Assembly: GCF_902506165.1 (NCBI RefSeq)
Contig: NZ_LR733817.1
Coordinates: 3,209,937-3,273,936, forward strand
From: Bosea sp. 29B
Lineage (GTDB): Bacteria; Pseudomonadota; Alphaproteobacteria; Rhizobiales; Beijerinckiaceae
Direction of reading: 5' to 3'
Length of the DNA: 64,000 nucleotides
Shown here: positions 1 to 64,000 of the stretch, one piece after another
Numbering within the stretch: position 1 is the stretch's first letter
Layout of the letters: every line of letters starts with the position of its first letter
The notes under the pieces: model-generated
What the model saw: the letters and a program-made list of their open reading frames with translations, nothing else
The model's database searches: none
What the model was told of the DNA's origin: nothing
Made by a program: the position numbers and the translations under genes

Positions 1-22
1 CGCACGGGCTTGATCGGCCTGA

Positions 23-1264
23 TCAGGCCGGCAGCGGGCGTGATGATCCGTCCGCCTCCGTCGCCTCGGGTTCCTGCGAGATCGGCGCCGTCATCGGGTC
101 GATGATCGCGAAGGGGCGCTCGGACATCTGCTCGGGCGCGGCGCGCTGGCGTATACGCAGCGCCGCCAGGGCGGCGAGCAGGGCGCTGATCGCGGCCATG
201 AAGTAGATGAGCCCGTTGATGTCGAGCCGCGCCATCACCTGGGCGCCGAGCAGCGGGCCGAGCGCGGAACCGATGCCGCTGACCAGGATCAGCCGGCCGC
301 TCACCGCGACGACGCGGTCCTGCGGCATGCGGTCGAGCGCATGCGCGACGCAGACCGGATAGAGCGTCGACATGAAGCCGCCGAGCAATGCGGCGACCGG
401 CAGCACTGCGCCGAGATGGCGCGGCACGAGGTTGAGCGCGACGGCTGCCATGGAGAAGCCGAGCGCCAGCCCCGCGAGGACGATCCGGCGGTCGCCGCGA
501 TCGGAGAGGCGGCCGATCGGCACCTGGAAGGCGAAGCCGCCGAGCACAGCGACCAGCATGAACAGCGCGATCGTCTCCTGGGGGATAGCGTTCCGAGCCA
601 TCCAGGCCGGGAACAGCGCGTAGAAGGCGCTGCTGATCATGCCGGCGATCACGCAGCCGATCACCGAGATCGGCGCCTGCCGCGTCAGCTCGCCATAGGG
701 CAGCGAGGCCTCTGACGGCAGTGTCGGCGCTTCCGCGCGTGTCGTGCTGACCATTACCAGCGCCAGCGCGAACAGCGCGACGATGATGTTGAACGGGACC
801 GCGCTCTCGACCGGGAGCTTGCCGATCAGCAATTGCCCGGCGGCCAGCGCCAGGAAGGTGCCGACCATGTAGATCGAGAAGATGCGGCCGCGCTGTTCCG
901 GCAGGGCCTTGGCGTTGAGCCAGCTCTCGGTGGTGATGAACAGGCCGACGCAGCCGATGCCGATCGCCATCCGGCAGGCGATCCAGCCCGCCGGCGAAAC
1001 GAAGAGCGGCATCGCCGCAGTCCCGACCACGACCATGCCGGCGAAGGCCGCGTAGGCGCGGATATGGCCGATGCGCTGGATTACGCGCCCGCAGCCGACG
1101 GCGCCGATGGTGAAGCCGATGAAATAGGCGCTGAGTACCAGCCCGGTCAGCGTCGGGCCGAAGCCCTCGCTCGTCAGGCGCAGCGACAGGAACGTGTTGA
1201 AGAAGCCGTTGGCGAGCTGCACGAGGCTCGTCGCGGCGATGAGCGTTCCGATCTGCACGAGCAC
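23..1264 (-). CDS. MFS transporter (YcaD-like)
   Basis: A 413-residue major facilitator with about 12 hydrophobic segments and a hydrophilic C-terminal tail of about 40 residues. The first helix begins almost at the initiator Met. The loop after helix 2 carries GRVIQRIGHIRAY, and the middle of the protein has the cytoplasmic loop-8 type motif GRLSDRGDRR (a GxLaDrxGrR variant), both typical of MFS carriers. The helix with TTESWLNAKA in the first half is characteristic of the YcaD-like branch. The substrate cannot be read from the sequence. It is transcribed away from the left edge and is separated from rmuC by about 95 bp, so it may share or follow that transcript. Family call is firm; substrate unknown. 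Confidence 0.85.
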   Translation of the reverse strand: MLVQIGTLIAATSLVQLANGFFNTFLSLRLTSEGFGPTLTGLVLSAYFIGFTIGAVGCGRVIQRIGHIRAYAAFAGMVVVGTAAMPLFVSPAGWIACRMAIGIGCVGLFITTESWLNAKALPEQRGRIFSIYMVGTFLALAAGQLLIGKLPVESAVPFNIIVALFALALVMVSTTRAEAPTLPSEASLPYGELTRQAPISVIGCVIAGMISSAFYALFPAWMARNAIPQETIALFMLVAVLGGFAFQVPIGRLSDRGDRRIVLAGLALGFSMAAVALNLVPRHLGAVLPVAALLGGFMSTLYPVCVAHALDRMPQDRVVAVSGRLILVSGIGSALGPLLGAQVMARLDINGLIYFMAAISALLAALAALRIRQRAAPEQMSERPFAIIDPMTAPISQEPEATEADGSSRPLPA

Positions 1265-1359
1265 GGCTGGCGGCCTCCGATGCGGTCTGGGAAGGCCTGC
1301 AACTCAACGCCGGAATGTGATCTCGCCATGGCGACCGGGACGAATAGCGTCGCGCCGCG

Positions 1360-2544
1360 TCACTCCGCCGCCTTCAGCCTCTCAGCCTTGGCGAAGGGTA
1401 GCTGCGGCTCGTTCGGCCTGACGTCGTCGAATTCGAGCGCGCCGATCTTCTCGGCCCGGCCGGTGACCTTTCCGGTCGAGGTCTTGATCTGGGCGACGTC
1501 GTCTTGCGCCTGGCGGAAGTGGCTGTCGAGCTTGTCGACCCGGTCGCCGAGGCGGCGGACATCGTCGAGCAGCTTGCCGACTTCGGACTGGATCACCTGC
1601 GCTTCCTCGCGCATGCGCGCATCGCGTACCAGCGACTGCATCAGCTGGATCGCCAGCGCCAGCAGCGAGGGCGAGACGATCATCACGCGTGCCCGGTGCG
1701 CCTTCTGGATGATATCGTCGAAATGCTCGTGCAGGTCGGCATAGATCGCCTCCGACGGCACGAAGAGCAGCGCCATGTCCTGTGTCTCGCCGGGCAGGAA
1801 ATAGCGTTCGGCGATGTCCTTGACGTGCTGGCCGACATCGGCGCGCACCCGTGCCGAAGCCTGCTTCTTCGCCTCCTCGCCGCGTGCCTCGCGCAGCATG
1901 GTGAAGCTCTCCAGCGGGAATTTCGCGTCGATGACGAGGCCGCGCCCGTCGCCCGGCAGGGTGACCAGACAGTCCGGTCGCTTGCCGGTCGAGAGCGTTG
2001 GTTGAAACGAGAAGAAAGCCGCTGGAAGACCGTCGCGGATGATCGCCTCCATCCGGCCCTGGCCATAGGCGCCGCGCGCCTGCTTGTTGGCGAGCACGTC
2101 CTTCAGCGTCACCACTTCGCTGGTGAGCTCGGTCAGGTTCTTCTGGGCGTTGTCGATGACGGCCAGGCGCTCCTGCAGCTTGCCGAGGCTCTCATTGGTC
2201 TGGCGGACATTCTGTTCCAGCCCGGCGCCGACCTGCTGGCGCAGGCCGTCCATCCGTTCGGCCATGATGCGGGCGAGGTCGCCCTGCCGGGTCGAGAGGA
2301 TCTCGGCCATCGTCTGCATGCGGCCGCTGAGCTCGGCCTGCTGCCGGTTCATCTCGGCGACCTTGTCGTCCATCTCGCGAGCACGCTCGGCCGCCATCGC
2401 CGCCTCGATCTCGCGCCGGCGCGCCGCGCGCCAGGACGAAAGCAGTGCCAGCACCAGCAAAGCGAGCGTCAGTCCGGCGAAGCCGAAGGCAGCCTCGGCC
2501 CAGTTCACGGGGCGCTCCAGCAGGACGAAGGCGATCTGGTTCAT
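1360..2544 (-). CDS. rmuC: DNA recombination protein RmuC
   Basis: This 394-residue protein has an N-terminal membrane anchor (about residues 20-42) followed by a long Ala/Glu/Gln-rich coiled coil (about 43-150). The conserved RmuC nuclease-like domain comes next, with RGAYGQGRMEAII and the hallmark GLVIDAKFPLESF stretch, then a second helical region. RmuC limits recombination between short inverted repeats and is proposed to act as a nuclease at DNA structures. Length and domain order match the family. It is divergent from def, and the intergenic region holds a perfect alphaproteobacterial SOS box, so damage induction is likely. A cytoplasmic, membrane-tethered location is inferred from the anchor. 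Confidence 0.93.
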   Translation of the reverse strand: MNQIAFVLLERPVNWAEAAFGFAGLTLALLVLALLSSWRAARRREIEAAMAAERAREMDDKVAEMNRQQAELSGRMQTMAEILSTRQGDLARIMAERMDGLRQQVGAGLEQNVRQTNESLGKLQERLAVIDNAQKNLTELTSEVVTLKDVLANKQARGAYGQGRMEAIIRDGLPAAFFSFQPTLSTGKRPDCLVTLPGDGRGLVIDAKFPLESFTMLREARGEEAKKQASARVRADVGQHVKDIAERYFLPGETQDMALLFVPSEAIYADLHEHFDDIIQKAHRARVMIVSPSLLALAIQLMQSLVRDARMREEAQVIQSEVGKLLDDVRRLGDRVDKLDSHFRQAQDDVAQIKTSTGKVTGRAEKIGALEFDDVRPNEPQLPFAKAERLKAAE

Positions 2545-2578
2545 GCCGCAAGCCTACACGATCTCGGCCGTAAATCTA

Positions 2579-2593
2579 GAACATAAGCGGAAC
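2579..2593. promoter_or_regulatory. SOS (LexA) box upstream of rmuC
   Basis: Direct repeat GAAC-N7-GAAC with the exact spacing of alphaproteobacterial LexA operators. It lies 35 bp upstream of the rmuC start. It fits in the 17-bp spacer of a possible minus-strand promoter (TAGATT as -10 at 2573-2578). It also abuts the -35 of the def promoter, so it could influence both genes. Confidence 0.65.
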
Positions 2594-2596
2594 AGT

Positions 2597-2625
2597 TTGA
2601 CCGCTTCGTCACAAGTGCTTATGTC
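2597..2625 (+). promoter_or_regulatory. Predicted sigma-70 promoter of def-fmt-truA
   Basis: TTGACC, 17-bp spacer, TATGTC, ending 33 bp before the def start codon. An 8-bp inverted repeat (ACATAAGC at 2581-2588, GCTTATGT at 2617-2624) brackets the -35 region and overlaps the SOS box and the -10. Confidence 0.5.
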
Positions 2626-2658
2626 GCGGCAACTCCTGAAAACGTCCCAGAGCGCCCT

Positions 2659-3192
2659 ATGGCTATCCGCCCCCTCGTCATCCTGCCCGACTCGATGCTG
2701 CGCAAGGTTTCCGCACCGATCGGCGACATCACGCCGGAGATCCGCAAGCTGGCGGACGACATGCTGGAGACGATGTATGACGCGCCGGGAATCGGCCTCG
2801 CCGCGATCCAGGTCGGCGAGCCAGTCCGCCTTGTTACGCTGGACGTCTCGAAGAAGGCGGAGGAAGGCGAGGAGCAGGAGCGCGAGCCGATGGTCCTCAT
2901 CAACCCCGAAGTGACCTGGCGCTCGGAGGAATTCAGCTCCTATGAGGAGGGCTGCCTCTCGATCCCCGAATATTACGAGGAGGTCGAGCGGCCGGCGCGG
3001 GTCAAGGTCACCTATCGCGATCTCGACGGCAAGGCGCAGGAGATCGAGGCCGATGGCCTGCTCGCCACCTGCCTGCAACATGAGATCGACCATCTCAACG
3101 GCGTGCTCTTCATCGACTACCTGTCACGGCTGAAGCGCGACCGAGTCAACAAGCGCTTCGCCAAGGCGGCGAAACGGGAGAGCGCGGCCTGA
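2659..3192 (+). CDS. def: Peptide deformylase
   Basis: This 177-residue enzyme removes the formyl group from the N-terminal Met of nascent proteins. All three family motifs are present. GIGLAAIQ spans residues 44-51. EGCLS contains metal-ligand Cys99. HEIDH at 141-145 supplies ligands His141 and His145 and catalytic Glu142. The Arg/Lys-rich C-terminal tail is typical of class I bacterial deformylases. The next gene, fmt, begins 20 bp downstream, giving the classic pair that formylates and later deformylates initiator Met. Start is the ATG right before the conserved N-terminal strand ([10 protein letters not shown]). Confidence 0.97.
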
Positions 3193-3211
3193 CCGGTCGG
3201 GGCAAAACACT

Positions 3212-4141
3212 ATGAGCTTGCGCGTCATCTTCATGGGCACGCCGGATTTCGCCGTGCCCACCCTGACCGAGATCATCGGCCAGGGCCACGAGGTCGTCTC
3301 CGTCTACACCCGCGCTCCGGCGCCGGCCGGGCGCGGCATGGAGCTGCGGCCCTCGCCGGTCCAGGTCACGGCCGAGCGCTTCGGCATCCCGGTGTTCTCG
3401 CCGAAGACGCTGAAGACGCCCGAGGCGGTCGAGATCATGGCCTCGCACCAGGCCGATGTCGCCGTCGTCGTCGCCTATGGCCTGATCCTGCCCAAGGCGA
3501 TCCTGGAGGTGCCGGAACTCGGCTGCCTCAATCTGCACGCTTCGCTGCTGCCACGCTGGCGCGGTGCCGCGCCGATCCAGCGAGCCATCATGGCGGGCGA
3601 TGCCGAGACCGGCGTCTGCGTGATGAAGATGGAGGAGGGGCTCGATACCGGCCCCGTCGCCATGGTCGAGCGGCTTGCGATCGACGGCAACGCCACGGCC
3701 GGCGACATGCATGACCGGCTCGCCGGCCTCGGCGCCGACCTGATGGTCCGGGCGCTCGCCGCGCTCAGCCGCGGCGGCCTGCGCTTTACGCCGCAGCCGG
3801 AGGAAGGCGTCACCTATGCCAGCAAGATCGGCAATGACGAGGCCAGGCTGAGCTGGAACCGGCCGGCGCAGCAGGTTCATGACGTCGTGCGTGGTCTCTC
3901 GCCTTTCCCCGGCGCCTTCGTCGAGGTCGATCTCGGCAAGGGACCGGAGCGCTTGAAGCTGCTGCGCACTGCCCGCGCCGGCGGAGCGGCCGAGCCAGGC
4001 ACGCTGCTCGACGATGACGGCACCATCGCCTGCGCGGTCGGGGCGGTGAAGCTCCTCCAGGTCCAGCGCGCCGGCAAGGGGCCGATGAGCGCGCAGGAGT
4101 TCCTGCGCGGCGCGCGGCTCTCGGCGGGTGCGAAGCTGTAG
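3212..4141 (+). CDS. fmt: Methionyl-tRNA formyltransferase
   Basis: This 309-residue enzyme transfers a formyl group from 10-formyl-THF to initiator Met-tRNA. The N-terminal Rossmann-type domain starts with [13 protein letters not shown]. The catalytic region [16 protein letters not shown] contains Asn107 and His109, and Asp145 lies in the EGLDTGP motif, completing the N-H-D triad. The C-terminal OB-like domain (about 205-309) includes the usual [22 protein letters not shown] segment. Length is normal for the family. It lies between def and truA, 20 bp and 2 bp from its neighbours, so the three are surely one operon. Confidence 0.97.
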
Positions 4142-4143
4142 CG

Positions 4144-4881
4144 ATGCCCCGCTACAAGCTCGTCATCGAATATGACGGCACGCCCTTCTCAGGCTGGCAG
4201 CGCCAGCTCAACGGGCCGTCGGTGCAGCAGAGCGTCGAGGAGGCGATCGAAGCCTTCTGCGGCCACGCCGTGCGCCTGCATTGCGCCGGGCGGACCGATG
4301 CCGGGGTCCACGCCACCCACCAGGTCGCCCATGTCGATCTCGACAAGGACTGGCGCACCGATGTGGTGCGCGACGCCAGCAATGCCCGGCTGAAGCGCCT
4401 GCCGGTGGCGGTGCTGAGCGCGCAGGCGGTGCCCGAGACCTTCGATGCCCGCATCTCGGCCACGCGTCGCTACTACATCTACCGTATCCTCGACCGGCGG
4501 GCGCAGCCGGCGTTAGACGCCAACCGGGTCTGGCATGTCCCGGTCAAGCTCGACCATGAGGCGATGGATCGCGCCGCCAAGGCGCTGATCGGCCATCACG
4601 ACTTCACGACCTTCCGCGCCGCCGAATGCCAGGCCAATGGCCCGATGCGCACGCTCGATCGGTTCGATTGCCGGCGCGAGGGCGCCGAGATCGTCGCCTA
4701 TGTCCATGCCCGTTCCTTCCTGCATCATCAGGTCCGCTCCATGGTCGGCTGCCTGAAGATGGTCGGCATGGGGCGCTGGCCGGAGAACAAGGTCGGCAAG
4801 GTGCTGGCGGCGCGCGATCGCTCGCAATGCGCCGCACTGGCGCCGCCCAGCGGGCTCTATCTGGCAGGCGTGGATTACTGA
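4144..4881 (+). CDS. truA: tRNA pseudouridine(38-40) synthase TruA
   Basis: This 245-residue protein isomerises uridines 38-40 of the tRNA anticodon stem. The catalytic aspartate is Asp52 in the motif AGRTDAGVHA. The N-terminal strand YKLVIEYDGTPFSGWQRQ and the C-terminal motif FLHHQVRSMVG are conserved TruA features. The start codon lies 2 bp after the fmt stop, so translation is probably coupled. The 3' end runs into a double-hairpin repeat that may also end the transcript. Confidence 0.96.
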   Translation: MPRYKLVIEYDGTPFSGWQRQLNGPSVQQSVEEAIEAFCGHAVRLHCAGRTDAGVHATHQVAHVDLDKDWRTDVVRDASNARLKRLPVAVLSAQAVPETFDARISATRRYYIYRILDRRAQPALDANRVWHVPVKLDHEAMDRAAKALIGHHDFTTFRAAECQANGPMRTLDRFDCRREGAEIVAYVHARSFLHHQVRSMVGCLKMVGMGRWPENKVGKVLAARDRSQCAALAPPSGLYLAGVDY

Positions 4882-4890
4882 GAGCCACCC

Positions 4891-5037
4891 CGTCTTTCCG
4901 GGGCGCCGCGGAGCGGCGAGCCCGGAACCCAGAGCCGATGCCATCTCCAATGAGGAGTGGCCGTGTCCCGAGTCTTTGCGATCAAGCGCATCTGTTCTGG
5001 TTTCCGGGCTCAGACCTGCGGCCTGTCCCGGAATGAC
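4891..5037. repeat. Double-hairpin intergenic element (copy 1)
   Basis: Two stem-loops with the same 7-bp stem (TTCCGGG/CCCGGAA) lie at 4896-4927 and 5002-5033; the first has further GC-rich inner pairing. The element ends in ATGAC, like the copies at 18689, 20532 and 60018. It sits between the convergent truA and membrane-protein genes and could act as a bidirectional terminator. Confidence 0.55.
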
Positions 5038-5046
5038 CGTGAGCGA

Positions 5047-5634
5047 TCAGAACCCGGCCAGCCCGAAAATCTTCAGCACCGTGTAGTCGGCGAGCACGCT
5101 GGCGCAGGCGATCGCGCCGGCGACGCCGCCCTGCGCGCCGAAGGTGGCCCTGGCGACGCAATAGCGCAGCCTGAGCACGATCGCGGCGAAGGCGAGGCTC
5201 TGGAAGCCGGCGATGCTCGGATTCGACCAACCCAGCGCGAACACCGTCGCCGGCACCGCCATCAGGGCTGCCGAGAGGATGCCGGCCCAGTTCCAGGCGA
5301 TGACGAAGCTGGTGAAACGGGGATTGCGGGTGAGGCCGGGCGCGAGCCCGACCAGCAGCGCCGGCACCGCGAGGATCGCCAGGACCTCCGCCGTGACGAT
5401 GGCTGCGATCAGGCCCGGTGCATCGAACAACCCGCCGCTGTTGGAGAGGCCGGCGAGCGTGCGCTCGGCCGCCAGCACCGGGATCATCGAGGGCACGACC
5501 AGCACCAGCGCGAGATAGGAGCGCCAGAAGCCTTCGCGGCTGAGGTCGAGATCAGGCAGGGCTTTCGCGTCGGCCCGCAGCAGGCGCCAGGAGGCAGCGA
5601 GCGATCGCGTCACATCGTCGGCAGCAAGCCTCAT
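5047..5634 (-). CDS. Small multi-pass membrane protein, unknown function
   Basis: This 195-residue protein has a hydrophilic N-terminus of about 35 residues and about five hydrophobic segments (near 41-61, 77-100, 108-133, 140-160 and 168-190). It resembles small Yip1/DUF-type inner-membrane proteins, but I cannot assign a family with confidence. A perfect palindrome (ATTAGAC-TTTC-GTCTAAT) lies 26 bp upstream of its start codon and may be an operator. It follows dapE on the same strand after a 66-bp gap. Confidence 0.7.
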   Translation of the reverse strand: MRLAADDVTRSLAASWRLLRADAKALPDLDLSREGFWRSYLALVLVVPSMIPVLAAERTLAGLSNSGGLFDAPGLIAAIVTAEVLAILAVPALLVGLAPGLTRNPRFTSFVIAWNWAGILSAALMAVPATVFALGWSNPSIAGFQSLAFAAIVLRLRYCVARATFGAQGGVAGAIACASVLADYTVLKIFGLAGF

Positions 5635-5659
5635 GGCCCAACCCTCCGGACGTCACGAT

Positions 5660-5677
5660 ATTAGACTTTCGTCTAAT
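5660..5677. promoter_or_regulatory. Operator-like palindrome
   Basis: Perfect 7-bp inverted repeat ATTAGAC/GTCTAAT around TTTC, between dapE and the downstream membrane-protein gene. The form TTAGAC-N4-GTCTAA resembles TetR-family operators. It has no T-tract, so a terminator is less likely. No regulator gene is adjacent. Confidence 0.35.
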
Positions 5678-5700
5678 TGTGGGCGTCAGGGTCGGTTCCG

Positions 5701-6903
5701 TCAAGCCTGCTGCGCTGCAGCGAAATAGCCCGCCAGTAAACGATGCGTGATCCGCTCCAGCGTGACGAGGTCGGTGACGGCGACCCGCTCGTCGATCTGG
5801 TGCATGGTCTGGCCGACGACGCCGTACTCGACCACCGGGCAGTAGTTCTTGATGAAGCGGGCGTCGGAGGTGCCGCCGGTCGTGGACAGGGCAGGGCGCT
5901 TGCCGGTCTCGGCTTCGACGGCCTCGGCGACCATCGCCACGAACGGTCCCGGCTGGGTCAGGAAGGCCACCGCATTGGTCGGCTCGAAGCTGATCTCGTA
6001 GCGCACGGTGTTGCCGGCCGCCTCGCGCAGGCGGCGCTCGATCTCGGCCGCGAGCGTCTCCGGTGTCCAGAGGTCGTTGAAGCGGATGTTGAACACCGCC
6101 TTGGCGTGCGCCGGGATCACGTTGGTCGCGGGATTGCCGACATCGAGCGTCGTCACTTCGAGATTGCTCGGATCGAAATGCTCGGTGCCGGCGTCGAGCG
6201 GCGTTGCGTCCAGCGCTGCCAGCAGCCGGACCATGTCGCGGATCGGGTTCTGGGCGAGGTGCGGGTAGCCGACATGGCCCTGAATGCCCTGGACGGCGAG
6301 CTTGCCGGTCAGCGAACCGCGCCGGCCGATCTTGATCATGTCGCTCATCGCCGCCGGATTGGTCGGCTCGCCGAGGAGGCAATGGTCGAAACGCTCGCCG
6401 CGAGCGTCGGCCCAGGCGAGGAGCTTGACCGTGCCGTTGACGGCGGGGCCTTCCTCGTCGCCGGTGACGAGGAAGGCGATCGAGCCCGGCGCATCCGGAT
6501 TGGCGCGGCGATAGCGGATCGCGGCGCAGACCATGGCGGCGAGCCCGCCCTTCATGTCGCAGGCGCCGCGGCCAAAGAGTGTGCCGTCGACGATGTCCGC
6601 GGCGAAGGGATCATGCGTCCAGGCGGCGAGGTCGCCGGGCGGGACGACATCAGTATGGCCGGCAATGACAAAGACCGGGCCTTCGCTGCCGATGCGGGCA
6701 TAGAGGTTCTCGATGTCCGGCATGCCGGGTTCCGAGAAGGTCGGTCGCTCGACGCTGAAGCCCTCGGCGCTCAGTACGGCATCGAGCAGCGTCAGCGCGC
6801 CGCCTTCGGCCGGCGTCACCGAGGCGCAGCGGATCAGGGCCTGGGTGAGGGCGACCGGATCGGTGGGGTCGAAGGCGAGGGGGGCGGGTATGCTTGGGCT
6901 CAT
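5701..6903 (-). CDS. dapE: Succinyl-diaminopimelate desuccinylase
   Basis: This 400-residue M20-family metallohydrolase makes LL-diaminopimelate and succinate from N-succinyl-LL-DAP, for lysine and peptidoglycan synthesis. The zinc and catalytic residues are visible: His83 and Asp85 in GHTDVVPPG, bridging Asp116 in DMKGG, and Glu150/Glu151 in GDEEGPA. A dimerisation lid domain follows around 180-290, and the [10 protein letters not shown] motif near the C-terminus supplies the last ligand region. It is about 20 residues longer than the E. coli enzyme, mostly at the N-terminus. The start codon overlaps the stop of the upstream DUF805 gene by 4 bp, so the two are coupled. Confidence 0.95.
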
Positions 6904-7328
6904 CGAGCCGGTTTAGCAGCCCCGGTTTGCTCCGCAAGCGCCGCGTCGCGGCCGACGCCCGGCATCAGGCCGAGATCGACCAGCGCGACCAGCCAGGCCA
7001 TCGTCGAGATCGCGACCAGCGAGGGCGCCCAGGCATAGCCGAGCAGCGGCTGCACTTCTCGCGGCAGCACGATGGCGCAGACCAGGAGGATGCCGAACAG
7101 CGATGAGCCGCCCCGGTCGGCGGCGCGCTTGGCTGCCAGCGCTGCCCAGGGAAACAGAGCGAAGGCATTGGCGAAGGCGACGATCTTCGCTGCGGCATAT
7201 TTGTCCGCGACCTGTGGCGCAGCCCACTGGACCGCCAGCAGGCAGAGGGCGAGCGCGATGCTGCCGAGCCAGAACTGGCGCAGGCCGATCCGGCCATCGA
7301 GATCGGTGAACAGGCGGATTGCGGACAT
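6900..7328 (-). CDS. DUF805-family membrane protein
   Basis: This 142-residue protein has the DUF805 layout: a short cytoplasmic start with [11 protein letters not shown], a first hydrophobic pair, a conserved [12 protein letters not shown] loop like the family's RLHDxG loop, and further hydrophobic segments near 75-120. The function of the family is unknown. Its stop overlaps the dapE start (ATGA), so it leads a two-gene unit with dapE. The region upstream (7329-7561) is divergent from the RNase D gene. Confidence 0.75.
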
Positions 7329-7561
7329 GGGTCAAGCTCCGATCCTGCATTCTCGCACGGAGAGGGGCTGGAATGAAGCTTATGGTGAATAAAAGGTTAA
7401 TGCGCTCGAACCGGTTGTTCTGGCAGAGAAAATGCTTGAACCCGGCGGAGCGCGCCGCTAGCTGCGAGACGTACTCCGGATTTGAAGGGGGCCATTCGGC
7501 GTGATTGGCGGATGGCAGTTTGAGTGAGCGGCGCATCGCGCCGCCGAGCGAGGTTTTGGGC

Positions 7562-8176
7562 ATGACCATCCGTCTGCACCGCGGCGATCTTCCCGATGGG
7601 TTCGAACCGGGCCCGATCCTGGCGATCGACACCGAGACGCTCGGCCTCAACCCTCAGCGCGACCGGCTCTGCGTGGTGCAGCTCTCGCGCGGCGACGGCA
7701 CTGCCGACGTCGTCCAAATCCCGAAGGGCGCCCGGGCGCCGGCCAATCTCTGCCGCATCCTCGCCGATCCCGGCGTGCTGAAGCTGTTCCACTTCGCCCG
7801 CTTCGACATCGCTGCGCTTGAAAAGGCCTTCGGCGTCGTCACCGCGCCGGTCTATTGCACCAAGATCGCCTCCAAGCTGGTGCGCACCTATACCGACCGC
7901 CACGGGCTGAAGGATCTCGTCCGCGAGCTCCTTGGCGTCGAATTGTCGAAGCAGCAGCAATCCTCGGACTGGGGCGCCGACACGCTGACCGAGGCGCAGC
8001 TCGGCTATGCCGCCTCGGACGTGCTGCATCTGCATGCTCTGAAGGCGAAGCTCGATGTGATGCTGGAGCGCGAGGGCCGCGCGCATCTCGCCAAGGCCTG
8101 CTTCGACTTCCTGCCGGCGCGCGCCGAGCTCGATCTCGCCGGTTGGCCGGAGGTCGACATCTTCGCGCATACGTAA
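7562..8176 (+). CDS. rnd: Ribonuclease D-type 3'-5' exonuclease
   Basis: This 204-residue DEDDy exonuclease consists of the catalytic domain alone, without the HRDC domains of E. coli RNase D. The active-site acids are Asp23 and Glu25 (AIDTETLGL), Asp82 (ARFDIA), and Tyr149 with Asp153 (YAASD). The short form is common in alphaproteobacteria and is expected to trim structured RNA 3' ends. I chose the ATG at 7562 because an AGG ribosome-binding site lies about 8 bp upstream. An in-frame TTG at 7505 would add 19 non-conserved residues. Confidence 0.9.
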   Translation: MTIRLHRGDLPDGFEPGPILAIDTETLGLNPQRDRLCVVQLSRGDGTADVVQIPKGARAPANLCRILADPGVLKLFHFARFDIAALEKAFGVVTAPVYCTKIASKLVRTYTDRHGLKDLVRELLGVELSKQQQSSDWGADTLTEAQLGYAASDVLHLHALKAKLDVMLEREGRAHLAKACFDFLPARAELDLAGWPEVDIFAHT

Positions 8177-8292
8177 AGTTGATGTATCTGGGCTAGGGTC
8201 ATCCGTCTGGCGGTCGCCGGACCGGTCGCTGCTGCCCGTCGGCATGCCCGGTTCGACATGAAAAAGCCGCCGGTGGCTGGCAATGGGCGGGC

Positions 8293-9030
8293 ATGAGCTT
8301 GGCGATCACAACTCCTGAGACACGCAGTCCGGCGGCGATTCGGGCGCAGATGCGGCAGAGCGCCTTCCAGGCCGCGCGCCGGCATTCCGCGCTCGTGCGT
8401 CTGCTCCGGCGCCTGATTCCGATCGGGGCGATCGCCGCGGTGGTGGGGTTGATCATCGTTCCCTTCCTCAACCCTCTGCGCCATGCCGGCAATTTTTCGC
8501 TGGGCGGGATCAGCCTGTCGGGCGGCAAGGTGGTGATGGAAACGCCGAAGCTCGCCGGCTATCGCAAGGACAACAGTCCTTACGAGGTTACGGCGGAATC
8601 GGCCCTGCAGGACGTCCGCAATCCCACGCAGATCGAGCTCGTGCAGATGGTGGCGCGGGTGCTGATGAAGTCCGAAGGCTGGATCAACATCAATGCCCGC
8701 AGCGGCCTTTTCGACCAGACGAAGGAGAAGCTGAAGCTGGTCGACGACGTGAAGATCCGCACCGATTCGGGCTATGATGTCCGCATGCGCACCGCCGACG
8801 TCGATTTCAAGGCCGGAACCGTCAACTCGCGCGAGCCGGTGAAGGTCAATCTCGGCACGACGACGGTTGACGCCGATACGCTTGACGTGAAGGACAATGG
8901 CGCGCTCATCACCTTCGAGGGGCGCGTGCATGTCCTGATCGAGAATGCGCCGGCCCGCAGCCTGGCCGGCCCGGAGCGCGAGGGCAGCACGCCCAATCTC
9001 GAAGCTCTTCGCCCGGCTGCCAAGCCGTGA
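8293..9030 (+). CDS. lptC: LPS export protein LptC
   Basis: This 245-residue single-pass protein has a cytoplasmic N-terminus of about 40 residues, one membrane helix (about 43-62) and a periplasmic beta-jellyroll domain. The domain is rich in the alternating pattern expected of LptC/OstA folds, for example LSGGKVVMETPKLAGY and YDVRMRTADVDFKAGTV. LptC takes lipopolysaccharide from the LptB2FG transporter and passes it to LptA. The next gene is lptA, whose earliest possible start overlaps this stop codon. Position before lptA, lptB and rpoN is the standard alphaproteobacterial order. Confidence 0.9.
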   Translation: MSLAITTPETRSPAAIRAQMRQSAFQAARRHSALVRLLRRLIPIGAIAAVVGLIIVPFLNPLRHAGNFSLGGISLSGGKVVMETPKLAGYRKDNSPYEVTAESALQDVRNPTQIELVQMVARVLMKSEGWININARSGLFDQTKEKLKLVDDVKIRTDSGYDVRMRTADVDFKAGTVNSREPVKVNLGTTTVDADTLDVKDNGALITFEGRVHVLIENAPARSLAGPEREGSTPNLEALRPAAKP

Positions 9031-9071
9031 GATCATCGCATCCAGCCATGCAGGTCAGCTACAGGTCACCG

Positions 9072-9722
9072 ATGAAAGCTCTTGCTCTCGCTCTCGCTGT
9101 TCTGGTCGCTCCGGCGCTCTCGACAGCTGCATTCGCTCAGCAGCCGGCCACCAAGCCGGCCAAGTCGCGCGGTGGAGCCCCGGGCTCGCCTTTCGGCGGC
9201 ATGGGCGGCGACAGCAAGGAGCCGATCAAGATCGACGCGAACAAGCTCGACGTGCTCGACAAAGACAACAAGGCGGTCTTCTCCGGCAATGTCGTCGCCG
9301 TGCAGGGCGAGACGACCGTGCGCTGCTCGGTGATGACGGTGTTCTATGAGGGCCGGGGCCAGGGTGGGACGCCGAAGCCGGCGCAGCCTGCGGCGCAGGG
9401 GCAGGGCGCCAATGACGGCGCGATCAAGCGCATCGAGTGCACCGGGCCGGTCACCGTCGTCTCGAAGACCCAGGCCGCGACCTCGGACAATGCCGTCTTC
9501 GACCGCGCCAACAATCAGGTGATCATGACCGGCAATGTCGCGCTGAACGATGGCCCGAACATCACCCGCGGCGACAAGCTCGTCTACAACACGCAGACCG
9601 GCATCGCCAACGTGACGTCGAGCGGGCGCGTCCAAGGCTTCTTCGTGCCGAACTCGGGTGACAACAAGGACGGCAAGGACAGTAAGGCTGGCGCCAAGCC
9701 GGCCGCCTCGCCGACCAACTGA
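9072..9722 (+). CDS. lptA: LPS transport periplasmic protein LptA
   Basis: This is a secreted OstA/LptA-fold protein forming the periplasmic bridge for lipopolysaccharide. From the chosen ATG the first 22 residues form a clean signal peptide ending AFA before QQPATKPAK. The body has the LptA pattern PIKIDANKLDVLDKDNKAVFSGNV and later GNVALNDGPNI. There is a Gln/Ala-rich insertion near residues 100-120 and a hydrophilic tail. Earlier in-frame starts exist (GTG 9027 overlapping the lptC stop, and ATG 9048); they would put 8-15 extra residues before the signal peptide. Ribosome-binding sites do not decide between them. Confidence 0.88.
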   Translation: MKALALALAVLVAPALSTAAFAQQPATKPAKSRGGAPGSPFGGMGGDSKEPIKIDANKLDVLDKDNKAVFSGNVVAVQGETTVRCSVMTVFYEGRGQGGTPKPAQPAAQGQGANDGAIKRIECTGPVTVVSKTQAATSDNAVFDRANNQVIMTGNVALNDGPNITRGDKLVYNTQTGIANVTSSGRVQGFFVPNSGDNKDGKDSKAGAKPAASPTN

Positions 9723-9732
9723 TCTTCCCTGG

Positions 9733-9845
9733 ATCACGATGATTTTGGATCGAAGCGATCAAAAATCATAAAACGTGATCGATTCTAAGAGTTTAGAGCA
9801 GGATTTCAGCGGAAAACCGGTTCCCATTTTTTCGCATCCTGCTCT
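9733..9845. repeat. Palindromic intergenic element between lptA and lptB
   Basis: Two nested stem-loops. The first pairs ATGATTTTGGATCG with CGATCAAAAATCAT (one mismatch), bracketed by GATCACG/CGTGATC. The second pairs AGAGCAGGAT with ATCCTGCTCT around a loop containing GGAAAACCGGTTCCC. The second resembles a dispersed palindrome I know from many Hyphomicrobiales genomes. It may partly separate lptB-rpoN expression from lptCA. Confidence 0.55.
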
Positions 9846-9941
9846 TCGGCAGGGGCGGCTGCAGGAAGGCGTTGCCAGTTCGGCGCGCCTCGCATACCAG
9901 AGCGGACCCATGTCGAACGCCAGCAGCGCGAATTTCCTCCT

Positions 9942-10844
9942 GTGACGATATCCACGTCTCCGCCTTCCGACGCTGGCCAGCAGGCGCAGCCCAGCCCGGC
10001 GCGGCCGGCCAAGGCGCCGGCGGCACCGGGGCTGCTCGGCCGACTCTTCGGCCGGGGCAAGGACAAGCAGGCTGTCGAGGACGACGAGCAGCCTGGCCCG
10101 ATCGCGAGCGCGGTCGGTGGCGCCGGCATCCTCGCCGTCAGCGGCCTGCGCAAGACCTATGGCGCCCGCAATGTCGTGAGCGAGGCCTCGCTCTATGTCC
10201 GCAATGGCGAGGCGGTTGGCCTGCTCGGCCCGAACGGCGCCGGCAAGACCACGATCTTCTACATGATCACCGGCCTGGTCAGCGCCGATCTGGGCGTGAT
10301 CTCGCTCGAAGGGAACGACATCACCAACCTGCCGATGTACCAGCGCGCCCGGCTCGGCATCGGCTATCTGCCGCAGGAGGCCTCGATCTTCCGCGGCCTC
10401 TCGGTCGAGGACAACATCCGGGCCGTGCTCGAAGTGGTCGAGCCGAACCGCAAGAAGCGCGAGCGCGAGCTCGACAAGCTGCTCGACGAATTCAACATCA
10501 GCCGCCTGCGCAAGGCGCCCTCGATCGCGCTCTCGGGCGGCGAGCGCCGCCGCTGCGAGATCGCCCGCGCGCTCGCCGGGCGGCCCTCCTTCATCCTGCT
10601 CGACGAGCCCTTCGCCGGCATCGACCCGATCGCGGTCGGCGACATCCAGGAGCTGGTCCGGCAATTGACCGATCGCGGCATCGGCGTGCTGATCACCGAC
10701 CACAATGTCCGCGAGACGCTCGGGCTGGTCGATCGCGCCTACATCATCCATTCCGGCCGGGTGCTGACCGAAGGCTCGCCGGCCGAGATCATCGCCAATG
10801 CCGATGTCCGCCGCGTCTATCTCGGCGAGGATTTCCGGCTCTGA
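9942..10844 (+). CDS. lptB: LPS export ATP-binding protein LptB
   Basis: This 300-residue ABC ATPase powers lipopolysaccharide extraction with LptF/LptG. The core has Walker A GPNGAGKTT (residues 96-104), the Q-loop YLPQEASIF, signature LSGGERRR, Walker B FILLDEPFAGID and the switch ITDHNVRE; the last segments are near identical across LptB proteins. A Pro/Ala-rich extension of about 60 residues precedes the core, longer than the roughly 240-residue E. coli protein. The start is GTG. A 11-codon frame (ATG 9910 to TGA 9943-9945) overlaps the GTG, so coupled re-initiation is possible. rpoN follows, as usual in this class. Confidence 0.95.
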   Translation: MTISTSPPSDAGQQAQPSPARPAKAPAAPGLLGRLFGRGKDKQAVEDDEQPGPIASAVGGAGILAVSGLRKTYGARNVVSEASLYVRNGEAVGLLGPNGAGKTTIFYMITGLVSADLGVISLEGNDITNLPMYQRARLGIGYLPQEASIFRGLSVEDNIRAVLEVVEPNRKKRERELDKLLDEFNISRLRKAPSIALSGGERRRCEIARALAGRPSFILLDEPFAGIDPIAVGDIQELVRQLTDRGIGVLITDHNVRETLGLVDRAYIIHSGRVLTEGSPAEIIANADVRRVYLGEDFRL

Positions 10845-10920
10845 GGCGTCCGGCACGCGGTCGCCCCACCGGCTATATTGCAGTGCATTAACTTCCCGGC
10901 GCAAAAGCCCGTCCAGGGCT

Positions 10921-10949
10921 TTGACGCGGTCGCGGTCGGCGACTAGTCT
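10921..10949 (+). promoter_or_regulatory. Predicted sigma-70 promoter of rpoN
   Basis: TTGACG, 17-bp spacer, TAGTCT, 55 bp upstream of the rpoN start codon. The rpoN ribosome-binding site AAGGAG lies at about 10988-10993. This suggests rpoN can be transcribed independently of lptB. Confidence 0.55.
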
Positions 10950-11004
10950 GTCTCACAGGCAAGAACCGTGCCGAATTGCCGCAGGCTAAGGAGTCGGGAT
11001 CGCG

Positions 11005-12537
11005 ATGGCGATGATGCCACGCATGGAGCTGCGCCAGGGTCAGTCCCTGGTGATGACGCCGCAGCTATTGCAGGCGATCAAGCTGCTCCAGCTCTCCCAT
11101 CTCGAATTGCAGAGCTTCGTCGAGGGCGAGCTGGAGCGCAATCCGCTGCTCGAGCGCGGCGACGAGGCTCCCGATGCCGGCTCGCTCAACGGCGCCGGCG
11201 AAAGTCCGCTCGCCGCCGATGCCGAGACTTATGCCCGCGCCGAGAGCCTCAACACCCAGGAGGGCATCGAGGGCCGGCTTGGTACCGGGCTCGACAATGT
11301 CTTCCAGAACGAGCAGCCCAAGGCAGCGCGGCTGGAGACGCAAGGAGCCGACAGCCTGCCGATCATCGGCGGCACCTATGGCGGCTCCGGCGGCTCGTTC
11401 GAGGAGGGGCCCGAGGGCTTCGAAAGCGGGCTGACGAGCGAGCTCTCGCTACACGAGCATCTCAGCGCCCAGCTCGACCTCGCCGTGACTGCGCCGGCCG
11501 AGCGCCTGATCGGCCGCCACATCATCGACGGCGTCGATGATGCCGGCTATCTGACCGAGCCGCTTGCCGACATCGCCGAACGTCTCGGCGTCGATCTTGC
11601 CAAGGTCGAGCAGGTGCTCGCCATCGTCCAGGGCTTCGATCCCAGTGGCGTCGCCGCCCGCGACGTCGGCGAGTGCCTGGCGATCCAGCTGCGCGACCGC
11701 GACCGCCACGATCCGGCCATGCAGGCCCTCATCGCCAACCTGCCGCTCCTCGCCAAGCGCGACTTTGCCGCCCTGAAGCGCATCTGCGGCGTCGATGACG
11801 AGGACATCGCCGACATGGTCGCCGAAATCCGGCGGCTCGACCCCAAGCCGGGGCGCGCCTTCGGTGGCTCTGCGGCGGAGACGGTGGTGCCGGATGTCTT
11901 CATCCGCGCTGCGCCGGACGGCTCCTGGCTGGTCGATCTCAACCCCGACACCTTGCCGCGCGTGCTGGTCAACCAGACCTATCACGCCCGCGTCACGAAG
12001 GCGGCCCGTAGCGATGTGGACAAGGCCTTCATCGCCGAATGCCTGCAGACGGCGAACTGGCTGACCCGCTCGCTCGAGCAGCGCGCCCGCACCATCCTGA
12101 AGGTCGCCAGCGAGATCGTGCGCCAGCAGGACGGCTTCTTCGCCCATGGTGTCGAGCATCTGCGCCCGCTCAATCTCAAGACCGTCGCCGACGCGATCAG
12201 CATGCACGAATCGACGGTCTCGCGCGTCACCTCGAACAAGTACCTCGCCTGCCCACGCGGGGTCTTCGAGATGAAATACTTCTTTTCCGCCGCGATCGCA
12301 GCGACCGGCTATGGCGAGGCGCATTCGGCCGAGGCCGTGCGGCATCGCATCAAGCAGATGATCGATGACGAGCCGCCGCGGGACGTGCTTTCGGATGACG
12401 CCATCGTCACCAGGCTGAAGCAGAGCGGCATCGATATCGCTCGCCGCACCGTGGCGAAGTATCGGGAATCGCTGCGCATTCCCTCCTCGATGGAGCGCCG
12501 CCGCGAGAAGGCGGCGATGGCGCTGGCGGGGCGTTGA
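11005..12537 (+). CDS. rpoN: RNA polymerase sigma-54 factor
   Basis: This 510-residue sigma factor directs RNA polymerase to -24/-12 promoters that need AAA+ activators. Region I is the Gln/Leu-rich start LRQGQSLVMTPQLLQAIKLLQLS. An acidic low-complexity linker follows (about 50-150), then the core-binding domain. A helix-turn-helix region includes LKTVADAISMHESTVSRVT, and the diagnostic RpoN box ARRTVAKYRE starts near residue 479. Length is normal. A good ribosome-binding site and a predicted promoter precede it. hpf and ptsN downstream are its conserved neighbours. Confidence 0.97.
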   Translation: MAMMPRMELRQGQSLVMTPQLLQAIKLLQLSHLELQSFVEGELERNPLLERGDEAPDAGSLNGAGESPLAADAETYARAESLNTQEGIEGRLGTGLDNVFQNEQPKAARLETQGADSLPIIGGTYGGSGGSFEEGPEGFESGLTSELSLHEHLSAQLDLAVTAPAERLIGRHIIDGVDDAGYLTEPLADIAERLGVDLAKVEQVLAIVQGFDPSGVAARDVGECLAIQLRDRDRHDPAMQALIANLPLLAKRDFAALKRICGVDDEDIADMVAEIRRLDPKPGRAFGGSAAETVVPDVFIRAAPDGSWLVDLNPDTLPRVLVNQTYHARVTKAARSDVDKAFIAECLQTANWLTRSLEQRARTILKVASEIVRQQDGFFAHGVEHLRPLNLKTVADAISMHESTVSRVTSNKYLACPRGVFEMKYFFSAAIAATGYGEAHSAEAVRHRIKQMIDDEPPRDVLSDDAIVTRLKQSGIDIARRTVAKYRESLRIPSSMERRREKAAMALAGR

Positions 12538-12646
12538 GGGGCGAACCCTTCCACGCCCGGCGTGCGGTGCAGCACAAATCGTCTTCTGTTCCATGAGGCG
12601 CTCGCAACCTTGTCCTGCCGCCCGTGCACCTGCGCCGTTCCGCACA

Positions 12647-12676
12647 TTGACAACCCCATGAGGCCGTTCTTACCTC
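12647..12676 (+). promoter_or_regulatory. Predicted sigma-70 promoter of hpf
   Basis: TTGACA, 18-bp spacer, TACCTC, about 50 bp before the hpf start codon. The -35 is perfect and the -10 is weak. Confidence 0.4.
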
Positions 12677-12725
12677 CTGAGGATGGTCGGCTACTGACCA
12701 TGGCGACAAGAAGGGGAAGCACTCC

Positions 12726-13313
12726 ATGAGCTTGCGAATCTCCGGCAAGAATCTCGATGTCGGCGAGGCCCTCCGTGGTCAGGCCGAGGCCAGGGTCGCC
12801 GCAGCGTTGGGCAAGTACTATGAGGGCGGCTATCAGGGCCACGTCACCGTCGGCAAGGATGGCACCGCCTTCAAGACCGACGGCGTTCTGCATCTTTCTT
12901 CCGGCATCACCCTCGAAGCTTCGGCCACTGCGCATGATCCCTATGCCAGCCTCGACAAGATGGCCGAGCGCATCGAGAAGCGTTTGCGCCGCTACAAGCG
13001 ACGGCTGAAGGATCGCGCCGCTGCCGCCAATGGTCGTGAGCCGGCCCTGGAAATCCCCAGCTATGTGATCGCCGCTCCCGATGAGGATATCGAGGAACAT
13101 GAGGCCGACCACGCTGGTGAGAACCCGGTGATCGTGGCGGAATCGACCAAATCCCTGCATCAGATGACGGTTGGCGACGCGGTTGCCGAGCTCGATCTGA
13201 CCGGCGCCCCTGTGGTTATCTTCCGCCATGCTGGCAATGGCCGCATGAACGTCGTATACCGCCGCCGCGACGGCAATATCGGCTGGATCGATCCGCCGGC
13301 TTCTCTTTCTTGA
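12726..13313 (+). CDS. hpf: Ribosome hibernation promoting factor, long form
   Basis: This 195-residue protein has an N-terminal ribosome-binding domain (about 1-105; starts SLRISGKNLDVGEALR and ends in a basic KRLRRYKRRLKDR helix). A linker leads to the C-terminal dimerisation domain (about 135-190; KSLHQMTVGDAVAELDLTGAP, then NVVYRRRDGNIGWIDP). Long-form HPF joins 70S ribosomes into inactive 100S dimers in stationary phase. It follows rpoN with a 188-bp gap containing its own probable promoter, and precedes ptsN. The arrangement is conserved in many proteobacteria. Confidence 0.94.
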   Translation: MSLRISGKNLDVGEALRGQAEARVAAALGKYYEGGYQGHVTVGKDGTAFKTDGVLHLSSGITLEASATAHDPYASLDKMAERIEKRLRRYKRRLKDRAAAANGREPALEIPSYVIAAPDEDIEEHEADHAGENPVIVAESTKSLHQMTVGDAVAELDLTGAPVVIFRHAGNGRMNVVYRRRDGNIGWIDPPASLS

Positions 13314-13397
13314 AGTCCCGCCGCTGATGGGATTCGGGTGCCGGCCGGGATGCCGGTGGCGCCCGCGTTCCGGCACGGGACATGCATGGATTGGCCT

Positions 13398-13859
13398 ATG
13401 ACGCTGACCGATCTTCTCCGGCCCGATGCGGTGATCTCGCCGCTACGCGCCAATTCCAAGAAGCAGGCTCTGCAGGAACTGGCGCAGCACGCCGCCGTGC
13501 TCACCGGCCTGCCCGAGCGCGAACTGTTCGAGGCCCTGCTCCAGCGCGAGCGCCTGGGCTCGACCGGCATCGGCGACGGCATCGCCATTCCACATGGACG
13601 CATGGCCGGGATCGACCGGCTCGTCGGCTTGTTCGCCCGCGCCGAGAAGGCGATCGATTTCGAGGCGCTGGACGGCCAGCCGGTCGACATCATCTTCGTG
13701 CTGATCGCGCCGGAGGGGGCGGGGGCCGATCATCTCAAGGCCCTGGCCCGCGTCGCCCGTGTGCTGCGCAACCAGGCGGTGCTGGAGCAGGTGCGCCACG
13801 CGCATGACCCGGCCGCCATCTACGCCATCCTGGCGGAGACCGCCGCCAAGGCGGCCTGA
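13398..13859 (+). CDS. ptsN: PTS IIA-like nitrogen regulatory protein PtsN
   Basis: This 153-residue EIIA-Ntr domain is the terminal phospho-acceptor of the nitrogen-related phosphotransferase system. The phosphorylated histidine is His66 in GDGIAIPHGRM. The surrounding pattern (LFEALLQRERLGSTGIG before it, PVDIIFVLIAPEGAGADHLKALARVARVLR after it) is typical. The chosen start gives the family's usual MTLTDLL opening; an ATG at 13386 would add four residues. The gene ends inside a strong hairpin that includes its stop codon. Confidence 0.93.
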   Translation: MTLTDLLRPDAVISPLRANSKKQALQELAQHAAVLTGLPERELFEALLQRERLGSTGIGDGIAIPHGRMAGIDRLVGLFARAEKAIDFEALDGQPVDIIFVLIAPEGAGADHLKALARVARVLRNQAVLEQVRHAHDPAAIYAILAETAAKAA

Positions 13860-13870
13860 AGGCAGGCCGC
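13851..13870 (+). terminator. Hairpin terminator over the ptsN stop codon
   Basis: Perfect stem GCGGCCTG/CAGGCCGC with loop AAGG, followed by a pyrimidine-rich tract (TTCTTCCTTT near 13881). The ptsN TGA (13857-13859) spans the end of the left arm and the start of the loop. Confidence 0.55.
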
Positions 13871-13994
13871 ACGAGGCGGCTTCTTCCTTTGAATGATGAC
13901 AGTCTGGGCTTGGAGGCCTTGCCCCGAGCGGCTATGACGCGGCCGAAGCTGTGAGGCGCCGCGCGCGGCGCCTTCGAACCGCGGAGCCCCGCCG

Positions 13995-15607
<1,613 letters not shown>

Positions 15608-15611
<4 letters not shown>

Positions 15612-15940
15612 TCCTGCGTGCCGCTGCCGCCGTCTTGCTGATCCTCGTTCCGACTTTCGCATCGGCACAGCCGCGTCCCGTTCCGGCGACGTGCAGTCGC
15701 GACCTGTTTCAGAACGAGGCGGCGATGCGCCAGCGCCAGTACAAGATGCAGCAGGTCGCCACGGCCGACCAGGCGACGCAATGCGCCGCCTGGCGCGACC
15801 ATGTCGCCTTCATGCAGAATGCGCGTTCGGTCTTCGCGACATGCCAGGCCGGCCGGCAGCGCGAGGAGAACGTCGCGCAGATGGACCAGTCGCTCGCCGA
15901 CTATCGCGTGCTGCTCGCCAACCGCTGCGGGCGCCGCTGA
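15608..15940 (+). CDS. Small secreted four-cysteine protein, unknown
   Basis: A 110-residue protein with a signal peptide (about 1-20, ending ASA before QPRPVPA). The mature part of about 90 residues has four cysteines (residues 29, 59, 78 and 106), which could form two disulfides. It is mostly helical and Gln/Arg/Ala-rich. I do not recognise a family. Its ATG overlaps the fumA stop codon by 4 bp, so it is translationally coupled to fumarase although it is exported. It is convergent with the hydrolase gene: stop codons abut. Confidence 0.7.
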
Positions 15941-16915
15941 CTACTTGACATATGGCGGCTGGCCGAGCTGCGCCTTGAAGAAGGCGAGCACGCGCGCGTT
16001 GAAGTCGGCGTGGAAGGCGGCCCGGTCGAAACCGGGTTGATCGCTGCAGAGCTCGCCAGCCGACTGGGCCAGCTCGGCCGGGCAGGGCGGCAGGAAAGAA
16101 AAATGCTGGGAGCCGGGCACGACGTGGAAATCGGGCTTCGTCGGCAGCCAACCTGCTATCTCCGCGACACTAGCCGGAGTGACGCCGTCGCCGCCGCGCT
16201 CGGAACCCCAGAGCTGAACCGGCACCCGTACGTTCTTGAAGCTCTCCTGCGTAAAGAAGACGCTGAGCGGGTCGGCGATGACCGCCGCCTTGATGCGCGG
16301 ATCATGGCGGAGTTCCGGAAGCTCTCCCAGGCGGACCTGATCGCAGAGCGGGTCGCTCTTGCCCTCGCAGAGCCTGAGGCGCTTGCCGAAATATGGATTG
16401 GCGCCGACGGCAACGAGTCCGGTATAGCCGCCCCGCGAGAAGCCGAAGAACCCGACGCGCCCGGCATCGATCCTGGCGGCATCGGGCCATGAGCCGAGGA
16501 TGTAATCGACCACGCGCTTGATGTCGGCCGGCCGCTCGACGAAGACCGAAAACTCGCGCGTACGGCTCTGGTCCAGGCTAGTGTCGCCGGGGTGATTGAT
16601 CGCGACGACGATGAAGCCTGCATCGGCCAGAACCTCGGCCGTGTCCCGGTGTCCGAGGAAGCTGCCGGTCCTGCCGTGCGAGACCACGATGAGCGGGCGT
16701 TTCTCGCCAGCGAGCGGGCAATTCATGCTGACGGACATGGCAAAAGGTCCGAGCCGTATCTCGCTTTTTGGCTGAGTGCATGGATACCAGATCGCGCCCT
16801 TGAGCGGCTGGAGTCCTCCTTCGGCCGGAATGTCGACGGACTTGAGTCCGGCGGCCTGCGTCAGCGAGGTCGCAAGGCAAAACGCTAGGCTGGACAAGAG
16901 ACGGTGGAGATTCAT
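15941..16915 (-). CDS. Secreted alpha/beta hydrolase (dienelactone/PAF-acetylhydrolase type)
   Basis: From the ATG at 16915 this is a 324-residue protein with a signal peptide (about 1-21, MNLHRLLSSLAFCLATSLTQA). It has an alpha/beta-hydrolase fold: oxyanion region PLIVVSHGRTGSF, nucleophile elbow GFSRGG with Ser160, and a C-terminal His in VPGSQHFSFLPPC. Similar secreted proteins are annotated as dienelactone hydrolase or platelet-activating-factor acetylhydrolase-like, but the substrate is unknown. The longer frame upstream is discarded because the ATG overlaps the stop of the AraC-type gene (ATGA). The pair is therefore one operon, and the hydrolase is probably the regulator's target. Confidence 0.85.
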   Translation of the reverse strand: MNLHRLLSSLAFCLATSLTQAAGLKSVDIPAEGGLQPLKGAIWYPCTQPKSEIRLGPFAMSVSMNCPLAGEKRPLIVVSHGRTGSFLGHRDTAEVLADAGFIVVAINHPGDTSLDQSRTREFSVFVERPADIKRVVDYILGSWPDAARIDAGRVGFFGFSRGGYTGLVAVGANPYFGKRLRLCEGKSDPLCDQVRLGELPELRHDPRIKAAVIADPLSVFFTQESFKNVRVPVQLWGSERGGDGVTPASVAEIAGWLPTKPDFHVVPGSQHFSFLPPCPAELAQSAGELCSDQPGFDRAAFHADFNARVLAFFKAQLGQPPYVK

Positions 16916-17772
16916 GGCGGGCTCGCGTTGCGGATGGGGATGAACAGGTCGGTGCGTAGGGCGGCAGGAGCGATCCCTCGCGACGATGTATCGAGGTAGT
17001 GCTCGAGCGTCGGCCGATCGTCGGGCTCGTAGCCGCTGCCCGGCATCCATCTGGTGTAGATGGCCTGTGCGGCGGCGTTGATGCGGGTGTATGGGCCGAC
17101 CAGCCGGTGCACGACATAGCGCCCGCCGGGAATCTCCAGTTCCTCGATATCCGCATCCTCGGGCCAGGGCTCAGGCGAGGCGATGGCGGCGTAGTATCTG
17201 AAGCGGCCGGCATATTCGGGGTTGCCGAACGAGGCGCCCCATTTCTCCGAGATGGTGCGTGGCCCGGCGCGTAGGCGCAGTTGCCGATGCGTATGAGGGA
17301 TGGTCGCGAACGATCCGACATGCCGCAGCGCACGCAGTTGTCGCGCCGGCCGCTCGACGATCGTGACAGCTGGCAGCGATGCGTCGCCGGGGAGCAGGGG
17401 CGTCATTTCGGCAGCGACGAACGCCTGCGTCATCTGTTGCCGGAATGCGCGTGGCGATTGCCCGGTGAATTCGTGAAAGGCGCGCGCGAAGGCTTGCGGG
17501 CTGTCATAGCCGACCGCCAGCGCCACTTGCGTGATGCTCTCGTTCGAGCTTGTCAGGAGACGGGTCGCGAGAGCCAGCCGGACGCGACGAACGGTGGCCG
17601 CCACCGTCTCACCGACGACGCCGGCATAGACGCGGTGAAAATGAAACGGTGAGAAATTGGCGAGGCGCGCGAGATCGTCGAGACGGGAGTTGGCCATCGG
17701 GTCGGCGACGATGGCCGCGACCGCACGAGCCACGCGGATGCGGTAATCCCGTTCTGTTCGATCGTTGGCCAT
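16912..17772 (-). CDS. AraC-family regulator with GyrI-like effector domain
   Basis: In this 286-residue protein two AraC helix-turn-helix motifs occupy about residues 10-112 (LDDLARLANFSPFHFHRVYAG and ITQVALAVGYDSPQAFARAF). A GyrI-like small-molecule binding domain follows (about 130-280, with VERPARQLRALRHVG and a GGRYVVHRLVGPY segment). This Rob/SbmC-type arrangement usually senses hydrophobic or cationic compounds. It is coupled to the downstream secreted hydrolase, suggesting a joint response to an exogenous ester or drug. Confidence 0.88.
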   Translation of the reverse strand: MANDRTERDYRIRVARAVAAIVADPMANSRLDDLARLANFSPFHFHRVYAGVVGETVAATVRRVRLALATRLLTSSNESITQVALAVGYDSPQAFARAFHEFTGQSPRAFRQQMTQAFVAAEMTPLLPGDASLPAVTIVERPARQLRALRHVGSFATIPHTHRQLRLRAGPRTISEKWGASFGNPEYAGRFRYYAAIASPEPWPEDADIEELEIPGGRYVVHRLVGPYTRINAAAQAIYTRWMPGSGYEPDDRPTLEHYLDTSSRGIAPAALRTDLFIPIRNASPP

Positions 17773-18015
17773 GGCTAATAGCTTGCCCTATCGCTGCGCC
17801 GGAAACTTAGCTGCTTTTGCTAAAGTGCCTGGATACGGATCGCTCGGTTGCTGCGTCCTCAATCGTCTCATGGATGTGACAGCCATTCCCTCTCTGGTTT
17901 CGAAACACAGTCGGGCGAATGGGTTTGGGCGGGGCGGTGTTTGGAGTATGGCAGTCAGCAAGTGCCTCGCCCTTTGCACTGCCGGGTTCGATTTGAACGA
18001 CTACGGGATGATGGA

Positions 18016-18681
18016 ATGACCGACGACATGACCTCCCCGCTTGGCATCGCCGTCGTGCCGGTGACGCCTTTCCAGCAGAACTGCTCGATCGTCTGGTGCA
18101 CGCGCACCAAGGAGGCCGCGATCGTCGATCCCGGCGGCGATGTCGAGCGCATCCGCGGCGCGCTGAAGGAGCTCGGCGTCACGCCGGTCGCGATCTGGCT
18201 GACCCATGGCCATATCGACCATGCCGGCGGTGCGACCGAGCTCGCCAGCGTCCTGAACCTGCCGATTATTGGCCCGCACGAGGCCGACAAGTTCTTGCTC
18301 GACGCCCTGCCGCAGCAGGGCCTGATGTTCGAGATGCGCGGCGTGCAGGCGGTGACACCGACGCGCTGGCTCGCCGAGGGCGACGCCGTCGCGGTCGGCG
18401 ATATCAGCTTTTCCGTGCAGCATGTGCCGGGACACACGCCCGGCCATGTCACGCTGTTCCAGAGGGATCTGCGCTTCCTGCTCGCCGGCGACACGATCTT
18501 CGCCAGCTCAGTCGGGCGCACCGATTTCCCCTATGGCAACCACAAGGACCTGATCGGCGGCATCAAGGGCAAGCTGCTGCCGCTCGGCGACGACGTCCAG
18601 TTCCTGCCGGGCCACGGCCCGGCCAGCACGCTCGGCGAGGAGCGCAAGACCAATCCGTTCCTGCAGGGGAATTCGCTCTAG
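18016..18681 (+). CDS. MBL-fold metallo-hydrolase (YcbL / glyoxalase II-like)
   Basis: This 221-residue protein has the binuclear metal motif THGHIDH (His64, His66, Asp68, His69), then HVPGHTPGH, LLAGDTIF and a C-terminal LPGHGP histidine. These are all ligands of the glyoxalase II/YcbL branch of the metallo-beta-lactamase fold. Such enzymes hydrolyse thioesters such as S-lactoylglutathione, but the exact substrate is open. Two starts are close (ATG 18016 and 18031). A longer frame upstream to 17848 has no conserved content and is not used. Confidence 0.85.
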   Translation: MTDDMTSPLGIAVVPVTPFQQNCSIVWCTRTKEAAIVDPGGDVERIRGALKELGVTPVAIWLTHGHIDHAGGATELASVLNLPIIGPHEADKFLLDALPQQGLMFEMRGVQAVTPTRWLAEGDAVAVGDISFSVQHVPGHTPGHVTLFQRDLRFLLAGDTIFASSVGRTDFPYGNHKDLIGGIKGKLLPLGDDVQFLPGHGPASTLGEERKTNPFLQGNSL

Positions 18682-18688
18682 GAGCGCC

Positions 18689-18794
18689 GTCATTCTCGGG
18701 CGGAGCGAAGCGCAGACCCGAGAATCTCTGGACGAGAGGGTGGTGGTTGGAGCCTCTTCCGGCCTGAGATGCTCGGGGCGAGCCCGGGCATGAC
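18689..18794. repeat. Double-hairpin intergenic element (copy 2)
   Basis: Starts GTCAT and ends ATGAC. Stem 1 is ATTCTCGGG/CCCGAGAAT (18692-18725) with loop GGAGCGAAGCGC. Stem 2 is ATGCTCGGG/CCCGGGCAT (18769-18791). The layout matches copies at 4891, 20532 and 60018. It follows the MBL-fold gene and may end its transcript. Confidence 0.55.
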
Positions 18795-18819
18795 GCGGGT
18801 TAAGGCTGCAGAAACGCCA

Positions 18820-18949
18820 ACGGCCATGTCCGGAAGGGCGCGCGTACATCCGGCGTCGCTGGCTTCGGGTTCATGGCCGTCTTCAACGGAACGGAGGGCG
18901 GTGGAACGCCCTCGACATTGCCGTGATCCCGATATGGGATTGCAATCCC
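18820..18949. other. Structured non-coding stretch between MBL-fold gene and cls
   Basis: The 360-bp gap 18682-19041 holds no gene. Beyond the repeat at 18689-18794 it has three further pairings. ACGGCCATG (18820-18828) pairs with CATGGCCGT (18872-18880). GAGGGCG/CGCCCTC lies at 18894-18913. The palindrome GGGATTGCAATCCC is at 18936-18949; its left arm can instead pair with ATCCC at 18926-18930. This could be a small RNA or the leader of cls. Confidence 0.3.
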
Positions 18950-19041
18950 GTCATTGCAAGGGGCAGGTCCATGAAAGTGGGCCACGTGTTTAGGCGCCTG
19001 ACCGCGTTGCCGGTTTGGCTACCCATGCGATAGTCGCGGCC

Positions 19042-20499
19042 ATGTGGGAGATTCTCTACGCCTACTGGCCGCATATCCTCGGCTTCGTCTCGCTGGCGCT
19101 GACAGTGGTCGCCGCCAGCCATGCCGCGATGACCAAGGACGAGGTCCGCGCCGCCATCGGCTGGGTCGGCGTCATCGTGCTCTCGCCGATCATCGGGCCA
19201 TTGATCTATGCGGTCGGCGGCATCAACCGCATCCGCCGCGCCTCGATCGTCTCGCAGCGTCGGCACGGATTCGGTGCCTTTTCGAAGGCGCAGACCTTCG
19301 AGGTCTCGGATGCCGAAGTCGCCGGCGATGTCGGACGCCGTTTCGCTGCGCTGAAGACCTTGGGCGACAAGGCGACCCGCCGCCATCTCAAGACCGGCAA
19401 TGCCGTCACCGTGCTCAGGACCGGCGATGAGGCCTATGCCGCGATGATCGCGGCCATCGCGGCGGCCGAGCGCTCGGTCATTCTCGAAACCTACATCTTC
19501 GACCGCGATCCGCTCGGCCTGCGCGTTGCCGACGCGCTGATCGCAGCCCATGAGCGCGGCGTCGCGGTGCGCGTGCTGATCGATGCCGTCGGCGCGCGCT
19601 ATTCGGTGCCGAGCATCGTCGGCTACCTGCAGAAGGGCGGCGTGCCGGTCGATGTCTTCAACGGCAACATCATCATCGGCCTGAGATTGCCCTATGCGAA
19701 CCTGCGCACGCACCGCAAGCTGCTGATCGTCGACGGGCGCATCGCCTTCGCCGGCGGCATGAACATCCGCCAAGGCTTCACCACCGAGTTCGCCGGCGAG
19801 GCCGCCGGGCACGATACGCATTTCCGCGTCGAGGGGCCGGTCGTCGAGGACCTGTTCGGCGTCGCGGCCGAGGATTGGCGCTTCGCCTCGGGCGAGGAGC
19901 TGGCCGGCGAGGTCTGGGCGGTGACGCCACAGGCCGCAACGCAGGGCCCGACCGTGCTGATGCGCGCCGTCGCCTCGGGGCCGGATGCGAGCCTGGAGAC
20001 CAATCACAAGCTGCTGATCGGCGCCTTCTCGGTGGCGCGGACCTCGATCCGGATCATGTCGCCCTACTTCTTGCCGGATCGCGAGCTGATCAGCGCGCTG
20101 GTCACCGCGGCGCGGCGGGGCGTTGCCATCGACATCGTTGTGCCTGACGTCAACAACCTCGTCCTGGTCGATCGCGCCATGCGGGCGCAGTTCGACCAGG
20201 TGCTTAAGGACGGCTGCAGGATCTGGCGCGCCACCGGCTCCTTCGACCATTCCAAGCTGCTCGCGATCGACGGCACTTGGGCCTATGTCGGTTCGTCCAA
20301 CCTCGATGCGCGCTCGCTCAGGCTCAATTTCGAGATCGATCTCGAAGTCCTCGACGAAGGCTTCGCCCGCGGCATCGAGGAGCGTATTGATGCCGCGACC
20401 GCGAGAGCGCGGCCGGTCACGCTGAAGGAGCTTCGGGCGCGGCCCTTCCCCTTGCGCCTGCTCGACCGGATGCTCTGGCTCTGCTCGCCGTATTTGTGA
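19042..20499 (+). CDS. cls: Cardiolipin synthase (phospholipase D family)
   Basis: This 485-residue protein has two N-terminal membrane helices (about 8-27 and 40-60) followed by two phospholipase D domains. HKD motif 1 is HRKLLIVDG (His224, Lys226, Asp231). HKD motif 2 is HSKLLAIDG (His403, Lys405, Asp410), each followed by the Gly/Ser-rich region of the family. The enzyme condenses phosphatidylglycerol units or PG with PE into cardiolipin at the inner membrane. The ATG at 19042 places the first helix right after the start; a TTG at 19015 is an alternative. The gene converges with the DUF1993 gene across a double-hairpin repeat. Confidence 0.92.
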   Translation: MWEILYAYWPHILGFVSLALTVVAASHAAMTKDEVRAAIGWVGVIVLSPIIGPLIYAVGGINRIRRASIVSQRRHGFGAFSKAQTFEVSDAEVAGDVGRRFAALKTLGDKATRRHLKTGNAVTVLRTGDEAYAAMIAAIAAAERSVILETYIFDRDPLGLRVADALIAAHERGVAVRVLIDAVGARYSVPSIVGYLQKGGVPVDVFNGNIIIGLRLPYANLRTHRKLLIVDGRIAFAGGMNIRQGFTTEFAGEAAGHDTHFRVEGPVVEDLFGVAAEDWRFASGEELAGEVWAVTPQAATQGPTVLMRAVASGPDASLETNHKLLIGAFSVARTSIRIMSPYFLPDRELISALVTAARRGVAIDIVVPDVNNLVLVDRAMRAQFDQVLKDGCRIWRATGSFDHSKLLAIDGTWAYVGSSNLDARSLRLNFEIDLEVLDEGFARGIEERIDAATARARPVTLKELRARPFPLRLLDRMLWLCSPYL

Positions 20500-20531
20500 G
20501 GCTGGCGGCTTTTCGGAGCAGGTCCCTTGCT

Positions 20532-20624
20532 GTCATGGTCGGGCTTGTCCCGACCATCCACGTCTTCCTTCGAGCAATGCGGCGGCCAAGACGCGGATGC
20601 TCGCCACAAGGGCGAGCATGACGG
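20532..20624. repeat. Double-hairpin intergenic element (copy 3, pair of 60018-60110)
   Basis: This 93-bp element has stem 1 ATGGTCGGG/CCCGACCAT (20535-20557) and stem 2 ATGCTCGCC/GGCGAGCAT (20597-20619). It starts GTCAT, and ATGAC closes stem 2. It is the same length as the copy at 60018-60110 and, by hand alignment, identical at about 83 of 93 positions. It lies between two convergent genes. Confidence 0.8.
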
Positions 20625-20632
20625 AGCGGGCC

Positions 20633-21151
20633 TCAGGCGTCGAACACGCCCTTCAAAAAGTCCTGCTTTCCGATCTGGAAGCCGTTCTCGCGCAGGATGT
20701 CGTAGGCCGTCGTGGCGTGGAAATAGAAGTTCGGCAAAGCAAAGCGCGTGAGGTAGTCGGCGCCCTTCATCGTCACGGTCGCCGAGGGGCCGCGCGGGAA
20801 GGTCACATCCTTGTCTAGCCCGGCATCGAGCGCGCTCTTGTCGACCGAGGCGATGAAGTCGAGCGTCCGGGCGATCCGCGCCTTCAGCTCCTCGAAGCTC
20901 TTCTCCTCGTCGGGGAAGCGCGGATTCTCCGCTCCGCTCACCCGGGCTGCGGCATTCTTGGCGAAATCCGACATCAGCTGGATCTGCCGGGTGAAGGAGA
21001 GCATGTCCGGCGCGAGCCGGCTCGACAGCAGCACCTCCGGCTGGATTTTGCGCTCGGACGCCTCAGCGCCTGCTTTGTCGAGGATCGCATCGAGCGCCTT
21101 CAGGGTCTGGATGAAACCCGGGAAGACGGCGTCATAGGCGGAAAGCGGCAT
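20633..21151 (-). CDS. DUF1993-family protein
   Basis: A soluble protein of 172 residues from the ATG at 21151, which has GAGG 6 bp upstream; an ATG four codons earlier is possible. It has the helical-bundle pattern of DUF1993 (opening PLSAYDAVFPGFIQTLKALDAILDKA, later a conserved PNFYFHATTAYDILRENG near the C-terminus with a histidine). The family looks like DinB-type four-helix bundles and has no established function. It converges with cls and is upstream of nothing on its strand. Confidence 0.8.
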   Translation of the reverse strand: MPLSAYDAVFPGFIQTLKALDAILDKAGAEASERKIQPEVLLSSRLAPDMLSFTRQIQLMSDFAKNAAARVSGAENPRFPDEEKSFEELKARIARTLDFIASVDKSALDAGLDKDVTFPRGPSATVTMKGADYLTRFALPNFYFHATTAYDILRENGFQIGKQDFLKGVFDA

Positions 21152-21242
21152 CGGAGACCTCATCAGCGAAAACGGGCCCGGAGAGGGCCCGCTGCGTCTG
21201 CCGATATAAGCCTTTCCCCGCCGATGTCAGCGGCAGAAGGCG

Positions 21243-21812
21243 TCAGTCCTTGGCGCGCTCGACATAGGAGCCGTCGGCGGTCATCACCACGATGCGGGTG
21301 CCCGGGCCGATATGCGGCGGCACGGCCGTGCGCACGCCATTGGTCAGGATCGCCGGCTTGTAGGAGGACGAGGCCGTCTGCCCCTTGGTCACCGGCTCGG
21401 TCTCGGCGACCTCGCAGGTGACGCGCTGCGGCAGCTCGATCGCGACGGCCCGGTCCTCGAACACCGACAGCGAGACCTTCATGCCTTCCTGGAGATAGGG
21501 CGCCATGTCGCCGACGACGCCGCCGTCGACCGGGATCTGGTCGTAGGTCTCGGGGTTCATGAAGACGTACTGCTCACCGTCCTGATAGAGATAGGTGAAG
21601 TCGCGATCCTCGACATAGGCGCGCTCGACCTGCTCGGTCGTCTTGTAGCGCTGGGTCATCTTCACGCCGTCGGAGATGCGGCGCATGTCGATCTGCGTCG
21701 TCGGCGTGCCCTTGCCCGGGAAGAAGCTCTCGGCCGAGATGACTGTGCAGAGATGTCCGTCGAGCTCGAGGACGTTGCCCTTGCGGACGGAGGAGGCGAT
21801 GACCTTGACCAC
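21243..21812 (-). CDS. efp: Translation elongation factor P
   Basis: This 189-residue EF-P has the three-barrel layout. The modified loop reads SFFPGKGTP with Lys34 at the tip, the residue that receives beta-lysine in the EpmA/EpmB pathway. EF-P binds stalled ribosomes between the P and E sites and promotes bond formation at polyproline stretches. The loop sequence is of the lysylated class, not the rhamnosylated (Arg) class. Both modifying enzymes lie 0.7-2.9 kb away (epmA at 22546, epmB at 23607), divergently transcribed, which makes the assignment unusually secure. Confidence 0.97.
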
Positions 21813-21931
21813 GTGGATTTTCCCTGGCTGGCGCGGGCTTCATCCGCGCGCTATGCGAATTCCTGTGCCGCGCCACTACCGCATTGAGGCCTGAAACGGA
21901 AGCGCGGTGTCCGGAAACACGTCATGATCCA

Positions 21932-21958
21932 TTGACAATCAGGCGGCGTAGATACAAT
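21932..21958 (+). promoter_or_regulatory. Predicted promoter of brnTA
   Basis: TTGACA, a short 15-bp spacer, TACAAT. The predicted transcription start falls at about 21965, directly at the brnT GTG codon (21966). No ribosome-binding site is evident, so brnT may be translated from a leaderless mRNA. Confidence 0.5.
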
Positions 21959-21965
21959 TAAAGCT

Positions 21966-22238
21966 GTGAAGATCGAATTCGATCCCGGCAAGAACGAGCG
22001 CAATATCCGCGAACGCGGGCTGGCGTTCATGCTGGTGGATGAGTTCGCGTGGGAGACGGCCCAGACGCATGAGGATCGCCGTTTCCCGTATCCTGAGCGG
22101 CGGTTTGTTTCGCTGGGACTGATTGGAGATCGCCTCTTTGTCGTCTGCTTTACGCCGATACAAGGTGGTATTCGCGTGATCAGCTTTCGCAAGGCGAATG
22201 CGCGGGAGGTGAAGCGCTATGAGCAGGAAACCGACTGA
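21966..22238 (+). CDS. brnT: BrnT-family ribonuclease toxin
   Basis: A 90-residue toxin of the BrnT type (RelE-like RNase). It starts with the typical IEFDPGKNERNIRERGL stretch and ends with RVISFRKANAREVKRYE, the conserved C-terminal block with catalytic basic residues. In characterised systems BrnT cleaves mRNA and is neutralised by BrnA. The start is GTG. Its 3' end overlaps brnA by 20 bp. The toxin gene preceding the antitoxin gene is the normal BrnTA order. Confidence 0.9.
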   Translation: MKIEFDPGKNERNIRERGLAFMLVDEFAWETAQTHEDRRFPYPERRFVSLGLIGDRLFVVCFTPIQGGIRVISFRKANAREVKRYEQETD

Positions 22239-22536
22239 CATCGATCCGGCCCTCACGCCGCTGACGGACGAAGAGGGGGAAGTGCGGGAGTTGACCGACG
22301 CCGACTTTGCCGAGATGCGGCCCGCCTATGAAGTGCTCCCCCCCGAATTGGTCGCGTTGATGCGCGAGCACAGGCGGCGGCAAGGGGAACGCGGACCGCA
22401 GAAGACGCCAACCAAGAAACTGGTCAGCATCCGGCTGGATCAGGATGTGCTCGAGCGCGCCAAGGCCGATGGCCCCGGCTGGCAGACGCGCATCAATGAC
22501 ATCCTGCGCGAAGCTCTGGTGAAGAAGGCAGGCTAA
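22219..22536 (+). CDS. brnA: BrnA-family antitoxin
   Basis: This 105-residue protein has a disordered acidic N-terminus and a C-terminal ribbon-helix-helix domain (about 65-105; KKLVSIRLDQDVLERAKADGPGWQTRINDILREAL), characteristic of BrnA. The N-terminal part is expected to wrap the toxin, and the RHH domain to bind the brnTA promoter for autoregulation. A strong ribosome-binding site (GGGAGG) lies upstream inside brnT. epmA starts 9 bp after its stop, so brnTA transcripts probably continue into the EF-P modification genes. Confidence 0.9.
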   Translation: MSRKPTDIDPALTPLTDEEGEVRELTDADFAEMRPAYEVLPPELVALMREHRRRQGERGPQKTPTKKLVSIRLDQDVLERAKADGPGWQTRINDILREALVKKAG

Positions 22537-22545
22537 CTGGCCATC

Positions 22546-23610
22546 ATGAGCGACACACCCCCGCCCTTCTGGCGGCCGGACATCCATGCCGACCGGCGCC
22601 CTGCTTTGCTGGCGCGCGGGCGGATCAAGACGGCGCTGCGGCGCTGGTTCGAAGCCCGCGACTTCATCGAGGTAGAGGCCGCGATCCTGCAGCTTTCGCC
22701 GGGGAACGAGACGCATCTGCACGGCTTTTCGACGACGCTGATCGACGATGCCGGCGCCGGCTACCCCTATTATCTGCATACCTCGCCGGAATTTGCCGCC
22801 AAGAAGCTGCTGGCGGCTGGCGAGCCGCACATCTTCGATTTCGCGCGCGTCTTCCGCAATCGCGAGCGCACGGCGCTGCACCATCCCGAATTCACCATGC
22901 TGGAATGGTATCGCTCCGGGGAAGGCTACGAAGCGCTGATGGATGACTGCGCGGCCTTGCTGGCCGAGGCGGCGCGCGCGGCAGGGGCAAGCGTGCTGCG
23001 TTGGCGCGGTGTCGAGGTCGATCCGTTCGCGGCGCCTGAGCGGCTGACCGTGCAGGACGCCTTCCGTCGTCATGCCGGTATCGATCTCAAGCGCACGATC
23101 GCGGCCGACCTTTATCTCGACCGTCCTGCGCTCGCGGCCGATGCCACTGAAGCTGGCATCCGAGTTGCCGAGGACGATAGCTGGTCCGACATCTTCAGCC
23201 GCGTCCTCTCCGAGAAGGTCGAGCCGCAGCTCGGCCGCGGCCGTGCTACCATCCTGTGCGAATACCCGATCTCGGAAGCGGCGCTGGCCCGGCCCAAGCC
23301 CGGCGATCCCCGCGTCGCCGAGCGTTTCGAGCTCTATGCCTGCGGCGTCGAACTCGCCAATGCCTTCGGCGAGTTGACCGACCCGGCCGAGCAGCGCCGG
23401 CGCTTCGAGGCGGACATGGACGAGAAGCAGCGCATCTATGGCGAGCGCTATCCGATCGACGAGGATTTCCTCGCCGCGCTCGCGGTGATGCCGCAGGCCT
23501 CCGGCATCGCGCTCGGCTTCGACCGGCTGGTCATGCTCGCCACCGGCGCGCGCCGGATCGAGGATGTGCTCTGGACGCCGGTCGCGGAACCGGGCAGGGG
23601 AGGGCGATGA
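22546..23610 (+). CDS. epmA: EF-P lysine(34) lysyltransferase EpmA
   Basis: This 354-residue class II synthetase-like enzyme (GenX/PoxA) lacks the anticodon-binding domain of LysRS. Motif 2 is FRNRERTALHHPEFTMLEWY and motif 3 is GIALGFDRLVML. The loop YYLHTSPEFAAKKLL and the ELANAFGEL segment also match the family. It attaches (R)-beta-lysine to Lys34 of EF-P. The epmB start overlaps its stop (ATGA). The gene sits downstream of brnTA and divergent from efp. Confidence 0.95.
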   Translation: MSDTPPPFWRPDIHADRRPALLARGRIKTALRRWFEARDFIEVEAAILQLSPGNETHLHGFSTTLIDDAGAGYPYYLHTSPEFAAKKLLAAGEPHIFDFARVFRNRERTALHHPEFTMLEWYRSGEGYEALMDDCAALLAEAARAAGASVLRWRGVEVDPFAAPERLTVQDAFRRHAGIDLKRTIAADLYLDRPALAADATEAGIRVAEDDSWSDIFSRVLSEKVEPQLGRGRATILCEYPISEAALARPKPGDPRVAERFELYACGVELANAFGELTDPAEQRRRFEADMDEKQRIYGERYPIDEDFLAALAVMPQASGIALGFDRLVMLATGARRIEDVLWTPVAEPGRGGR

Positions 23611-24671
23611 CGATCCACCAGCCGCCCGGCCAGCCGCTCAGGACGGTCGACGCCCTCGTCGAGCGTGGCCTTGTTGCACCCGAACGGCGGCAGGCGCTGG
23701 CCGAGGTCGCCAGGCGCTATGCCGTCTCGGTGACGCCGGCGATCGCGGCGCTGATCGATCCGGCCGACGAAGCCGATCCGATCGCCCGCCAGTTCATTCC
23801 CGCCGCTGCCGAGCTGACGACCCTGCCCGAAGAACTCGCCGACCCGATCGGCGACGAGGCGCATTCGCCGGTCGAAGGCGTGGTCCACCGCTACCCCGAC
23901 CGGGCCTTGCTCAAGCTGGTCCATGCCTGCCCGGTCTATTGCCGCTTCTGCTTCCGCCGCGAGATGGTCGGCCCCGGCGGCGATGCCTTGACCGGCGATA
24001 AGCTCGATGCCGCGCTCGCTTATCTGACCTCCCGCCCGGAGATCTGGGAGGTGATCATGACCGGCGGCGACCCGTTGATCCTCTCAGGCAGGCGTGTGCG
24101 CGAGGTGGCGAAGCACCTTGCTGCGATCCCTCATATCAAGGTGGCGCGCTGGCATACGCGCGTGCCGATGGTCCAGCCCGAGCGCATCACCGAGGATTAT
24201 GCCCGCGCGCTGCGCATCCCGGGCAAGGCGAGTTATATCGCCATCCACGCCAACCACCCGCGCGAGTTCACCGCGGACGCGAAGGCTGCGCTGGCACGCC
24301 TCGCCGACGCCGGCCATGTCCTGATCAGCCAGAGCGTCCTGCTCAAGGGCGTCAACGCCGATGTCGAGACGCTGTCGGCGCTGATGCGCGCCTTCGTCGA
24401 GAACCGGGTCAAACCGTATTACCTGCACCATCCCGATCTCGCGCCGGGCACCTCGCATTTCCGGCTCTCGCTGGCGGAAGGGCAGGCGCTCGTCAAAAGC
24501 CTGCGCGGCAACCTTTCCGGCCTGTGCCAGCCGACCTATATCCTCGACATCCCAGGCGGGGCCGGCAAGATTCCGGTCGGACCCGCCTTTCTTTCGGGCT
24601 GTGAGACGCCCGGCGCACACGGCTTCGCGGAGGATCGCCATGGCGACCTCCACGCCTATCCGCCGGCCTGA
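23607..24671 (+). CDS. epmB: EF-P beta-lysylation protein EpmB (lysine 2,3-aminomutase-like)
   Basis: This 354-residue radical SAM, PLP-dependent aminomutase makes (R)-beta-lysine from L-lysine. The iron-sulfur/SAM motif is CPVYCRFC (Cys108, Cys112, Cys115), followed by MTGGDPLIL. The C-terminal region has YYLHHPDLAPGTSHFRLS and ends with the PLP-site type DIPGGAGKIPV. It lacks the long extensions of catabolic clostridial KamA, and it overlaps epmA by 4 bp, so EpmB is preferred over a general lysine aminomutase. The open frame runs upstream into epmA, but only the ATG at 23607 makes sense. Confidence 0.94.
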   Translation: MTIHQPPGQPLRTVDALVERGLVAPERRQALAEVARRYAVSVTPAIAALIDPADEADPIARQFIPAAAELTTLPEELADPIGDEAHSPVEGVVHRYPDRALLKLVHACPVYCRFCFRREMVGPGGDALTGDKLDAALAYLTSRPEIWEVIMTGGDPLILSGRRVREVAKHLAAIPHIKVARWHTRVPMVQPERITEDYARALRIPGKASYIAIHANHPREFTADAKAALARLADAGHVLISQSVLLKGVNADVETLSALMRAFVENRVKPYYLHHPDLAPGTSHFRLSLAEGQALVKSLRGNLSGLCQPTYILDIPGGAGKIPVGPAFLSGCETPGAHGFAEDRHGDLHAYPPA

Positions 24672-24711
24672 CGCAGCCCCGCCGCGGCGTTCCGCGAAGG
24701 ATGAAAAGGCC

Positions 24712-25392
24712 ATGCTGACCCCCTCCGCCCCCGACAAGCTGCCGCTCGCGATCGTCTCCGACATCGCCTGCCCCTGGTGCTTCATCGGCAAGACCCGGCT
24801 CGAGACCGCGCTCGCCAACCACAATCTCAGCGAGCGCGTCGCCATCACCTGGCTGCCCTATGAGCTCAATCCGGAGATGCCGGCCGACGGCATGGACCGC
24901 ACCGCCTATCTCGACGGCAAGTTCGGCCCGGGCAAGCGCCGCGAGATCGAACTGCGCCTCTCCGAGGCGGCGCTGGAGAGCGGCGTCACCTTCAACTGGG
25001 CGAAGGTGACCAAGAGCGTCAACACCCGCATGGCGCATATGCTGGTCGCCGCTGCCGCGACTGTCATGCGCGGCGGCGAGATGACCGCGGCGCTGTTCAA
25101 GGCCTATTGGCAGGACGGGCGCGACATCGGCGACCTCGAGACGCTGGTGGCGATCGCCGTCGAGCAGGGCTTCGACGAACAGGCTGCGCGTGAAGAGCTC
25201 GTCAATGACGAATTGCGCGAGACCATTATCGGGCTCGAGGCGCATGCCCAGAAGGTCGGCGTCACCGGCGTGCCCTTCTTCATCGTCGACGGCAAGCTCG
25301 CCGTCTCCGGCGCCCAGCCGCCGGAGGTCTGGACGCAAGTGTTCGCGCAGGTGCTGGCGGCTAATCGCGAGGAAGCTGCCGACGGATCTTAA
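24712..25392 (+). CDS. DsbA-family oxidoreductase (FrnE-like)
   Basis: This 226-residue thioredoxin-fold protein has the active-site motif CPWC at residues 20-23, right after the first strand (LAIVSDIACPWCFIGK). A helical insertion follows, then the cis-Pro loop GVTGVPFFIVDGK. No signal peptide is visible, so it is a cytoplasmic FrnE-type protein. Such proteins act as thiol oxidoreductases or isomerases, often in redox stress. The ATG at 24712 has AAGG upstream; an earlier ATG (24640) overlaps epmB. The last codons and the stop form one arm of a hairpin. Confidence 0.88.
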   Translation: MLTPSAPDKLPLAIVSDIACPWCFIGKTRLETALANHNLSERVAITWLPYELNPEMPADGMDRTAYLDGKFGPGKRREIELRLSEAALESGVTFNWAKVTKSVNTRMAHMLVAAAATVMRGGEMTAALFKAYWQDGRDIGDLETLVAIAVEQGFDEQAAREELVNDELRETIIGLEAHAQKVGVTGVPFFIVDGKLAVSGAQPPEVWTQVFAQVLAANREEAADGS

Positions 25393-25404
25393 AAAAGATC
25401 CGTC
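25381..25404 (+). terminator. Hairpin over the stop codon of the FrnE-like gene
   Basis: Perfect 10-bp stem GACGGATCTT/AAGATCCGTC with loop AAAA. The TAA stop (25390-25392) lies at the left-arm/loop junction. No T-tract follows, so it may act as an mRNA-stabilising 3' stem as much as a terminator. Confidence 0.5.
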
Positions 25405-25476
25405 TCAAAAATGAGAAATCCTTGCGCCATCGTTCGAATCATGCCTTTCACCCGGTAACAGGCGGAGGGTAGGGCG

Positions 25477-26184
25477 ATGACACAGAAGATCAACGATCTC
25501 CGGGACCGCATGATCGTCGCACTCGACGTGCCGACGATCTGGGACGCCTATCGCATCGTCTCGACGCTCGGCGATGGCGCGAGCTTCTACAAGATAGGCT
25601 ATCGGCTCGCCTTCGCCGGTGGGCTCGACCTTGCCCGCCAGCTGGTGACCGAGGGCAAGAAGGTCTTCCTCGATCTCAAGCTGCACGACATCGGCAACAC
25701 CGTCACCGAGGGCGTGGAATCGCTGACCAAGCTAGGCGTCACCTTCCTCACCGTGCACGCCTATCCGCAGACCATGCGTGGCGCGGTCGAAGGGCGCGGC
25801 GAGGCGGCGCTGAAGCTGCTCGCCGTCACGGCCCTGACCTCCTATGACGATGGCGATCTGAAGGATGCCGGCTACGGCCTCGCCGTGCGCGATCTCGTGC
25901 GCATGCGCGCGCAGCAGGCCCGCACCGCTGGCGTCGATGGCATCGTCTGCTCCGCCGCCGAGACCGAGATCGTGCGTGGCGTCATCGGCCCCGACATGGT
26001 GATCGTCACCCCCGGCATCCGCCCGGCCGGCAGCGCTGTCGGCGACCAGAAGCGCACGCTCACACCGGCCGAGGCGATCCGCGCCGGCGCCGACCATCTC
26101 GTCGTCGGGCGTCCCATCATCCGCGCGGCTGACCCGCGTGCAGCGGCGGCTGCGGTCATGGACGAGATCGCGAGCGCCGCCTAA
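25477..26184 (+). CDS. pyrF: Orotidine 5'-phosphate decarboxylase
   Basis: This 235-residue TIM-barrel enzyme makes UMP from OMP, the last step of de novo pyrimidine synthesis. The catalytic array Asp66-x-Lys68-x-x-Asp71 is in [12 protein letters not shown]. The phosphate-binding end [12 protein letters not shown] is intact. Length is that of the bacterial group-I enzyme. A ribosome-binding site GGAGGG precedes the ATG. The two DUF1330 genes follow on the same strand after 36 bp. Confidence 0.96.
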
Positions 26185-26220
26185 TCTCCCGCCTCCTTTT
26201 CATCGGATACGGACACGGCA

Positions 26221-26508
26221 ATGCCCAAGGGATATGTGATCGGTCGCGCCAAGGTGACCAATGCGACGCAATGGGCGGTCTATGCCGCGAAGGCCTCCGA
26301 GGTAATCAGGCAATATGGCGGCACACCCCTGGTGCGCGGCGGCCAGATGTCGGTCGGCGAAGGCGAGGGCCGGGCTCGCAACGTCGTCCTCGAATTCCCC
26401 GATTACGCGGCAGCCAAGGCCTATCTGTTCTCGACCGAATATGCCGAGGCGCGCAAGCTGCGCGAGGGCGCCGGCGAGATCGACCTGATCGCGGTCGAGG
26501 GGGCGTGA
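26221..26508 (+). CDS. DUF1330-family protein (first of tandem pair)
   Basis: A 95-residue ferredoxin-like (dimeric alpha-beta barrel) protein of the DUF1330 family. The family hallmarks are GYVIGRAKVTNATQWAVYA at the start and GTPLVRGGQ then VVLEFPDYAAAKAYLFSTEYAEARKLR. The function of the family is unknown. Members resemble small antibiotic-monooxygenase folds. Its closest relative in the window is the gene 2 bp downstream, pointing to tandem duplication. Confidence 0.88.
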   Translation: MPKGYVIGRAKVTNATQWAVYAAKASEVIRQYGGTPLVRGGQMSVGEGEGRARNVVLEFPDYAAAKAYLFSTEYAEARKLREGAGEIDLIAVEGA

Positions 26509-26510
26509 CC

Positions 26511-26819
26511 ATGGCGAAAGGCTACTGGATCGCCCGCGTCGACGTGCAGAACGAGTCGGAATACGCCACCTACCGCTCGCTCAACGCCATCGCCTTCGCC
26601 AAATACGGCGCCAAGTTCATCGTCCGCGGCGGCGAGTACAAGCTCGCCCGTGGCGAGGGCCGCAAGCACAACGTCGTCATCGAGTTCAAGGACATCGAGA
26701 CGGCGCGGGCTTGCTACGAATCGCCGGAATACCAGGCGGCGGTGCAGCACCTCGCCAAGGTCGGCCCGGTCGATCTCGTCATCATCGAGGGCTATGAGGG
26801 CGCGCAGCCGGGCGACTGA
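26511..26819 (+). CDS. DUF1330-family protein (second of tandem pair)
   Basis: A 102-residue DUF1330 protein with the same layout as its upstream neighbour: GYWIARVDVQNESEYATYR, AKFIVRGGEYKLARGEGRKHNVVIEF, and ESPEYQAAVQHLAKVGPVDLVIIEG. The two share the fold motifs but differ at many positions, so the duplication is old. Start is the ATG 2 bp after the first gene. It converges with the Old Yellow Enzyme gene only 9 bp away. Confidence 0.88.
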   Translation: MAKGYWIARVDVQNESEYATYRSLNAIAFAKYGAKFIVRGGEYKLARGEGRKHNVVIEFKDIETARACYESPEYQAAVQHLAKVGPVDLVIIEGYEGAQPGD

Positions 26820-26828
26820 GTCCGGTTC

Positions 26829-27926
26829 TCAACTCTCGAACAGCGTCCGGAACCGGTTCGGTTGCGAGCGCAGATACTGCTTCGGCGCCTTGACGCTGGC
26901 GCCGAGATGGGCGGCGGCATGCCAGGGCCAGCGCGGCTCGTAGAGGATGCCGCGGGCGAGTGCGACCATGTCGGCATCGCCACCGGCGACCACGGCCTCG
27001 GCATGCTCGTAATCCGTGATCAGGCCGACCGCGATCGTCGGCACGCCCGTCGCCGCCTTCACCGCCCTTGCCAGCGGCACCTGATAGCCCGGCGCGAGCG
27101 CGATCGTCTGCGCGGCCGAGACGCCGCCGCTGGAGACATGGATGAAGCTGACGCCGCGCGCCTTCAGCGCCTGCGAGAAGGCGATGGTTTGCGCGATGTC
27201 CCAGCCGCCCTCGACCCAGTCGGTCCCGGAGACGCGCACGCCGACCGGGATCGCAGCCGGCACCGCCTCGCGTACCGCGTCGAAGACCTCGAGCGGGAAG
27301 CGCATGCGGTTCTCCAGCGAGCCGCCATAGGCATCGTCACGCTGGTTGGCGAGCGGCGACAGGAACTGGTGCAGAAGATAGCCATGGGCGCAATGCAGCT
27401 CGATCGCCTGCAGGCCGAGCCGCACTGCCCGGCGCGCGGTCGCGACGAAGGCCTCGCGGATCCGCTTCAGCCCAGCGGCGTCGAGCGGCAGCGGCGGCCG
27501 GTCCTTGGCCTGCATCGGCAAGGCCGAGGGGGCAAGCGTCTGCCAGCCGCGATCCTCGAGCGGGCGCTGTCCGCCGCCGGTCCAGGGCGAATGGACCGAG
27601 GCCTTGCGGCCGGCATGGCCGAGCTGGATGCCAACAGGCATGTCGGAATGGCGCCGGACCGCGTCGAGCACGCGCGCCAGCGCCGCCTCGTTCGCATCGC
27701 TCCATAGGCCGAGATCGTCCGGGCTGATCCGCCCCTCCGGCTCGACCGCGGTCGCCTCGATGATCAGGAGCCCGGCGCCCGACAAGGCGAGGTTGCCGAG
27801 ATGGATCAGGTGCCAGTCGGTCGCCGAGCCGTCTTCGGCCGAATACTGGCACATCGGCGCGATCACGATCCGGTTCGAAAGGTGCAGGCCGCCGAGGTCG
27901 AAGGGCTGGAAGAGCTGGCTTGGCAT
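26829..27926 (-). CDS. NADH:flavin oxidoreductase, YqjM/Old Yellow Enzyme class
   Basis: This 365-residue FMN-dependent ene-reductase is of the thermophilic-like OYE class. Diagnostic residues are Cys26 and Tyr28 in APMCQYSA, the His178/His181 pair in ELHCAHGYLLHQFLSPL, and Arg in RVSGTDW. Such enzymes reduce activated C=C bonds of enals, enones and maleimides with NADPH. The physiological substrate is unknown. It follows the AEC transporter on the same strand with a 21-bp gap, so they may be co-transcribed. Confidence 0.92.
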   Translation of the reverse strand: MPSQLFQPFDLGGLHLSNRIVIAPMCQYSAEDGSATDWHLIHLGNLALSGAGLLIIEATAVEPEGRISPDDLGLWSDANEAALARVLDAVRRHSDMPVGIQLGHAGRKASVHSPWTGGGQRPLEDRGWQTLAPSALPMQAKDRPPLPLDAAGLKRIREAFVATARRAVRLGLQAIELHCAHGYLLHQFLSPLANQRDDAYGGSLENRMRFPLEVFDAVREAVPAAIPVGVRVSGTDWVEGGWDIAQTIAFSQALKARGVSFIHVSSGGVSAAQTIALAPGYQVPLARAVKAATGVPTIAVGLITDYEHAEAVVAGGDADMVALARGILYEPRWPWHAAAHLGASVKAPKQYLRSQPNRFRTLFES

Positions 27927-27947
27927 GGGCGTCTCCGTGCAGGCGAT

Positions 27948-28886
27948 TCAGGGCGAGATCAGCCAGATCGCGAGGGGAAAGGTGAGGGCTGCAGCTACGG
28001 TCGAGATCACGATCGCAGCCGCGATCGGGCGGCTGCCAGTGTCGAAGCGTTCGGAAATGACGAAGACATTGGCCGCTATCGGCAGTGCCGCATAGAGCAC
28101 GCCGGCCTGGACCCAGAACGGATCGAGCTTCAGCACCAGCGCCAGCACCACCCAGGTCAGCAGGGGATGCAGGACGAGCTTTCCGACGACCAGCGGCAGG
28201 ACGCCGCGCAGGGGCAGTCTGCCCTGGCGGCTCCACTGGAAGGCGGCGATCCCCAAGGCGAAGACGCCGACAGGGGCGGCCGAGGCACCGAGGAAGAGCA
28301 GGAACCGGTCGACCGGCTCCGGCAGCGCGACCCCGCTCAGCGACAGCGCAACGCCGGCCATGATCGAGAGCATGAACGGGTTGACGATCGTGCCGCGGAC
28401 AAGTCGTAGCGCGATCGCAAGCGGCGAGCCTCGGCCACGCCCGGCCTCGATCAGCCCGATCGAGAGCGGCACGATCAGGGCGGTGTCGCAGATCAGGCCG
28501 ATCGCGATCGGTGCCGCGGCACTGTCGCCGAGGAAGGCGAGCATCAGCGGAATGCCGAGAAAGGCGAAATTGCCGCCGACCAGCGCCTGGCCTCGCGACA
28601 CGGCGTTGGTGAAGGGCAGGCCGAGCAGGCGCCGCTGCAGCAGGATCGCGAGGGCGAGCACCGCGACCCCGATCAACGCCAGTGCCGCGAAGAAGACGCC
28701 GTTCCACAACTCCGCGATCGGTTGGCGCGACATCACCCGCAGCACCATTGCCGGCGTCGCCACCATGAAGGCGAAGGTGTTGAACACCCTGACCGTGTCG
28801 GCCGCGAACATGCCGCGCCAGGCGGTGAAGGCGCCGAGCGCGATCACGGCGAAGAATGGCGTACTGGTGGCGAGGAATTGCAGCAT
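27948..28886 (-). CDS. AEC-family transporter
   Basis: This 312-residue membrane protein has about ten hydrophobic segments in two halves and the AEC (auxin efflux carrier/malonate transporter) signature asparagines and prolines. Examples are FNTFAFMVATPAMVLRVMS in the first half, VGGNFAFLGIPLMLAF, and AANVFVISERFDTG near the C-terminus. Bacterial members move malonate, malate or similar organic acids. The substrate here is unknown. It is 21 bp upstream of the ene-reductase gene. Confidence 0.88.
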   Translation of the reverse strand: MLQFLATSTPFFAVIALGAFTAWRGMFAADTVRVFNTFAFMVATPAMVLRVMSRQPIAELWNGVFFAALALIGVAVLALAILLQRRLLGLPFTNAVSRGQALVGGNFAFLGIPLMLAFLGDSAAAPIAIGLICDTALIVPLSIGLIEAGRGRGSPLAIALRLVRGTIVNPFMLSIMAGVALSLSGVALPEPVDRFLLFLGASAAPVGVFALGIAAFQWSRQGRLPLRGVLPLVVGKLVLHPLLTWVVLALVLKLDPFWVQAGVLYAALPIAANVFVISERFDTGSRPIAAAIVISTVAAALTFPLAIWLISP

Positions 28887-28990
28887 GGACGGACCGGTCG
28901 CCCGTGCGACGGGCTTGTCTGGTCGCGCTAGCAGATTTCAGCAATGTGCGCGGCTGCCGCAGACGCATGGGGCCTGCGCTTGGGCAGCGC

Positions 28991-29992
28991 TTAATGCCGC
29001 TCCGCCTCCGCGGCGGCGGCCTTCGCGCCGCTCCCGCGCCGCGCCTTCAACACCGGCTCGACGACGAAATGCATGCCGACGAGGCAGAGCCCGCCGATGA
29101 CAAGTCCGAACAACGCGGAGGCGGCTGCCGTGGTCAGCCATTCGAGCGCGCCTGTGAGCGCCGGCCAGGCGCCTCCGACCGCGACGGCAACGGCATGGAT
29201 GGCATGCTCGATCCCGGCGAGCCCATAGCCTGCGAGGCCATGGATGATGATGCCGCCGCCGACCCAGAGCATCGCCGCCGTGCCGACCGCGCTCAGCAGC
29301 TTGAGGAAGGGCGGCATGCCGGCGACGAGGCCGCGCCCGAGGAGGCGGATTGGCAGGATGCCGCTGCGCGCCAGCGCGACGCCGGCATCGTCGGCCTTCA
29401 CGATCAGGGCGACGACGCCGTAGACCAGCACGGTCATGCCGAGCCCGACCACGGCCAGCACCAGCGCCTGCATCCAGAAGGAGGAGGCGGTGATGGTGGA
29501 AAGCGTGATCGCCATGATTTCGGCGGAGAGGATGAAATCGGTCTTGATCGCGCCGGCGATCTTCTGGTCCTCGAGTTCCCTGGAGTCGAGAATATCGGCG
29601 CCGCCCCCGCCGGCAGTCTCGTCGTGATGCGCATGCGGCACGACGAGCTCGTAGACCTTCTCGAAGCCCTCGAAGCAGAGATAGGCGCCGCCTGCCATCA
29701 GCAGCGGGGTGATCGCCCAGGGCGCGACGAGGCTGAGCACCAGCGCCGCCGGCAGCAGGAAGATGAGCTTGTTCTTCAGCGAGCCGAGCGCGATCTTCCA
29801 GATGATCGGCAATTCGCGCTCAGCCGCGAAGCCGACGGCATAGCGCGGGGTCACCGCTGCGTCGTCGATGACGATACCGGCTGCCTTGGCGCCGGCCTTG
29901 GTCGCCTGCGCCGCGGCATCGTCGAGCGCGGCCGCGGCGACCTTGGCCAGGGCGGCGACGTCGTCGAGAAGGGCGAACAGTCCCGAACTCAT
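28991..29992 (-). CDS. DUF808 (YedI-type) membrane protein
   Basis: From the ATG at 29992 this is a 333-residue protein. It opens with the DUF808 signature SSGLFALLDDVAALAKVAAAALDDAAAQ and continues with RELPIIWKIALGSLKNKL, a series of about six membrane helices and LEDQKIAGAIKTDFILSAEI. The family is annotated as inner-membrane proteins of unknown function. The open frame extends upstream to 30157 without conserved sequence, so the internal ATG is used. It is divergent from the SOS-controlled imuA gene. Confidence 0.9.
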   Translation of the reverse strand: MSSGLFALLDDVAALAKVAAAALDDAAAQATKAGAKAAGIVIDDAAVTPRYAVGFAAERELPIIWKIALGSLKNKLIFLLPAALVLSLVAPWAITPLLMAGGAYLCFEGFEKVYELVVPHAHHDETAGGGGADILDSRELEDQKIAGAIKTDFILSAEIMAITLSTITASSFWMQALVLAVVGLGMTVLVYGVVALIVKADDAGVALARSGILPIRLLGRGLVAGMPPFLKLLSAVGTAAMLWVGGGIIIHGLAGYGLAGIEHAIHAVAVAVGGAWPALTGALEWLTTAAASALFGLVIGGLCLVGMHFVVEPVLKARRGSGAKAAAAEAERH

Positions 29993-30140
29993 GGCGGTCT
30001 CCAGGCGAGGCCGCGGGCTTGCGGCGCGGGGCTGATAGGCGATCCGGTTTGCCGCGATATGACAGCAGCGAGCCGCCCGCAGGCAAGCGGAAGCGGATGT
30101 GGACTTGACTCCGGAGCGGTTTGGAGTCGCTTTATGCATG

Positions 30141-30155
30141 GAACAAAAAGTGAAC
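30141..30155. promoter_or_regulatory. SOS (LexA) box of the imuA-imuB-dnaE2 cassette
   Basis: Perfect GAAC-N7-GAAC repeat, 10 bp before the imuA start codon. TATACT (30157-30162) follows at once and could be the -10. That would put the transcription start inside the first imuA codons, so the exact promoter geometry is unclear. Control of this cassette by LexA is well established in alphaproteobacteria. Confidence 0.85.
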
Positions 30156-30165
30156 ATATACTCTG

Positions 30166-30984
30166 ATGGCAGACGCCTCCACCCGGTCCCTGACAGCCTT
30201 GCGGCAGAGCCTCGCTCTGGCGGGGCTGGCGCGCGAGCTTTCGCCGGTGGAGCGGGTCGCGTTCGGGACGCCCTCGCTGGATGAGCCGCTGGGGGGAGGG
30301 ATCGCGCGCGCTGCCTTGCATGAGGTCTACGCCGCGGCCGGAGCCGATCTCCCGGCTGCCACGGGCTTCGCCGCGGCCATGGCCCTGCGCGCAGCCGGAT
30401 CGCGGCCGGTGCTCTGGGTTCGGCAGGATTTCCTCGATGCCGAAGCCGGACGGCTGCACCCGCCGGGCCTGGCCGAGCTCGGGCTCGATCCCGCGCAGAT
30501 CCTGCTGGTCAGGGTCAGGGACGGTGAGGGGGCGCTGCGGGCAGGGGCGGAAGCGGCGCGCTGTGCCGCGCTCGGGGCGACGCTGATCGAGCCCTGGGGC
30601 GCACCGCGCCAGTTCGACCTGACCGCCAGCCGACGCCTCGCTTTGGCGGCGGAGACCTCCGGCGTCCTGACCCTGCTGTTGCGGGTGGCAGCAGAGCCGG
30701 AGCCCAGCGCCGCCAGCACGCGCTGGCAGGTGCGCGCCTTGCCGTCGCGGGCGCGGGAGGCGGAGGCGCCGGGCGACCCCGCCTTTGGATTACGGCTGCT
30801 GCGCCATCGCGGCGGCCTGGGTGAGCGTGAGTGGCGTGTGGAGTGGAACCGTGACGAACGATGTTTCCAGGACAGGATCGGGAGAGAGGGAGGCAGAAGG
30901 GATGCAGCGCCGCTATCTCGCCCTCTGGTTTCCCTATCTGGCGAGCGAGCGCCTGCGCCGGCGGAACTCCGCCGGGCCGGCTGA
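30166..30984 (+). CDS. imuA: Mutasome accessory protein ImuA
   Basis: This 272-residue RecA-like protein is of the ImuA (SulA-related) family. Conserved blocks include LTALRQSLA near the start, VAFGTPSLDEPLGGGIARAALHEVYA, PVLWVRQ and a C-terminal REWRVEWN. ImuA acts with ImuB and DnaE2 in damage-induced mutagenesis. It lacks a good Walker A motif, as is usual for the family. Its end overlaps imuB by 83 bp. The SOS box just upstream makes it the first gene of the cassette. Confidence 0.9.
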   Translation: MADASTRSLTALRQSLALAGLARELSPVERVAFGTPSLDEPLGGGIARAALHEVYAAAGADLPAATGFAAAMALRAAGSRPVLWVRQDFLDAEAGRLHPPGLAELGLDPAQILLVRVRDGEGALRAGAEAARCAALGATLIEPWGAPRQFDLTASRRLALAAETSGVLTLLLRVAAEPEPSAASTRWQVRALPSRAREAEAPGDPAFGLRLLRHRGGLGEREWRVEWNRDERCFQDRIGREGGRRDAAPLSRPLVSLSGERAPAPAELRRAG

Positions 30985-32437
30985 GCGCCCGTTCGTCCTG
31001 GTCGAGAAGGATCGCGGCGCGCTGCGCCTCGCCGATTGCGACAGGCGCGCGGTCGCGCTCGGCCTGACCCGCGGCTTGACCCTGGCCGATGCCCGGGCCC
31101 GCATTCCGGAACTGACGGTGGTCGAGGCGGATCCGGCTGCCGACCAGCGCCTGATCGAATGGCTCGCCGCGCTCTGCGACCGCTTCACCCCGCTCGTCGC
31201 GCTCGATCCGCCGCATGGCCTCGTACTCGACATCACCGGCTGCGCCCATCTTTTCGGTGGCGAGTCGGCCCTGCGCCAACGTGTCGGCCGCAGCATGGAT
31301 TGGCTCGGCCTCACCGTCCTCGCCAGCATCGCCGGCACGCCCGAGGCGGCCCGCGCACTCTCCCGCTTCGGCCGCTGCGCCATCTCGCTTCCCGGCGAGG
31401 ATGAGCAACGGACGCTGTCTTTGCCAGTTGCTGCACTGGAAGCTTCGGCCGAGACGGTGATCGCCCTGTTGCGCGCCGGGCTGAAGACGCTGGGCGAGCT
31501 CGCCGGGCGGCCTTCGCACACGCTCGCCGCCCGCTTCGGCGAGGCCCTCGTCACGAAGCTGCGCCGCATCCTCGGCCATGAGGATGCCCGCATCACGCCC
31601 ATGCGGCCGCCGCCTGATTGCGTGGTCGAGCGGCATTTCCCCGATCCTTTGCAGGATACCGACGGGCTTGAGCAGATCGTCGCCCGCCTGCTTGGCGAGG
31701 TGGGGCGCCTGCTCGAGGCGCGTGGCGAGGGGGGACGCGCCTTCGAGATCAGTTTCTTCCGCAGCGATGGCGCAGTACGCCGGCTTTCGCTGGAGACCGG
31801 CCGGCCCTCGCGCGATGCCGCTGCGATCCTGCGGCTCTATCGCGAGCGCATCGACAGTCTGGCCGATCCGCTCGATCCCGGCTTCGGCTATGACGCGATC
31901 CGGCTCGCGGTGCTGGTCTGCGAGCCGCTCGGCACGCCGCAGGCGAGCCTCGACGGGCGCGCCGTCGAGGAGGAGGCGGTTGCCGATCTCGTCGACCGGC
32001 TGGTCGCCCGCTTCGGCCGCGAGCGCGTGCTCCGCTTCGTCGCGCAGGACAGCCATCAGCCCGAGCGCGAGGCCGCGCTTGTCCCGGCCGCTGCCAAGTC
32101 GGATGAGGCGCCACCCTGGCCCGTCGCCCAGCCTGATGAGCCGCCGGCCCGCCCGCTCCAGCTCTTCGAGCCGCCGCAGCCGGTCGAGACCCTGGCCGAG
32201 GTGCCGGATGGCCCGCCCTTGCGCTTCCGCTGGCGGCGCGTGCTGCACGAGATCGCCCGGGCCGAGGGGCCGGAGCGGATCGCGCCGGACTGGTGGCGCG
32301 ACGGTCCAGGCGAGCACACCCGCGACTATTACCGCGTCGAGGATGCGCAGGGGCGCCGCTTCTGGCTCTTCCGCGCCGGCCTCTATGGCCGCGAGACGAC
32401 CGCGCCGCGCTGGTATCTGCACGGGCTGTTCGCATGA
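30902..32437 (+). CDS. imuB: Y-family polymerase homologue ImuB
   Basis: This 511-residue protein has a Y-family polymerase fold (opening RRYLALWFPYLASERLRRR, palm segment LVLDITGCAHLFGG) and lacks the full set of catalytic acids, as known for ImuB. The C-terminal part has a likely beta-clamp motif, PLQLFEPPQ, and ends with a conserved DYYRVEDAQGRRFWLFRAGLYG block. ImuB is the scaffold that brings DnaE2 to the clamp. The ATG at 30902 has a GAGG/AAGGG ribosome-binding site and lies inside imuA. The dnaE2 start overlaps its stop by 4 bp. Confidence 0.93.
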   Translation: MQRRYLALWFPYLASERLRRRNSAGPAERPFVLVEKDRGALRLADCDRRAVALGLTRGLTLADARARIPELTVVEADPAADQRLIEWLAALCDRFTPLVALDPPHGLVLDITGCAHLFGGESALRQRVGRSMDWLGLTVLASIAGTPEAARALSRFGRCAISLPGEDEQRTLSLPVAALEASAETVIALLRAGLKTLGELAGRPSHTLAARFGEALVTKLRRILGHEDARITPMRPPPDCVVERHFPDPLQDTDGLEQIVARLLGEVGRLLEARGEGGRAFEISFFRSDGAVRRLSLETGRPSRDAAAILRLYRERIDSLADPLDPGFGYDAIRLAVLVCEPLGTPQASLDGRAVEEEAVADLVDRLVARFGRERVLRFVAQDSHQPEREAALVPAAAKSDEAPPWPVAQPDEPPARPLQLFEPPQPVETLAEVPDGPPLRFRWRRVLHEIARAEGPERIAPDWWRDGPGEHTRDYYRVEDAQGRRFWLFRAGLYGRETTAPRWYLHGLFA

Positions 32438-35400
32438 CCGCCTATGCCGAGCCCGTCGCCGCAACCAATTTCTCCTTCCTGCGCGGCGCCTCGCCCGGGT
32501 CGAACCTGGTGATGACCGCGCTGCTGCTCGGCCAGGCCGGCCTCGGCATCGCCGACCGCAACACCGTTGCCGGCGTGGTGCGGGCCTGGAGCGCGCTGCG
32601 CGACCTGCGCGAGGACGGCGTGCTGGCGCCCGAGAAAATCCGCGAAGGCGGCAGTCCCGGCGAATATATCTGGGTCGAGAACCCGGCCTTCGCCGATCTG
32701 CCCTTCACCTTGCCCCAGCTACAGGCGATGGCGAAGGCCTTCAAGCTCGCCACCGGCAGCCGCCTCGTCTTCGCCGATGGCACGCCCGACATCGTCGTCT
32801 ACCCCGCCAACCGCGCCGGCTGGGGCCGGCTCTGCCGCTTGCTCACCTCAGGCAATCTGCGCGGCGTTAAGGGCGAGTGCATCCTCAGCTTGGACGACCT
32901 CCTGAACGATGCCCGCGACCTCCTATTGATCGTCATGCCGGAGCGCCGACTCGACGGCCTCGCCGAGATCCTCGTCCGGCTCGATGCCGCCGCCCCCGGT
33001 GCGGTCTGGCTCTCCGCCAGCATGTCGCGCCGCGGCGACGATCGCCGCCGCCTTGCCCGGCTGAAGAGCATCGCGGCGGCGACCCTGACACCGCTGATCG
33101 CGACCAACGACGTACTCTATGACGCGCCCGAGCAGCGCGACCTGCAGGACCTGCTGACCTGCATCCGCGAGGGCACGACGATCGACAAGGCCGGTCGCCT
33201 GCTCGAAGCCAATGCCGAGCGCCATCTTAAGGCCCCACAGGAGATGACCAGGCTTTTCAAGGAAGCGCCGGAGGCGATCACAGAGACGCAGCATCTCTTC
33301 GGACGCATCGACTTCGATCTGGGTGAGCTCAGATACGAATATCCGGACGAGCCGGTCCCTCCCGGTTGGACGCCGCAAGGCTGGCTGGAGGAACTGGTGC
33401 GTCGGCGCCTGCCAATGCGCTATCCCGGCGGCATCCCGCAGAGGGTTCAAAAGCAGGTCGACGAAGAGCTCGTCCTGATCGGCAAGCTCGACTATGCCCG
33501 CTATTTCCTGACCATCCGCCAGATCGTCGAATTCGCCGAAAGTCAGGGCATCCTCTGCCAGGGGCGGGGCTCCGCCGCCAATTCGGCGGTTTGCTACGCG
33601 CTCGGCATTACCGCGGTCGATCCGGACGAACACACGCTGCTTTTTGCTCGCTTCATCTCGGAAGAGCGGCGCGAGCCGCCCGATATCGACGTTGATTTCG
33701 AGCATGAGCGGCGCGAGGAGGTGATCCAGTGGATTTATCAGAAATACGGCCGTCACCGCGCCGGCATCGCCGCGACCGTGATCCATTACCGGCCGCGCAG
33801 CGCCATGCGCGAGGCTGGCAAGGCGCTGGGGCTGACCGAGGACGTCACCGCCCGTCTCGCCTCGACGCAATGGGGCAGCTGGGGCTCCGACATCACCCGC
33901 AACCAGATCCGCCAGGCCGGGCTCGATCCCGATAATCCGGTGATCGCACAGGCCGTGCGGTTCGCCGTGCGCCTGCTCGGCTTCCCCCGCCATCTCTCCC
34001 AGCATGTCGGCGGCTTCGTGCTGATGCGCGGCCGCCTCGACGAGACCGTGCCGATCGGCAACGCCGCGATGGCGGATCGCACCTTCATCGAATGGGACCG
34101 CGACGATATCGACGCGCTGCGCCTGATGAAGGTCGACGTGCTGGCGCTCGGCATGCTCACCTGCATCCGCAAGGCTTTCGATTTGCTGCGCGAGCACGAG
34201 AGCAAGGATTATGGCCTCGCCGAGATCCCGCAAAAGAACGGCAAGACCTACGACATGCTCTGCGAGGGCAAGTCCATCGGCGTCTTCCAGGTCGAGAGCC
34301 GGGCGCAGATCAACATGCTGCCGCGGCTAAGGCCGAGGGAATTCTACGACCTCGTCATCCAGGTCGCGATCGTCCGCCCCGGCCCGATCCAGGGCAATAT
34401 GGTGCACCCCTATCTGAAGCGGCGGGCAGGGATCGAGGAGATCGACTATCCCTCACCTGCGCCGCCGCATGATCCGGACGAGCTTCGCCATGTTCTTGAC
34501 CGGACCCTAGGCGTGCCGCTCTTCCAGGAGCAGGCGATGACGCTCGCCATGGTCGCGGCCGAGTTCACTGATCCCGAGGCCAACGGCTTGCGCCGCGCCA
34601 TGGCGACCTTCCGCAATGTCGGCACCATCGGCCAATACGAGGCGATGATGGTCGAGCGCATGGTCGCGCGCGGCTATGAGCGCGACTTCGCCCAGCGCTG
34701 CTTCGAGCAGATCAAGGGTTTCGGCAGCTATGGCTTCCCCGAAAGCCATGCGGCCTCCTTCGCCAAGCTGGTCTATGTCTCCTCCTGGCTGAAATGCCAC
34801 CACCCGGCGATCTTCGCCGCGGCGCTGTTGAACTCGCAGCCCATGGGCTTCTACGCCCCGGCCCAGATCGTCCGGGAAGCACAGGAGAATGGCGGCGTCG
34901 AGCCGCGGCCGATCGACGTCAATTCCAGCGCCTGGGACAATCTGTTGGAGGCGGGAGGGCCGGGTTGGAAAAGCCGCTGGGCGCTGCGCCTCGGCCTGCG
35001 TCAGCTCGACGGCTTCAAGCAGGATTGGGCAGAGCGCCTCGTCGCCGCGCGTGCCGAGGGTTACCACGATGTCGAGGGGCTCGCCCGCCGCGCCTGCTTG
35101 CCGGCCCGCGCCATGCGCCTGCTCGCCGATGCCGACGCCTTCCGCTCGATAGGTTTGGATCGGCGCGAGGCGCTCTGGGCGGTGCGCCGCCTGCCGGATG
35201 ACGAGGCGCTGCCGCTGTTCGAGGCGGCGCAGGCGCGCGAGCTCGGCGCCGAGCAGGCCACTGCACTGCCTGCTATGCCGCTCGCCGAACACGTCGTCGC
35301 CGATTACCAGACGGCGCGGCTCTCGCTGAAGGGCCATCCGATGGGCCTGCTGCGACCCCGCTTCGTCCGTGAGCGCATCGCGAGTTGCGAGCAGATGTCA

Positions 35401-35793
35401 GCGATGCGCGACGGGACCTGGACCAGCGTCGCCGGCGTCGTGCTGGTGCGCCAGCGCCCCGGCAAGGGCAATGCCATCTTCATCACGCTGGAGGACGAGA
35501 CAGGCATCACCAATGTCGTGCTCTGGGCCCGCGATTTCGAGCGCTTTCGCCGCGAGGTCATGGCGGCTCGGCTGCTCCTGGTCGAGGGCAGGGTACAGAA
35601 GAGCCCGGAAAATGTGATCCACCTGATGGCGAAACGCGTCGTCGACCGCTCAGCCGATTTGCTCAGCCTATCTGACACGCACCGGGCCGAGATCGTGCTC
35701 ACCCGTGCCGACGAGTTCCAGCACCCGCAGATTCCGCGGGCGCGCCATCCCCGCAATGTCCGGATCCTGCCGAAATCCCGCGATTTCCATTGA
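32434..35793 (+). CDS. dnaE2: Error-prone DNA polymerase DnaE2
   Basis: A 1119-residue C-family polymerase of the ImuC/DnaE2 type. The N-terminal PHP domain starts YAEPVAATNFSFLRGASP. The palm catalytic acids are in PDIDVDFEHERREEV (Asp417, Asp419, Asp421). A helix-hairpin-helix/tau region follows, and an OB-fold lies near residues 985-1050 (WTSVAGVVLVRQRPGKGNAIFITLEDETG). It copies damaged DNA with low fidelity during the SOS response and depends on ImuA and ImuB. The ATG at 32434 overlaps the imuB stop. Confidence 0.96.
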   Translation: MTAYAEPVAATNFSFLRGASPGSNLVMTALLLGQAGLGIADRNTVAGVVRAWSALRDLREDGVLAPEKIREGGSPGEYIWVENPAFADLPFTLPQLQAMAKAFKLATGSRLVFADGTPDIVVYPANRAGWGRLCRLLTSGNLRGVKGECILSLDDLLNDARDLLLIVMPERRLDGLAEILVRLDAAAPGAVWLSASMSRRGDDRRRLARLKSIAAATLTPLIATNDVLYDAPEQRDLQDLLTCIREGTTIDKAGRLLEANAERHLKAPQEMTRLFKEAPEAITETQHLFGRIDFDLGELRYEYPDEPVPPGWTPQGWLEELVRRRLPMRYPGGIPQRVQKQVDEELVLIGKLDYARYFLTIRQIVEFAESQGILCQGRGSAANSAVCYALGITAVDPDEHTLLFARFISEERREPPDIDVDFEHERREEVIQWIYQKYGRHRAGIAATVIHYRPRSAMREAGKALGLTEDVTARLASTQWGSWGSDITRNQIRQAGLDPDNPVIAQAVRFAVRLLGFPRHLSQHVGGFVLMRGRLDETVPIGNAAMADRTFIEWDRDDIDALRLMKVDVLALGMLTCIRKAFDLLREHESKDYGLAEIPQKNGKTYDMLCEGKSIGVFQVESRAQINMLPRLRPREFYDLVIQVAIVRPGPIQGNMVHPYLKRRAGIEEIDYPSPAPPHDPDELRHVLDRTLGVPLFQEQAMTLAMVAAEFTDPEANGLRRAMATFRNVGTIGQYEAMMVERMVARGYERDFAQRCFEQIKGFGSYGFPESHAASFAKLVYVSSWLKCHHPAIFAAALLNSQPMGFYAPAQIVREAQENGGVEPRPIDVNSSAWDNLLEAGGPGWKSRWALRLGLRQLDGFKQDWAERLVAARAEGYHDVEGLARRACLPARAMRLLADADAFRSIGLDRREALWAVRRLPDDEALPLFEAAQARELGAEQATALPAMPLAEHVVADYQTARLSLKGHPMGLLRPRFVRERIASCEQMSAMRDGTWTSVAGVVLVRQRPGKGNAIFITLEDETGITNVVLWARDFERFRREVMAARLLLVEGRVQKSPENVIHLMAKRVVDRSADLLSLSDTHRAEIVLTRADEFQHPQIPRARHPRNVRILPKSRDFH

Positions 35794-35880
35794 GGCTGCC
35801 TGGCCATTCAATCCAGGTCCTGGCGTGACTAGATTGTCGGTCTCGCTTTCAGTGCGACCGCAGGCTCAAGGAGACAGCCC

Positions 35881-36294
35881 ATGGACATCATCCGCGCCGG
35901 AACCCGGCCATCGGCGAAAGGGCCGGGCGACTGGTTCAGCGGCACCGTCCGCATCGATCCGCTGTTCAATCCGCATGCACCCGAGCGCGTGCAGGGCGCC
36001 AGCGTCACCTTCGAGCCCGGCGCGCGAACGGCCTGGCACACCCATCCGCTCGGCCAGACGCTGGTCGTCACCGCCGGCTTCGGCCGCGTGCAGCGCTGGG
36101 GCGGGCCGGTCGAGGAGATCAGGCCGGGGGACGTGGTCTGGTTTCCGCCGGGCGAGAAGCATTGGCACGGCGCCGGGCCGGAGACGGCGATGACCCATAT
36201 CGCCGTGCAGGAGGCCCTGGACGGCAAGGTCGTCGACTGGCTCGATAAGGTCTCGGACGCTGAATATGACGGCCGCGGGCCGGCGGTGATGTGA
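35881..36294 (+). CDS. Cupin-domain protein
   Basis: This 137-residue single-domain cupin has motif 1 [17 protein letters not shown] (two metal-type histidines, Gln in place of the usual Glu) and motif 2 [17 protein letters not shown]. It resembles small cupins annotated near carboxymuconolactone decarboxylases, but no pathway partner is adjacent. It probably binds a divalent metal. The function is not known. It follows dnaE2 after 87 bp and converges with minE across a terminator. Confidence 0.85.
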
Positions 36295-36324
36295 GGCCGG
36301 CAAGGGCCTTGAATATGAAAGGAA

Positions 36325-36346
36325 AAGGCGGCCCTCAGGCCGCCTT
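36325..36346. terminator. Bidirectional hairpin between cupin and minE
   Basis: Perfect 9-bp stem AAGGCGGCC/GGCCGCCTT with loop CTCA. It lies over the last codons of minE, whose stop (36335-36337) is in the loop. A-rich and T-rich flanks (GGAAAAGG and CCTTCTT) support termination on both strands. Confidence 0.65.
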
Positions 36347-36598
36347 CTTGCCCGCGTCGAACGGGATCTCGATGTCGACGGCCAGCGTCGAGACCTGGGC
36401 GCCCCGCTCCATCCGGACGCTGACCTTGTCGTTGTCGAGCTGCACATGCTTGGCGATCACCTGCAGGATCTCGTCGCGCAGCTTGGTCACGAGGTCGGCG
36501 CCGTCGGCCGAGAGACGCTCATGGGCCAGCAGGACCTGAAGGCGCTCGCGCGCGGCCGGGGCCGACTGGGTGCGGAAGAAGAGACGACGCAGGTTCAT
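36335..36598 (-). CDS. minE: Cell division topological specificity factor MinE
   Basis: This 87-residue protein starts [27 protein letters not shown], covering the membrane-targeting and MinD-binding region (anti-MinCD domain, about 1-33). The C-terminal topological specificity domain follows (about 35-87; [13 protein letters not shown], then [22 protein letters not shown]). MinE stimulates MinD ATPase and drives pole-to-pole oscillation. Its start overlaps the minD stop by 4 bp. Confidence 0.95.
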
Positions 36599-37410
36599 GC
36601 CGCTTTCCTTCCGAAGATCTTTCCGAAGAAGCCGCGCTTCTCGCCGGGAATGGTGACGGGGAAGCTCTCGCCCTTGAGCCGGCGCACCGCGTCGAAATAG
36701 GCCAGCGCCGGGGCGCTGCGCTCATCGGCCAGCGTGACGGGCGAGCCGATATTGGAGGCGCGCAGCACGTCCATGCTCTCGGGGATGATGCCGAGCAGCG
36801 GGATCGACAGGATCTCCAGGACGTCGTCGACCTTCAGCATGTCGCCGCGCTCGGCCCGCGCCGGGTCATAGCGGGTGAGCAGCAGGTGCTTCTCCATGCG
36901 CTCGCCATTCTCGGCCTTCACCGTCTTCGAATCGAGCAGGCCGATGATCCGGTCGGAATCGCGCACCGAAGAGACTTCCGGATTGGTCACCACGATCGCG
37001 ATATCGGCGTGGCGCATGGCGAGGGTGGCGCCGCGCTCGATGCCGGCCGGGCTGTCGCAGATCACCCAGTCGAAATGCGTCCTGAGTGCGCCGATGACCT
37101 TTTCGACGCCCTCGGTGGTGAGGTTGTCCTTGTCGCGCGTCTGCGAGGCCGGCAGCAGATAGAGCGTCTCGACCCGTTTGTCGCGGATCAGCGCCTGCGT
37201 CAGCTTGGCTTCGCCCTGGATCACGTTGACGAGGTCGTAGACCACCCGCCGCTCGGCACCCATGATCAGGTCGAGATTGCGCAGGCCGACATCGAAGTCG
37301 ACGACCACGACCTTGTCGCCGCTCTGCGCCAAAGCTGCGCCCAGGGCGGCGGACGAGGTTGTCTTGCCGACGCCGCCCTTGCCCGATGTGACCACGATGA
37401 CCTTGCCCAT
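36595..37410 (-). CDS. minD: Septum site-determining ATPase MinD
   Basis: This 271-residue ParA/MinD ATPase has a deviant Walker [10 protein letters not shown] (residues 11-19, signature Lys11) after VIVVTSG, and switch motifs [12 protein letters not shown] and ICDSPAGIE. The C-terminal amphipathic membrane-targeting helix is in [12 protein letters not shown]. It recruits MinC to the membrane and blocks polar division. It is between minC (35-bp gap) and minE (overlap). Confidence 0.97.
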
Positions 37411-37445
37411 TGACCTCTCCTAGTTCCGGTGGACGTGCTGTCGTT

Positions 37446-38195
37446 TCAGGTCAGTGACCCGGCCGTGAAGGTCTCACCTTCGAGCCAGAACTGGACGGGT
37501 TTGCCGCGCAGATTGGACTCGAGGTCCTCTGCCGTCTTGTAGAAGCCGTCGATGGCGACCATCTCGGCCTCCAGCTTGCGGCAGAAGATGCGCGCGGCGG
37601 CGTTGCCGAGCGTGCCGGCCATCGCCCGGCCGCGCAGCGTGCCGTAGATATGGATCGAGCCGCCGGCGATGACCTCGGCGCCGGAAGCGACCGAGCCGAT
37701 GATGGTGATGTCGCCCTCGGCGAAGATCGACTGTCCCGAGCGCACCGGCTGGCTGACGACGAGCGAGGCCGGCGCACCCGTGGTGGGCAGCGGCGCGGCG
37801 GGCACGTCCGCGACGCTCTCGGCCGCAGCGGGGGCAGGGGTCTCGTTGACTGGCGCGGCCGCAGGCTCTTCGATGTCGCCGGTCGCCTTGCCGCCCGACA
37901 TGGCCGGTGGCAGGTCGGCCCCGAGCATGGAGGGACGTGCGCCCTCGATCCCCATGATCCGGACATTACGCGTGCCGAGCTTGCCGACGAGGTCGCGCAA
38001 CTGCGCGCGGTCGATCTCCAGCCCTTCGACGTCCAGCACGACCGGCCGCCGCAGGAAGAAGCCGGCGGAGCGGCCGGCGAGATCGTCGAGCCGCACCAGC
38101 CAATCCTCGAAAGGCAGCTCGGGTGTCAGCGTCAACGCGAGATAGGAGCGCCCCTTGAGGCGGATCGGCCGGGGTTGGGTTAACACGGCGGTCAT
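37446..38195 (-). CDS. minC: Septum site-determining protein MinC
   Basis: A 249-residue FtsZ polymerisation inhibitor. The N-terminal FtsZ-binding domain (about 8-105) is followed by a long Ala/Pro-rich linker (about 110-145). The C-terminal beta-helix domain (about 148-220; SGQSIFAEGDITIIGSVASGAEVIAGGSIHIYGTLRGRAMAG) binds MinD. It is the first gene of minCDE. The linker is longer than in E. coli MinC. Confidence 0.95.
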   Translation of the reverse strand: MTAVLTQPRPIRLKGRSYLALTLTPELPFEDWLVRLDDLAGRSAGFFLRRPVVLDVEGLEIDRAQLRDLVGKLGTRNVRIMGIEGARPSMLGADLPPAMSGGKATGDIEEPAAAPVNETPAPAAAESVADVPAAPLPTTGAPASLVVSQPVRSGQSIFAEGDITIIGSVASGAEVIAGGSIHIYGTLRGRAMAGTLGNAAARIFCRKLEAEMVAIDGFYKTAEDLESNLRGKPVQFWLEGETFTAGSLT

Positions 38196-38505
38196 CTTGG
38201 TAAATTTTCGGTTCCCCAGATGTAGGAATCGAATGGTTAACGAGCGGTAAATCCTTGGGGCGCTTTCCAGAAGGACCGTCTCGTCAGGTGCCGAGTGAGA
38301 TCAAAAAAATCATTTATTATCAATGCAATACAATGATGGTTGCGCCAGGGCGCGAAGCTGTGGGCAGCGAGGCGAGCTGTTGTGGAAGCACTTGCTGCCG
38401 CAGGAGCGCTGCTGCGGCTCCCATTTCCTGAAAGGGCCGATGGCTGTTGTGAATGCTGCGTTTTGTCCTGTGTCCGCGCATCCCGGACAATGGGTGCCGG
38501 CGAGG

Positions 38506-38543
38506 CTTGAGCTGACCGAATCGTGCGACTCGGTCAGCTCAAG
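38506..38543. other. Long inverted repeat in the 459-bp minC-gntR intergenic region
   Basis: The gap 38196-38654 has no gene. It holds an AT-rich tract (38303-38337) and a strong dyad: CTTGAGCTGACCGA pairs perfectly with TCGGTCAGCTCAAG, and TCG/CGA inside extends the stem past one mismatch. No T-tract follows. It may be an operator pair, a small RNA element or a relic of a repeat. Near the GntR start, ATGCACGAT and ATGCAGGAT form a direct repeat (about 38624-38646). Confidence 0.4.
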
Positions 38544-38654
38544 TGCTCGGGCGAGCGATCGATCAGGCGCTGTGTTGTCCGCCCTCGAATGGATTGACTC
38601 TCCTGAGCGTTCGTTTCAAAATCATGCACGATCCAAGATGCAGGATATGAAGCT

Positions 38655-39314
38655 TTGAGCGGCGCACGCAAGATCGAGCGGGTCGTGCTCGGCGACCAGG
38701 TCTACGAGGCGATCAAGGAGCGCATCCTCGACCAGGCCTATGCGCCGGGGGAGAAGCTCAATGTCGACGGGCTGGCGCGCGAGCTTCAGGTCTCTTCGAC
38801 GCCTATCCGCGAGGCGCTGGCCCGGCTCGTGGCGGAGGGGCTGGTCAAGGCCGAGCCCTTCATCGGCTTCGCCACGGCGCCGCTGCCTGACCGGCGCTAC
38901 TACGAGGACGTCTATAATTTTCGCGGCGTGATCGAGCCCTGGGCCGCAGCGCAGGCGGCGCGGAGCAGGCCTGGGCCGGACGTCATCGCGGCGCTGCGCG
39001 ACGAGGTCGCGGCCATGATGGCCGGCGAGCCTTCGCGCGAATATCGCAGCCATCGTGGCTTCACCGAGGGCGATGATCGCTTCCACCGCATCATCCTGCA
39101 GGCTGCTGGCAACCAGGTCGCGCTCAAGAGCTATGACGACCTGCGCTTCCACCTGCACATCTCGCGGCTCTACCTGACGCGCGAGCAGGATGTCGGGCTG
39201 ACCCATCAGGAGCATTTCCGCATCGTCGACGCGCTCGAGGCGGGCGACCCCGACGCCGCAGCGCAGGCCATGCGCCTGCATCTCGAAGGCTCCTACGAGC
39301 GGCTGATCAAGTAG
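38655..39314 (+). CDS. GntR-family regulator, FadR/FCD type
   Basis: This 219-residue protein has an N-terminal winged helix (about 10-75; YEAIKERILDQAYAPGEKLNVDGLARELQVSSTPIREALARL). A helical FCD effector domain follows, with the metal-ligand histidines of the family (DRFHRIIL, LHISRLYL, THQEHFRIVDAL, RLHLEGSYERL). FCD regulators bind carboxylates through the metal. The start is TTG at 38655; a GTG nine codons on is possible. It sits 54 bp before the TRAP genes and is the likely local repressor, responding to the transported acid or a derivative. Confidence 0.88.
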   Translation: MSGARKIERVVLGDQVYEAIKERILDQAYAPGEKLNVDGLARELQVSSTPIREALARLVAEGLVKAEPFIGFATAPLPDRRYYEDVYNFRGVIEPWAAAQAARSRPGPDVIAALRDEVAAMMAGEPSREYRSHRGFTEGDDRFHRIILQAAGNQVALKSYDDLRFHLHISRLYLTREQDVGLTHQEHFRIVDALEAGDPDAAAQAMRLHLEGSYERLIK

Positions 39315-39368
39315 CCGAAACGCCCCCGAGGCCGAAAACGGCCCGGTTCAACATCAGGGAGGATCAAC

Positions 39369-40367
39369 ATGATCTTGAAACGCATCGCCGCCGCGGCCTT
39401 GATCGCCGGCAGCTTCATCGCAAGCGTGGCGCAGGCACAGACCCTGCGCTTCGGCCACGCCAACACCACCGCCGAGATCGCCGGCGAGCTCTTCCAGGAA
39501 TTCGCCGAGCGCGTGAACAAGGGCACGGGCGGCGCCGTCACCATCCGCGTCTTCCCGGCCGAGCAGCTCGGCAAGGAGGTCGATCTCTTCAAGCAGGTCA
39601 AGGAAGGCGCACTCGACCTCTCCGCGCCGTCGATGGCGGCGGCGTCCTCGCTGGTGCCGGCGCTGGAGATCCCGAGCGCGCCCTTCCTCTGGAAGGACTG
39701 GAGCGAGGCCGAGGCGATCATCCGCTCCGACGCCTTCGATCCCGTGTTCGACGAGCTGCGCGACAAGCACAACATCGTGCCGGTCAGCCGCATCTGGTAT
39801 TGGGGCTGGCGCAACATGACGACGCTCGATCGCGCCGTGAAGAAGCCGGAGGATCTGCAAGGCCTGAAGATCCGCGTGCCGGAGAGCCCGGTCTGGGTCG
39901 AGATGATCAAGGCCTATGGCGGAGCGCCGACGCCGGTCCCCTTCGGCGAGGTCTACACCGCGCTCCAGCAGAAGACGGTCGACGGCCAGGAGAACCCGAT
40001 CCCGACGATCTTCTCGCGCAAGTTCTACGAGGTGCAGGGCTTCGTCGCGATGACCAAGCACATGCTCCAGAACAACATGATCGTCATCAACAAGGACAGC
40101 CTTGCCAGGCTGAAGCCCGAGCATCGCGAGGTGCTGTTCGCGGAAGCCGCCCGCGCCTCGGCGATGAACACCTATCTCCAGCAGAAGCGCGAGGCCTCGA
40201 TGCTGGAGGACATCCGCAAGTCCGGCCGCTCCAAGATCGTCGAGGACGTCGATCGCGACGCCTTCGCCGCCAAGTCCAAGGTTGTCGCCACCGCGATGGA
40301 GGGGCGCTGGGGCAAGGCTCATCTCGACCGCGTGCTCGCGGCGATCGACAAGCAGCGCCAGCGTTAG
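39369..40367 (+). CDS. dctP: TRAP transporter substrate-binding protein DctP
   Basis: A 332-residue periplasmic receptor with a signal peptide (about 1-23, ending AQA before QTLRFGHANTT). It has the DctP fold and the selectivity-filter region GLKIRVPESPVWVEMIKAYGGAPTPVPFGEVYTALQQKTVDGQENP, where the conserved Arg grips a substrate carboxylate. It delivers an organic acid to the DctQM permease encoded next. The presence of an enolase-superfamily enzyme in the same operon suggests a hydroxy or sugar acid. Confidence 0.93.
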   Translation: MILKRIAAAALIAGSFIASVAQAQTLRFGHANTTAEIAGELFQEFAERVNKGTGGAVTIRVFPAEQLGKEVDLFKQVKEGALDLSAPSMAAASSLVPALEIPSAPFLWKDWSEAEAIIRSDAFDPVFDELRDKHNIVPVSRIWYWGWRNMTTLDRAVKKPEDLQGLKIRVPESPVWVEMIKAYGGAPTPVPFGEVYTALQQKTVDGQENPIPTIFSRKFYEVQGFVAMTKHMLQNNMIVINKDSLARLKPEHREVLFAEAARASAMNTYLQQKREASMLEDIRKSGRSKIVEDVDRDAFAAKSKVVATAMEGRWGKAHLDRVLAAIDKQRQR

Positions 40368-40376
40368 TCCGTAGCA

Positions 40377-40889
40377 ATGACCGGCCTCACCTTGATCCGG
40401 CGGCTCGACGACTGGTCGAGCCGCGTGGAGGATGCTGCCCTGGTGGTCCTCCACGCCGCCATTGCGACGCTGGTCTGCGCCGCCGTCGTCTTCCGCTATG
40501 TGTTGAGCGACCCGCTGACCTGGTCGGAGGAGCTCATCCTGCTGTTCTTCGCCTGGATGGTCTTCCTCGGCATCGCCAGCGCCTTCCACGTCCGCACGCA
40601 CATCATCATCGACGTCATCGTGATGTTCGCGCCGCGCTGGCTCGCCCGCGCCTTCGGCCTCTTCGCCTTCCTGACGACGGCGGTGGTGCTGGGCACGCTG
40701 ACCTATTTCTCCTGGCGCTATCTCCAGCGCGAGATGCCGAACATCACGCCGATGCTCGGCATCTCGGCCGGCTGGATGATCGCGCCGCTCTTCGTCGGCA
40801 GTGTGCTCTCGCTGTTGCACCTCCTGCGCAACCTGCTGGATGAGGGGCCCGCGGGGGCGCTCTGGTCCGACATCACGACGCGCGAGTAG
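40377..40889 (+). CDS. dctQ: TRAP transporter small permease DctQ
   Basis: This 170-residue protein has four membrane helices (near 22-42, 50-70, 90-110 and 130-150). It carries the DctQ pattern FRYVLSDPLTWSEELILLFFAWMVFLGIASAF, whose WSEE stretch is a family hallmark. It forms the membrane complex with DctM for Na+- or H+-driven uptake. It lies 9 bp after dctP and 5 bp before dctM. Confidence 0.92.
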   Translation: MTGLTLIRRLDDWSSRVEDAALVVLHAAIATLVCAAVVFRYVLSDPLTWSEELILLFFAWMVFLGIASAFHVRTHIIIDVIVMFAPRWLARAFGLFAFLTTAVVLGTLTYFSWRYLQREMPNITPMLGISAGWMIAPLFVGSVLSLLHLLRNLLDEGPAGALWSDITTRE

Positions 40890-40894
40890 CGGCC

Positions 40895-42169
40895 ATGGTG
40901 ACCTTGCTTCTTTGCGCCTTCGCGCTGCTCATCGTCGTCGGCACGCCGATCTGGATCGCCATGGCCGGCTCGGCCCTGCTGGTGATCTTCATGGAGGGCA
41001 TACCGCTCACCGTGGCGGCGCAGCGCATCGTCGCCGGCGTGCAGTCCTTCCCGCTGCTGGCGATCCCGCTGTTCACGCTCGCGGGGTCGCTGATGAACGC
41101 GTCCGGCATCTCCGAGCGCCTGTTCAGCTTCACCAAGGCGCTGGTCGGCCATATCCGCGGCGGCCCGGCCCATACGCTGGTCGTCGGTGAGGTCTTCCTC
41201 TCCGGCATCTCCGGCTCCTCGGTCGCCGATACCGCCGCGGCGGCCCGGGTCTTCGTGCCGCAGCTCGAGAAGATGGGCTATCCCCGCGCCTTCGGCGCGG
41301 CGCTCTCGGCCGTCGCCGGCACGCTCGGGCCGATCATCCCGCCCTCGATCCTGATGGTGGTCTACGCCTGGCAGGCGAACATCTCGCTCGGCAGCCTCTT
41401 CGTCGCCGGCATCATCCCCGGCCTCGTCATGGCCGGCTGCATCATGGCGACCATCGCCATCCTCGCGCTGAAGCGCGACTTCAGGCCAGCCGGCGCCTTC
41501 TCGCTCGCCAATCTCTGGACGGAGTTCAAATACGCCTCGCTGGCGCTGCTGATGCCTGTGCTGATCATCGTCGGCTTCCGCGCCGGGCTCTTCACCGCGA
41601 CCGAGATCGCCGGCGTCGCCGCCGCCTACTCGCTGGTCGTCGGCATGCTGGTCTACCGCACGATCCGCCTCGCCGACCTGCCGGCGATTCTGGTCGGCAC
41701 GGCGCGCGAGACGGCGGTCATTCTCGCCATCGTCGCTGCCGCCTCGCCCTTCAGCTGGATTCTCGCCGTCGACCAGGCGCCCCAGCTCGTCACCGATTTC
41801 ATGAAGTCGATCTCGACCGACCCGCTGGTCGTGCTGCTGATCCTGAACATCGCCCTGCTGATCGCCGGCATGTTCATGGAGACGATCGCCATCATGATCA
41901 TCCTGGTGCCGATCCTGCTGCCGCTGCTGGCTTCGCTGCAGATCGACCTCGTTCACTTCGGCATCGTGCTCCTGGTCAACCTCGTCATCGGCCAGGTCAC
42001 GCCGCCCGTCGGGGTGCTCTGCTTCGTCGCCATGGCGATCACGAAAGTCAGGCTCGGGCCGCTCTTCCGCGAGCTCTGGCCCTTCCTGATCGCGCTGATC
42101 GTCGCCCTCGCCATCATCACCTATGTGCCCGCGCTCAGCCTGTGGCTGCCGCGTGTCGCCGGCTTCTAA
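40895..42169 (+). CDS. dctM: TRAP transporter large permease DctM
   Basis: A 424-residue ion-transporter-superfamily protein with about 12 membrane helices. Recognisable DctM stretches are PLFTLAGSLMNASGISERLF, FLSGISGSSVADTAAAARVFVPQ, GTLGPIIPPSILMVVYAW and a C-terminal QVTPPVGVLCFVAMA. These line the substrate and ion sites. It completes the dctPQM set; the enolase-type gene starts 10 bp after its stop. Confidence 0.94.
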   Translation: MVTLLLCAFALLIVVGTPIWIAMAGSALLVIFMEGIPLTVAAQRIVAGVQSFPLLAIPLFTLAGSLMNASGISERLFSFTKALVGHIRGGPAHTLVVGEVFLSGISGSSVADTAAAARVFVPQLEKMGYPRAFGAALSAVAGTLGPIIPPSILMVVYAWQANISLGSLFVAGIIPGLVMAGCIMATIAILALKRDFRPAGAFSLANLWTEFKYASLALLMPVLIIVGFRAGLFTATEIAGVAAAYSLVVGMLVYRTIRLADLPAILVGTARETAVILAIVAAASPFSWILAVDQAPQLVTDFMKSISTDPLVVLLILNIALLIAGMFMETIAIMIILVPILLPLLASLQIDLVHFGIVLLVNLVIGQVTPPVGVLCFVAMAITKVRLGPLFRELWPFLIALIVALAIITYVPALSLWLPRVAGF

Positions 42170-42179
42170 GGGAATTCCC

Positions 42180-43361
42180 ATGACCAGGATCAGCGAAGTC
42201 GAGATCGTCGAGTTCTCGTTCAAGGCGAGGAACATCGGCCGCTCGGCCGAGAATGCCCGCGCCATCTACAACATCGGCTACAAGCCCAATTCCGAGCTGG
42301 AGTTGACCAAGTTCGCCGTGGTCATCCGCAGCGAGGACGGCGCCGAGGGGCAGTACGTCATGCACTGGGGTGGCACCCGCGCCACCATGGCGCAGACGCT
42401 CTCGCTGGCGCCGAACATCCTCGGCCGCAATCCCGATCACCGCGAGGAGATCTGGAACGACATGAAGCGCGAGCTGCGCCAGCATGACGGCATGGGCATC
42501 GGCCCGATCGACATCGCGCTCTGGGATCTCGCCGGCAAGCGCTTCGGCGCCTCGGTCTCGCAACTGCTCGGCGGCTACCGCACGAAGCTCAAGACCTACG
42601 CCTCGACCTATCACGGCGATCGCAATGGCGGGCTCGACAGCAAGGAGGCCTTCGTCGACTTCGCCGAGGCCTGCTACGACCTCGGCTACCGCGCCTTCAA
42701 GGTCCATGGCTGGCATGATGGCGATGCGCGCGAGGAAGCCGCCAACGTCCTGCATGTCGCCAAGGCCGTCGGCGACCGCATGACCCTGATGCTCGATCCG
42801 GCCAACGAGCTCCGGACCTTCGCCGACGCGCTTTATGTCGGGCGGGCCTGCGACGAGGGCAACTACTTCTGGTACGAGGATCCGATGCGCGATTGCGGCG
42901 TCTCGGCCTTCGCCCACAAGAAGCTGCGCGAGATGCTGAAGACGCCGATCCTGCAGACCGAATATCTGCGCGGCTTCGAGCCCAAGGCCGATTTCCTGAT
43001 CAATGGCGGCACCGACGCGCTGCGCTCCGACCCCGAATACGATCTCGGCATCACCGGCGCGATGAAGATCGCCCATCTCGCCGAGGCCTTCGGCGTCGAT
43101 GTCGAGATCCACGCTTGCGGCCCGGCCCATCGCCACTGCATGGCCGCGACGCGCAACACCAATTTCTACGAGCTCGCGCTGGTCGGGCCCGATTGCCCGA
43201 ACGCGGTGCCGCCGGTCTATGCCTGCGGCTACAGCGACCAGCTGGGTGGCGTCGACAAGGACGGCTGCTTCCCGGTGCCGACCGGTCCCGGCCTCGGCGT
43301 GACCTATGACTGGGACTATATCCGCGCCCATGAGACGGCGCGGGAGGTGTTCAAGCTGTAG
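42180..43361 (+). CDS. Enolase-superfamily enzyme (mandelate racemase/muconate lactonizing type)
   Basis: A 393-residue protein with the capping domain first and a TIM barrel after about residue 130. Visible active-site elements are the second-strand motif Lys174-x-His176 (FKVHGW), metal-ligand acids in LMLDPAN (Asp206), WYEDPM (Glu233) and QTEY (Glu261), and a late-strand His311 (EIHACG). Lys-x-His with a C-terminal His suggests a sugar-acid or hydroxy-acid dehydratase or epimerase, not a classical mandelate racemase (Lys-x-Lys). The substrate is unknown. It ends the GntR-TRAP operon and is convergent with the ProC-like gene. Confidence 0.82.
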   Translation: MTRISEVEIVEFSFKARNIGRSAENARAIYNIGYKPNSELELTKFAVVIRSEDGAEGQYVMHWGGTRATMAQTLSLAPNILGRNPDHREEIWNDMKRELRQHDGMGIGPIDIALWDLAGKRFGASVSQLLGGYRTKLKTYASTYHGDRNGGLDSKEAFVDFAEACYDLGYRAFKVHGWHDGDAREEAANVLHVAKAVGDRMTLMLDPANELRTFADALYVGRACDEGNYFWYEDPMRDCGVSAFAHKKLREMLKTPILQTEYLRGFEPKADFLINGGTDALRSDPEYDLGITGAMKIAHLAEAFGVDVEIHACGPAHRHCMAATRNTNFYELALVGPDCPNAVPPVYACGYSDQLGGVDKDGCFPVPTGPGLGVTYDWDYIRAHETAREVFKL

Positions 43362-43377
43362 TCGCGCCGGCTGGCGC

Positions 43378-44172
43378 TCAGGGCTTCGCCTGGTTCGTCA
43401 GTTCGGCGCCGCGCAGGCGCGATGTCATCGCGAGCGCGTCGCCGACGGCCGCGAACCAGCCGGCCTTCTCCAGCTGCAGCCGGATGCGGTTGTTCAGTCC
43501 GCCAGGCGTCTCATGCTCCTCGATCAGCCTGTCGAGGTCGGCAAGCTCGGTGAGGGCGCTCGTCGTCGCCAGCGCCTTCAGCAGCGAGCGCACATAGGTG
43601 GCGGCGGCCGGGTGCTCGACGCCCTGTTCGGCGGTCCAGCCGATCAGGGCCGCCTGCAGGGCGAAATAGGGCGACATGAACGCGCTGCACGGCCAGATCG
43701 CGGCAAGTGCGGCCTCGTCCGGGACATCGACGATGTCGCCGAGCCCGTCGAAGAGCGCCCGCGCCCGAGCATCGGGTGGGCACAGCACGATCGGCCCCTC
43801 GCAGCGCTCGATTGCCGGTATCGGCAGGACCCGCGCCACTTCGGCGGGAGCGCAGCGCTCCTTGATCTCGGCGATCGAGATGCCGGCGAGGCAGGACAGG
43901 ACGAGCTGGTCGGGCCGGAAGCGCGTCCCGCTCAGCGCCTCCTGGAGTTGCGGCGGCCGCACTGTGACGAACACGACCTCACTCGCCGCGACGACCTCGG
44001 CATTCGTGGTCCAGCGATGGATCTTCTGATCGCCCGCTGCCAACTCCGACGACAGTCGCTCCGAACGGGGCGAAAGCTGGACCTCCAGCTCCGGCCAGCG
44101 CCTGCGCAGGCCTAGGATCATGGCTTTCGCCAGGGTGCCGACGCCGATGAATCCAATCGAGCGCACTGTCAT
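43378..44172 (-). CDS. Pyrroline-5-carboxylate reductase-like protein (ProC family)
   Basis: A 264-residue protein with an N-terminal NAD(P)-binding Rossmann fold (SIGFIGVGTLAKAMILGL) and the ProC-type middle VVFVTVRPPQLQEAL, then a C-terminal helical dimerisation domain. The end carries a diverged version of the ProC signature (EHETPGGLNNRIR in place of the usual SPGGTT block). The divergence argues for a different imine substrate from P5C. In this LysR-controlled locus with an aconitase-X gene, reduction of pyrroline-2-carboxylate is an attractive guess. It follows the threonine-aldolase-like gene on the same strand. Confidence 0.75.
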   Translation of the reverse strand: MTVRSIGFIGVGTLAKAMILGLRRRWPELEVQLSPRSERLSSELAAGDQKIHRWTTNAEVVAASEVVFVTVRPPQLQEALSGTRFRPDQLVLSCLAGISIAEIKERCAPAEVARVLPIPAIERCEGPIVLCPPDARARALFDGLGDIVDVPDEAALAAIWPCSAFMSPYFALQAALIGWTAEQGVEHPAAATYVRSLLKALATTSALTELADLDRLIEEHETPGGLNNRIRLQLEKAGWFAAVGDALAMTSRLRGAELTNQAKP

Positions 44173-44270
44173 TGAGTTTTGCTCCGGGAGAGAATGTCGT
44201 CGCGCGTTGCGGGTGATCTCGGTCTAGAGTGAAGCAGGCTGTCTCGCCGGAAGGCGACAGGACAGGACCT

Positions 44271-45323
44271 CTAGGCGGCCAGGGCTTCTCGCATCGCCCC
44301 CAGTGCCGTGTCGATATCGGCTCGCGACACCCCGATATGCGTCACCGCCCGCATCACGGTCGGGCCGAAGAGACCGCCGCCGCCCATGCCGACATCCCTG
44401 GCCTTTAGGGCCGCGACGATCTCGGCTGGGCTTTTCCCACTCCCGGCGACATCGAAGAAGACGATATTGGTCTGGACCTCGCCCGCCGCCAGCCTGATGC
44501 CGGGCAGGGCAGCCAGGCCCTTGGCCAGCGCCCTGGCGTTCTCGTGGTCCTCGGCCAGTCGCTCGACATGGTGGTCGAGCGCATAGATGCCGGCGGCGGC
44601 CAGGAAGCCGGCCTGCCGCATCGCGCCGCCCCAGCGCTGCTTGAGACGCCAGGCCTGGCGGATGAAGTCGCGCGAGCCGGCGAGAACGCCGCCGACCGGG
44701 CCGCCGAGACCCTTGCTCAGATCGATCCAGGCGCTGTCGAACGGGCCGGCATAGTCCTTCGCCGAGACGCCGGAGGCGACGACGGCGTTGAGTAGGCGCG
44801 CGCCGTCCATGTGGAGGACGAGGCCAGCTTCGCGCGCCACTGCGACGATGTCTTGGATGGTTGCTAGCGGCCAGATTGCGCCGCCGCCGAAATTCGCGGT
44901 CTGCTCGACCGAGACCAGCCGCGACTGCTGGAGGTAGCGGCTTTCCGGCCTGATCGCGCGCCGCAGCGTCTGCGCATCGAAGATGCCGTTCTCGCCCCGG
45001 ATGCCGCGGACCATGACGCCGGCGAGCGCCGCAGGGCCACCCCCTTCCGAGACCATGATGTGCGCGCTCTCGTGCACGATGATCTCGTCGCCTGGGCGGC
45101 AATGGACCGCGAGCGCGATCTCGTTGCACATCGTGCCCGACGGCAGGAACACCGCCTCCTCCTTGCCGAGCATGTCGGCGACGCGGGCGCAGAGATCGAG
45201 GACATTGGGGTCCTCGTCCTTCTGCTCGTCGCCGACCTCGACCGACATCATGTAGCGTCGCATGCCGTCGGTCGGCTTCGATTTCGTATCGCTGTAGAGA
45301 TCGATGAACGCCGACCGGTGCAT
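44271..45323 (-). CDS. Threonine aldolase-like PLP enzyme
   Basis: This 350-residue fold-type I PLP enzyme of the beta-eliminating lyase group has the family opening LYSDTKSKPTDGMRRYMMSVEVGDEQ. PLP-site residues include His and Asp in HMDGARLLNA (Asp173) and the Schiff-base Lys204 in DLSKGLGGPVGGVL. Such enzymes cleave L-threonine and other beta-hydroxy amino acids to glycine and an aldehyde. The ATG at 45323 has an AGGAGAGGA ribosome-binding site. A CCATA-N9-TATGG palindrome upstream suggests LysR control. Confidence 0.9.
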   Translation of the reverse strand: MHRSAFIDLYSDTKSKPTDGMRRYMMSVEVGDEQKDEDPNVLDLCARVADMLGKEEAVFLPSGTMCNEIALAVHCRPGDEIIVHESAHIMVSEGGGPAALAGVMVRGIRGENGIFDAQTLRRAIRPESRYLQQSRLVSVEQTANFGGGAIWPLATIQDIVAVAREAGLVLHMDGARLLNAVVASGVSAKDYAGPFDSAWIDLSKGLGGPVGGVLAGSRDFIRQAWRLKQRWGGAMRQAGFLAAAGIYALDHHVERLAEDHENARALAKGLAALPGIRLAAGEVQTNIVFFDVAGSGKSPAEIVAALKARDVGMGGGGLFGPTVMRAVTHIGVSRADIDTALGAMREALAA

Positions 45324-45455
45324 GGTCTTCCTCTCCTGATCACGGTCCTGCCTTGTGATCATCGAGCCCGGCTCGAAGTCTTCCCGTGGCGGCTACCGGC
45401 CTTCGGATTGCTAGCGGCCGAGCCTTCGGCAGACCAATCGAAAATGGCAGGCAGT

Positions 45456-45474
45456 CCATACGTTATCGATATGG
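45456..45474. promoter_or_regulatory. LysR-type operator, site 1
   Basis: CCATA-N9-TATGG palindrome containing the T-N11-A core expected of LysR-type sites. It lies just past the lysR stop codon and about 130 bp upstream of the threonine-aldolase-like start. The half-sites are identical to those of site 2 at 46411-46429. Confidence 0.65.
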
Positions 45475-45476
45475 CT

Positions 45477-46397
45477 TCAGGCGTTCAGATGGGCTTCGCA
45501 GCGTGCCAGATAGTCGTCGCGCACGGATTTCAGTTCGGCCACGAAGAGCTCGATCAGCGGCGAGGAGGGGCGGTGCCGCGCCCGCAGCAGCGTCGAATGG
45601 AACGGCCCCCCGGCCGAGAAGCGGCGCATGACCAGGCCGGACGAAACATAGTCCAGCGCCGTCAACGGGTTGATGATCGCAACGCCGGCGCCGCGCAGCG
45701 CCATCGCGCAGGCCGCGGCGCTGTTCGAGGTCTCGATGACGAGCCGTCTCTGCACGCCGACAGTCTCGAAGGTGCGGTCGAGCCGTTTGCGATAGGGGTC
45801 GTGGTTGATCATGAAGATCGAGCTGACGCCATCAAGGTCGGCGGGGTCGATCGCGCGTCGGCTTGCGAGCGGGTGGTCGCCGGCCATCACGCAGACTTCG
45901 GCCGGCGCGCAGAAGGTTTCGTGCTCCACACCCAGCGACGTCATGTCGTAGGCGGCAATGCCGAGATCGAATTTCTGGTCGTTGATCAGTTCGCCGATCC
46001 GCCAGGACACATGGGTTTCGACCGTCAGGCTGACGTCGCCATGCTTCCGGACGAAGGCGGTGACGACATCGGCGATGAAGCCTTGCGAGAAGGCGGGTGC
46101 GCAGACGATGCTGATATTGCCGTTCTGGAAGTCCTTGAGGGTGGCTGCTGCCCGCCGCAGATGGTCGAGCCCCTTGAAGACCGTGTTGACCTCCTGGGAG
46201 AGCGCGAACGCGTAGGCGGTCGGCACGAGGCGCCCCCGGACCCGGTCGAAGAGCTTGGCGCGGGTCGCTGATTCCAGCTGCTTGATCGAGCGGCTGACCG
46301 CCGGCTGCGAGGTGAACAGCATCTCGGCCGCCCCGGTGACGGTGCCTGCCGCCATCACCGCCTTGAAGCACTCGATCATTCTCAGATTGAGGTCCAT
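45477..46397 (-). CDS. LysR-family transcriptional regulator
   Basis: This 306-residue protein has an N-terminal winged helix (about 1-65; LRMIECFKAVMAAGTVTGAAEMLFTSQPAVSRSIKQLE) and a C-terminal periplasmic-binding-protein-like effector domain with two lobes. It lies between the divergent amino-acid binding protein gene and the threonine-aldolase-like gene. Identical palindromes occur at both promoter regions. I infer that it controls both arms and itself, with an amino acid or hydroxy amino acid as likely inducer. Confidence 0.93.
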   Translation of the reverse strand: MDLNLRMIECFKAVMAAGTVTGAAEMLFTSQPAVSRSIKQLESATRAKLFDRVRGRLVPTAYAFALSQEVNTVFKGLDHLRRAAATLKDFQNGNISIVCAPAFSQGFIADVVTAFVRKHGDVSLTVETHVSWRIGELINDQKFDLGIAAYDMTSLGVEHETFCAPAEVCVMAGDHPLASRRAIDPADLDGVSSIFMINHDPYRKRLDRTFETVGVQRRLVIETSNSAAACAMALRGAGVAIINPLTALDYVSSGLVMRRFSAGGPFHSTLLRARHRPSSPLIELFVAELKSVRDDYLARCEAHLNA

Positions 46398-46410
46398 GCG
46401 AGAGCAGGTC

Positions 46411-46429
46411 CCATATCAGAATCGTATGG
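46411..46429. promoter_or_regulatory. LysR-type operator, site 2
   Basis: CCATA-N9-TATGG, 14 bp upstream of the lysR start codon, in the divergent region shared with the binding-protein gene (46398-46624). The N9 sequence differs from site 1, while the half-sites are the same. The core fits T-N11-A. Confidence 0.7.
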
Positions 46430-46624
46430 ATGGCGGTCGGTTTTTTATTTGTGAGCCGCGAAGGCCGGATGTCAAATGCCGGTACTGGGCATCGTCATGT
46501 GGCGGTCGGGAGATACTGCTGAAGGCATGCAAGGTAAAGTTGAACGCCACGATACCGGTGAAATTCGACAGCAACGGTTCGCAGAAACACGCCGTTGGCG
46601 AGATAAGAACATCAGGGGGATTCT

Positions 46625-47641
46625 ATGAAAGCTGCATCGGCTTTGGTGGCGCTGTGCATCACTATTGGTTTCTGGCCCGCCTCGGGGCAGGCGCAGACCC
46701 TCGAGCGGATCAAGGCCCGCGGCAAGATCATCTGCGGGGCGAGCCAGGGCGTGCCCGGCTTCTCGCTGCCCGATGCCAACGGCGTCTGGAAGGGCTTCGA
46801 TACCGACATGTGCCGCGCCCTCGCAGCCGCGATCCTGAACGATCCGATGAAGGCGGAGTTCATGTCGCTCTCCGCCAAGGATCGCTTCGCGCCGCTGCAA
46901 TCCGGCGAGGTCGACGTGCTGACGCGCACCACGACCTGGACGATCGCGCGCGACAGCCTGTTTGGGCTGAACTTCACCGCGGTGAACTACTATGACGGCC
47001 AGGGTTTCATGGTGCCCAAGAAGCTCGGCATCGAGAAGCCAGAGCAATTGGCCGGAGGCTCCGTCTGCGCGACGCAGGGAACCAGCAACGAGATGAACCT
47101 CGCCGACTTCTTCCGGTCGAAGGAGCTGAAATTCGAGCCGGTCGTCTTCGCGACCAATGACGAGGTCGTCGGCGCCTATGAGGCCGGTCGCTGCGATGCC
47201 ATCAGCCTCGACGTCTCCTCGCTCGCCGCCATCCGCCTGAAGTTTCGCACCCCGGACGAGCATGTGATCCTGCCCCAGCTGATCTCGAAGGAGCCGTTGG
47301 GAAGCTTCGTCCGGGCCGGCGACGACCAGTGGTTCCGTATCGTCCGCTGGACGCAATTCGCTCTGCTGAACGCCGAGGAGCTCGGCGTCACCAAGGCGAA
47401 TGTCGACAAGATGGTCGATTCCAAGGTGCCCGATATCCGCCGGCTGCTTGGCAGCGAGGGCAATGCCGGCGAAGGGATCGGGCTGAGCAAGGACTGGGTC
47501 GTGCGGATCATCAGGGCCGTCGGGAATTACGGCGAATCGTTCGAGCGCAATCTCGGCAGCGAGAGCCCGCTGAAGCTGGCGCGCGGCGCCAATAATCTCT
47601 GGACGAAGGGCGGGCTGCAATACGCGCCTCCCATTCGGTGA
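46625..47641 (+). CDS. Amino-acid ABC transporter substrate-binding protein (AapJ-like)
   Basis: A 338-residue periplasmic binding protein with a signal peptide (about 1-24, ending GQAQ before [10 protein letters not shown]). It has the type II fold of polar and general amino-acid receptors ([54 protein letters not shown]). It resembles AapJ/BztA receptors of alphaproteobacteria. No permease or ATPase gene is adjacent, so it must share a transporter encoded elsewhere. An aconitase-X gene follows; its possible GTG start overlaps this stop codon. Confidence 0.9.
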
Positions 47642-47715
47642 TATCAACCGCGGGGAGGGCCGGAGTACGCGCCGGCCCCGACCCGGTCCCACAACCGCCT
47701 TCGTCGATCCGCGAG

Positions 47716-49422
47716 ATGACTCCAGCTTCGAGACAGGACAATGGGATCGCGGTCGTTGCCGGGGTCGCCGCCGGACCGATCGTCGCTCTTGGCGAGCCCT
47801 TGAGCTTCTGGGGCGGCGTTGATCCCGCCACGAGCACGGTGATCGACGTGCACCATCCCGCCCATGGCGCCTCGCTTGCCGGCGCAGTGGTGTTGATGCC
47901 GACCAGCCGGGGCTCCTGTTCGGGCTCCGGCGTGCTGCTGGAGCTGGCTCTCTCCGGCAAGAGTCCCGCCGCGCTGATCTTTGCCGGCGCCGAGGACACG
48001 CTGACGCTCGGCGCAATCGTCGCTTCCGAGATGTTCGGGCGCCGCATCCCGGTCATCCGCCTCGCCGAAGAGGCTTTCGCCATCCTCTCCTCGGCGCGGC
48101 ATGCGGTGATCGCGCCGGATGGCGTTTCGGCCGATGGCGGGCGGGTGCGCATCCCTCTCGCTGCGGCGGCGGATGCGGGGCTGCTGTTGTCTCCCGCTGA
48201 TCGCTGCATGCTCGACGGCAAGGACGGGATCGCTGCCCAGCAGGCCATGCGCATCCTCGTCGCCATGGCGAGCCAGCAAGGAGCGACTGGGCTCCTCGAT
48301 GTGACGCGCGCCCATGTCGATGGCTGCATCTATGCGGGCCCGGCCAATCTGGTCTTCGCCGAGAAGATGGAGGAACTGGGCGCGCGCGTCCGCATCCCGA
48401 CGACGATGAACGCGATCTCGGTCGACCATGCGAACTGGCGCCGCCAGGGCGTCGCGCCCGAATTCGGCGAGCCGGCGTCGCGCCTTGCCGAGACTTATGT
48501 CCGCATGGGCTGCCAGGCGAGCTTCACCTGCGCGCCTTATGCACTGCCTGAGCCGCCGGGCTTCGGCGAGCCGATCGGCTGGTCCGAATCGAATGCGGTG
48601 ATCTTCGCCAACTCCGTGCTCGGCGCCCGCACCGCCAAGCACCCGGACTTCCTCGATTTCTGCATCGCCGTCACCGGCCGCGCCCCGCTCGCTGGCGCTT
48701 TTCTCGACGAGGGACGCCGGGCGCGCCGGACGGTCCGGGTCGAATTGCCGGAGGATGCGGACAGCGCAGCCTGGCCCCTGATCGGCTACCTTGCTGGCCT
48801 GGCCTCGCCCGACCTGATCCCGTTGATCAAGGGCCTGGCGAAGACGCAACCGACACGGGACGATCTAAAGGCGCTCTGCGCCGCCTTCGGCACGACCTCG
48901 GCGGCGGCAATGCTCCATATCGAGGGGATCACGCCGGAAGCGGACAGCCTCGGCGGCGCCCCCGAGGACGAAGTCGTCATCACGCGCGAGCATCTTGCCG
49001 CGGGCTGGCGCAAGCTGAACGAGGGGCCCGCGGACGTCGATCTCGTCGCCATTGGCAGCCCGCATGCCTCGCTGGACGAATGCCGGGCCGTCGCGGAGCG
49101 CCTCGATGGCCGCTCTGTCGCGGCTGCGCTCGCCGTCATCATCACGGCCGGGCGGGAGGTCGTCGCCGCGGCTGAAGTCGATGGCACGATGGCCAGGCTT
49201 GCGCAGAGCGGCGTCGCGGTCATTCCCGATCTCTGCTGGTGCTCGATCACCCGCCCGGTCTTCCCGGAGCAGGCGAAGGTGGTGCTGACCAACTCCGGCA
49301 AATACGCCCATTACGGGCCGGGGCTCTCCGGCTGCGCCGTCAGGCTGGGGACGCTCGACGACTGCATCGAGGCTGCGCTGACGGGTATCGCTCCCGCGCG
49401 GCTGCCCGCCTGGCTCGCCTGA
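47716..49422 (+). CDS. Aconitase X, fused form (probable cis-3-hydroxy-L-proline dehydratase)
   Basis: A 568-residue fusion of the small swivel domain (about 1-135; [42 protein letters not shown]) and the large catalytic domain of aconitase X. The large domain has [58 protein letters not shown] and a C-terminal [12 protein letters not shown]. Characterised fused bacterial aconitase-X proteins dehydrate cis-3-hydroxy-L-proline to pyrroline-2-carboxylate; others act on mevalonate phosphate in archaea. A GTG at 47638 overlaps the preceding stop (GTGA) and would add 26 residues; the ATG at 47716 fits the domain boundary better. Confidence 0.85.
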
Positions 49423-49477
49423 GCCATCGGTTGGCAGGCTTGACCCTGCGGCACGGCCTTATAGGGTGACCGCGATC

Positions 49478-49675
49478 GAGGTTCTCCGGGTTGCTCCCGG
49501 AGCTAAGAGGGAATTCGGTGAGGCGTATTCCGCCAAAGCCGAGGCTGCCCCCGCAACTGTAAGCGGCGAGCTCTCCGTCCATCGTCCACTGGCGCTGATC
49601 GCGCCGGGAAGGCCGGGCGGAACCGGCATCGACCCGCGAGCCAGGAGACCTGCCCCGGTCGTCGAAGACGTCTTT
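49478..49675 (+). promoter_or_regulatory. Cobalamin riboswitch
   Basis: The aptamer landmarks occur in order: a GGTTCTCCGGGTTGCTCCCGGAGC stem region (49480-49503, given here only as a stem), AGAGGGAA then GGTG (49507-49520), CCCCGCAACTGTAAGC (49549-49564), GGGAAGGCCGGGCGG, and the B12 box AGCCAGGAGACCTGCC (49639-49654). A GC-rich hairpin follows the B12 box (CCCCGG...CGGGG) and may switch expression. It precedes the BtuF/C/D-like operon, so uptake should fall when cobalamin is plentiful. Confidence 0.95.
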
Positions 49676-49878
49676 CGGACGGGGTGTTCCGGAGCTGTGT
49701 GTCGATGGCGGCGATGCCCTCCATCCATCCACGCCCCCGCGCAGTTCCCCGCCTGCCATCTCGGGGAGCGATGAGACCCATGTTCACGAACACCGTCCGC
49801 GCCGTCGCGCAGAGCTTGACGGCTGCGCGCCGACCCTTCTATCAGAAATGCAACATTGTTACATTAAAGGCTTGTCCC

Positions 49879-50916
49879 GTGCCGGCTACCCGCCATCTCG
49901 CCCGCCTGCTGCAAGGACCGGTTGCAGCGCTCCTCGGCACTCTGTTCGCGGGTGCCGCCTTGGCGGCGCCGACGCAATATCCGCTGACCCTCGAGAATTG
50001 CCGGGAGAGCGTGACTTTCAATGCACCGCCCAAGCGCGTCGTCGCGATCGGCCAGACCCAGACCGAGATCCTCTATGCGCTTGGCCTCGGCGACCGTGTC
50101 GTCGGCACCGCGGTCTGGTTCTCGCCGGTCGCCAAGCCCTATGAGGCGGTGAATGCCAAGGTGAAGCGTCTCGCCGACAACGATCCGAGCTTCGAGGCGG
50201 TGCTCGCCCAGGAGCCCGATCTCGTCACCGCGATGTTTGAATGGCATGTCGGGCCCAACGGCATCGTCGGCAAGCGCGATCAGTTCGCCAAGGTCAAGGT
50301 CCCGACCTATGTCTCGCCGACCGATTGCGTCGGCAAGGACAATTCCGGCGCCGGCGACGGCGTACGCACCCAGATGTTCACGATGGAGCTGGTCTATCGC
50401 AACATCCGCGAGTTCGGGCAGATTTTCGACGTCTCCGACCAGGCCGATGCGCTCATTGCCGAGCTCAAGGCTCGTGAAGACAAGGCGGTCCAGGCCGTGG
50501 CGAACGTCAAGGCCAAGGACGTGCCGGTCGTAGTCTGGTTCTCCAGCCGGGATATCAAGGGCGACGGCTTCATGGCCGGCAAGAACGGCGTGCCCGCCTA
50601 CATCCTGTCGAAGCTCGGCGCCCGCAACATCATCGCCACCAATGAGGAATGGCCGCTGGTCGGCTGGGAGAGCATCGCCGGCGCCAACCCTGCTGTGATC
50701 GTCACGGTGAAGATGGATCGCCGCCGCTTCCCGGCCGATGACATCGAGAAGAAGCTCGATTTCCTCAAGACCGATCCCGTCGCCAGCAAGCTCGATGCGG
50801 TGAAGAACCAGCGCGTCGTCATCCTCGACGTCGGCGCGACCCGCGCCGGGCTCGACACGGTCGACGGCATCGAGACGCTCGCCAAGGCGATCGCCGGCTT
50901 CGGCCTCGCTCCTTGA
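49879..50916 (+). CDS. ABC transporter substrate-binding protein (BtuF-like)
   Basis: From the GTG at 49879 this is a 345-residue protein with a good signal peptide (ATRHLARLLQGPVAALLGTLFAGAALA, cleavage before APTQYPL) and AAAGG 8 bp upstream. It has the type III metal-chelate/corrinoid receptor fold: KRVVAIGQTQTEILYALGLGDRVVGT, EAVLAQEPDLV, and a C-terminal RVVILDVG. In-frame ATGs at 49771 and 49780 would give a very long n-region. The B12 riboswitch upstream argues that the ligand is cobalamin or another corrinoid. Iron-siderophore receptors share the fold, so the ligand is inferred. Confidence 0.85.
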   Translation: MPATRHLARLLQGPVAALLGTLFAGAALAAPTQYPLTLENCRESVTFNAPPKRVVAIGQTQTEILYALGLGDRVVGTAVWFSPVAKPYEAVNAKVKRLADNDPSFEAVLAQEPDLVTAMFEWHVGPNGIVGKRDQFAKVKVPTYVSPTDCVGKDNSGAGDGVRTQMFTMELVYRNIREFGQIFDVSDQADALIAELKAREDKAVQAVANVKAKDVPVVVWFSSRDIKGDGFMAGKNGVPAYILSKLGARNIIATNEEWPLVGWESIAGANPAVIVTVKMDRRRFPADDIEKKLDFLKTDPVASKLDAVKNQRVVILDVGATRAGLDTVDGIETLAKAIAGFGLAP

Positions 50917-51956
50917 GCCACGCTGCCCACGGCCCGAACTGGCCGGCGCGGATCGCCATCGCGTTGGCCTCACTCGTCGCGCTCACCGTCTCGGTGGCGC
51001 TGGCGGTGACGATCGGCGAGATGCGCATTCCGTTCGACACAGCGCTGCGGGCGCTCGGCAACGGGCTGTTCAGCCTCGACTTTCCGGTCAGTGCGATCCA
51101 GCAGGGCGTGATCTTCGATTACCGGCTGAGCCGGGCGCTGATGGCTGGCCTGTGCGGCGGCGCGCTGGCGCTCTCGGGCGCGATCCTGCAGGCGCTGCTA
51201 CGCAACCCGCTGGCGGAGCCCTATGTCCTCGGCATTTCCGCCGGCGCCTCGACCGGCGCCGTCGCGGTGCTGATCCTCGGCGTCGGCATTGGCGGCACGG
51301 CGCTGAGCGTCTCGGCCGGGGCCTTCATCGGTTCCTGCGCCGCGCTCGCCGTGGTCGCGCTGCTGGCGACGGGGGCGGGCGGGGCGAGCGATCGCGTCAT
51401 CCTTGCCGGCGTCGCGACCTCGCAGCTCTTCAATGCCGCGACTGCGACGATCGTCACGACAATGGCCAGCGCCGAGCAGGCGCGCGGTGTGATGTTCTGG
51501 CTCTTGGGGAATTTCGGCGGCGTGCGCTGGCCGGATCTCTGGATCGCCGCGCCGGTCGCCTTCATCGGCTTCGGCATCTGCATGCTGCACGCCAAGGTGC
51601 TCGATGCCTTCGCCTTCGGCGTCGATGCCGCCGCCTCGCTCGGCGTCGCCGTCACAAGGGTGAAGGTCGTGCTCTTCGCCACCACCGCTGTGATGACCGC
51701 GGTGATGGTCTCGATCGTCGGCACGGTCGGCTTCGTCGGTTTGATCATTCCCCATGCCGCCCGCTTCCTCGTCGGCTCCGGCCACGCGCGATTGCTGCCG
51801 GCCTGCCTCGTCGTCGGCGCGATCTTCATGATCCTCGCCGACATCCTCTCGCGCGTGCTGATTCCGCAGCAAATCCTGCCGATCGGGGTAGTGACAGCGC
51901 TGTTCGGCGCGCCGGTCTTTGCCCTCATCCTCTATCGTGCGAGGCGGCCGGCATGA
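50913..51956 (+). CDS. FecCD/BtuC-type ABC permease
   Basis: A 347-residue permease with about ten membrane helices and the FecCD signature blocks. These are RLSRALMAGLCGGALALSGAILQALLRNPLAEPYVLGISAGAS, LAGVATSQLFNA, MFWLLGNFGGV and VGTVGFVGLIIPHAARFLVG. The start is TTG overlapping the upstream stop (TTGA), the only start consistent with coupling. With the binding protein and the ATPase it forms one importer under the cobalamin riboswitch. Confidence 0.92.
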   Translation: MSHAAHGPNWPARIAIALASLVALTVSVALAVTIGEMRIPFDTALRALGNGLFSLDFPVSAIQQGVIFDYRLSRALMAGLCGGALALSGAILQALLRNPLAEPYVLGISAGASTGAVAVLILGVGIGGTALSVSAGAFIGSCAALAVVALLATGAGGASDRVILAGVATSQLFNAATATIVTTMASAEQARGVMFWLLGNFGGVRWPDLWIAAPVAFIGFGICMLHAKVLDAFAFGVDAAASLGVAVTRVKVVLFATTAVMTAVMVSIVGTVGFVGLIIPHAARFLVGSGHARLLPACLVVGAIFMILADILSRVLIPQQILPIGVVTALFGAPVFALILYRARRPA

Positions 51957-52732
51957 CGCTCGCGATGCGTGAGGTGCGCTGGGGCGCTGCCGGCCGGATG
52001 ATCGTCGACGGGGTGACGCTGCAGGCGGCGCCTGGCCGGGTGCTCGGGCTGATCGGCCCGAACGGCTCGGGCAAGTCGAGCCTGTTGCGGTTGCTCTGCC
52101 GCTTGCGCAATGTCGCGAGCGGCGTCGTCACGCTCGACGAGCGCGATATCGCTGCCGTGCCACGGCGCGAGCTCGCCCGCCGTCTCGCCTTCGTCGAGCA
52201 GCAGGCGACCACCGAGATCCAGCTTTCCGTCTGCGATGTCGTCCGGCTCGGCCGCACGCCGCATCGCGCCGCGCTGGCATCCTGGAACGGCGCCGACGAG
52301 GTGGCAGTGAACGAGGCGCTGGCGCGGGTCGGGCTCACCGAACGGCACGACCAGTTCTGGCATACGCTGTCGGGCGGCGAGCGCCAGCGGGTCCATATCG
52401 CTCGCGCGCTGGCACAGGAGCCGAGCGAGCTGATCCTGGACGAGCCGACCAACCATCTCGACATCCAGCACCAGCTCTCGATCCTCGGCTTGGTCCGACG
52501 CCTCGGCATCACCTGCATCATGGCGCTGCACGATCTCAACCTCGCGGCGATGTTCTGCGACGAGATCGCGTTGCTGCACGAAGGGCGCTTGCAAGCCGCA
52601 GGGACGCCGGACGAGGTCCTGACCGCAGAGACGATCCAGCGCATTTTCGGCGTTGCGGTCTCGATCCGTCAGGGCGCGTCGGGACGCCGGCACATCGAGT
52701 ATCTGATCGAACCGGAACGGAGGCAGTCATGA
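51953..52732 (+). CDS. ABC importer ATP-binding protein (BtuD/FecE-type)
   Basis: A 259-residue ATPase with Walker A GPNGSGKSS, Q-loop FVEQQ, signature LSGGERQRVHIARALAQEP, Walker B LILDEPTNHLDI and the switch histidine in MALHDLNLA. It belongs to the FepC/BtuD group that serves chelate importers. The start overlaps the permease stop by 4 bp, and the methyltransferase start overlaps its own stop by 4 bp, so the four genes are coupled in series. Confidence 0.93.
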   Translation: MTLAMREVRWGAAGRMIVDGVTLQAAPGRVLGLIGPNGSGKSSLLRLLCRLRNVASGVVTLDERDIAAVPRRELARRLAFVEQQATTEIQLSVCDVVRLGRTPHRAALASWNGADEVAVNEALARVGLTERHDQFWHTLSGGERQRVHIARALAQEPSELILDEPTNHLDIQHQLSILGLVRRLGITCIMALHDLNLAAMFCDEIALLHEGRLQAAGTPDEVLTAETIQRIFGVAVSIRQGASGRRHIEYLIEPERRQS

Positions 52733-53385
52733 AGCCGGCCGAGGCGCAGACCCAGGTTTCCGACTACTGGACCCGGCGCGCGCCGGCCTTCGACGGTGTC
52801 GCCTCGCATGTCGCGCAGGCTTCGCTCTGGCGTGATGTTCTCGCTGCCGCCTTCGAAGCGGAGGAGGCGAGGGACGTCGTCGACGTCGGCACCGGGACCG
52901 GCGCCTGCGCGCTGATCGCTGCATCGCTGGGGCATCGCGTGCGGGCCTGCGACGGCTCCGCGGGCATGCTCGCCGTGGCCCGGCAGGCGGCCGAGACCTC
53001 CGGGCTCGACGTCACCTTCGAACAGGCGCTGATCGAGGAGGCTTCGTTCGCCCCGGGCTCGGCCGACATCGTGACCCTGCGCAATGTGCTCTGGACCTTG
53101 CCCGATCCGATGGCGGCGCTGCGCAAGGCTAACCTCGTCCTGCGCCCGGGCGGGCTCGTGCTCGTCTCGGACGGGCTCTGGTCGATCGCCCCGCAATACC
53201 GCTCGACCTATCCCGAGACGCTCGCCAACAGCCTGCCGCGTCATGACGGGCTGACGGAGGACGATGCCCGGGCGATGCTGAGCGAGGCCGGCTTCGGCCC
53301 GGCGCGGAGCTGGCAGCATCTGTTTCCGGCCTCGCCCTATCCCGGCGACGTGCCGATGTTCGTGCTGACGGCGAATAAGGGCTGA
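52729..53385 (+). CDS. Class I SAM-dependent methyltransferase
   Basis: A 218-residue Rossmann-fold methyltransferase with motif I VVDVGTGTGACAL (SAM glycine loop), acidic residue RACDGSAGML, motif IV ADIVTLRNVLWTLPDP and a following GGLVLVSDG. It is like UbiE-type small-molecule methyltransferases, without a recognisable substrate domain. It is the last gene of the riboswitch operon and overlaps the ATPase stop. This implies a role in handling the imported corrinoid or ligand, although no such activity is established to my knowledge. Confidence 0.85.
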   Translation: MKPAEAQTQVSDYWTRRAPAFDGVASHVAQASLWRDVLAAAFEAEEARDVVDVGTGTGACALIAASLGHRVRACDGSAGMLAVARQAAETSGLDVTFEQALIEEASFAPGSADIVTLRNVLWTLPDPMAALRKANLVLRPGGLVLVSDGLWSIAPQYRSTYPETLANSLPRHDGLTEDDARAMLSEAGFGPARSWQHLFPASPYPGDVPMFVLTANKG

Positions 53386-53415
53386 CGCTCGCCGTGAGCG
53401 GCCTCGAGCACCAGG

Positions 53416-54198
53416 CTAGCGCTCGGCCTGGCGGCCATAGGCATGCGGGCTCTCACCCATTTCGGCCTTGAACGCGAAGATGAAGGCCGAGGCTGAGCTG
53501 TAGCCCAGTTCCATCGCGGTCTGCGTGACCGACATCCCGCCGCTGAGCAGCTCGATCGCCCGGAACAGACGCAGGCGGCGCTTCCATGAGCGCAACGGCG
53601 CGCCGATCTCGGCCTCGAACCGGCGTGTCAGGGTTCGACTGGACAGGCCGAGTTCCCGGGCCCAGTCATCGGCGCTGCGGTCGTCGGCCGGATCGAGATA
53701 AAGTGCCTCGCAGAGCGCGGCGAGGCGGTTGTCGCGCGGCCAGGGCAAAGCTGTCGGCAAGGTCGGGGCGCGGCGCAACTGGTCGAGGATCAGGGTCACC
53801 ACCCGGCTGCCATAGCCGTCTGCGTCGCTCTGGCCTTCGATCGCTGCCGCCTCGACGATCAGGGCCTTGAGCAGCGGCGACACTGCCAGGACCGTCGGGG
53901 CGAGCGGCAGCCCGCTCCCGGCCTCGGTCGCGATCCAGAGGCTCCTGAACTCCGCGCCGAGCAGCGATCCGACGCGATGCGGCACGCCTCTCGGCAGCCA
54001 GGCCGCCTGATCCGGCGAGGTGATGAAGGTCTGCCCGACCGTGGAGACGGTCAGCACGCCGTCGATCGCATAGACCAGCTGATGCCAGTCATGGGCGTGC
54101 TCCAGGAAATGGTGCCGGGGCGGAATTGATTGCGCCCGCATCGTCATCGGTCGTGGCGGCAGGGCATCCGGCGGGGTGGTGATGGTCGACCAGCTCAT
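53416..54198 (-). CDS. AraC-family regulator with cupin sensor
   Basis: From the ATG at 54198 (GGGAG ribosome-binding site) this is a 260-residue protein. An N-terminal cupin (about 20-100; HDWHQLVYAIDGVLTV, WLPRGVPHRV) is followed by two C-terminal helix-turn-helix motifs (WARELGLSSRTLTRRFEAEIG and SVTQTAMELGYSSASAFIFAFKAEMG). It is divergent from an MFS transporter gene, the usual arrangement for regulator and efflux target. Long upstream reading is Arg-rich and not real. Confidence 0.9.
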   Translation of the reverse strand: MSWSTITTPPDALPPRPMTMRAQSIPPRHHFLEHAHDWHQLVYAIDGVLTVSTVGQTFITSPDQAAWLPRGVPHRVGSLLGAEFRSLWIATEAGSGLPLAPTVLAVSPLLKALIVEAAAIEGQSDADGYGSRVVTLILDQLRRAPTLPTALPWPRDNRLAALCEALYLDPADDRSADDWARELGLSSRTLTRRFEAEIGAPLRSWKRRLRLFRAIELLSGGMSVTQTAMELGYSSASAFIFAFKAEMGESPHAYGRQAER

Positions 54199-54398
54199 GG
54201 CACTCCCTGCTTTGTCTGGTATTCTACATTTTTTGGCAAAGCATCGAAAGCACGTCAGATAGCTTTCTGCTAGGCGAGGGGGATGGGTAGCGAGGGCCGA
54301 TGCGCCCGCCGCAACCGGTCCGCGCGCGCAGATGTCGAGCCCGGGCCGCTGCTTCGCCGCTCGTAGCGCCTGTCCCTCTGCAGAACTGCGATCGCCGC

Positions 54399-55610
54399 AT
54401 GACCACGATATCCACTCTTCCGGGCGACGAGGCGGCAAGCGCGCTGCGGCAGGAGCGCAGCAATGTCCTGCGGCTGGCGATCTGCCAGGCGCTCGCCGGC
54501 GCCAATGCCACCGTCGTCTTCGCCACGGGCGCGATCGTCGGCGACATGCTTGCGCCCAGCAAGGCCCTCGCGACATTGCCGATCTCGATCTTCGTCGTCG
54601 GCATGGCGCTCTGCACGCTGCCGGCCGGCGCCATCGCGCAGCGTCACGGCCGCGGCAGGGTGTTCATGCTGGGCACCGGCAGCGGCGTCATCGCCGGTGT
54701 GCTGGCGAGCCTCGCCATGCTCGCCGCCTCGTTCTGGCTGTTCTGCCTCGCCACCTTCTGCGCCGGCGTCTATGCCGCCGTCGTCCTGTCCTTCCGCTTT
54801 GCGGCGACCGATTGCGCCGCGCCGGAGCGACGCCCGCGCGCCCTCTCGGCGGTGATGGCGGGCGGCGTCTTCGCAGGGGTCATCGGCGCGCAACTGGTGA
54901 CGCTTACGATGAACCTGTGGCCGCCCTATCTCTTCGCCGCCACCTATATCGGCCAGGCGGTGGTCGCGGCGCTCTCCGCGTTCATCCTGCTTGGCGTCAA
55001 GCTGCCGATGCCGACCGCGGCGGAACAGGGTGGCGGCGGCCGTCCCCTCGGTGTGATCGTGCGCCAGCCCCGCTTCATCCTCGCGGTGATCTGCGGGGTC
55101 GTCTCCTATCTCTTGATGAACTTCCTGATGACGGCGGCGCCGCTGGCGATGAAGCTGTGCGGGCTCTCGCAGGAATCGGCCAATCTCGGGCTGCAATGGC
55201 ATGTCGTCGCCATGTACGCGCCGAGCTTCTGGACCGGGCGCCTGATCACGCGCTTCGGCGCGGCGAAGGTCGTCGCTGCCGGTCTCATCCTGACCGGCGC
55301 CGCTTCGGCAGTCGGCTTGTTCGGTATCGACGTCACGCATTTCTGGGCGTCGCTGATCCTGCTCGGCCTGGGCTGGAATTTCGGCTTCGTCGGCGCCTCG
55401 GCCATGGTGCTGGAATGCCACCGCCCGGAAGAGAAGGCCCGCGTGCAGTCCTTCAACGATTTCGCGGTGTTCGGCACGATGGCGATCGGCTCCTTCCTCT
55501 CTGGAGGCCTGCTCTCCGCCTTCGGCTGGAACATGGTGTTGATGCTGTCCTTCGCGCCGCTGCTCGTGGCGATCCTCGCCCTCGCGGCCGGCCGCCGCGC
55601 GACGGCGTAG
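54399..55610 (+). CDS. MFS transporter (possible siderophore exporter)
   Basis: A 403-residue major facilitator with about 12 helices from the ATG at 54399. The loop 2-3 motif reads GAIAQRHGRGRVFMLG, a GxxaxRxGrr variant. The family cannot be narrowed. Its position, divergent from the AraC regulator and upstream of hemP, a siderophore reductase and NRPS genes, makes siderophore export plausible. An ATG at 54300 has a better ribosome-binding site (GAGG) but would add 33 Arg-rich residues. Confidence 0.82.
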   Translation: MTTISTLPGDEAASALRQERSNVLRLAICQALAGANATVVFATGAIVGDMLAPSKALATLPISIFVVGMALCTLPAGAIAQRHGRGRVFMLGTGSGVIAGVLASLAMLAASFWLFCLATFCAGVYAAVVLSFRFAATDCAAPERRPRALSAVMAGGVFAGVIGAQLVTLTMNLWPPYLFAATYIGQAVVAALSAFILLGVKLPMPTAAEQGGGGRPLGVIVRQPRFILAVICGVVSYLLMNFLMTAAPLAMKLCGLSQESANLGLQWHVVAMYAPSFWTGRLITRFGAAKVVAAGLILTGAASAVGLFGIDVTHFWASLILLGLGWNFGFVGASAMVLECHRPEEKARVQSFNDFAVFGTMAIGSFLSGGLLSAFGWNMVLMLSFAPLLVAILALAAGRRATA

Positions 55611-55742
55611 CGATGTCGCGCCAGCTCGCTGAGCAGAGGTGGGCGTGATTTCAGCGGATGAGGCGTGCTTGCTCGCCCCATCCGGAGTTTTGAACGATTA
55701 TACATATAAACTATTGTAATTGCTTGGATTTTTGATCTCGGT

Positions 55743-55771
55743 TAAGCTGAGTGCGTATTCGCCGCAGCTTA
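55743..55771 (+). promoter_or_regulatory. Stem-loop in the hemP leader
   Basis: TAAGCTG/CAGCTTA with inner GCG/CGC pairing, 19 bp before the hemP start. A CTTTTT tract (55782-55787) follows shortly. An AT-rich stretch upstream (55690-55720, TTGAAC then TATTGT with 16-bp spacing) is a candidate promoter. No clear Fur, Irr or RirA box is seen. Confidence 0.35.
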
Positions 55772-55790
55772 TCGTTCCGAGTCTTTTTCC

Positions 55791-56000
55791 ATGAACAGCC
55801 AGCCACTCTTTTCAGCTCTGACCGGCTCCGGGTGCCTCGATCGGGTCCGTAGCCTGCCTCGTGCAGCGGCGCTGCGCCCGGCAAGAACGGTCGCCAGCGC
55901 AGCGGTCTTCAAGGGCGAGACGGAGATCGGCATCGAGCATCATGGCGAGCTCTATCGCCTGAGGATCACCCGGCAGGGAAAGCTGATCCTGACCAAATGA
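55791..56000 (+). CDS. hemP: Hemin uptake protein HemP
   Basis: A 69-residue protein whose C-terminal 30 residues match the HemP domain ([30 protein letters not shown], shown in parts as [16 protein letters not shown] and [12 protein letters not shown]). Small HemP/HmuP proteins are found with haem uptake genes and regulate or assist them in rhizobia. No haem receptor is in the window. Here it stands at the head of a siderophore region, which still marks iron control. The ribosome-binding site is weak. Confidence 0.85.
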
Positions 56001-56121
56001 CGGCTGCCCCAGGGGGCATCGCTGCAGACAATCACCGCAGACACATGGTCGCGTTGCGCGGCCGCAATGGCTCGATGCGGCCACGCTGCGACCGGGCCGA
56101 CAACGACAAGGGATCGAAACC

Positions 56122-56955
56122 ATGACCAGCGCCATTGAAACAGGCGTGCCGGACGGACGCCTGCCGAAGCGCCAGCGCCATAAGGTGGCGCTGCGGCGCC
56201 TCGACGTCCTGCGCGTGACCGATCTCAGCCCGTCGATGCGCCGGGTGACCTTGGGCGGCCCGGAACTCGAGGGCTTCGTCAGCCTCGGCTTCGACGACCA
56301 TGTGAAGATGTTCTTCGCAGCGCCCGGCGAGACGAAGCCGGCCCTGCCGATCGTTGGCCCGGACGGGCTGGCCTTCCCTGAAAGCGGTCCGCGACCGCTG
56401 GCGCGCGACTTCACGCCGCGACGGCATGATCCGCAGGCGGGCGAGCTCGATATCGACTTTGCCCTGTTGCATGACGGGCCGGCCAGCAACTGGGCGGCGC
56501 AGGTCAAGCCGGGCGATCCCGCCTGGATCGCCGGCCCGCGTGGCTCCTTCATCGTTCCCTTCGATTTCGACTGGCATCTGCTCGTTGCCGACGAGACCGG
56601 GCTGCCCGCTCTGGCGCGGCGCCTGGAAGAGCTGCCACAGGGCAGCCGGGCGCTCGCTTTGGTCGAGGTCGGTGGAGCGGACGAGGAATATCCCCTGCGT
56701 CGCTCCGCCGGCATCGAGGTGGTCTGGGCTCATCGTGCCGCCGGGGCGCAACCCGGTGCGGCGCTGCTTGCGGCCCTGCCGGCCCTGGCCTTCCCCGATG
56801 GTGATTACTTCGCCTGGCTCGCCTGCGAATCCGGCGCCGCCAAGCAGTTGCGCGGCGTCCTGGTCGACGAGCGCGGCGCCAATCGCAAATGGGTCCGTGC
56901 CCACGGTTATTGGCGCCGCGGCGCCGTCGCCGTGCACGACGATTTCGACGAGTGA
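56122..56955 (+). CDS. Siderophore-interacting protein (FAD ferric-siderophore reductase)
   Basis: A 277-residue SIP/ViuB-family flavoprotein. The FAD-binding barrel has MRRVTLGGPELEGF, DDHVKMFF and the flavin motif ARDFTPRRHD. The C-terminal NAD(P)-binding part has SWAAQV-like and GPRGSFIVPFDFDWHLLVADETGLPA blocks. SIP proteins reduce imported ferric siderophores in the cytoplasm and release iron. The gene precedes the C-T-C NRPS gene by 53 bp on the same strand, so uptake and synthesis are probably co-expressed. Confidence 0.93.
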   Translation: MTSAIETGVPDGRLPKRQRHKVALRRLDVLRVTDLSPSMRRVTLGGPELEGFVSLGFDDHVKMFFAAPGETKPALPIVGPDGLAFPESGPRPLARDFTPRRHDPQAGELDIDFALLHDGPASNWAAQVKPGDPAWIAGPRGSFIVPFDFDWHLLVADETGLPALARRLEELPQGSRALALVEVGGADEEYPLRRSAGIEVVWAHRAAGAQPGAALLAALPALAFPDGDYFAWLACESGAAKQLRGVLVDERGANRKWVRAHGYWRRGAVAVHDDFDE

Positions 56956-57008
56956 GGCGCTCCGCGCGCCATCCATCGACATCTGCCGAAGCCTAGAGGA
57001 GACCAGCG

Positions 57009-59993
57009 ATGGCTGCCGACTTCGACCATGTGCTGACGCACGCCGAGCAGCGCCGCCTCGACGCCGCCTTGCAGAAACTTTCAGGGGCCGCGAGCCGAGG
57101 CGCGCCGTCGGCGCTGGCCCCGAGCGAATACGAGGAACATGTCTGGCTGGCGCAGCAGCAGGTTCCCGAGGCGGTTCTGAAGCATGTCGTCGCCTGCCGG
57201 CTGATCGGCGAGCCCGATCTGGCGCGCCTCGTCGGCGCGATCCGCGATCTCGTGCGCGCCTGGCCCGATCTGAACGCCCGTTTCCGCTTCAGCGAGGATG
57301 GCGAGCTGCATAAACGCTTCGCTGGCGACGAGGGGCGCGTCGTCAGCCTGATCCGGGCCGATACGCTGGAGCAGGCGATCGCGGCGATCCTCGACCGGCA
57401 GGCGGTGAGCTGGGACACCGATGGCGCGCCGCCTTTCGAGGTGCTCGTGATCAGCTGTCCGCAGGAGACGGTTCTGGCGCTGATCCTGCACCGCATCCTC
57501 GACGCGGCTCACCCCGCCGCGGAACTCCTGCTTGCACTTGGCAGGGCCTATGCTGGCGAGCCGGTCGTGCCTGCTACCTCCGCCGCCGTGAGGCGTGCGC
57601 CTGGGACGCCACTGCTCGCAGCGGGCGAAGCCTCGGCGATGCTGCCGGCCTGGATGCGCCGGAGCGGAAACGTTGCGGGTCTCGACATCGTCGATTTGGG
57701 CAATCTCCGTGCCCCGCGGTCCGAACGGGCGCTGGCCGGGCGATACGGCACCACGATCAGACTGGAAGCCCTGAACGGCCTCGCGCCGGATGCGTCTGAT
57801 CAGGAGGTTCTCGCCCACCTCGCTGCGCTGTTCGCCCGTTACCTGTCCGCTCTGTCCGGCAAGCGCGAGATCGATCTGCTGATTCCGAGCGGACCCACCG
57901 CGCAGCTCGGCGATCCCCCGTCATCCGTCGCGGGTGGAGACGCCGTCTTCCTGATCGTGGACGGACAGGCGCCGGCAGAGGCGATCGTTCCCGTGATTCG
58001 GGACGTGCTTGCCCGGACATCGAAAGCTTCGATGTCGCCGTGCCGCGCGGGGAGGGCAGAGCGGCCCATCCTGTTCGTCAACTGGCTTAGCGATCTCGCA
58101 GACAGCTTGCGGATGCCGGGGGTGTCGGTCGAACGGCTGCCGTTGCCGACCCTGGAGACGCGCCCCGATCTCGCCTTCGCCGTTGGACGCAGCAAGCAAG
58201 GCAACGTCGCGGTCGAGCTCGTGACGGGGCAGGGGCTCTCGCCGCTGATCGGCCCTGTCCTGCTGGAGCGCTTCCTGGCCTGGCTGAAGGAAGGCGAGGT
58301 CGCCTTGCCGGGCGCTTCATCGGCAATCGCCGTCGACAAGCCACACCGGGGAGGCGAGGTCGCAGCCGAAGAGCCGGCAACCGATGCCGTGGCTGCCCTC
58401 ATCCTCGCCGAGTTTCGCGCCGCGCTCGACGCGCCGGAGCTGGGGCCGGACGACGATTTCTTCGACCATGGCGGCCATTCGCTGATCGCGACCCGCATCA
58501 TCGGGCGCCTGCTCAGCCAGCACGGCATCGGGTTGCATTTCAACGACTTGTTCAGCTATCCGAGCGCCGCCGCGCTCGCGCTCAAGGCGCGTCGCACCGG
58601 CGAAGTGGCCCCGGAAACGTCGCGAGCTGCGCCGATCGAAGAGGCTCCGAGCGCGCCGCTGTCGCTGGCGCAGGCCTCGTTGTGGAAGGCTTATGCCGCC
58701 TTCGGCTTCAACGAGATCTTCAACCTGCCTTTCGCGCTCGACTTCCTCGAGCCGGTCGACGAAGCCCTGTACGGGCGCGCCTTCACCGATATCCTCGAAC
58801 GCCATCCCGGCCTGCGTAGCCTGTTCCGGCAGGAAGGCGAGGGCATGGTCCAGCAGGTCGTGCCGGCCGCCGAGCTGTCGCAATACAAGTGGTTCTGGAC
58901 GAGTGCCGAGAGCGTGGGCGTCGATCGCCGCGACGAGGCGCAGCACCATTTCGACCTGGCGAAGGAACTGCCCTTCCGCCTGCGCTTCCTGATCGACCCG
59001 GCGACGGGCCGGCAGGTGCTGTCCTTCCTGTTCCACCACGTGGTGCTCGACGAATGGTCGGTCAACCTGATGATGGACGAGATCGCCTATTGCTACCGCG
59101 TCCGTGCCGCCGGCGGCATGCCGGTCTGGTCGGATGCGCCGGCGCCGTTCCACGAATTCGCCCGGCTCCAGGATGCGGCTGGCGTCGATCAGACGCATCT
59201 CGGCTACTGGACCGATATGCTGCGCGGGGCGCCACAGCCGCAGCCGATCCTGCTGCGTCAGGATCGGGCCGAGCCTGCCGGCGAGGAGGCGTCCGCAGCC
59301 GGCGGCTGGGTCGAGTTCAAGCTCGGCCGGGAGGCGACGGAAGGGCTTTACGCCCTCGCCAAGCAGAGCAGCGCTTCGCTCTTCAACGTCGTCTATGCCG
59401 GCATCGCCGCTTCGCTGCGCCAGCTCGGCTCGCTCCCGGAACTGGTGGTTGGCACCTCGGCCTCGGGTCGCAGCGACGCCGCTTTCTTCGACACGGTCGG
59501 CTATTTCACCACCGTCGTCGCCCATCGCATCCGCTTCGATGAGACGATGAGCCTCGGCGGGCTGGTCGGCCAGGTCAGGAACCTGGTCAACGAGTCGCTG
59601 CCATCGAGCGAAATCCCGATCGACCTGGTCGAGGAGGCGCTCGGCATGACGCCGGGCCGTGATCATCTCTTCGAGGTCTTCATCCAGATCCACGCCAAGA
59701 ACAAGCTGAACGGCGAGCTGGCGCTGCCGGACGGGCGCAGCATCGCCTTCCGGCAGGTCGATCCCGAACGGCACGAATCGATGCTCGGCCTGCATTTCGA
59801 GGTGATGGAGGAGGTGGATCTTTCCGGCGAGCGCTCGATCCGCGTGCTGATGAGCTATCGCTCCGAGCACTACGGGCCGCAGGAGGTCGAGAAGATCACC
59901 GCGACGACCAGCGCGGTCTTCGCGCTGATGGGCCGGGCTGGCGGGGCGCAGGTGAAGCTGGCGGAGCTTGGCACGCATCTGCCGCACGGGTGA
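57009..59993 (+). CDS. NRPS, C-T-C (like the C-terminal half of VibF)
   Basis: A 994-residue protein without an adenylation domain. Residues 1 to about 430 are a degenerate condensation domain; its HHxxxDG site reads LHRILDA (His161 and Asp165 kept, first His and Gly lost). A carrier domain follows at about 455-540 with an intact attachment site DHGGHSL (Ser491). A second condensation domain (about 565-985) has HHVVLDE (His676, His677, Asp681; Glu in place of Gly). VibF of vibriobactin synthesis ends in exactly C1-PCP-C2, with C1 inactive, so I read this as the corresponding piece encoded on its own. It would hold the acyl-amino-acid intermediate and transfer it to an amine. Confidence 0.85.
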   Translation: MAADFDHVLTHAEQRRLDAALQKLSGAASRGAPSALAPSEYEEHVWLAQQQVPEAVLKHVVACRLIGEPDLARLVGAIRDLVRAWPDLNARFRFSEDGELHKRFAGDEGRVVSLIRADTLEQAIAAILDRQAVSWDTDGAPPFEVLVISCPQETVLALILHRILDAAHPAAELLLALGRAYAGEPVVPATSAAVRRAPGTPLLAAGEASAMLPAWMRRSGNVAGLDIVDLGNLRAPRSERALAGRYGTTIRLEALNGLAPDASDQEVLAHLAALFARYLSALSGKREIDLLIPSGPTAQLGDPPSSVAGGDAVFLIVDGQAPAEAIVPVIRDVLARTSKASMSPCRAGRAERPILFVNWLSDLADSLRMPGVSVERLPLPTLETRPDLAFAVGRSKQGNVAVELVTGQGLSPLIGPVLLERFLAWLKEGEVALPGASSAIAVDKPHRGGEVAAEEPATDAVAALILAEFRAALDAPELGPDDDFFDHGGHSLIATRIIGRLLSQHGIGLHFNDLFSYPSAAALALKARRTGEVAPETSRAAPIEEAPSAPLSLAQASLWKAYAAFGFNEIFNLPFALDFLEPVDEALYGRAFTDILERHPGLRSLFRQEGEGMVQQVVPAAELSQYKWFWTSAESVGVDRRDEAQHHFDLAKELPFRLRFLIDPATGRQVLSFLFHHVVLDEWSVNLMMDEIAYCYRVRAAGGMPVWSDAPAPFHEFARLQDAAGVDQTHLGYWTDMLRGAPQPQPILLRQDRAEPAGEEASAAGGWVEFKLGREATEGLYALAKQSSASLFNVVYAGIAASLRQLGSLPELVVGTSASGRSDAAFFDTVGYFTTVVAHRIRFDETMSLGGLVGQVRNLVNESLPSSEIPIDLVEEALGMTPGRDHLFEVFIQIHAKNKLNGELALPDGRSIAFRQVDPERHESMLGLHFEVMEEVDLSGERSIRVLMSYRSEHYGPQEVEKITATTSAVFALMGRAGGAQVKLAELGTHLPHG

Positions 59994-60017
59994 ACGTCCG
60001 CCAATGTCGCCATTTTC

Positions 60018-60110
60018 GTCATGGTCGGGCTTGTCCCGACCATCCACGTCTTCCTTCACCAGATGCGGTGTTCAAGACGTGGGTGCTCGCCACAAGGGCG
60101 AGCATGACGG
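60018..60110. repeat. Double-hairpin intergenic element (copy 4, pair of 20532-20624)
   Basis: 93 bp. Stem 1 ATGGTCGGG/CCCGACCAT (60021-60043) is identical to copy 3. Stem 2 pairs GTGCTCGCC with GGCGAGCAT (60083-60105), one G-T change relative to copy 3. It lies between the convergent C-T-C NRPS and VibH-like genes. Confidence 0.8.
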
Positions 60111-60121
60111 CACTGCCGCGC

Positions 60122-61489
60122 TCAGGCTAGGCTGAGCGCATCCTCCCGCTGCTCCGCCAAAAGCTCCGCGATCGGACGAGCCAGCGCCTCCGATGCGAGT
60201 GCCCGCGCGAGAAAGGCGGGCAACGCCTCGCCATGCCGTTCGAACGGCTCCCTCGCGAACATGGCCGGGTCGGCCGACATCGCGAAGGACAGCTCGCTGC
60301 CATCGTCCTCGCCGCGGAAGGTGAGGTCGATGCCCTCGCCCTGGCCGCTGCCCATGATCTCCCGCGTTACCTTGCAGCCGTGGAAGCTCGGGGCACTGAA
60401 GGGCAGCACATTGATCAGCGGCGAGAAGAAATAGCGGCTGCCCTCGGGCATGCCGTTGTCCATGGCCATCTGCTCGATCCGGTAGCGGCCATGGCGGCGC
60501 TGCGTCCGCAGCGTTGCGGTGTTCTCGCGCAGGACGTCTTCGAGGCTCTCCTCCGGCCCGAACGAGAGATGGAACGGCAAGATGTTGACGACCATGGCGG
60601 GCGTGTGGGCGGCGAGGCTGCCCCAGCGGCTCATGAAGGGCAGCCAGAAGGCCAGGACCTCGCGCCCGTCGATCCGTTGCCGCGGCAGGCTGCGCGAGAG
60701 ATAGAGTCCGGAGAGCAGCACCAACAGATCGGGCCAGCCGATGCCGGTCTCCTGAGAGAGACGGCGCAATCCGGCGCTCACATCCGCTGAGAGCGTGCCA
60801 TAAACTTCGTGCGGCGCTTCACCCGCCTGCTTGTCGCCGCGATGCAATACCGGCAGCGGAGCGTGCGCGGCGAACTCGTCCCGCCAATAGGCGCGGTCGC
60901 TCTCTTGCCGACGGCTGGCGCGATAGGCCTCTTCTTCCGCGATGAAGCTGGCGAAGGGATGGAAGGCCGGGCCGGCCTCACACCCAGTGAGGCGCTGCGA
61001 ATAAAGCTGGCCGCAGCGCTGCTCGATCAGCGTGAAGCCATAGCCGTCGAGGACGATGTGGTGGGCGCGGATATACCAGAGATAACGCCGCTCACCGACG
61101 CGCATGAGCCAGGTCGCAGCAAGGCCGGCGCCGCGCAGATCGAGCGGCGCCGCAACATCCGCCTCCATCCGCAGCCGCGCCTCCTGCAAGGGATCGGCAA
61201 CGCTCCTCAGGTCATATTGCTGGAGGACAGGCCGCAATTGCGGATCACAGCTCTGAAGCGGCGTCTCGTGGTCCTCTTCGACATGGAAGCGCACGCAAAG
61301 CGCGTCGGATTCGGCAATGGTCTGGGTGATGGCTGCGGCCAATGCCTGCTCGTCCGTGACGCCGTCGATGTCGAGGCAATGCGCGACGGTTGCGATCGGC
61401 TCGTCAGGATGGAAGGTGAACTCCTCCCAGAAATCGAGCTGCGGCAGGGTGAGCGGCATCAGGGCGCGGCGCGAATCGGCCTGCGACAT
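60122..61489 (-). CDS. Stand-alone condensation domain, VibH-like amide synthase
   Basis: A 455-residue single condensation domain with an intact site RAHHIVLDGYG (His143, His144, Asp148, Gly149). It has the VibH/EntF-type opening (LTLPQLDFWEEF, then AHCLDIDG), and later VibH-like blocks FWLPFMSRWGSLAAHTPAMVVN, HGRYRIEQ and the GEGIDLTFRG segment. VibH joins dihydroxybenzoate, held on an aryl carrier protein, directly to a polyamine (norspermidine). This predicts a catechol-polyamine siderophore such as agrobactin, vibriobactin or fluvibactin. It is 42 bp downstream of the Cy-A-T NRPS gene on the same strand. Confidence 0.88.
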   Translation of the reverse strand: MSQADSRRALMPLTLPQLDFWEEFTFHPDEPIATVAHCLDIDGVTDEQALAAAITQTIAESDALCVRFHVEEDHETPLQSCDPQLRPVLQQYDLRSVADPLQEARLRMEADVAAPLDLRGAGLAATWLMRVGERRYLWYIRAHHIVLDGYGFTLIEQRCGQLYSQRLTGCEAGPAFHPFASFIAEEEAYRASRRQESDRAYWRDEFAAHAPLPVLHRGDKQAGEAPHEVYGTLSADVSAGLRRLSQETGIGWPDLLVLLSGLYLSRSLPRQRIDGREVLAFWLPFMSRWGSLAAHTPAMVVNILPFHLSFGPEESLEDVLRENTATLRTQRRHGRYRIEQMAMDNGMPEGSRYFFSPLINVLPFSAPSFHGCKVTREIMGSGQGEGIDLTFRGEDDGSELSFAMSADPAMFAREPFERHGEALPAFLARALASEALARPIAELLAEQREDALSLA

Positions 61490-61531
61490 GGGAATCTCCT
61501 GTTCGGACGATGCTGGCGGCGGCGCGTTGCC

Positions 61532-64000
61532 TCACCGCTCCTGCTCGCGGAGCAGCAGCGCGACCTGCCCGGCATTGCGGCAGCGCAGCAGCTGATGCGG
61601 CGTCAGATCGGCGTTGAGCTCGGCGCGGATGCGGCTCGCTAGGGATTTGAGGTGGGATGGGAGCAGGCCGAGGCGGATGAAATCGGTGGTGTCGTCGATC
61701 TCCGGTGAAGCCGTTTGGCCGAGTACGGCGAGGTAGAGGTCGAGGATTTTGCGGCTGCGCGGGTTGGCTGGCGGTGCAGCCTTTGATACCGGCGGTTCGC
61801 GGCGTTCAGCGGCTGCAGCCGCGAGCAGCTCGCGGGCCTTGCGGCGATCGGGCTTGCCGTTCGCCGAAAGCGGCAGGGTCTCAACTTCGACGAAGCGGGT
61901 CGGGACATGCGACTCCGGCAACACGCGCCTTGCCTGGGCACGCAAGTCGGCGGCGCTCGGCTTGCCCGCTTGCGCCGGCACATAAACGACGCCGATCTCG
62001 GCCTCGCCGCGCTGCTCGACGCCGCAATCGACCACCAGCAATTGGTGGATCTCGGGATGGGCGCCGAGTTCCGCCTCGATGTCGGGCAGCGAGACGCGCA
62101 CGCCGCGAACCTTGACATAGCCATCGACCCGGCTGGCGAAGAGGATGTTGCCGTCATGGCGATAGCGGCCGCGATCGCCGGTGCGGAAGGCGCGCACCGG
62201 CTTGCCGGCTTCATCCGCGACGGTGACGAAATCGCTCTGGCCGAGCACGCCGTCCTGGAGATAGCCGAGCGCGACATTGACGCCGGCGGTGTGCATGCGC
62301 CCGACGACTTCGGGCGGGCAATGCTCGCCGCGCTCGTTGAGGATGAAATAGCGATTGCCCGGCAGCGGCCGGCCATAGGGGACCTGCCCGGTGTCCTCGG
62401 GACCGATCTCGTGCCAGATGCTCCAGATCGTCGTCTCGGTCGGCCCACCCAGCGAGACGAGGCGCAGCGCCGGATCGAGACGGCGCAGTTCGGCGATCAC
62501 CGCCGGCTTGATGTAGTCGCCGCCCTGGGCGATCAGCCTGAGCGAGCGCAGTTCGTCGCCGCGCCGGCAGGACAGCAGCATCTCCAGGATCGCCGGCACC
62601 GAACACCAGAGGCTGACCTTGTGCTCGGCGACGAGCCGGTTCCAGGCGATCGCATCCTTCTCTTCGCCCGGCGCCGGCTGGACCAGGGTCGCGCCCGCCG
62701 TCAGGCAGCCGAAGACGTCGAAGATCGACATGTCGTGATGCAGCGGCGTCACCGAGATGAAGACGTCGCTTTCGTCGGCCTGCCAGTTCTCCAGCGTGCG
62801 GCCGATGACGTTCGAGGTCGCGCGGTTCGAGAGCACCACGCATTTCGGCCGGCCGGTGGTGCCGGAGGTGTAGAGGTAATAGGCGGGCTCGTCGCTGGCC
62901 GAGAGCGTGTCCAGCGCCGGCAGCAACGCCAGCGGATCGGCTGGTGGCTCGCCCGCCAGCAGGGACTCGGGCGTCGCCGCCTCATGTCCTGTGACCGGGA
63001 CTGTCGATATCACCAGAGCCGGCCGGCAATTGGCGAGGAGATAGTCGAGCCGTTCCGGCGGTGAAGCCGCGTCGATCGGCACCCAGATCGCGCCGGAGAG
63101 CGCGCAGGCGAGTGTGATCGCGGTGTGCTCGGGCCCGCGCGGCAGGCAGATCGCGACGACATCGCCCTTGCCGACGCCGCGCTGCTGCAGCGCCGCCAGC
63201 GCCTTGCCCACATTCGTGCCGAGCTCGCCATAGGAGATCCGGCGGGCGCCTGAGATCAGGGCGATCTTGTCCTTGTCGCCGGCGAAGAGATTATCGGCGA
63301 TGCGTTGCAGGAAGCGGCTGCAGGCGAAATCGCTCTCCCAGCCGTTGAGCCGGTAGTGGCCGAGGTCGAGCATCTCGCCCCGCACGGTCTCGAAGGCGCC
63401 GCGTTCGCAGATCGCCGCGACCTGCCGGTCGAGCGCCGCGAGGATGTCGCGGATGATTCCGCGGTCGATCGCCTCGCGGGCATAGTCGATCTCGACGACG
63501 AGGTTGCCTTCTTCGTCGTCGCGGAAGCGGACATCGACAGCGACCTGCGGCGTCTGGGTCAGGCCGTCATGGCGGCGGATGCCGGCATCCTTCGCCAGTT
63601 TCGGCCAGCCGAGGCCGTTGGTGACGACGACAGGCAGGGCCGGCCCGCCGGGATGGGCGTTCATCAGGAGGCGGCTGATCTGGACGCCGGATTGCGAGAG
63701 ATGCTCCAGCCCCTCCAACACATCGCCTTGCAGGGCCTGCGCGCGCTCGCGGAAGCCGCCCTGTCGGGCATCCCAGTTGACGGCGATGAAGCTCGACCGG
63801 TTGGCGAGCTCGGCCGAGGCGGCGGGGGCGACGGGAATACCGATGCACAGCGCGCCTTCGCCCAGCCAATGCGACAGGGTTTCGAGAATGACGGCCGTCA
63901 CCGCCGTGTTCTTGAACAGGCGTTCCCTGGCGGCGAGGCGGCAGAGCGTAGTGAAACGCTCGCGGGCGATCGTCAGGCTCTCGCGCTCGTAGCGCGAGGC
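61532..64000 (-). CDS. NRPS, Cy-A-T (partial, like VibF N-terminal part/AngR)
   Basis: The frame is open to the right edge, so the N-terminus is missing; the GTG at 63901 is internal. The first part is the end of a heterocyclization-type condensation domain (FRERAQALQGDVLEGLEHLSQSGV, LPVVVTNGLGW). The adenylation domain follows: A3 YTSGTTGRPK, A5 GGPTETT, A7/A8 RTGDRGRYR and GYVKVRGVRV, A10 SANGKPDRRK. The last about 80 residues are a carrier domain reading DFIRLGLLPSHLKSL, where Pro aligns with the attachment Ser. Cy-A architecture implies oxazoline or thiazoline formation from Ser, Thr or Cys. By hand alignment the specificity residues are D-M-F-C-A-G-L-I-W, close to but not equal to Cys codes. 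Confidence 0.85.
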   Translation of the reverse strand, partial: ASRYERESLTIARERFTTLCRLAARERLFKNTAVTAVILETLSHWLGEGALCIGIPVAPAASAELANRSSFIAVNWDARQGGFRERAQALQGDVLEGLEHLSQSGVQISRLLMNAHPGGPALPVVVTNGLGWPKLAKDAGIRRHDGLTQTPQVAVDVRFRDDEEGNLVVEIDYAREAIDRGIIRDILAALDRQVAAICERGAFETVRGEMLDLGHYRLNGWESDFACSRFLQRIADNLFAGDKDKIALISGARRISYGELGTNVGKALAALQQRGVGKGDVVAICLPRGPEHTAITLACALSGAIWVPIDAASPPERLDYLLANCRPALVISTVPVTGHEAATPESLLAGEPPADPLALLPALDTLSASDEPAYYLYTSGTTGRPKCVVLSNRATSNVIGRTLENWQADESDVFISVTPLHHDMSIFDVFGCLTAGATLVQPAPGEEKDAIAWNRLVAEHKVSLWCSVPAILEMLLSCRRGDELRSLRLIAQGGDYIKPAVIAELRRLDPALRLVSLGGPTETTIWSIWHEIGPEDTGQVPYGRPLPGNRYFILNERGEHCPPEVVGRMHTAGVNVALGYLQDGVLGQSDFVTVADEAGKPVRAFRTGDRGRYRHDGNILFASRVDGYVKVRGVRVSLPDIEAELGAHPEIHQLLVVDCGVEQRGEAEIGVVYVPAQAGKPSAADLRAQARRVLPESHVPTRFVEVETLPLSANGKPDRRKARELLAAAAAERREPPVSKAAPPANPRSRKILDLYLAVLGQTASPEIDDTTDFIRLGLLPSHLKSLASRIRAELNADLTPHQLLRCRNAGQVALLLREQER

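Follow-up and report, generated by a model that had tools for sequence, protein, structure and literature searches.

Siderophore genes of the agrobactin type in a Bosea-group genome

Which siderophore would be made by a locus whose VibF-type parts lie in separate proteins on both strands, and is this division peculiar to it? The question concerns the right end of a 64,000-nucleotide stretch of DNA (the window, G000:C1:3209937-3273936) from the 6.33-Mb genome of a soil bacterium, placed in one genus group with Bosea lupini. The locus is a VibF/VibH-type catechol-oxazoline-polyamine cluster of a Bosea-group genome. More precisely, it is an agrobactin-type siderophore gene set, real and well formed, and an ordinary member of the agrobactin/serratiochelin kind. 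What makes it interesting is the missing entA and the homospermidine backbone predicted for its product, rather than the split into several proteins or their strands.

Proteins and domains of the locus

The VibF-type parts that a preliminary description had recognized in the window are present (Table 1), and a VibH-like gene and a repeat do lie between the two large proteins. The Cy domain that it named was confirmed. It counted only one, whereas the genome has two Cy domains with DxxxxD, in two proteins. It also proposed an extension to the right, where the DHB genes, the further Cy domain and a TonB receptor were found. Beyond the window edge, the separate Cy1 protein precedes Cy2-A-T*. The entC, entE, entB and PPTase genes diverge from the Cy1 gene, and an O-methyltransferase and the TonB receptor follow on the minus strand.

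Table 1. Features of the siderophore locus and its surroundings. Plain positions are those of the window; positions with L007 or L008 lie to the right of it.
Feature	Position	Strand	Remark
Binding protein, FecCD permease, ABC protein	49684..52732		
Siderophore-interacting FAD protein	56122..56955	+	relative in 23/79 related loci
C1-T-C2 protein, 994 aa	57009..59993	+	T and C2 by Pfam; C1 by family profile only
C1, degenerate condensation domain	57117..58328	+	LHRILDA in place of HHxxxDG
T, carrier domain	58404..58580	+	GGHSL, Ser491
C2, condensation domain	58653..59900	+	HHVVLDE
Imperfect inverted repeat, 45-nt arms	60008..60118	no strand	between convergent C1-T-C2 and VibH-like genes
VibH-like free-standing amide synthase, 455 aa	60122..61489	-	HHIVLDG
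Cy2-A-T* protein	61532..64000 (window part)	-	gene to L007:9609, window-equivalent 64672
T*, carrier-like domain without GGxS	61559..61750	-	GLLPSHL
A domain	61853..63280	-	code DMFCIQLIWK, predicted Thr
Cy1 protein	L007:9599-11200	-	
O-methyltransferase	L007:15737-16825	-	between PPTase and TonB receptor
Second periplasmic binding protein, two FecCD permeases	L008:7262-10340		right of the cluster

Among the six Condensation matches of the genome (E<=0.001, a search that would miss a domain as degenerate as C1), there is no complete Cy-A-C-T-C gene; all six lie in the siderophore locus and one PKS-NRPS locus near 5.05 Mb. The latter presents PKS-aminotransferase-NRPS genes with a thioesterase (L009:10617-19937). 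The O-methyltransferase is present in each of the four Bosea-group loci that were read to this point. Of the 79 related loci, L019 alone shows one, many of those stretches ending earlier. A 26-bp palindromic core of the inverted repeat is identical at 60023-60048 and 20537-20562 of the window.

The C1-T-C2 protein combines a degenerate C1, an intact T and HHxxxD in C2. Pfam finds no match in its own N-terminal 445 aa. Nevertheless, 6 of 14 relatives match Condensation (best 4.2e-14), and a profile of these 14 matches condensation-domain structures (best E 6.2e-14). We counted motifs over the 79 related loci and our own; the C1, Cy1, Cy2 and VibH figures are those of the commonest forms listed. 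For C1 (66 of 80 rows), the first His is present in 2, the second His in all 66, and the Asp in a minority. The window C1 is probably inactive, as in VibF; since it retains the second His and the Asp, this rests on the VibF analogy. The T domain carries GGHS in 80/80 loci. C2 shows HHxxxDE in 76 of 79 and QHLALDE in the other 3; its predicted role is release of the acyl chain to the polyamine.

Some relatives depart in size. Vibrio L064 and L068 have two and three successive carrier matches inside their C1-T-C2 proteins. The proteins of P0075, P0079, L051 and L060 are shorter (703-773 aa), and P0075 and P0079 are without much of C1 in the alignment.

The VibH-like protein is a free condensation enzyme with HHIxxDG. 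Its best PDB match is 1l5a (E 1.2e-69), listed as 'amide synthase', which we take to be VibH. The commonest forms listed for VibH, which cover 61 of 62 rows, keep HHxxxDG.

Counted from a GTG, the Cy2-A-T* protein measures 1086 aa; with an ATG as its start, which overlaps the Cy1 stop (ATGCGGGATGA), it measures 1046 aa. The commonest forms listed, which cover 50 of 61 rows for Cy1 and 58 of 63 for Cy2, keep DxxxxD. The A code, its positions placed after those of GrsA, differs at one position (I/V) from DMFCVQLIWK of Agrobacterium tumefaciens B6 and Serratia plymuthica. Photorhabdus asymbiotica and Vibrio xiamenensis have the identical code to Bosea. From the code, the A domain is predicted to use Thr, which would lead to an oxazoline. 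The catechol-oxazoline-polyamine type, as first proposed, is the predicted one; the thiazoline offered beside it is unlikely, because the code matches Thr-using relatives.

The T* domain scores 20.0 bits in Pfam, just below the 20.8 cut-off. At the site after the A domain, GGxS is absent in 65/65 loci, with one GGPS at the very end of a protein. A pattern search gives a Ser one place past the expected site (GLLPSHL) in 36 of 65; L056, not caught by the pattern, also has it. The remaining loci have Pro, Gln, Asn, Ala, Lys or other residues there. Since the residue varies, the off-by-one Ser is not a conserved attachment site, and modification of the window T* there is unlikely. On a carrier profile, T* is weak (median 2.9 bits over 65; best of 1300 shuffles 5.5). 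A profile-profile comparison of T* with T gives 86%.

An extra C-terminal stretch of 99-123 aa is present on 20/20 free Cy1 proteins and absent from the 41 fused ones, which show linkers of 0-29 aa between domain matches. The alpha- and gammaproteobacterial tails are homologous (97.3%, E 2.2e-11). We considered the tail as a new domain and rejected it, because PP-binding is matched in 7 of 17 members (best 2.7e-5); our own tail has no match. On a carrier profile, none of nine alphaproteobacterial tails rose above the best of 400 shuffles. In comparisons with T or T*, the alpha tails stay below 2%, and the gamma tails reach 18% and 33%. The Bosea tail (L007:9602-9895) is probably a carrier relic. 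This reading rests on its likeness to the gamma tails, because the alpha tails show no carrier signal by themselves.

The preliminary description held that the two proteins must dock for loading in trans. Loading of Thr in trans onto the T of C1-T-C2 is indeed to be expected, because the attachment motif occurs only in that carrier. Since T* lacks GGxS in every locus counted and T always has GGHS, loading in trans would be the rule of this family; it was already described for AngR/AngM and BasA/BasB. By this reading, loading in trans past a carrier whose attachment motif is missing is shared widely by alpha-, beta- and gammaproteobacteria. The two GGxS-less carrier relics perhaps persist as docking parts for it. 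The distances of Cy2-A are correlated with those of T-C2 (r 0.83, n=63, 0/999 permutations as high). This shows co-inheritance only, because EntE, no docking partner, correlates better with Cy2-A (r 0.95, n=30).

Arrangement among relatives

One scan of genome contigs with C1-T-C2 confirmed 105 stretches, and the best 80 of them supplied 79 named loci. Of the 80 loci read, including our own, the A protein was out of view in 14, leaving n=66. The two proteins lie on opposite strands in 48, on the same strand in 18, and are fused in none, in a set fetched by C1-T-C2 itself, where remote fused forms may be missed and Vibrio cholerae is outside. Alphaproteobacterial loci with both proteins in view have opposite strands in 28/37. 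The arrangement had been thought undescribed. This does not hold: strain B6 has the same order and strands, two C1-T-C2 relatives (one from a Bosea MAG) have the database name 'agrobactine synthetase subunit F', and schF1F2F3 has been described as a vibF homologue. A multi-protein layout on both strands is common in the VibF family, and calling it divided may reverse the history.

Within the order, 6 of 397 genomes, our own among them, have a C1-T-C2 match, and each of these lies in a frame of 998-1051 aa. The cluster's entB occurs in 5 of 67 Bosea genomes, again counting our own. Among 197 Vibrionaceae genomes there are 8 matches. Seven lie in frames of 722-1130 aa; the eighth (28% identity, T-C2 only) is inside a 5122-aa frame.

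Cy1 and Cy2 are fused in 41 of 63 rows, apart in 20, and cut by a contig end in 2. A separate Cy1 also occurs in A. vitis (L015), in four Roseibium/Labrenzia loci (L021, L023, L026, L030) and in Serratia. The Cy2-A tree, a quick search with no bootstrap and with long-branch warnings, places Bosea in one group of 18 rows with Agrobacterium, Rhizobium and Mesorhizobium (SH-aLRT 95). On it, the fused/apart label needs 4 changes, at least 3 of them forced by supported branches. Because the free Cy1 proteins have a common extra C-terminal domain, we infer that free Cy1 is one old state, repeatedly lost by fusion or passed on, rather than the result of many fissions.

DHB supply and the polyamine

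EntE scores above the DHB-AMP ligase cut-offs, and EntB consists of isochorismatase and carrier. The score of EntC is over the cut-off of the isochorismate synthase subfamily model (305 against 224.75 bits) and below those of the DhbC and EntC equivalogs. Salicylate as a substitute for DHB was considered and rejected. EntE has the DHB-type Ser (HNFLLSS, read by eye, with Ser where BasE has Ser247), and EntC fails the salicylate synthase model (102.7 of 325.15).

Canonical EntA, a usual companion of such clusters and not a defining part, is absent from the window's genome (TIGR04316: 71 SDR hits, best 170.7, cut-off 300 bits; 94/94 candidates scored). This absence speaks against the assembly line proposed below, which needs a supply of DHB. 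Among 30 other cluster genomes chosen from the 79, EntA is over the cut-off in 27, and Ruegeria reaches 284.9 bits. At E 1e-60, B. lupini and MAG L011 have none (61 scored of their 107 and 93 candidates). In Bosea, 2 of 5 cluster genomes have EntA over the cut-off, adjoining entB in both (33 candidates scored per genome). The order in Boseaceae BT-24-1 is entB-entA-PPTase. The PPTase gene directly follows entB in the window's genome (L007:15023-15045), B. lupini and MAG L011.

No remnant of entA lies in the gap before the PPTase gene, where 17 nt stand between the entB stop and a likely ATG. Nor did any of the 8 best SDR hits by TIGR04316 prove to be an EntA orthologue: in a tree that took in these 8 of the 71, all fell outside the 16 EntA rows, with support 100/100 and long-branch warnings.

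The dN/dS values of the window against B. lupini are 0.12 (entC), 0.07 (entE) and 0.10 (entB). Against MAG L011 they are 0.11, 0.10 and 0.14. In B. lupini and the MAG, the aligned stretches of the ten genes compared are free of stops. By these substitution ratios, entC, entE and entB are under purifying selection. Because the values are low, the pathway seems to be in use, and another source would supply the dehydrogenase step. The Bosea clusters without entA are a clean way to seek another enzyme that makes 2,3-dihydroxybenzoate.

We searched the genome for three polyamine families (nspC, speE, homospermidine synthase). There is no nspC match, and the one speE match has 21.8 bits against a cut-off of 249.55. 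A homospermidine synthase relative is at L110:1021-2454 (805 bits to 4plp). As it alone was found among the three families, the backbone is probably homospermidine. In 14 chosen cluster genomes, 10 have an nspC-family match, 6 of them over the cut-off, B6 included; Serratia plymuthica reaches 81.1 bits only. The family has no match in the three Bosea-group genomes and Labrys among these 14. Homospermidine occurs in rhodopetrobactin and methylolanthanin; among the papers that our literature search listed, there was no agrobactin-type siderophore with it.

Proposed assembly and known systems

We propose an agrobactin-type assembly line for a catechol siderophore, a 2-(2,3-dihydroxyphenyl)-5-methyloxazoline on a polyamine, with a probability of nearly 0.9. 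The reactions and their order are carried over from VibF, AngR/AngM and BasA/B/D; the gene content, domain motifs, GGxS absence, conservation and co-inheritance were observed here. EntC and EntB would make the DHB precursor, and EntE would load it onto the EntB carrier. The VibH-like enzyme would acylate the polyamine with DHB. The A domain would activate Thr and load it in trans onto the T of C1-T-C2. Then Cy2 would join DHB to Thr, Cy1 would close the oxazoline, and C2 would transfer the oxazoline chain to the acylated polyamine, while C1 would hold dimers. In this same explanation, two carrier-like domains, one behind A and one behind Cy1, would be vestigial. A VibF/AngR-like route is the best reading because the Bosea proteins have the matching parts.

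An AngR-like line would use Cys and deliver a thiazoline siderophore. AngR does share a Ser-less carrier after A (PMC6836290). Nevertheless, the Bosea A code is one position away from those of B6 and S. plymuthica, the cluster has a VibH homologue, and its Cy2 retains both Asp, whereas the AngR Cy reportedly lacks the first; a Cys-using line is thus very improbable. We judge just as improbable a recent fission of a VibF-like gene in the Bosea lineage. In Vibrio cholerae, VibF is a single protein of six domains (PMC5577590), yet none of the 66 loci has C1-T-C2 fused to the A protein, all but one of the Vibrionaceae matches lie in frames of 722-1130 aa, and free Cy1 proteins of distant lineages have a homologous C-terminal domain.

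A decaying cluster that makes no siderophore, entA being gone, is slightly less improbable. The window's genome, B. lupini and one MAG do lack canonical entA; against decay stand the aligned genes free of stops and the dN/dS values of 0.07-0.14. A further reading, for a clade within Bosea, is tentative, at somewhat less than even odds. This clade would make an agrobactin analogue on homospermidine, and its DHB would come from an enzyme that is no orthologue of EntA, or from an extracellular source. Here, entA would have been removed between entB and the PPTase gene, with the rest of the pathway under selection, and the two GGxS-less carrier relics may be docking parts.

Among known systems, vibriobactin VibF/VibH resembles Bosea in having two Cy, A, two C, one carrier, a non-catalytic C1 and a free VibH. 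VibF differs in being a single Cy, Cy, A, C, PCP, C chain. According to PMC5577590, its Cy2 condenses, Cy1 cyclises, C2 transfers to DHB-polyamine, and the non-catalytic C1 aids dimers. In anguibactin and acinetobactin, the carrier loaded by the A protein is described as part of a different protein. Further sources for the comparison of siderophores were PMC5635690, PMC4145622 and PMC11317620. AngR/AngM/AngN thus share with Bosea the Ser-less carrier after A and a working carrier in another protein, although in Bosea a Ser one place off remains. Anguibactin differs in Cys, thiazoline, N-hydroxyhistamine and an AngR Cy minus one Asp. In acinetobactin, BasA loads Thr on the BasB carrier, as proposed for Bosea, and BasD has two Cy. 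It differs in its N-hydroxyhistamine acceptor, and the available text of PMC12005286 does not mention VibH for it.

Serratiochelin schF1F2F3 and SchH are described as vibF and vibH homologues. S. plymuthica L038 has Cy1, Cy2-A-T* and C1-T-C2 as three proteins, as in Bosea, matching the SchF1/SchF2/SchF3 division; which name belongs to which protein we infer. Serratiochelin differs in having DHB genes in another cluster and diaminopropane or putrescine (PMC7962358). The same paper of 2021 states that the agrobactin amide synthase was still to be identified, and agrobactin contains spermidine (PMC7857480).

A. tumefaciens B6 (L025) is arranged like Bosea: C1-T-C2 on the forward strand, VibH-like and Cy1-Cy2-A-T* on the reverse, then entC, entE and entB forward. 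We take B6 to be the strain from which agrobactin came. Its VibH-like gene (L025:13135-14502) is a plain candidate for the agrobactin amide synthase. Bosea proteins are 65% (A-T*) and 48% (C1-T-C2) identical to those of B6. Cy1 is fused to Cy2-A-T* in B6 and separate in Bosea. Finally, entA and an nspC-family gene are present in B6 and missing from the window's genome, and from its polyamine genes a product other than agrobactin is predicted.
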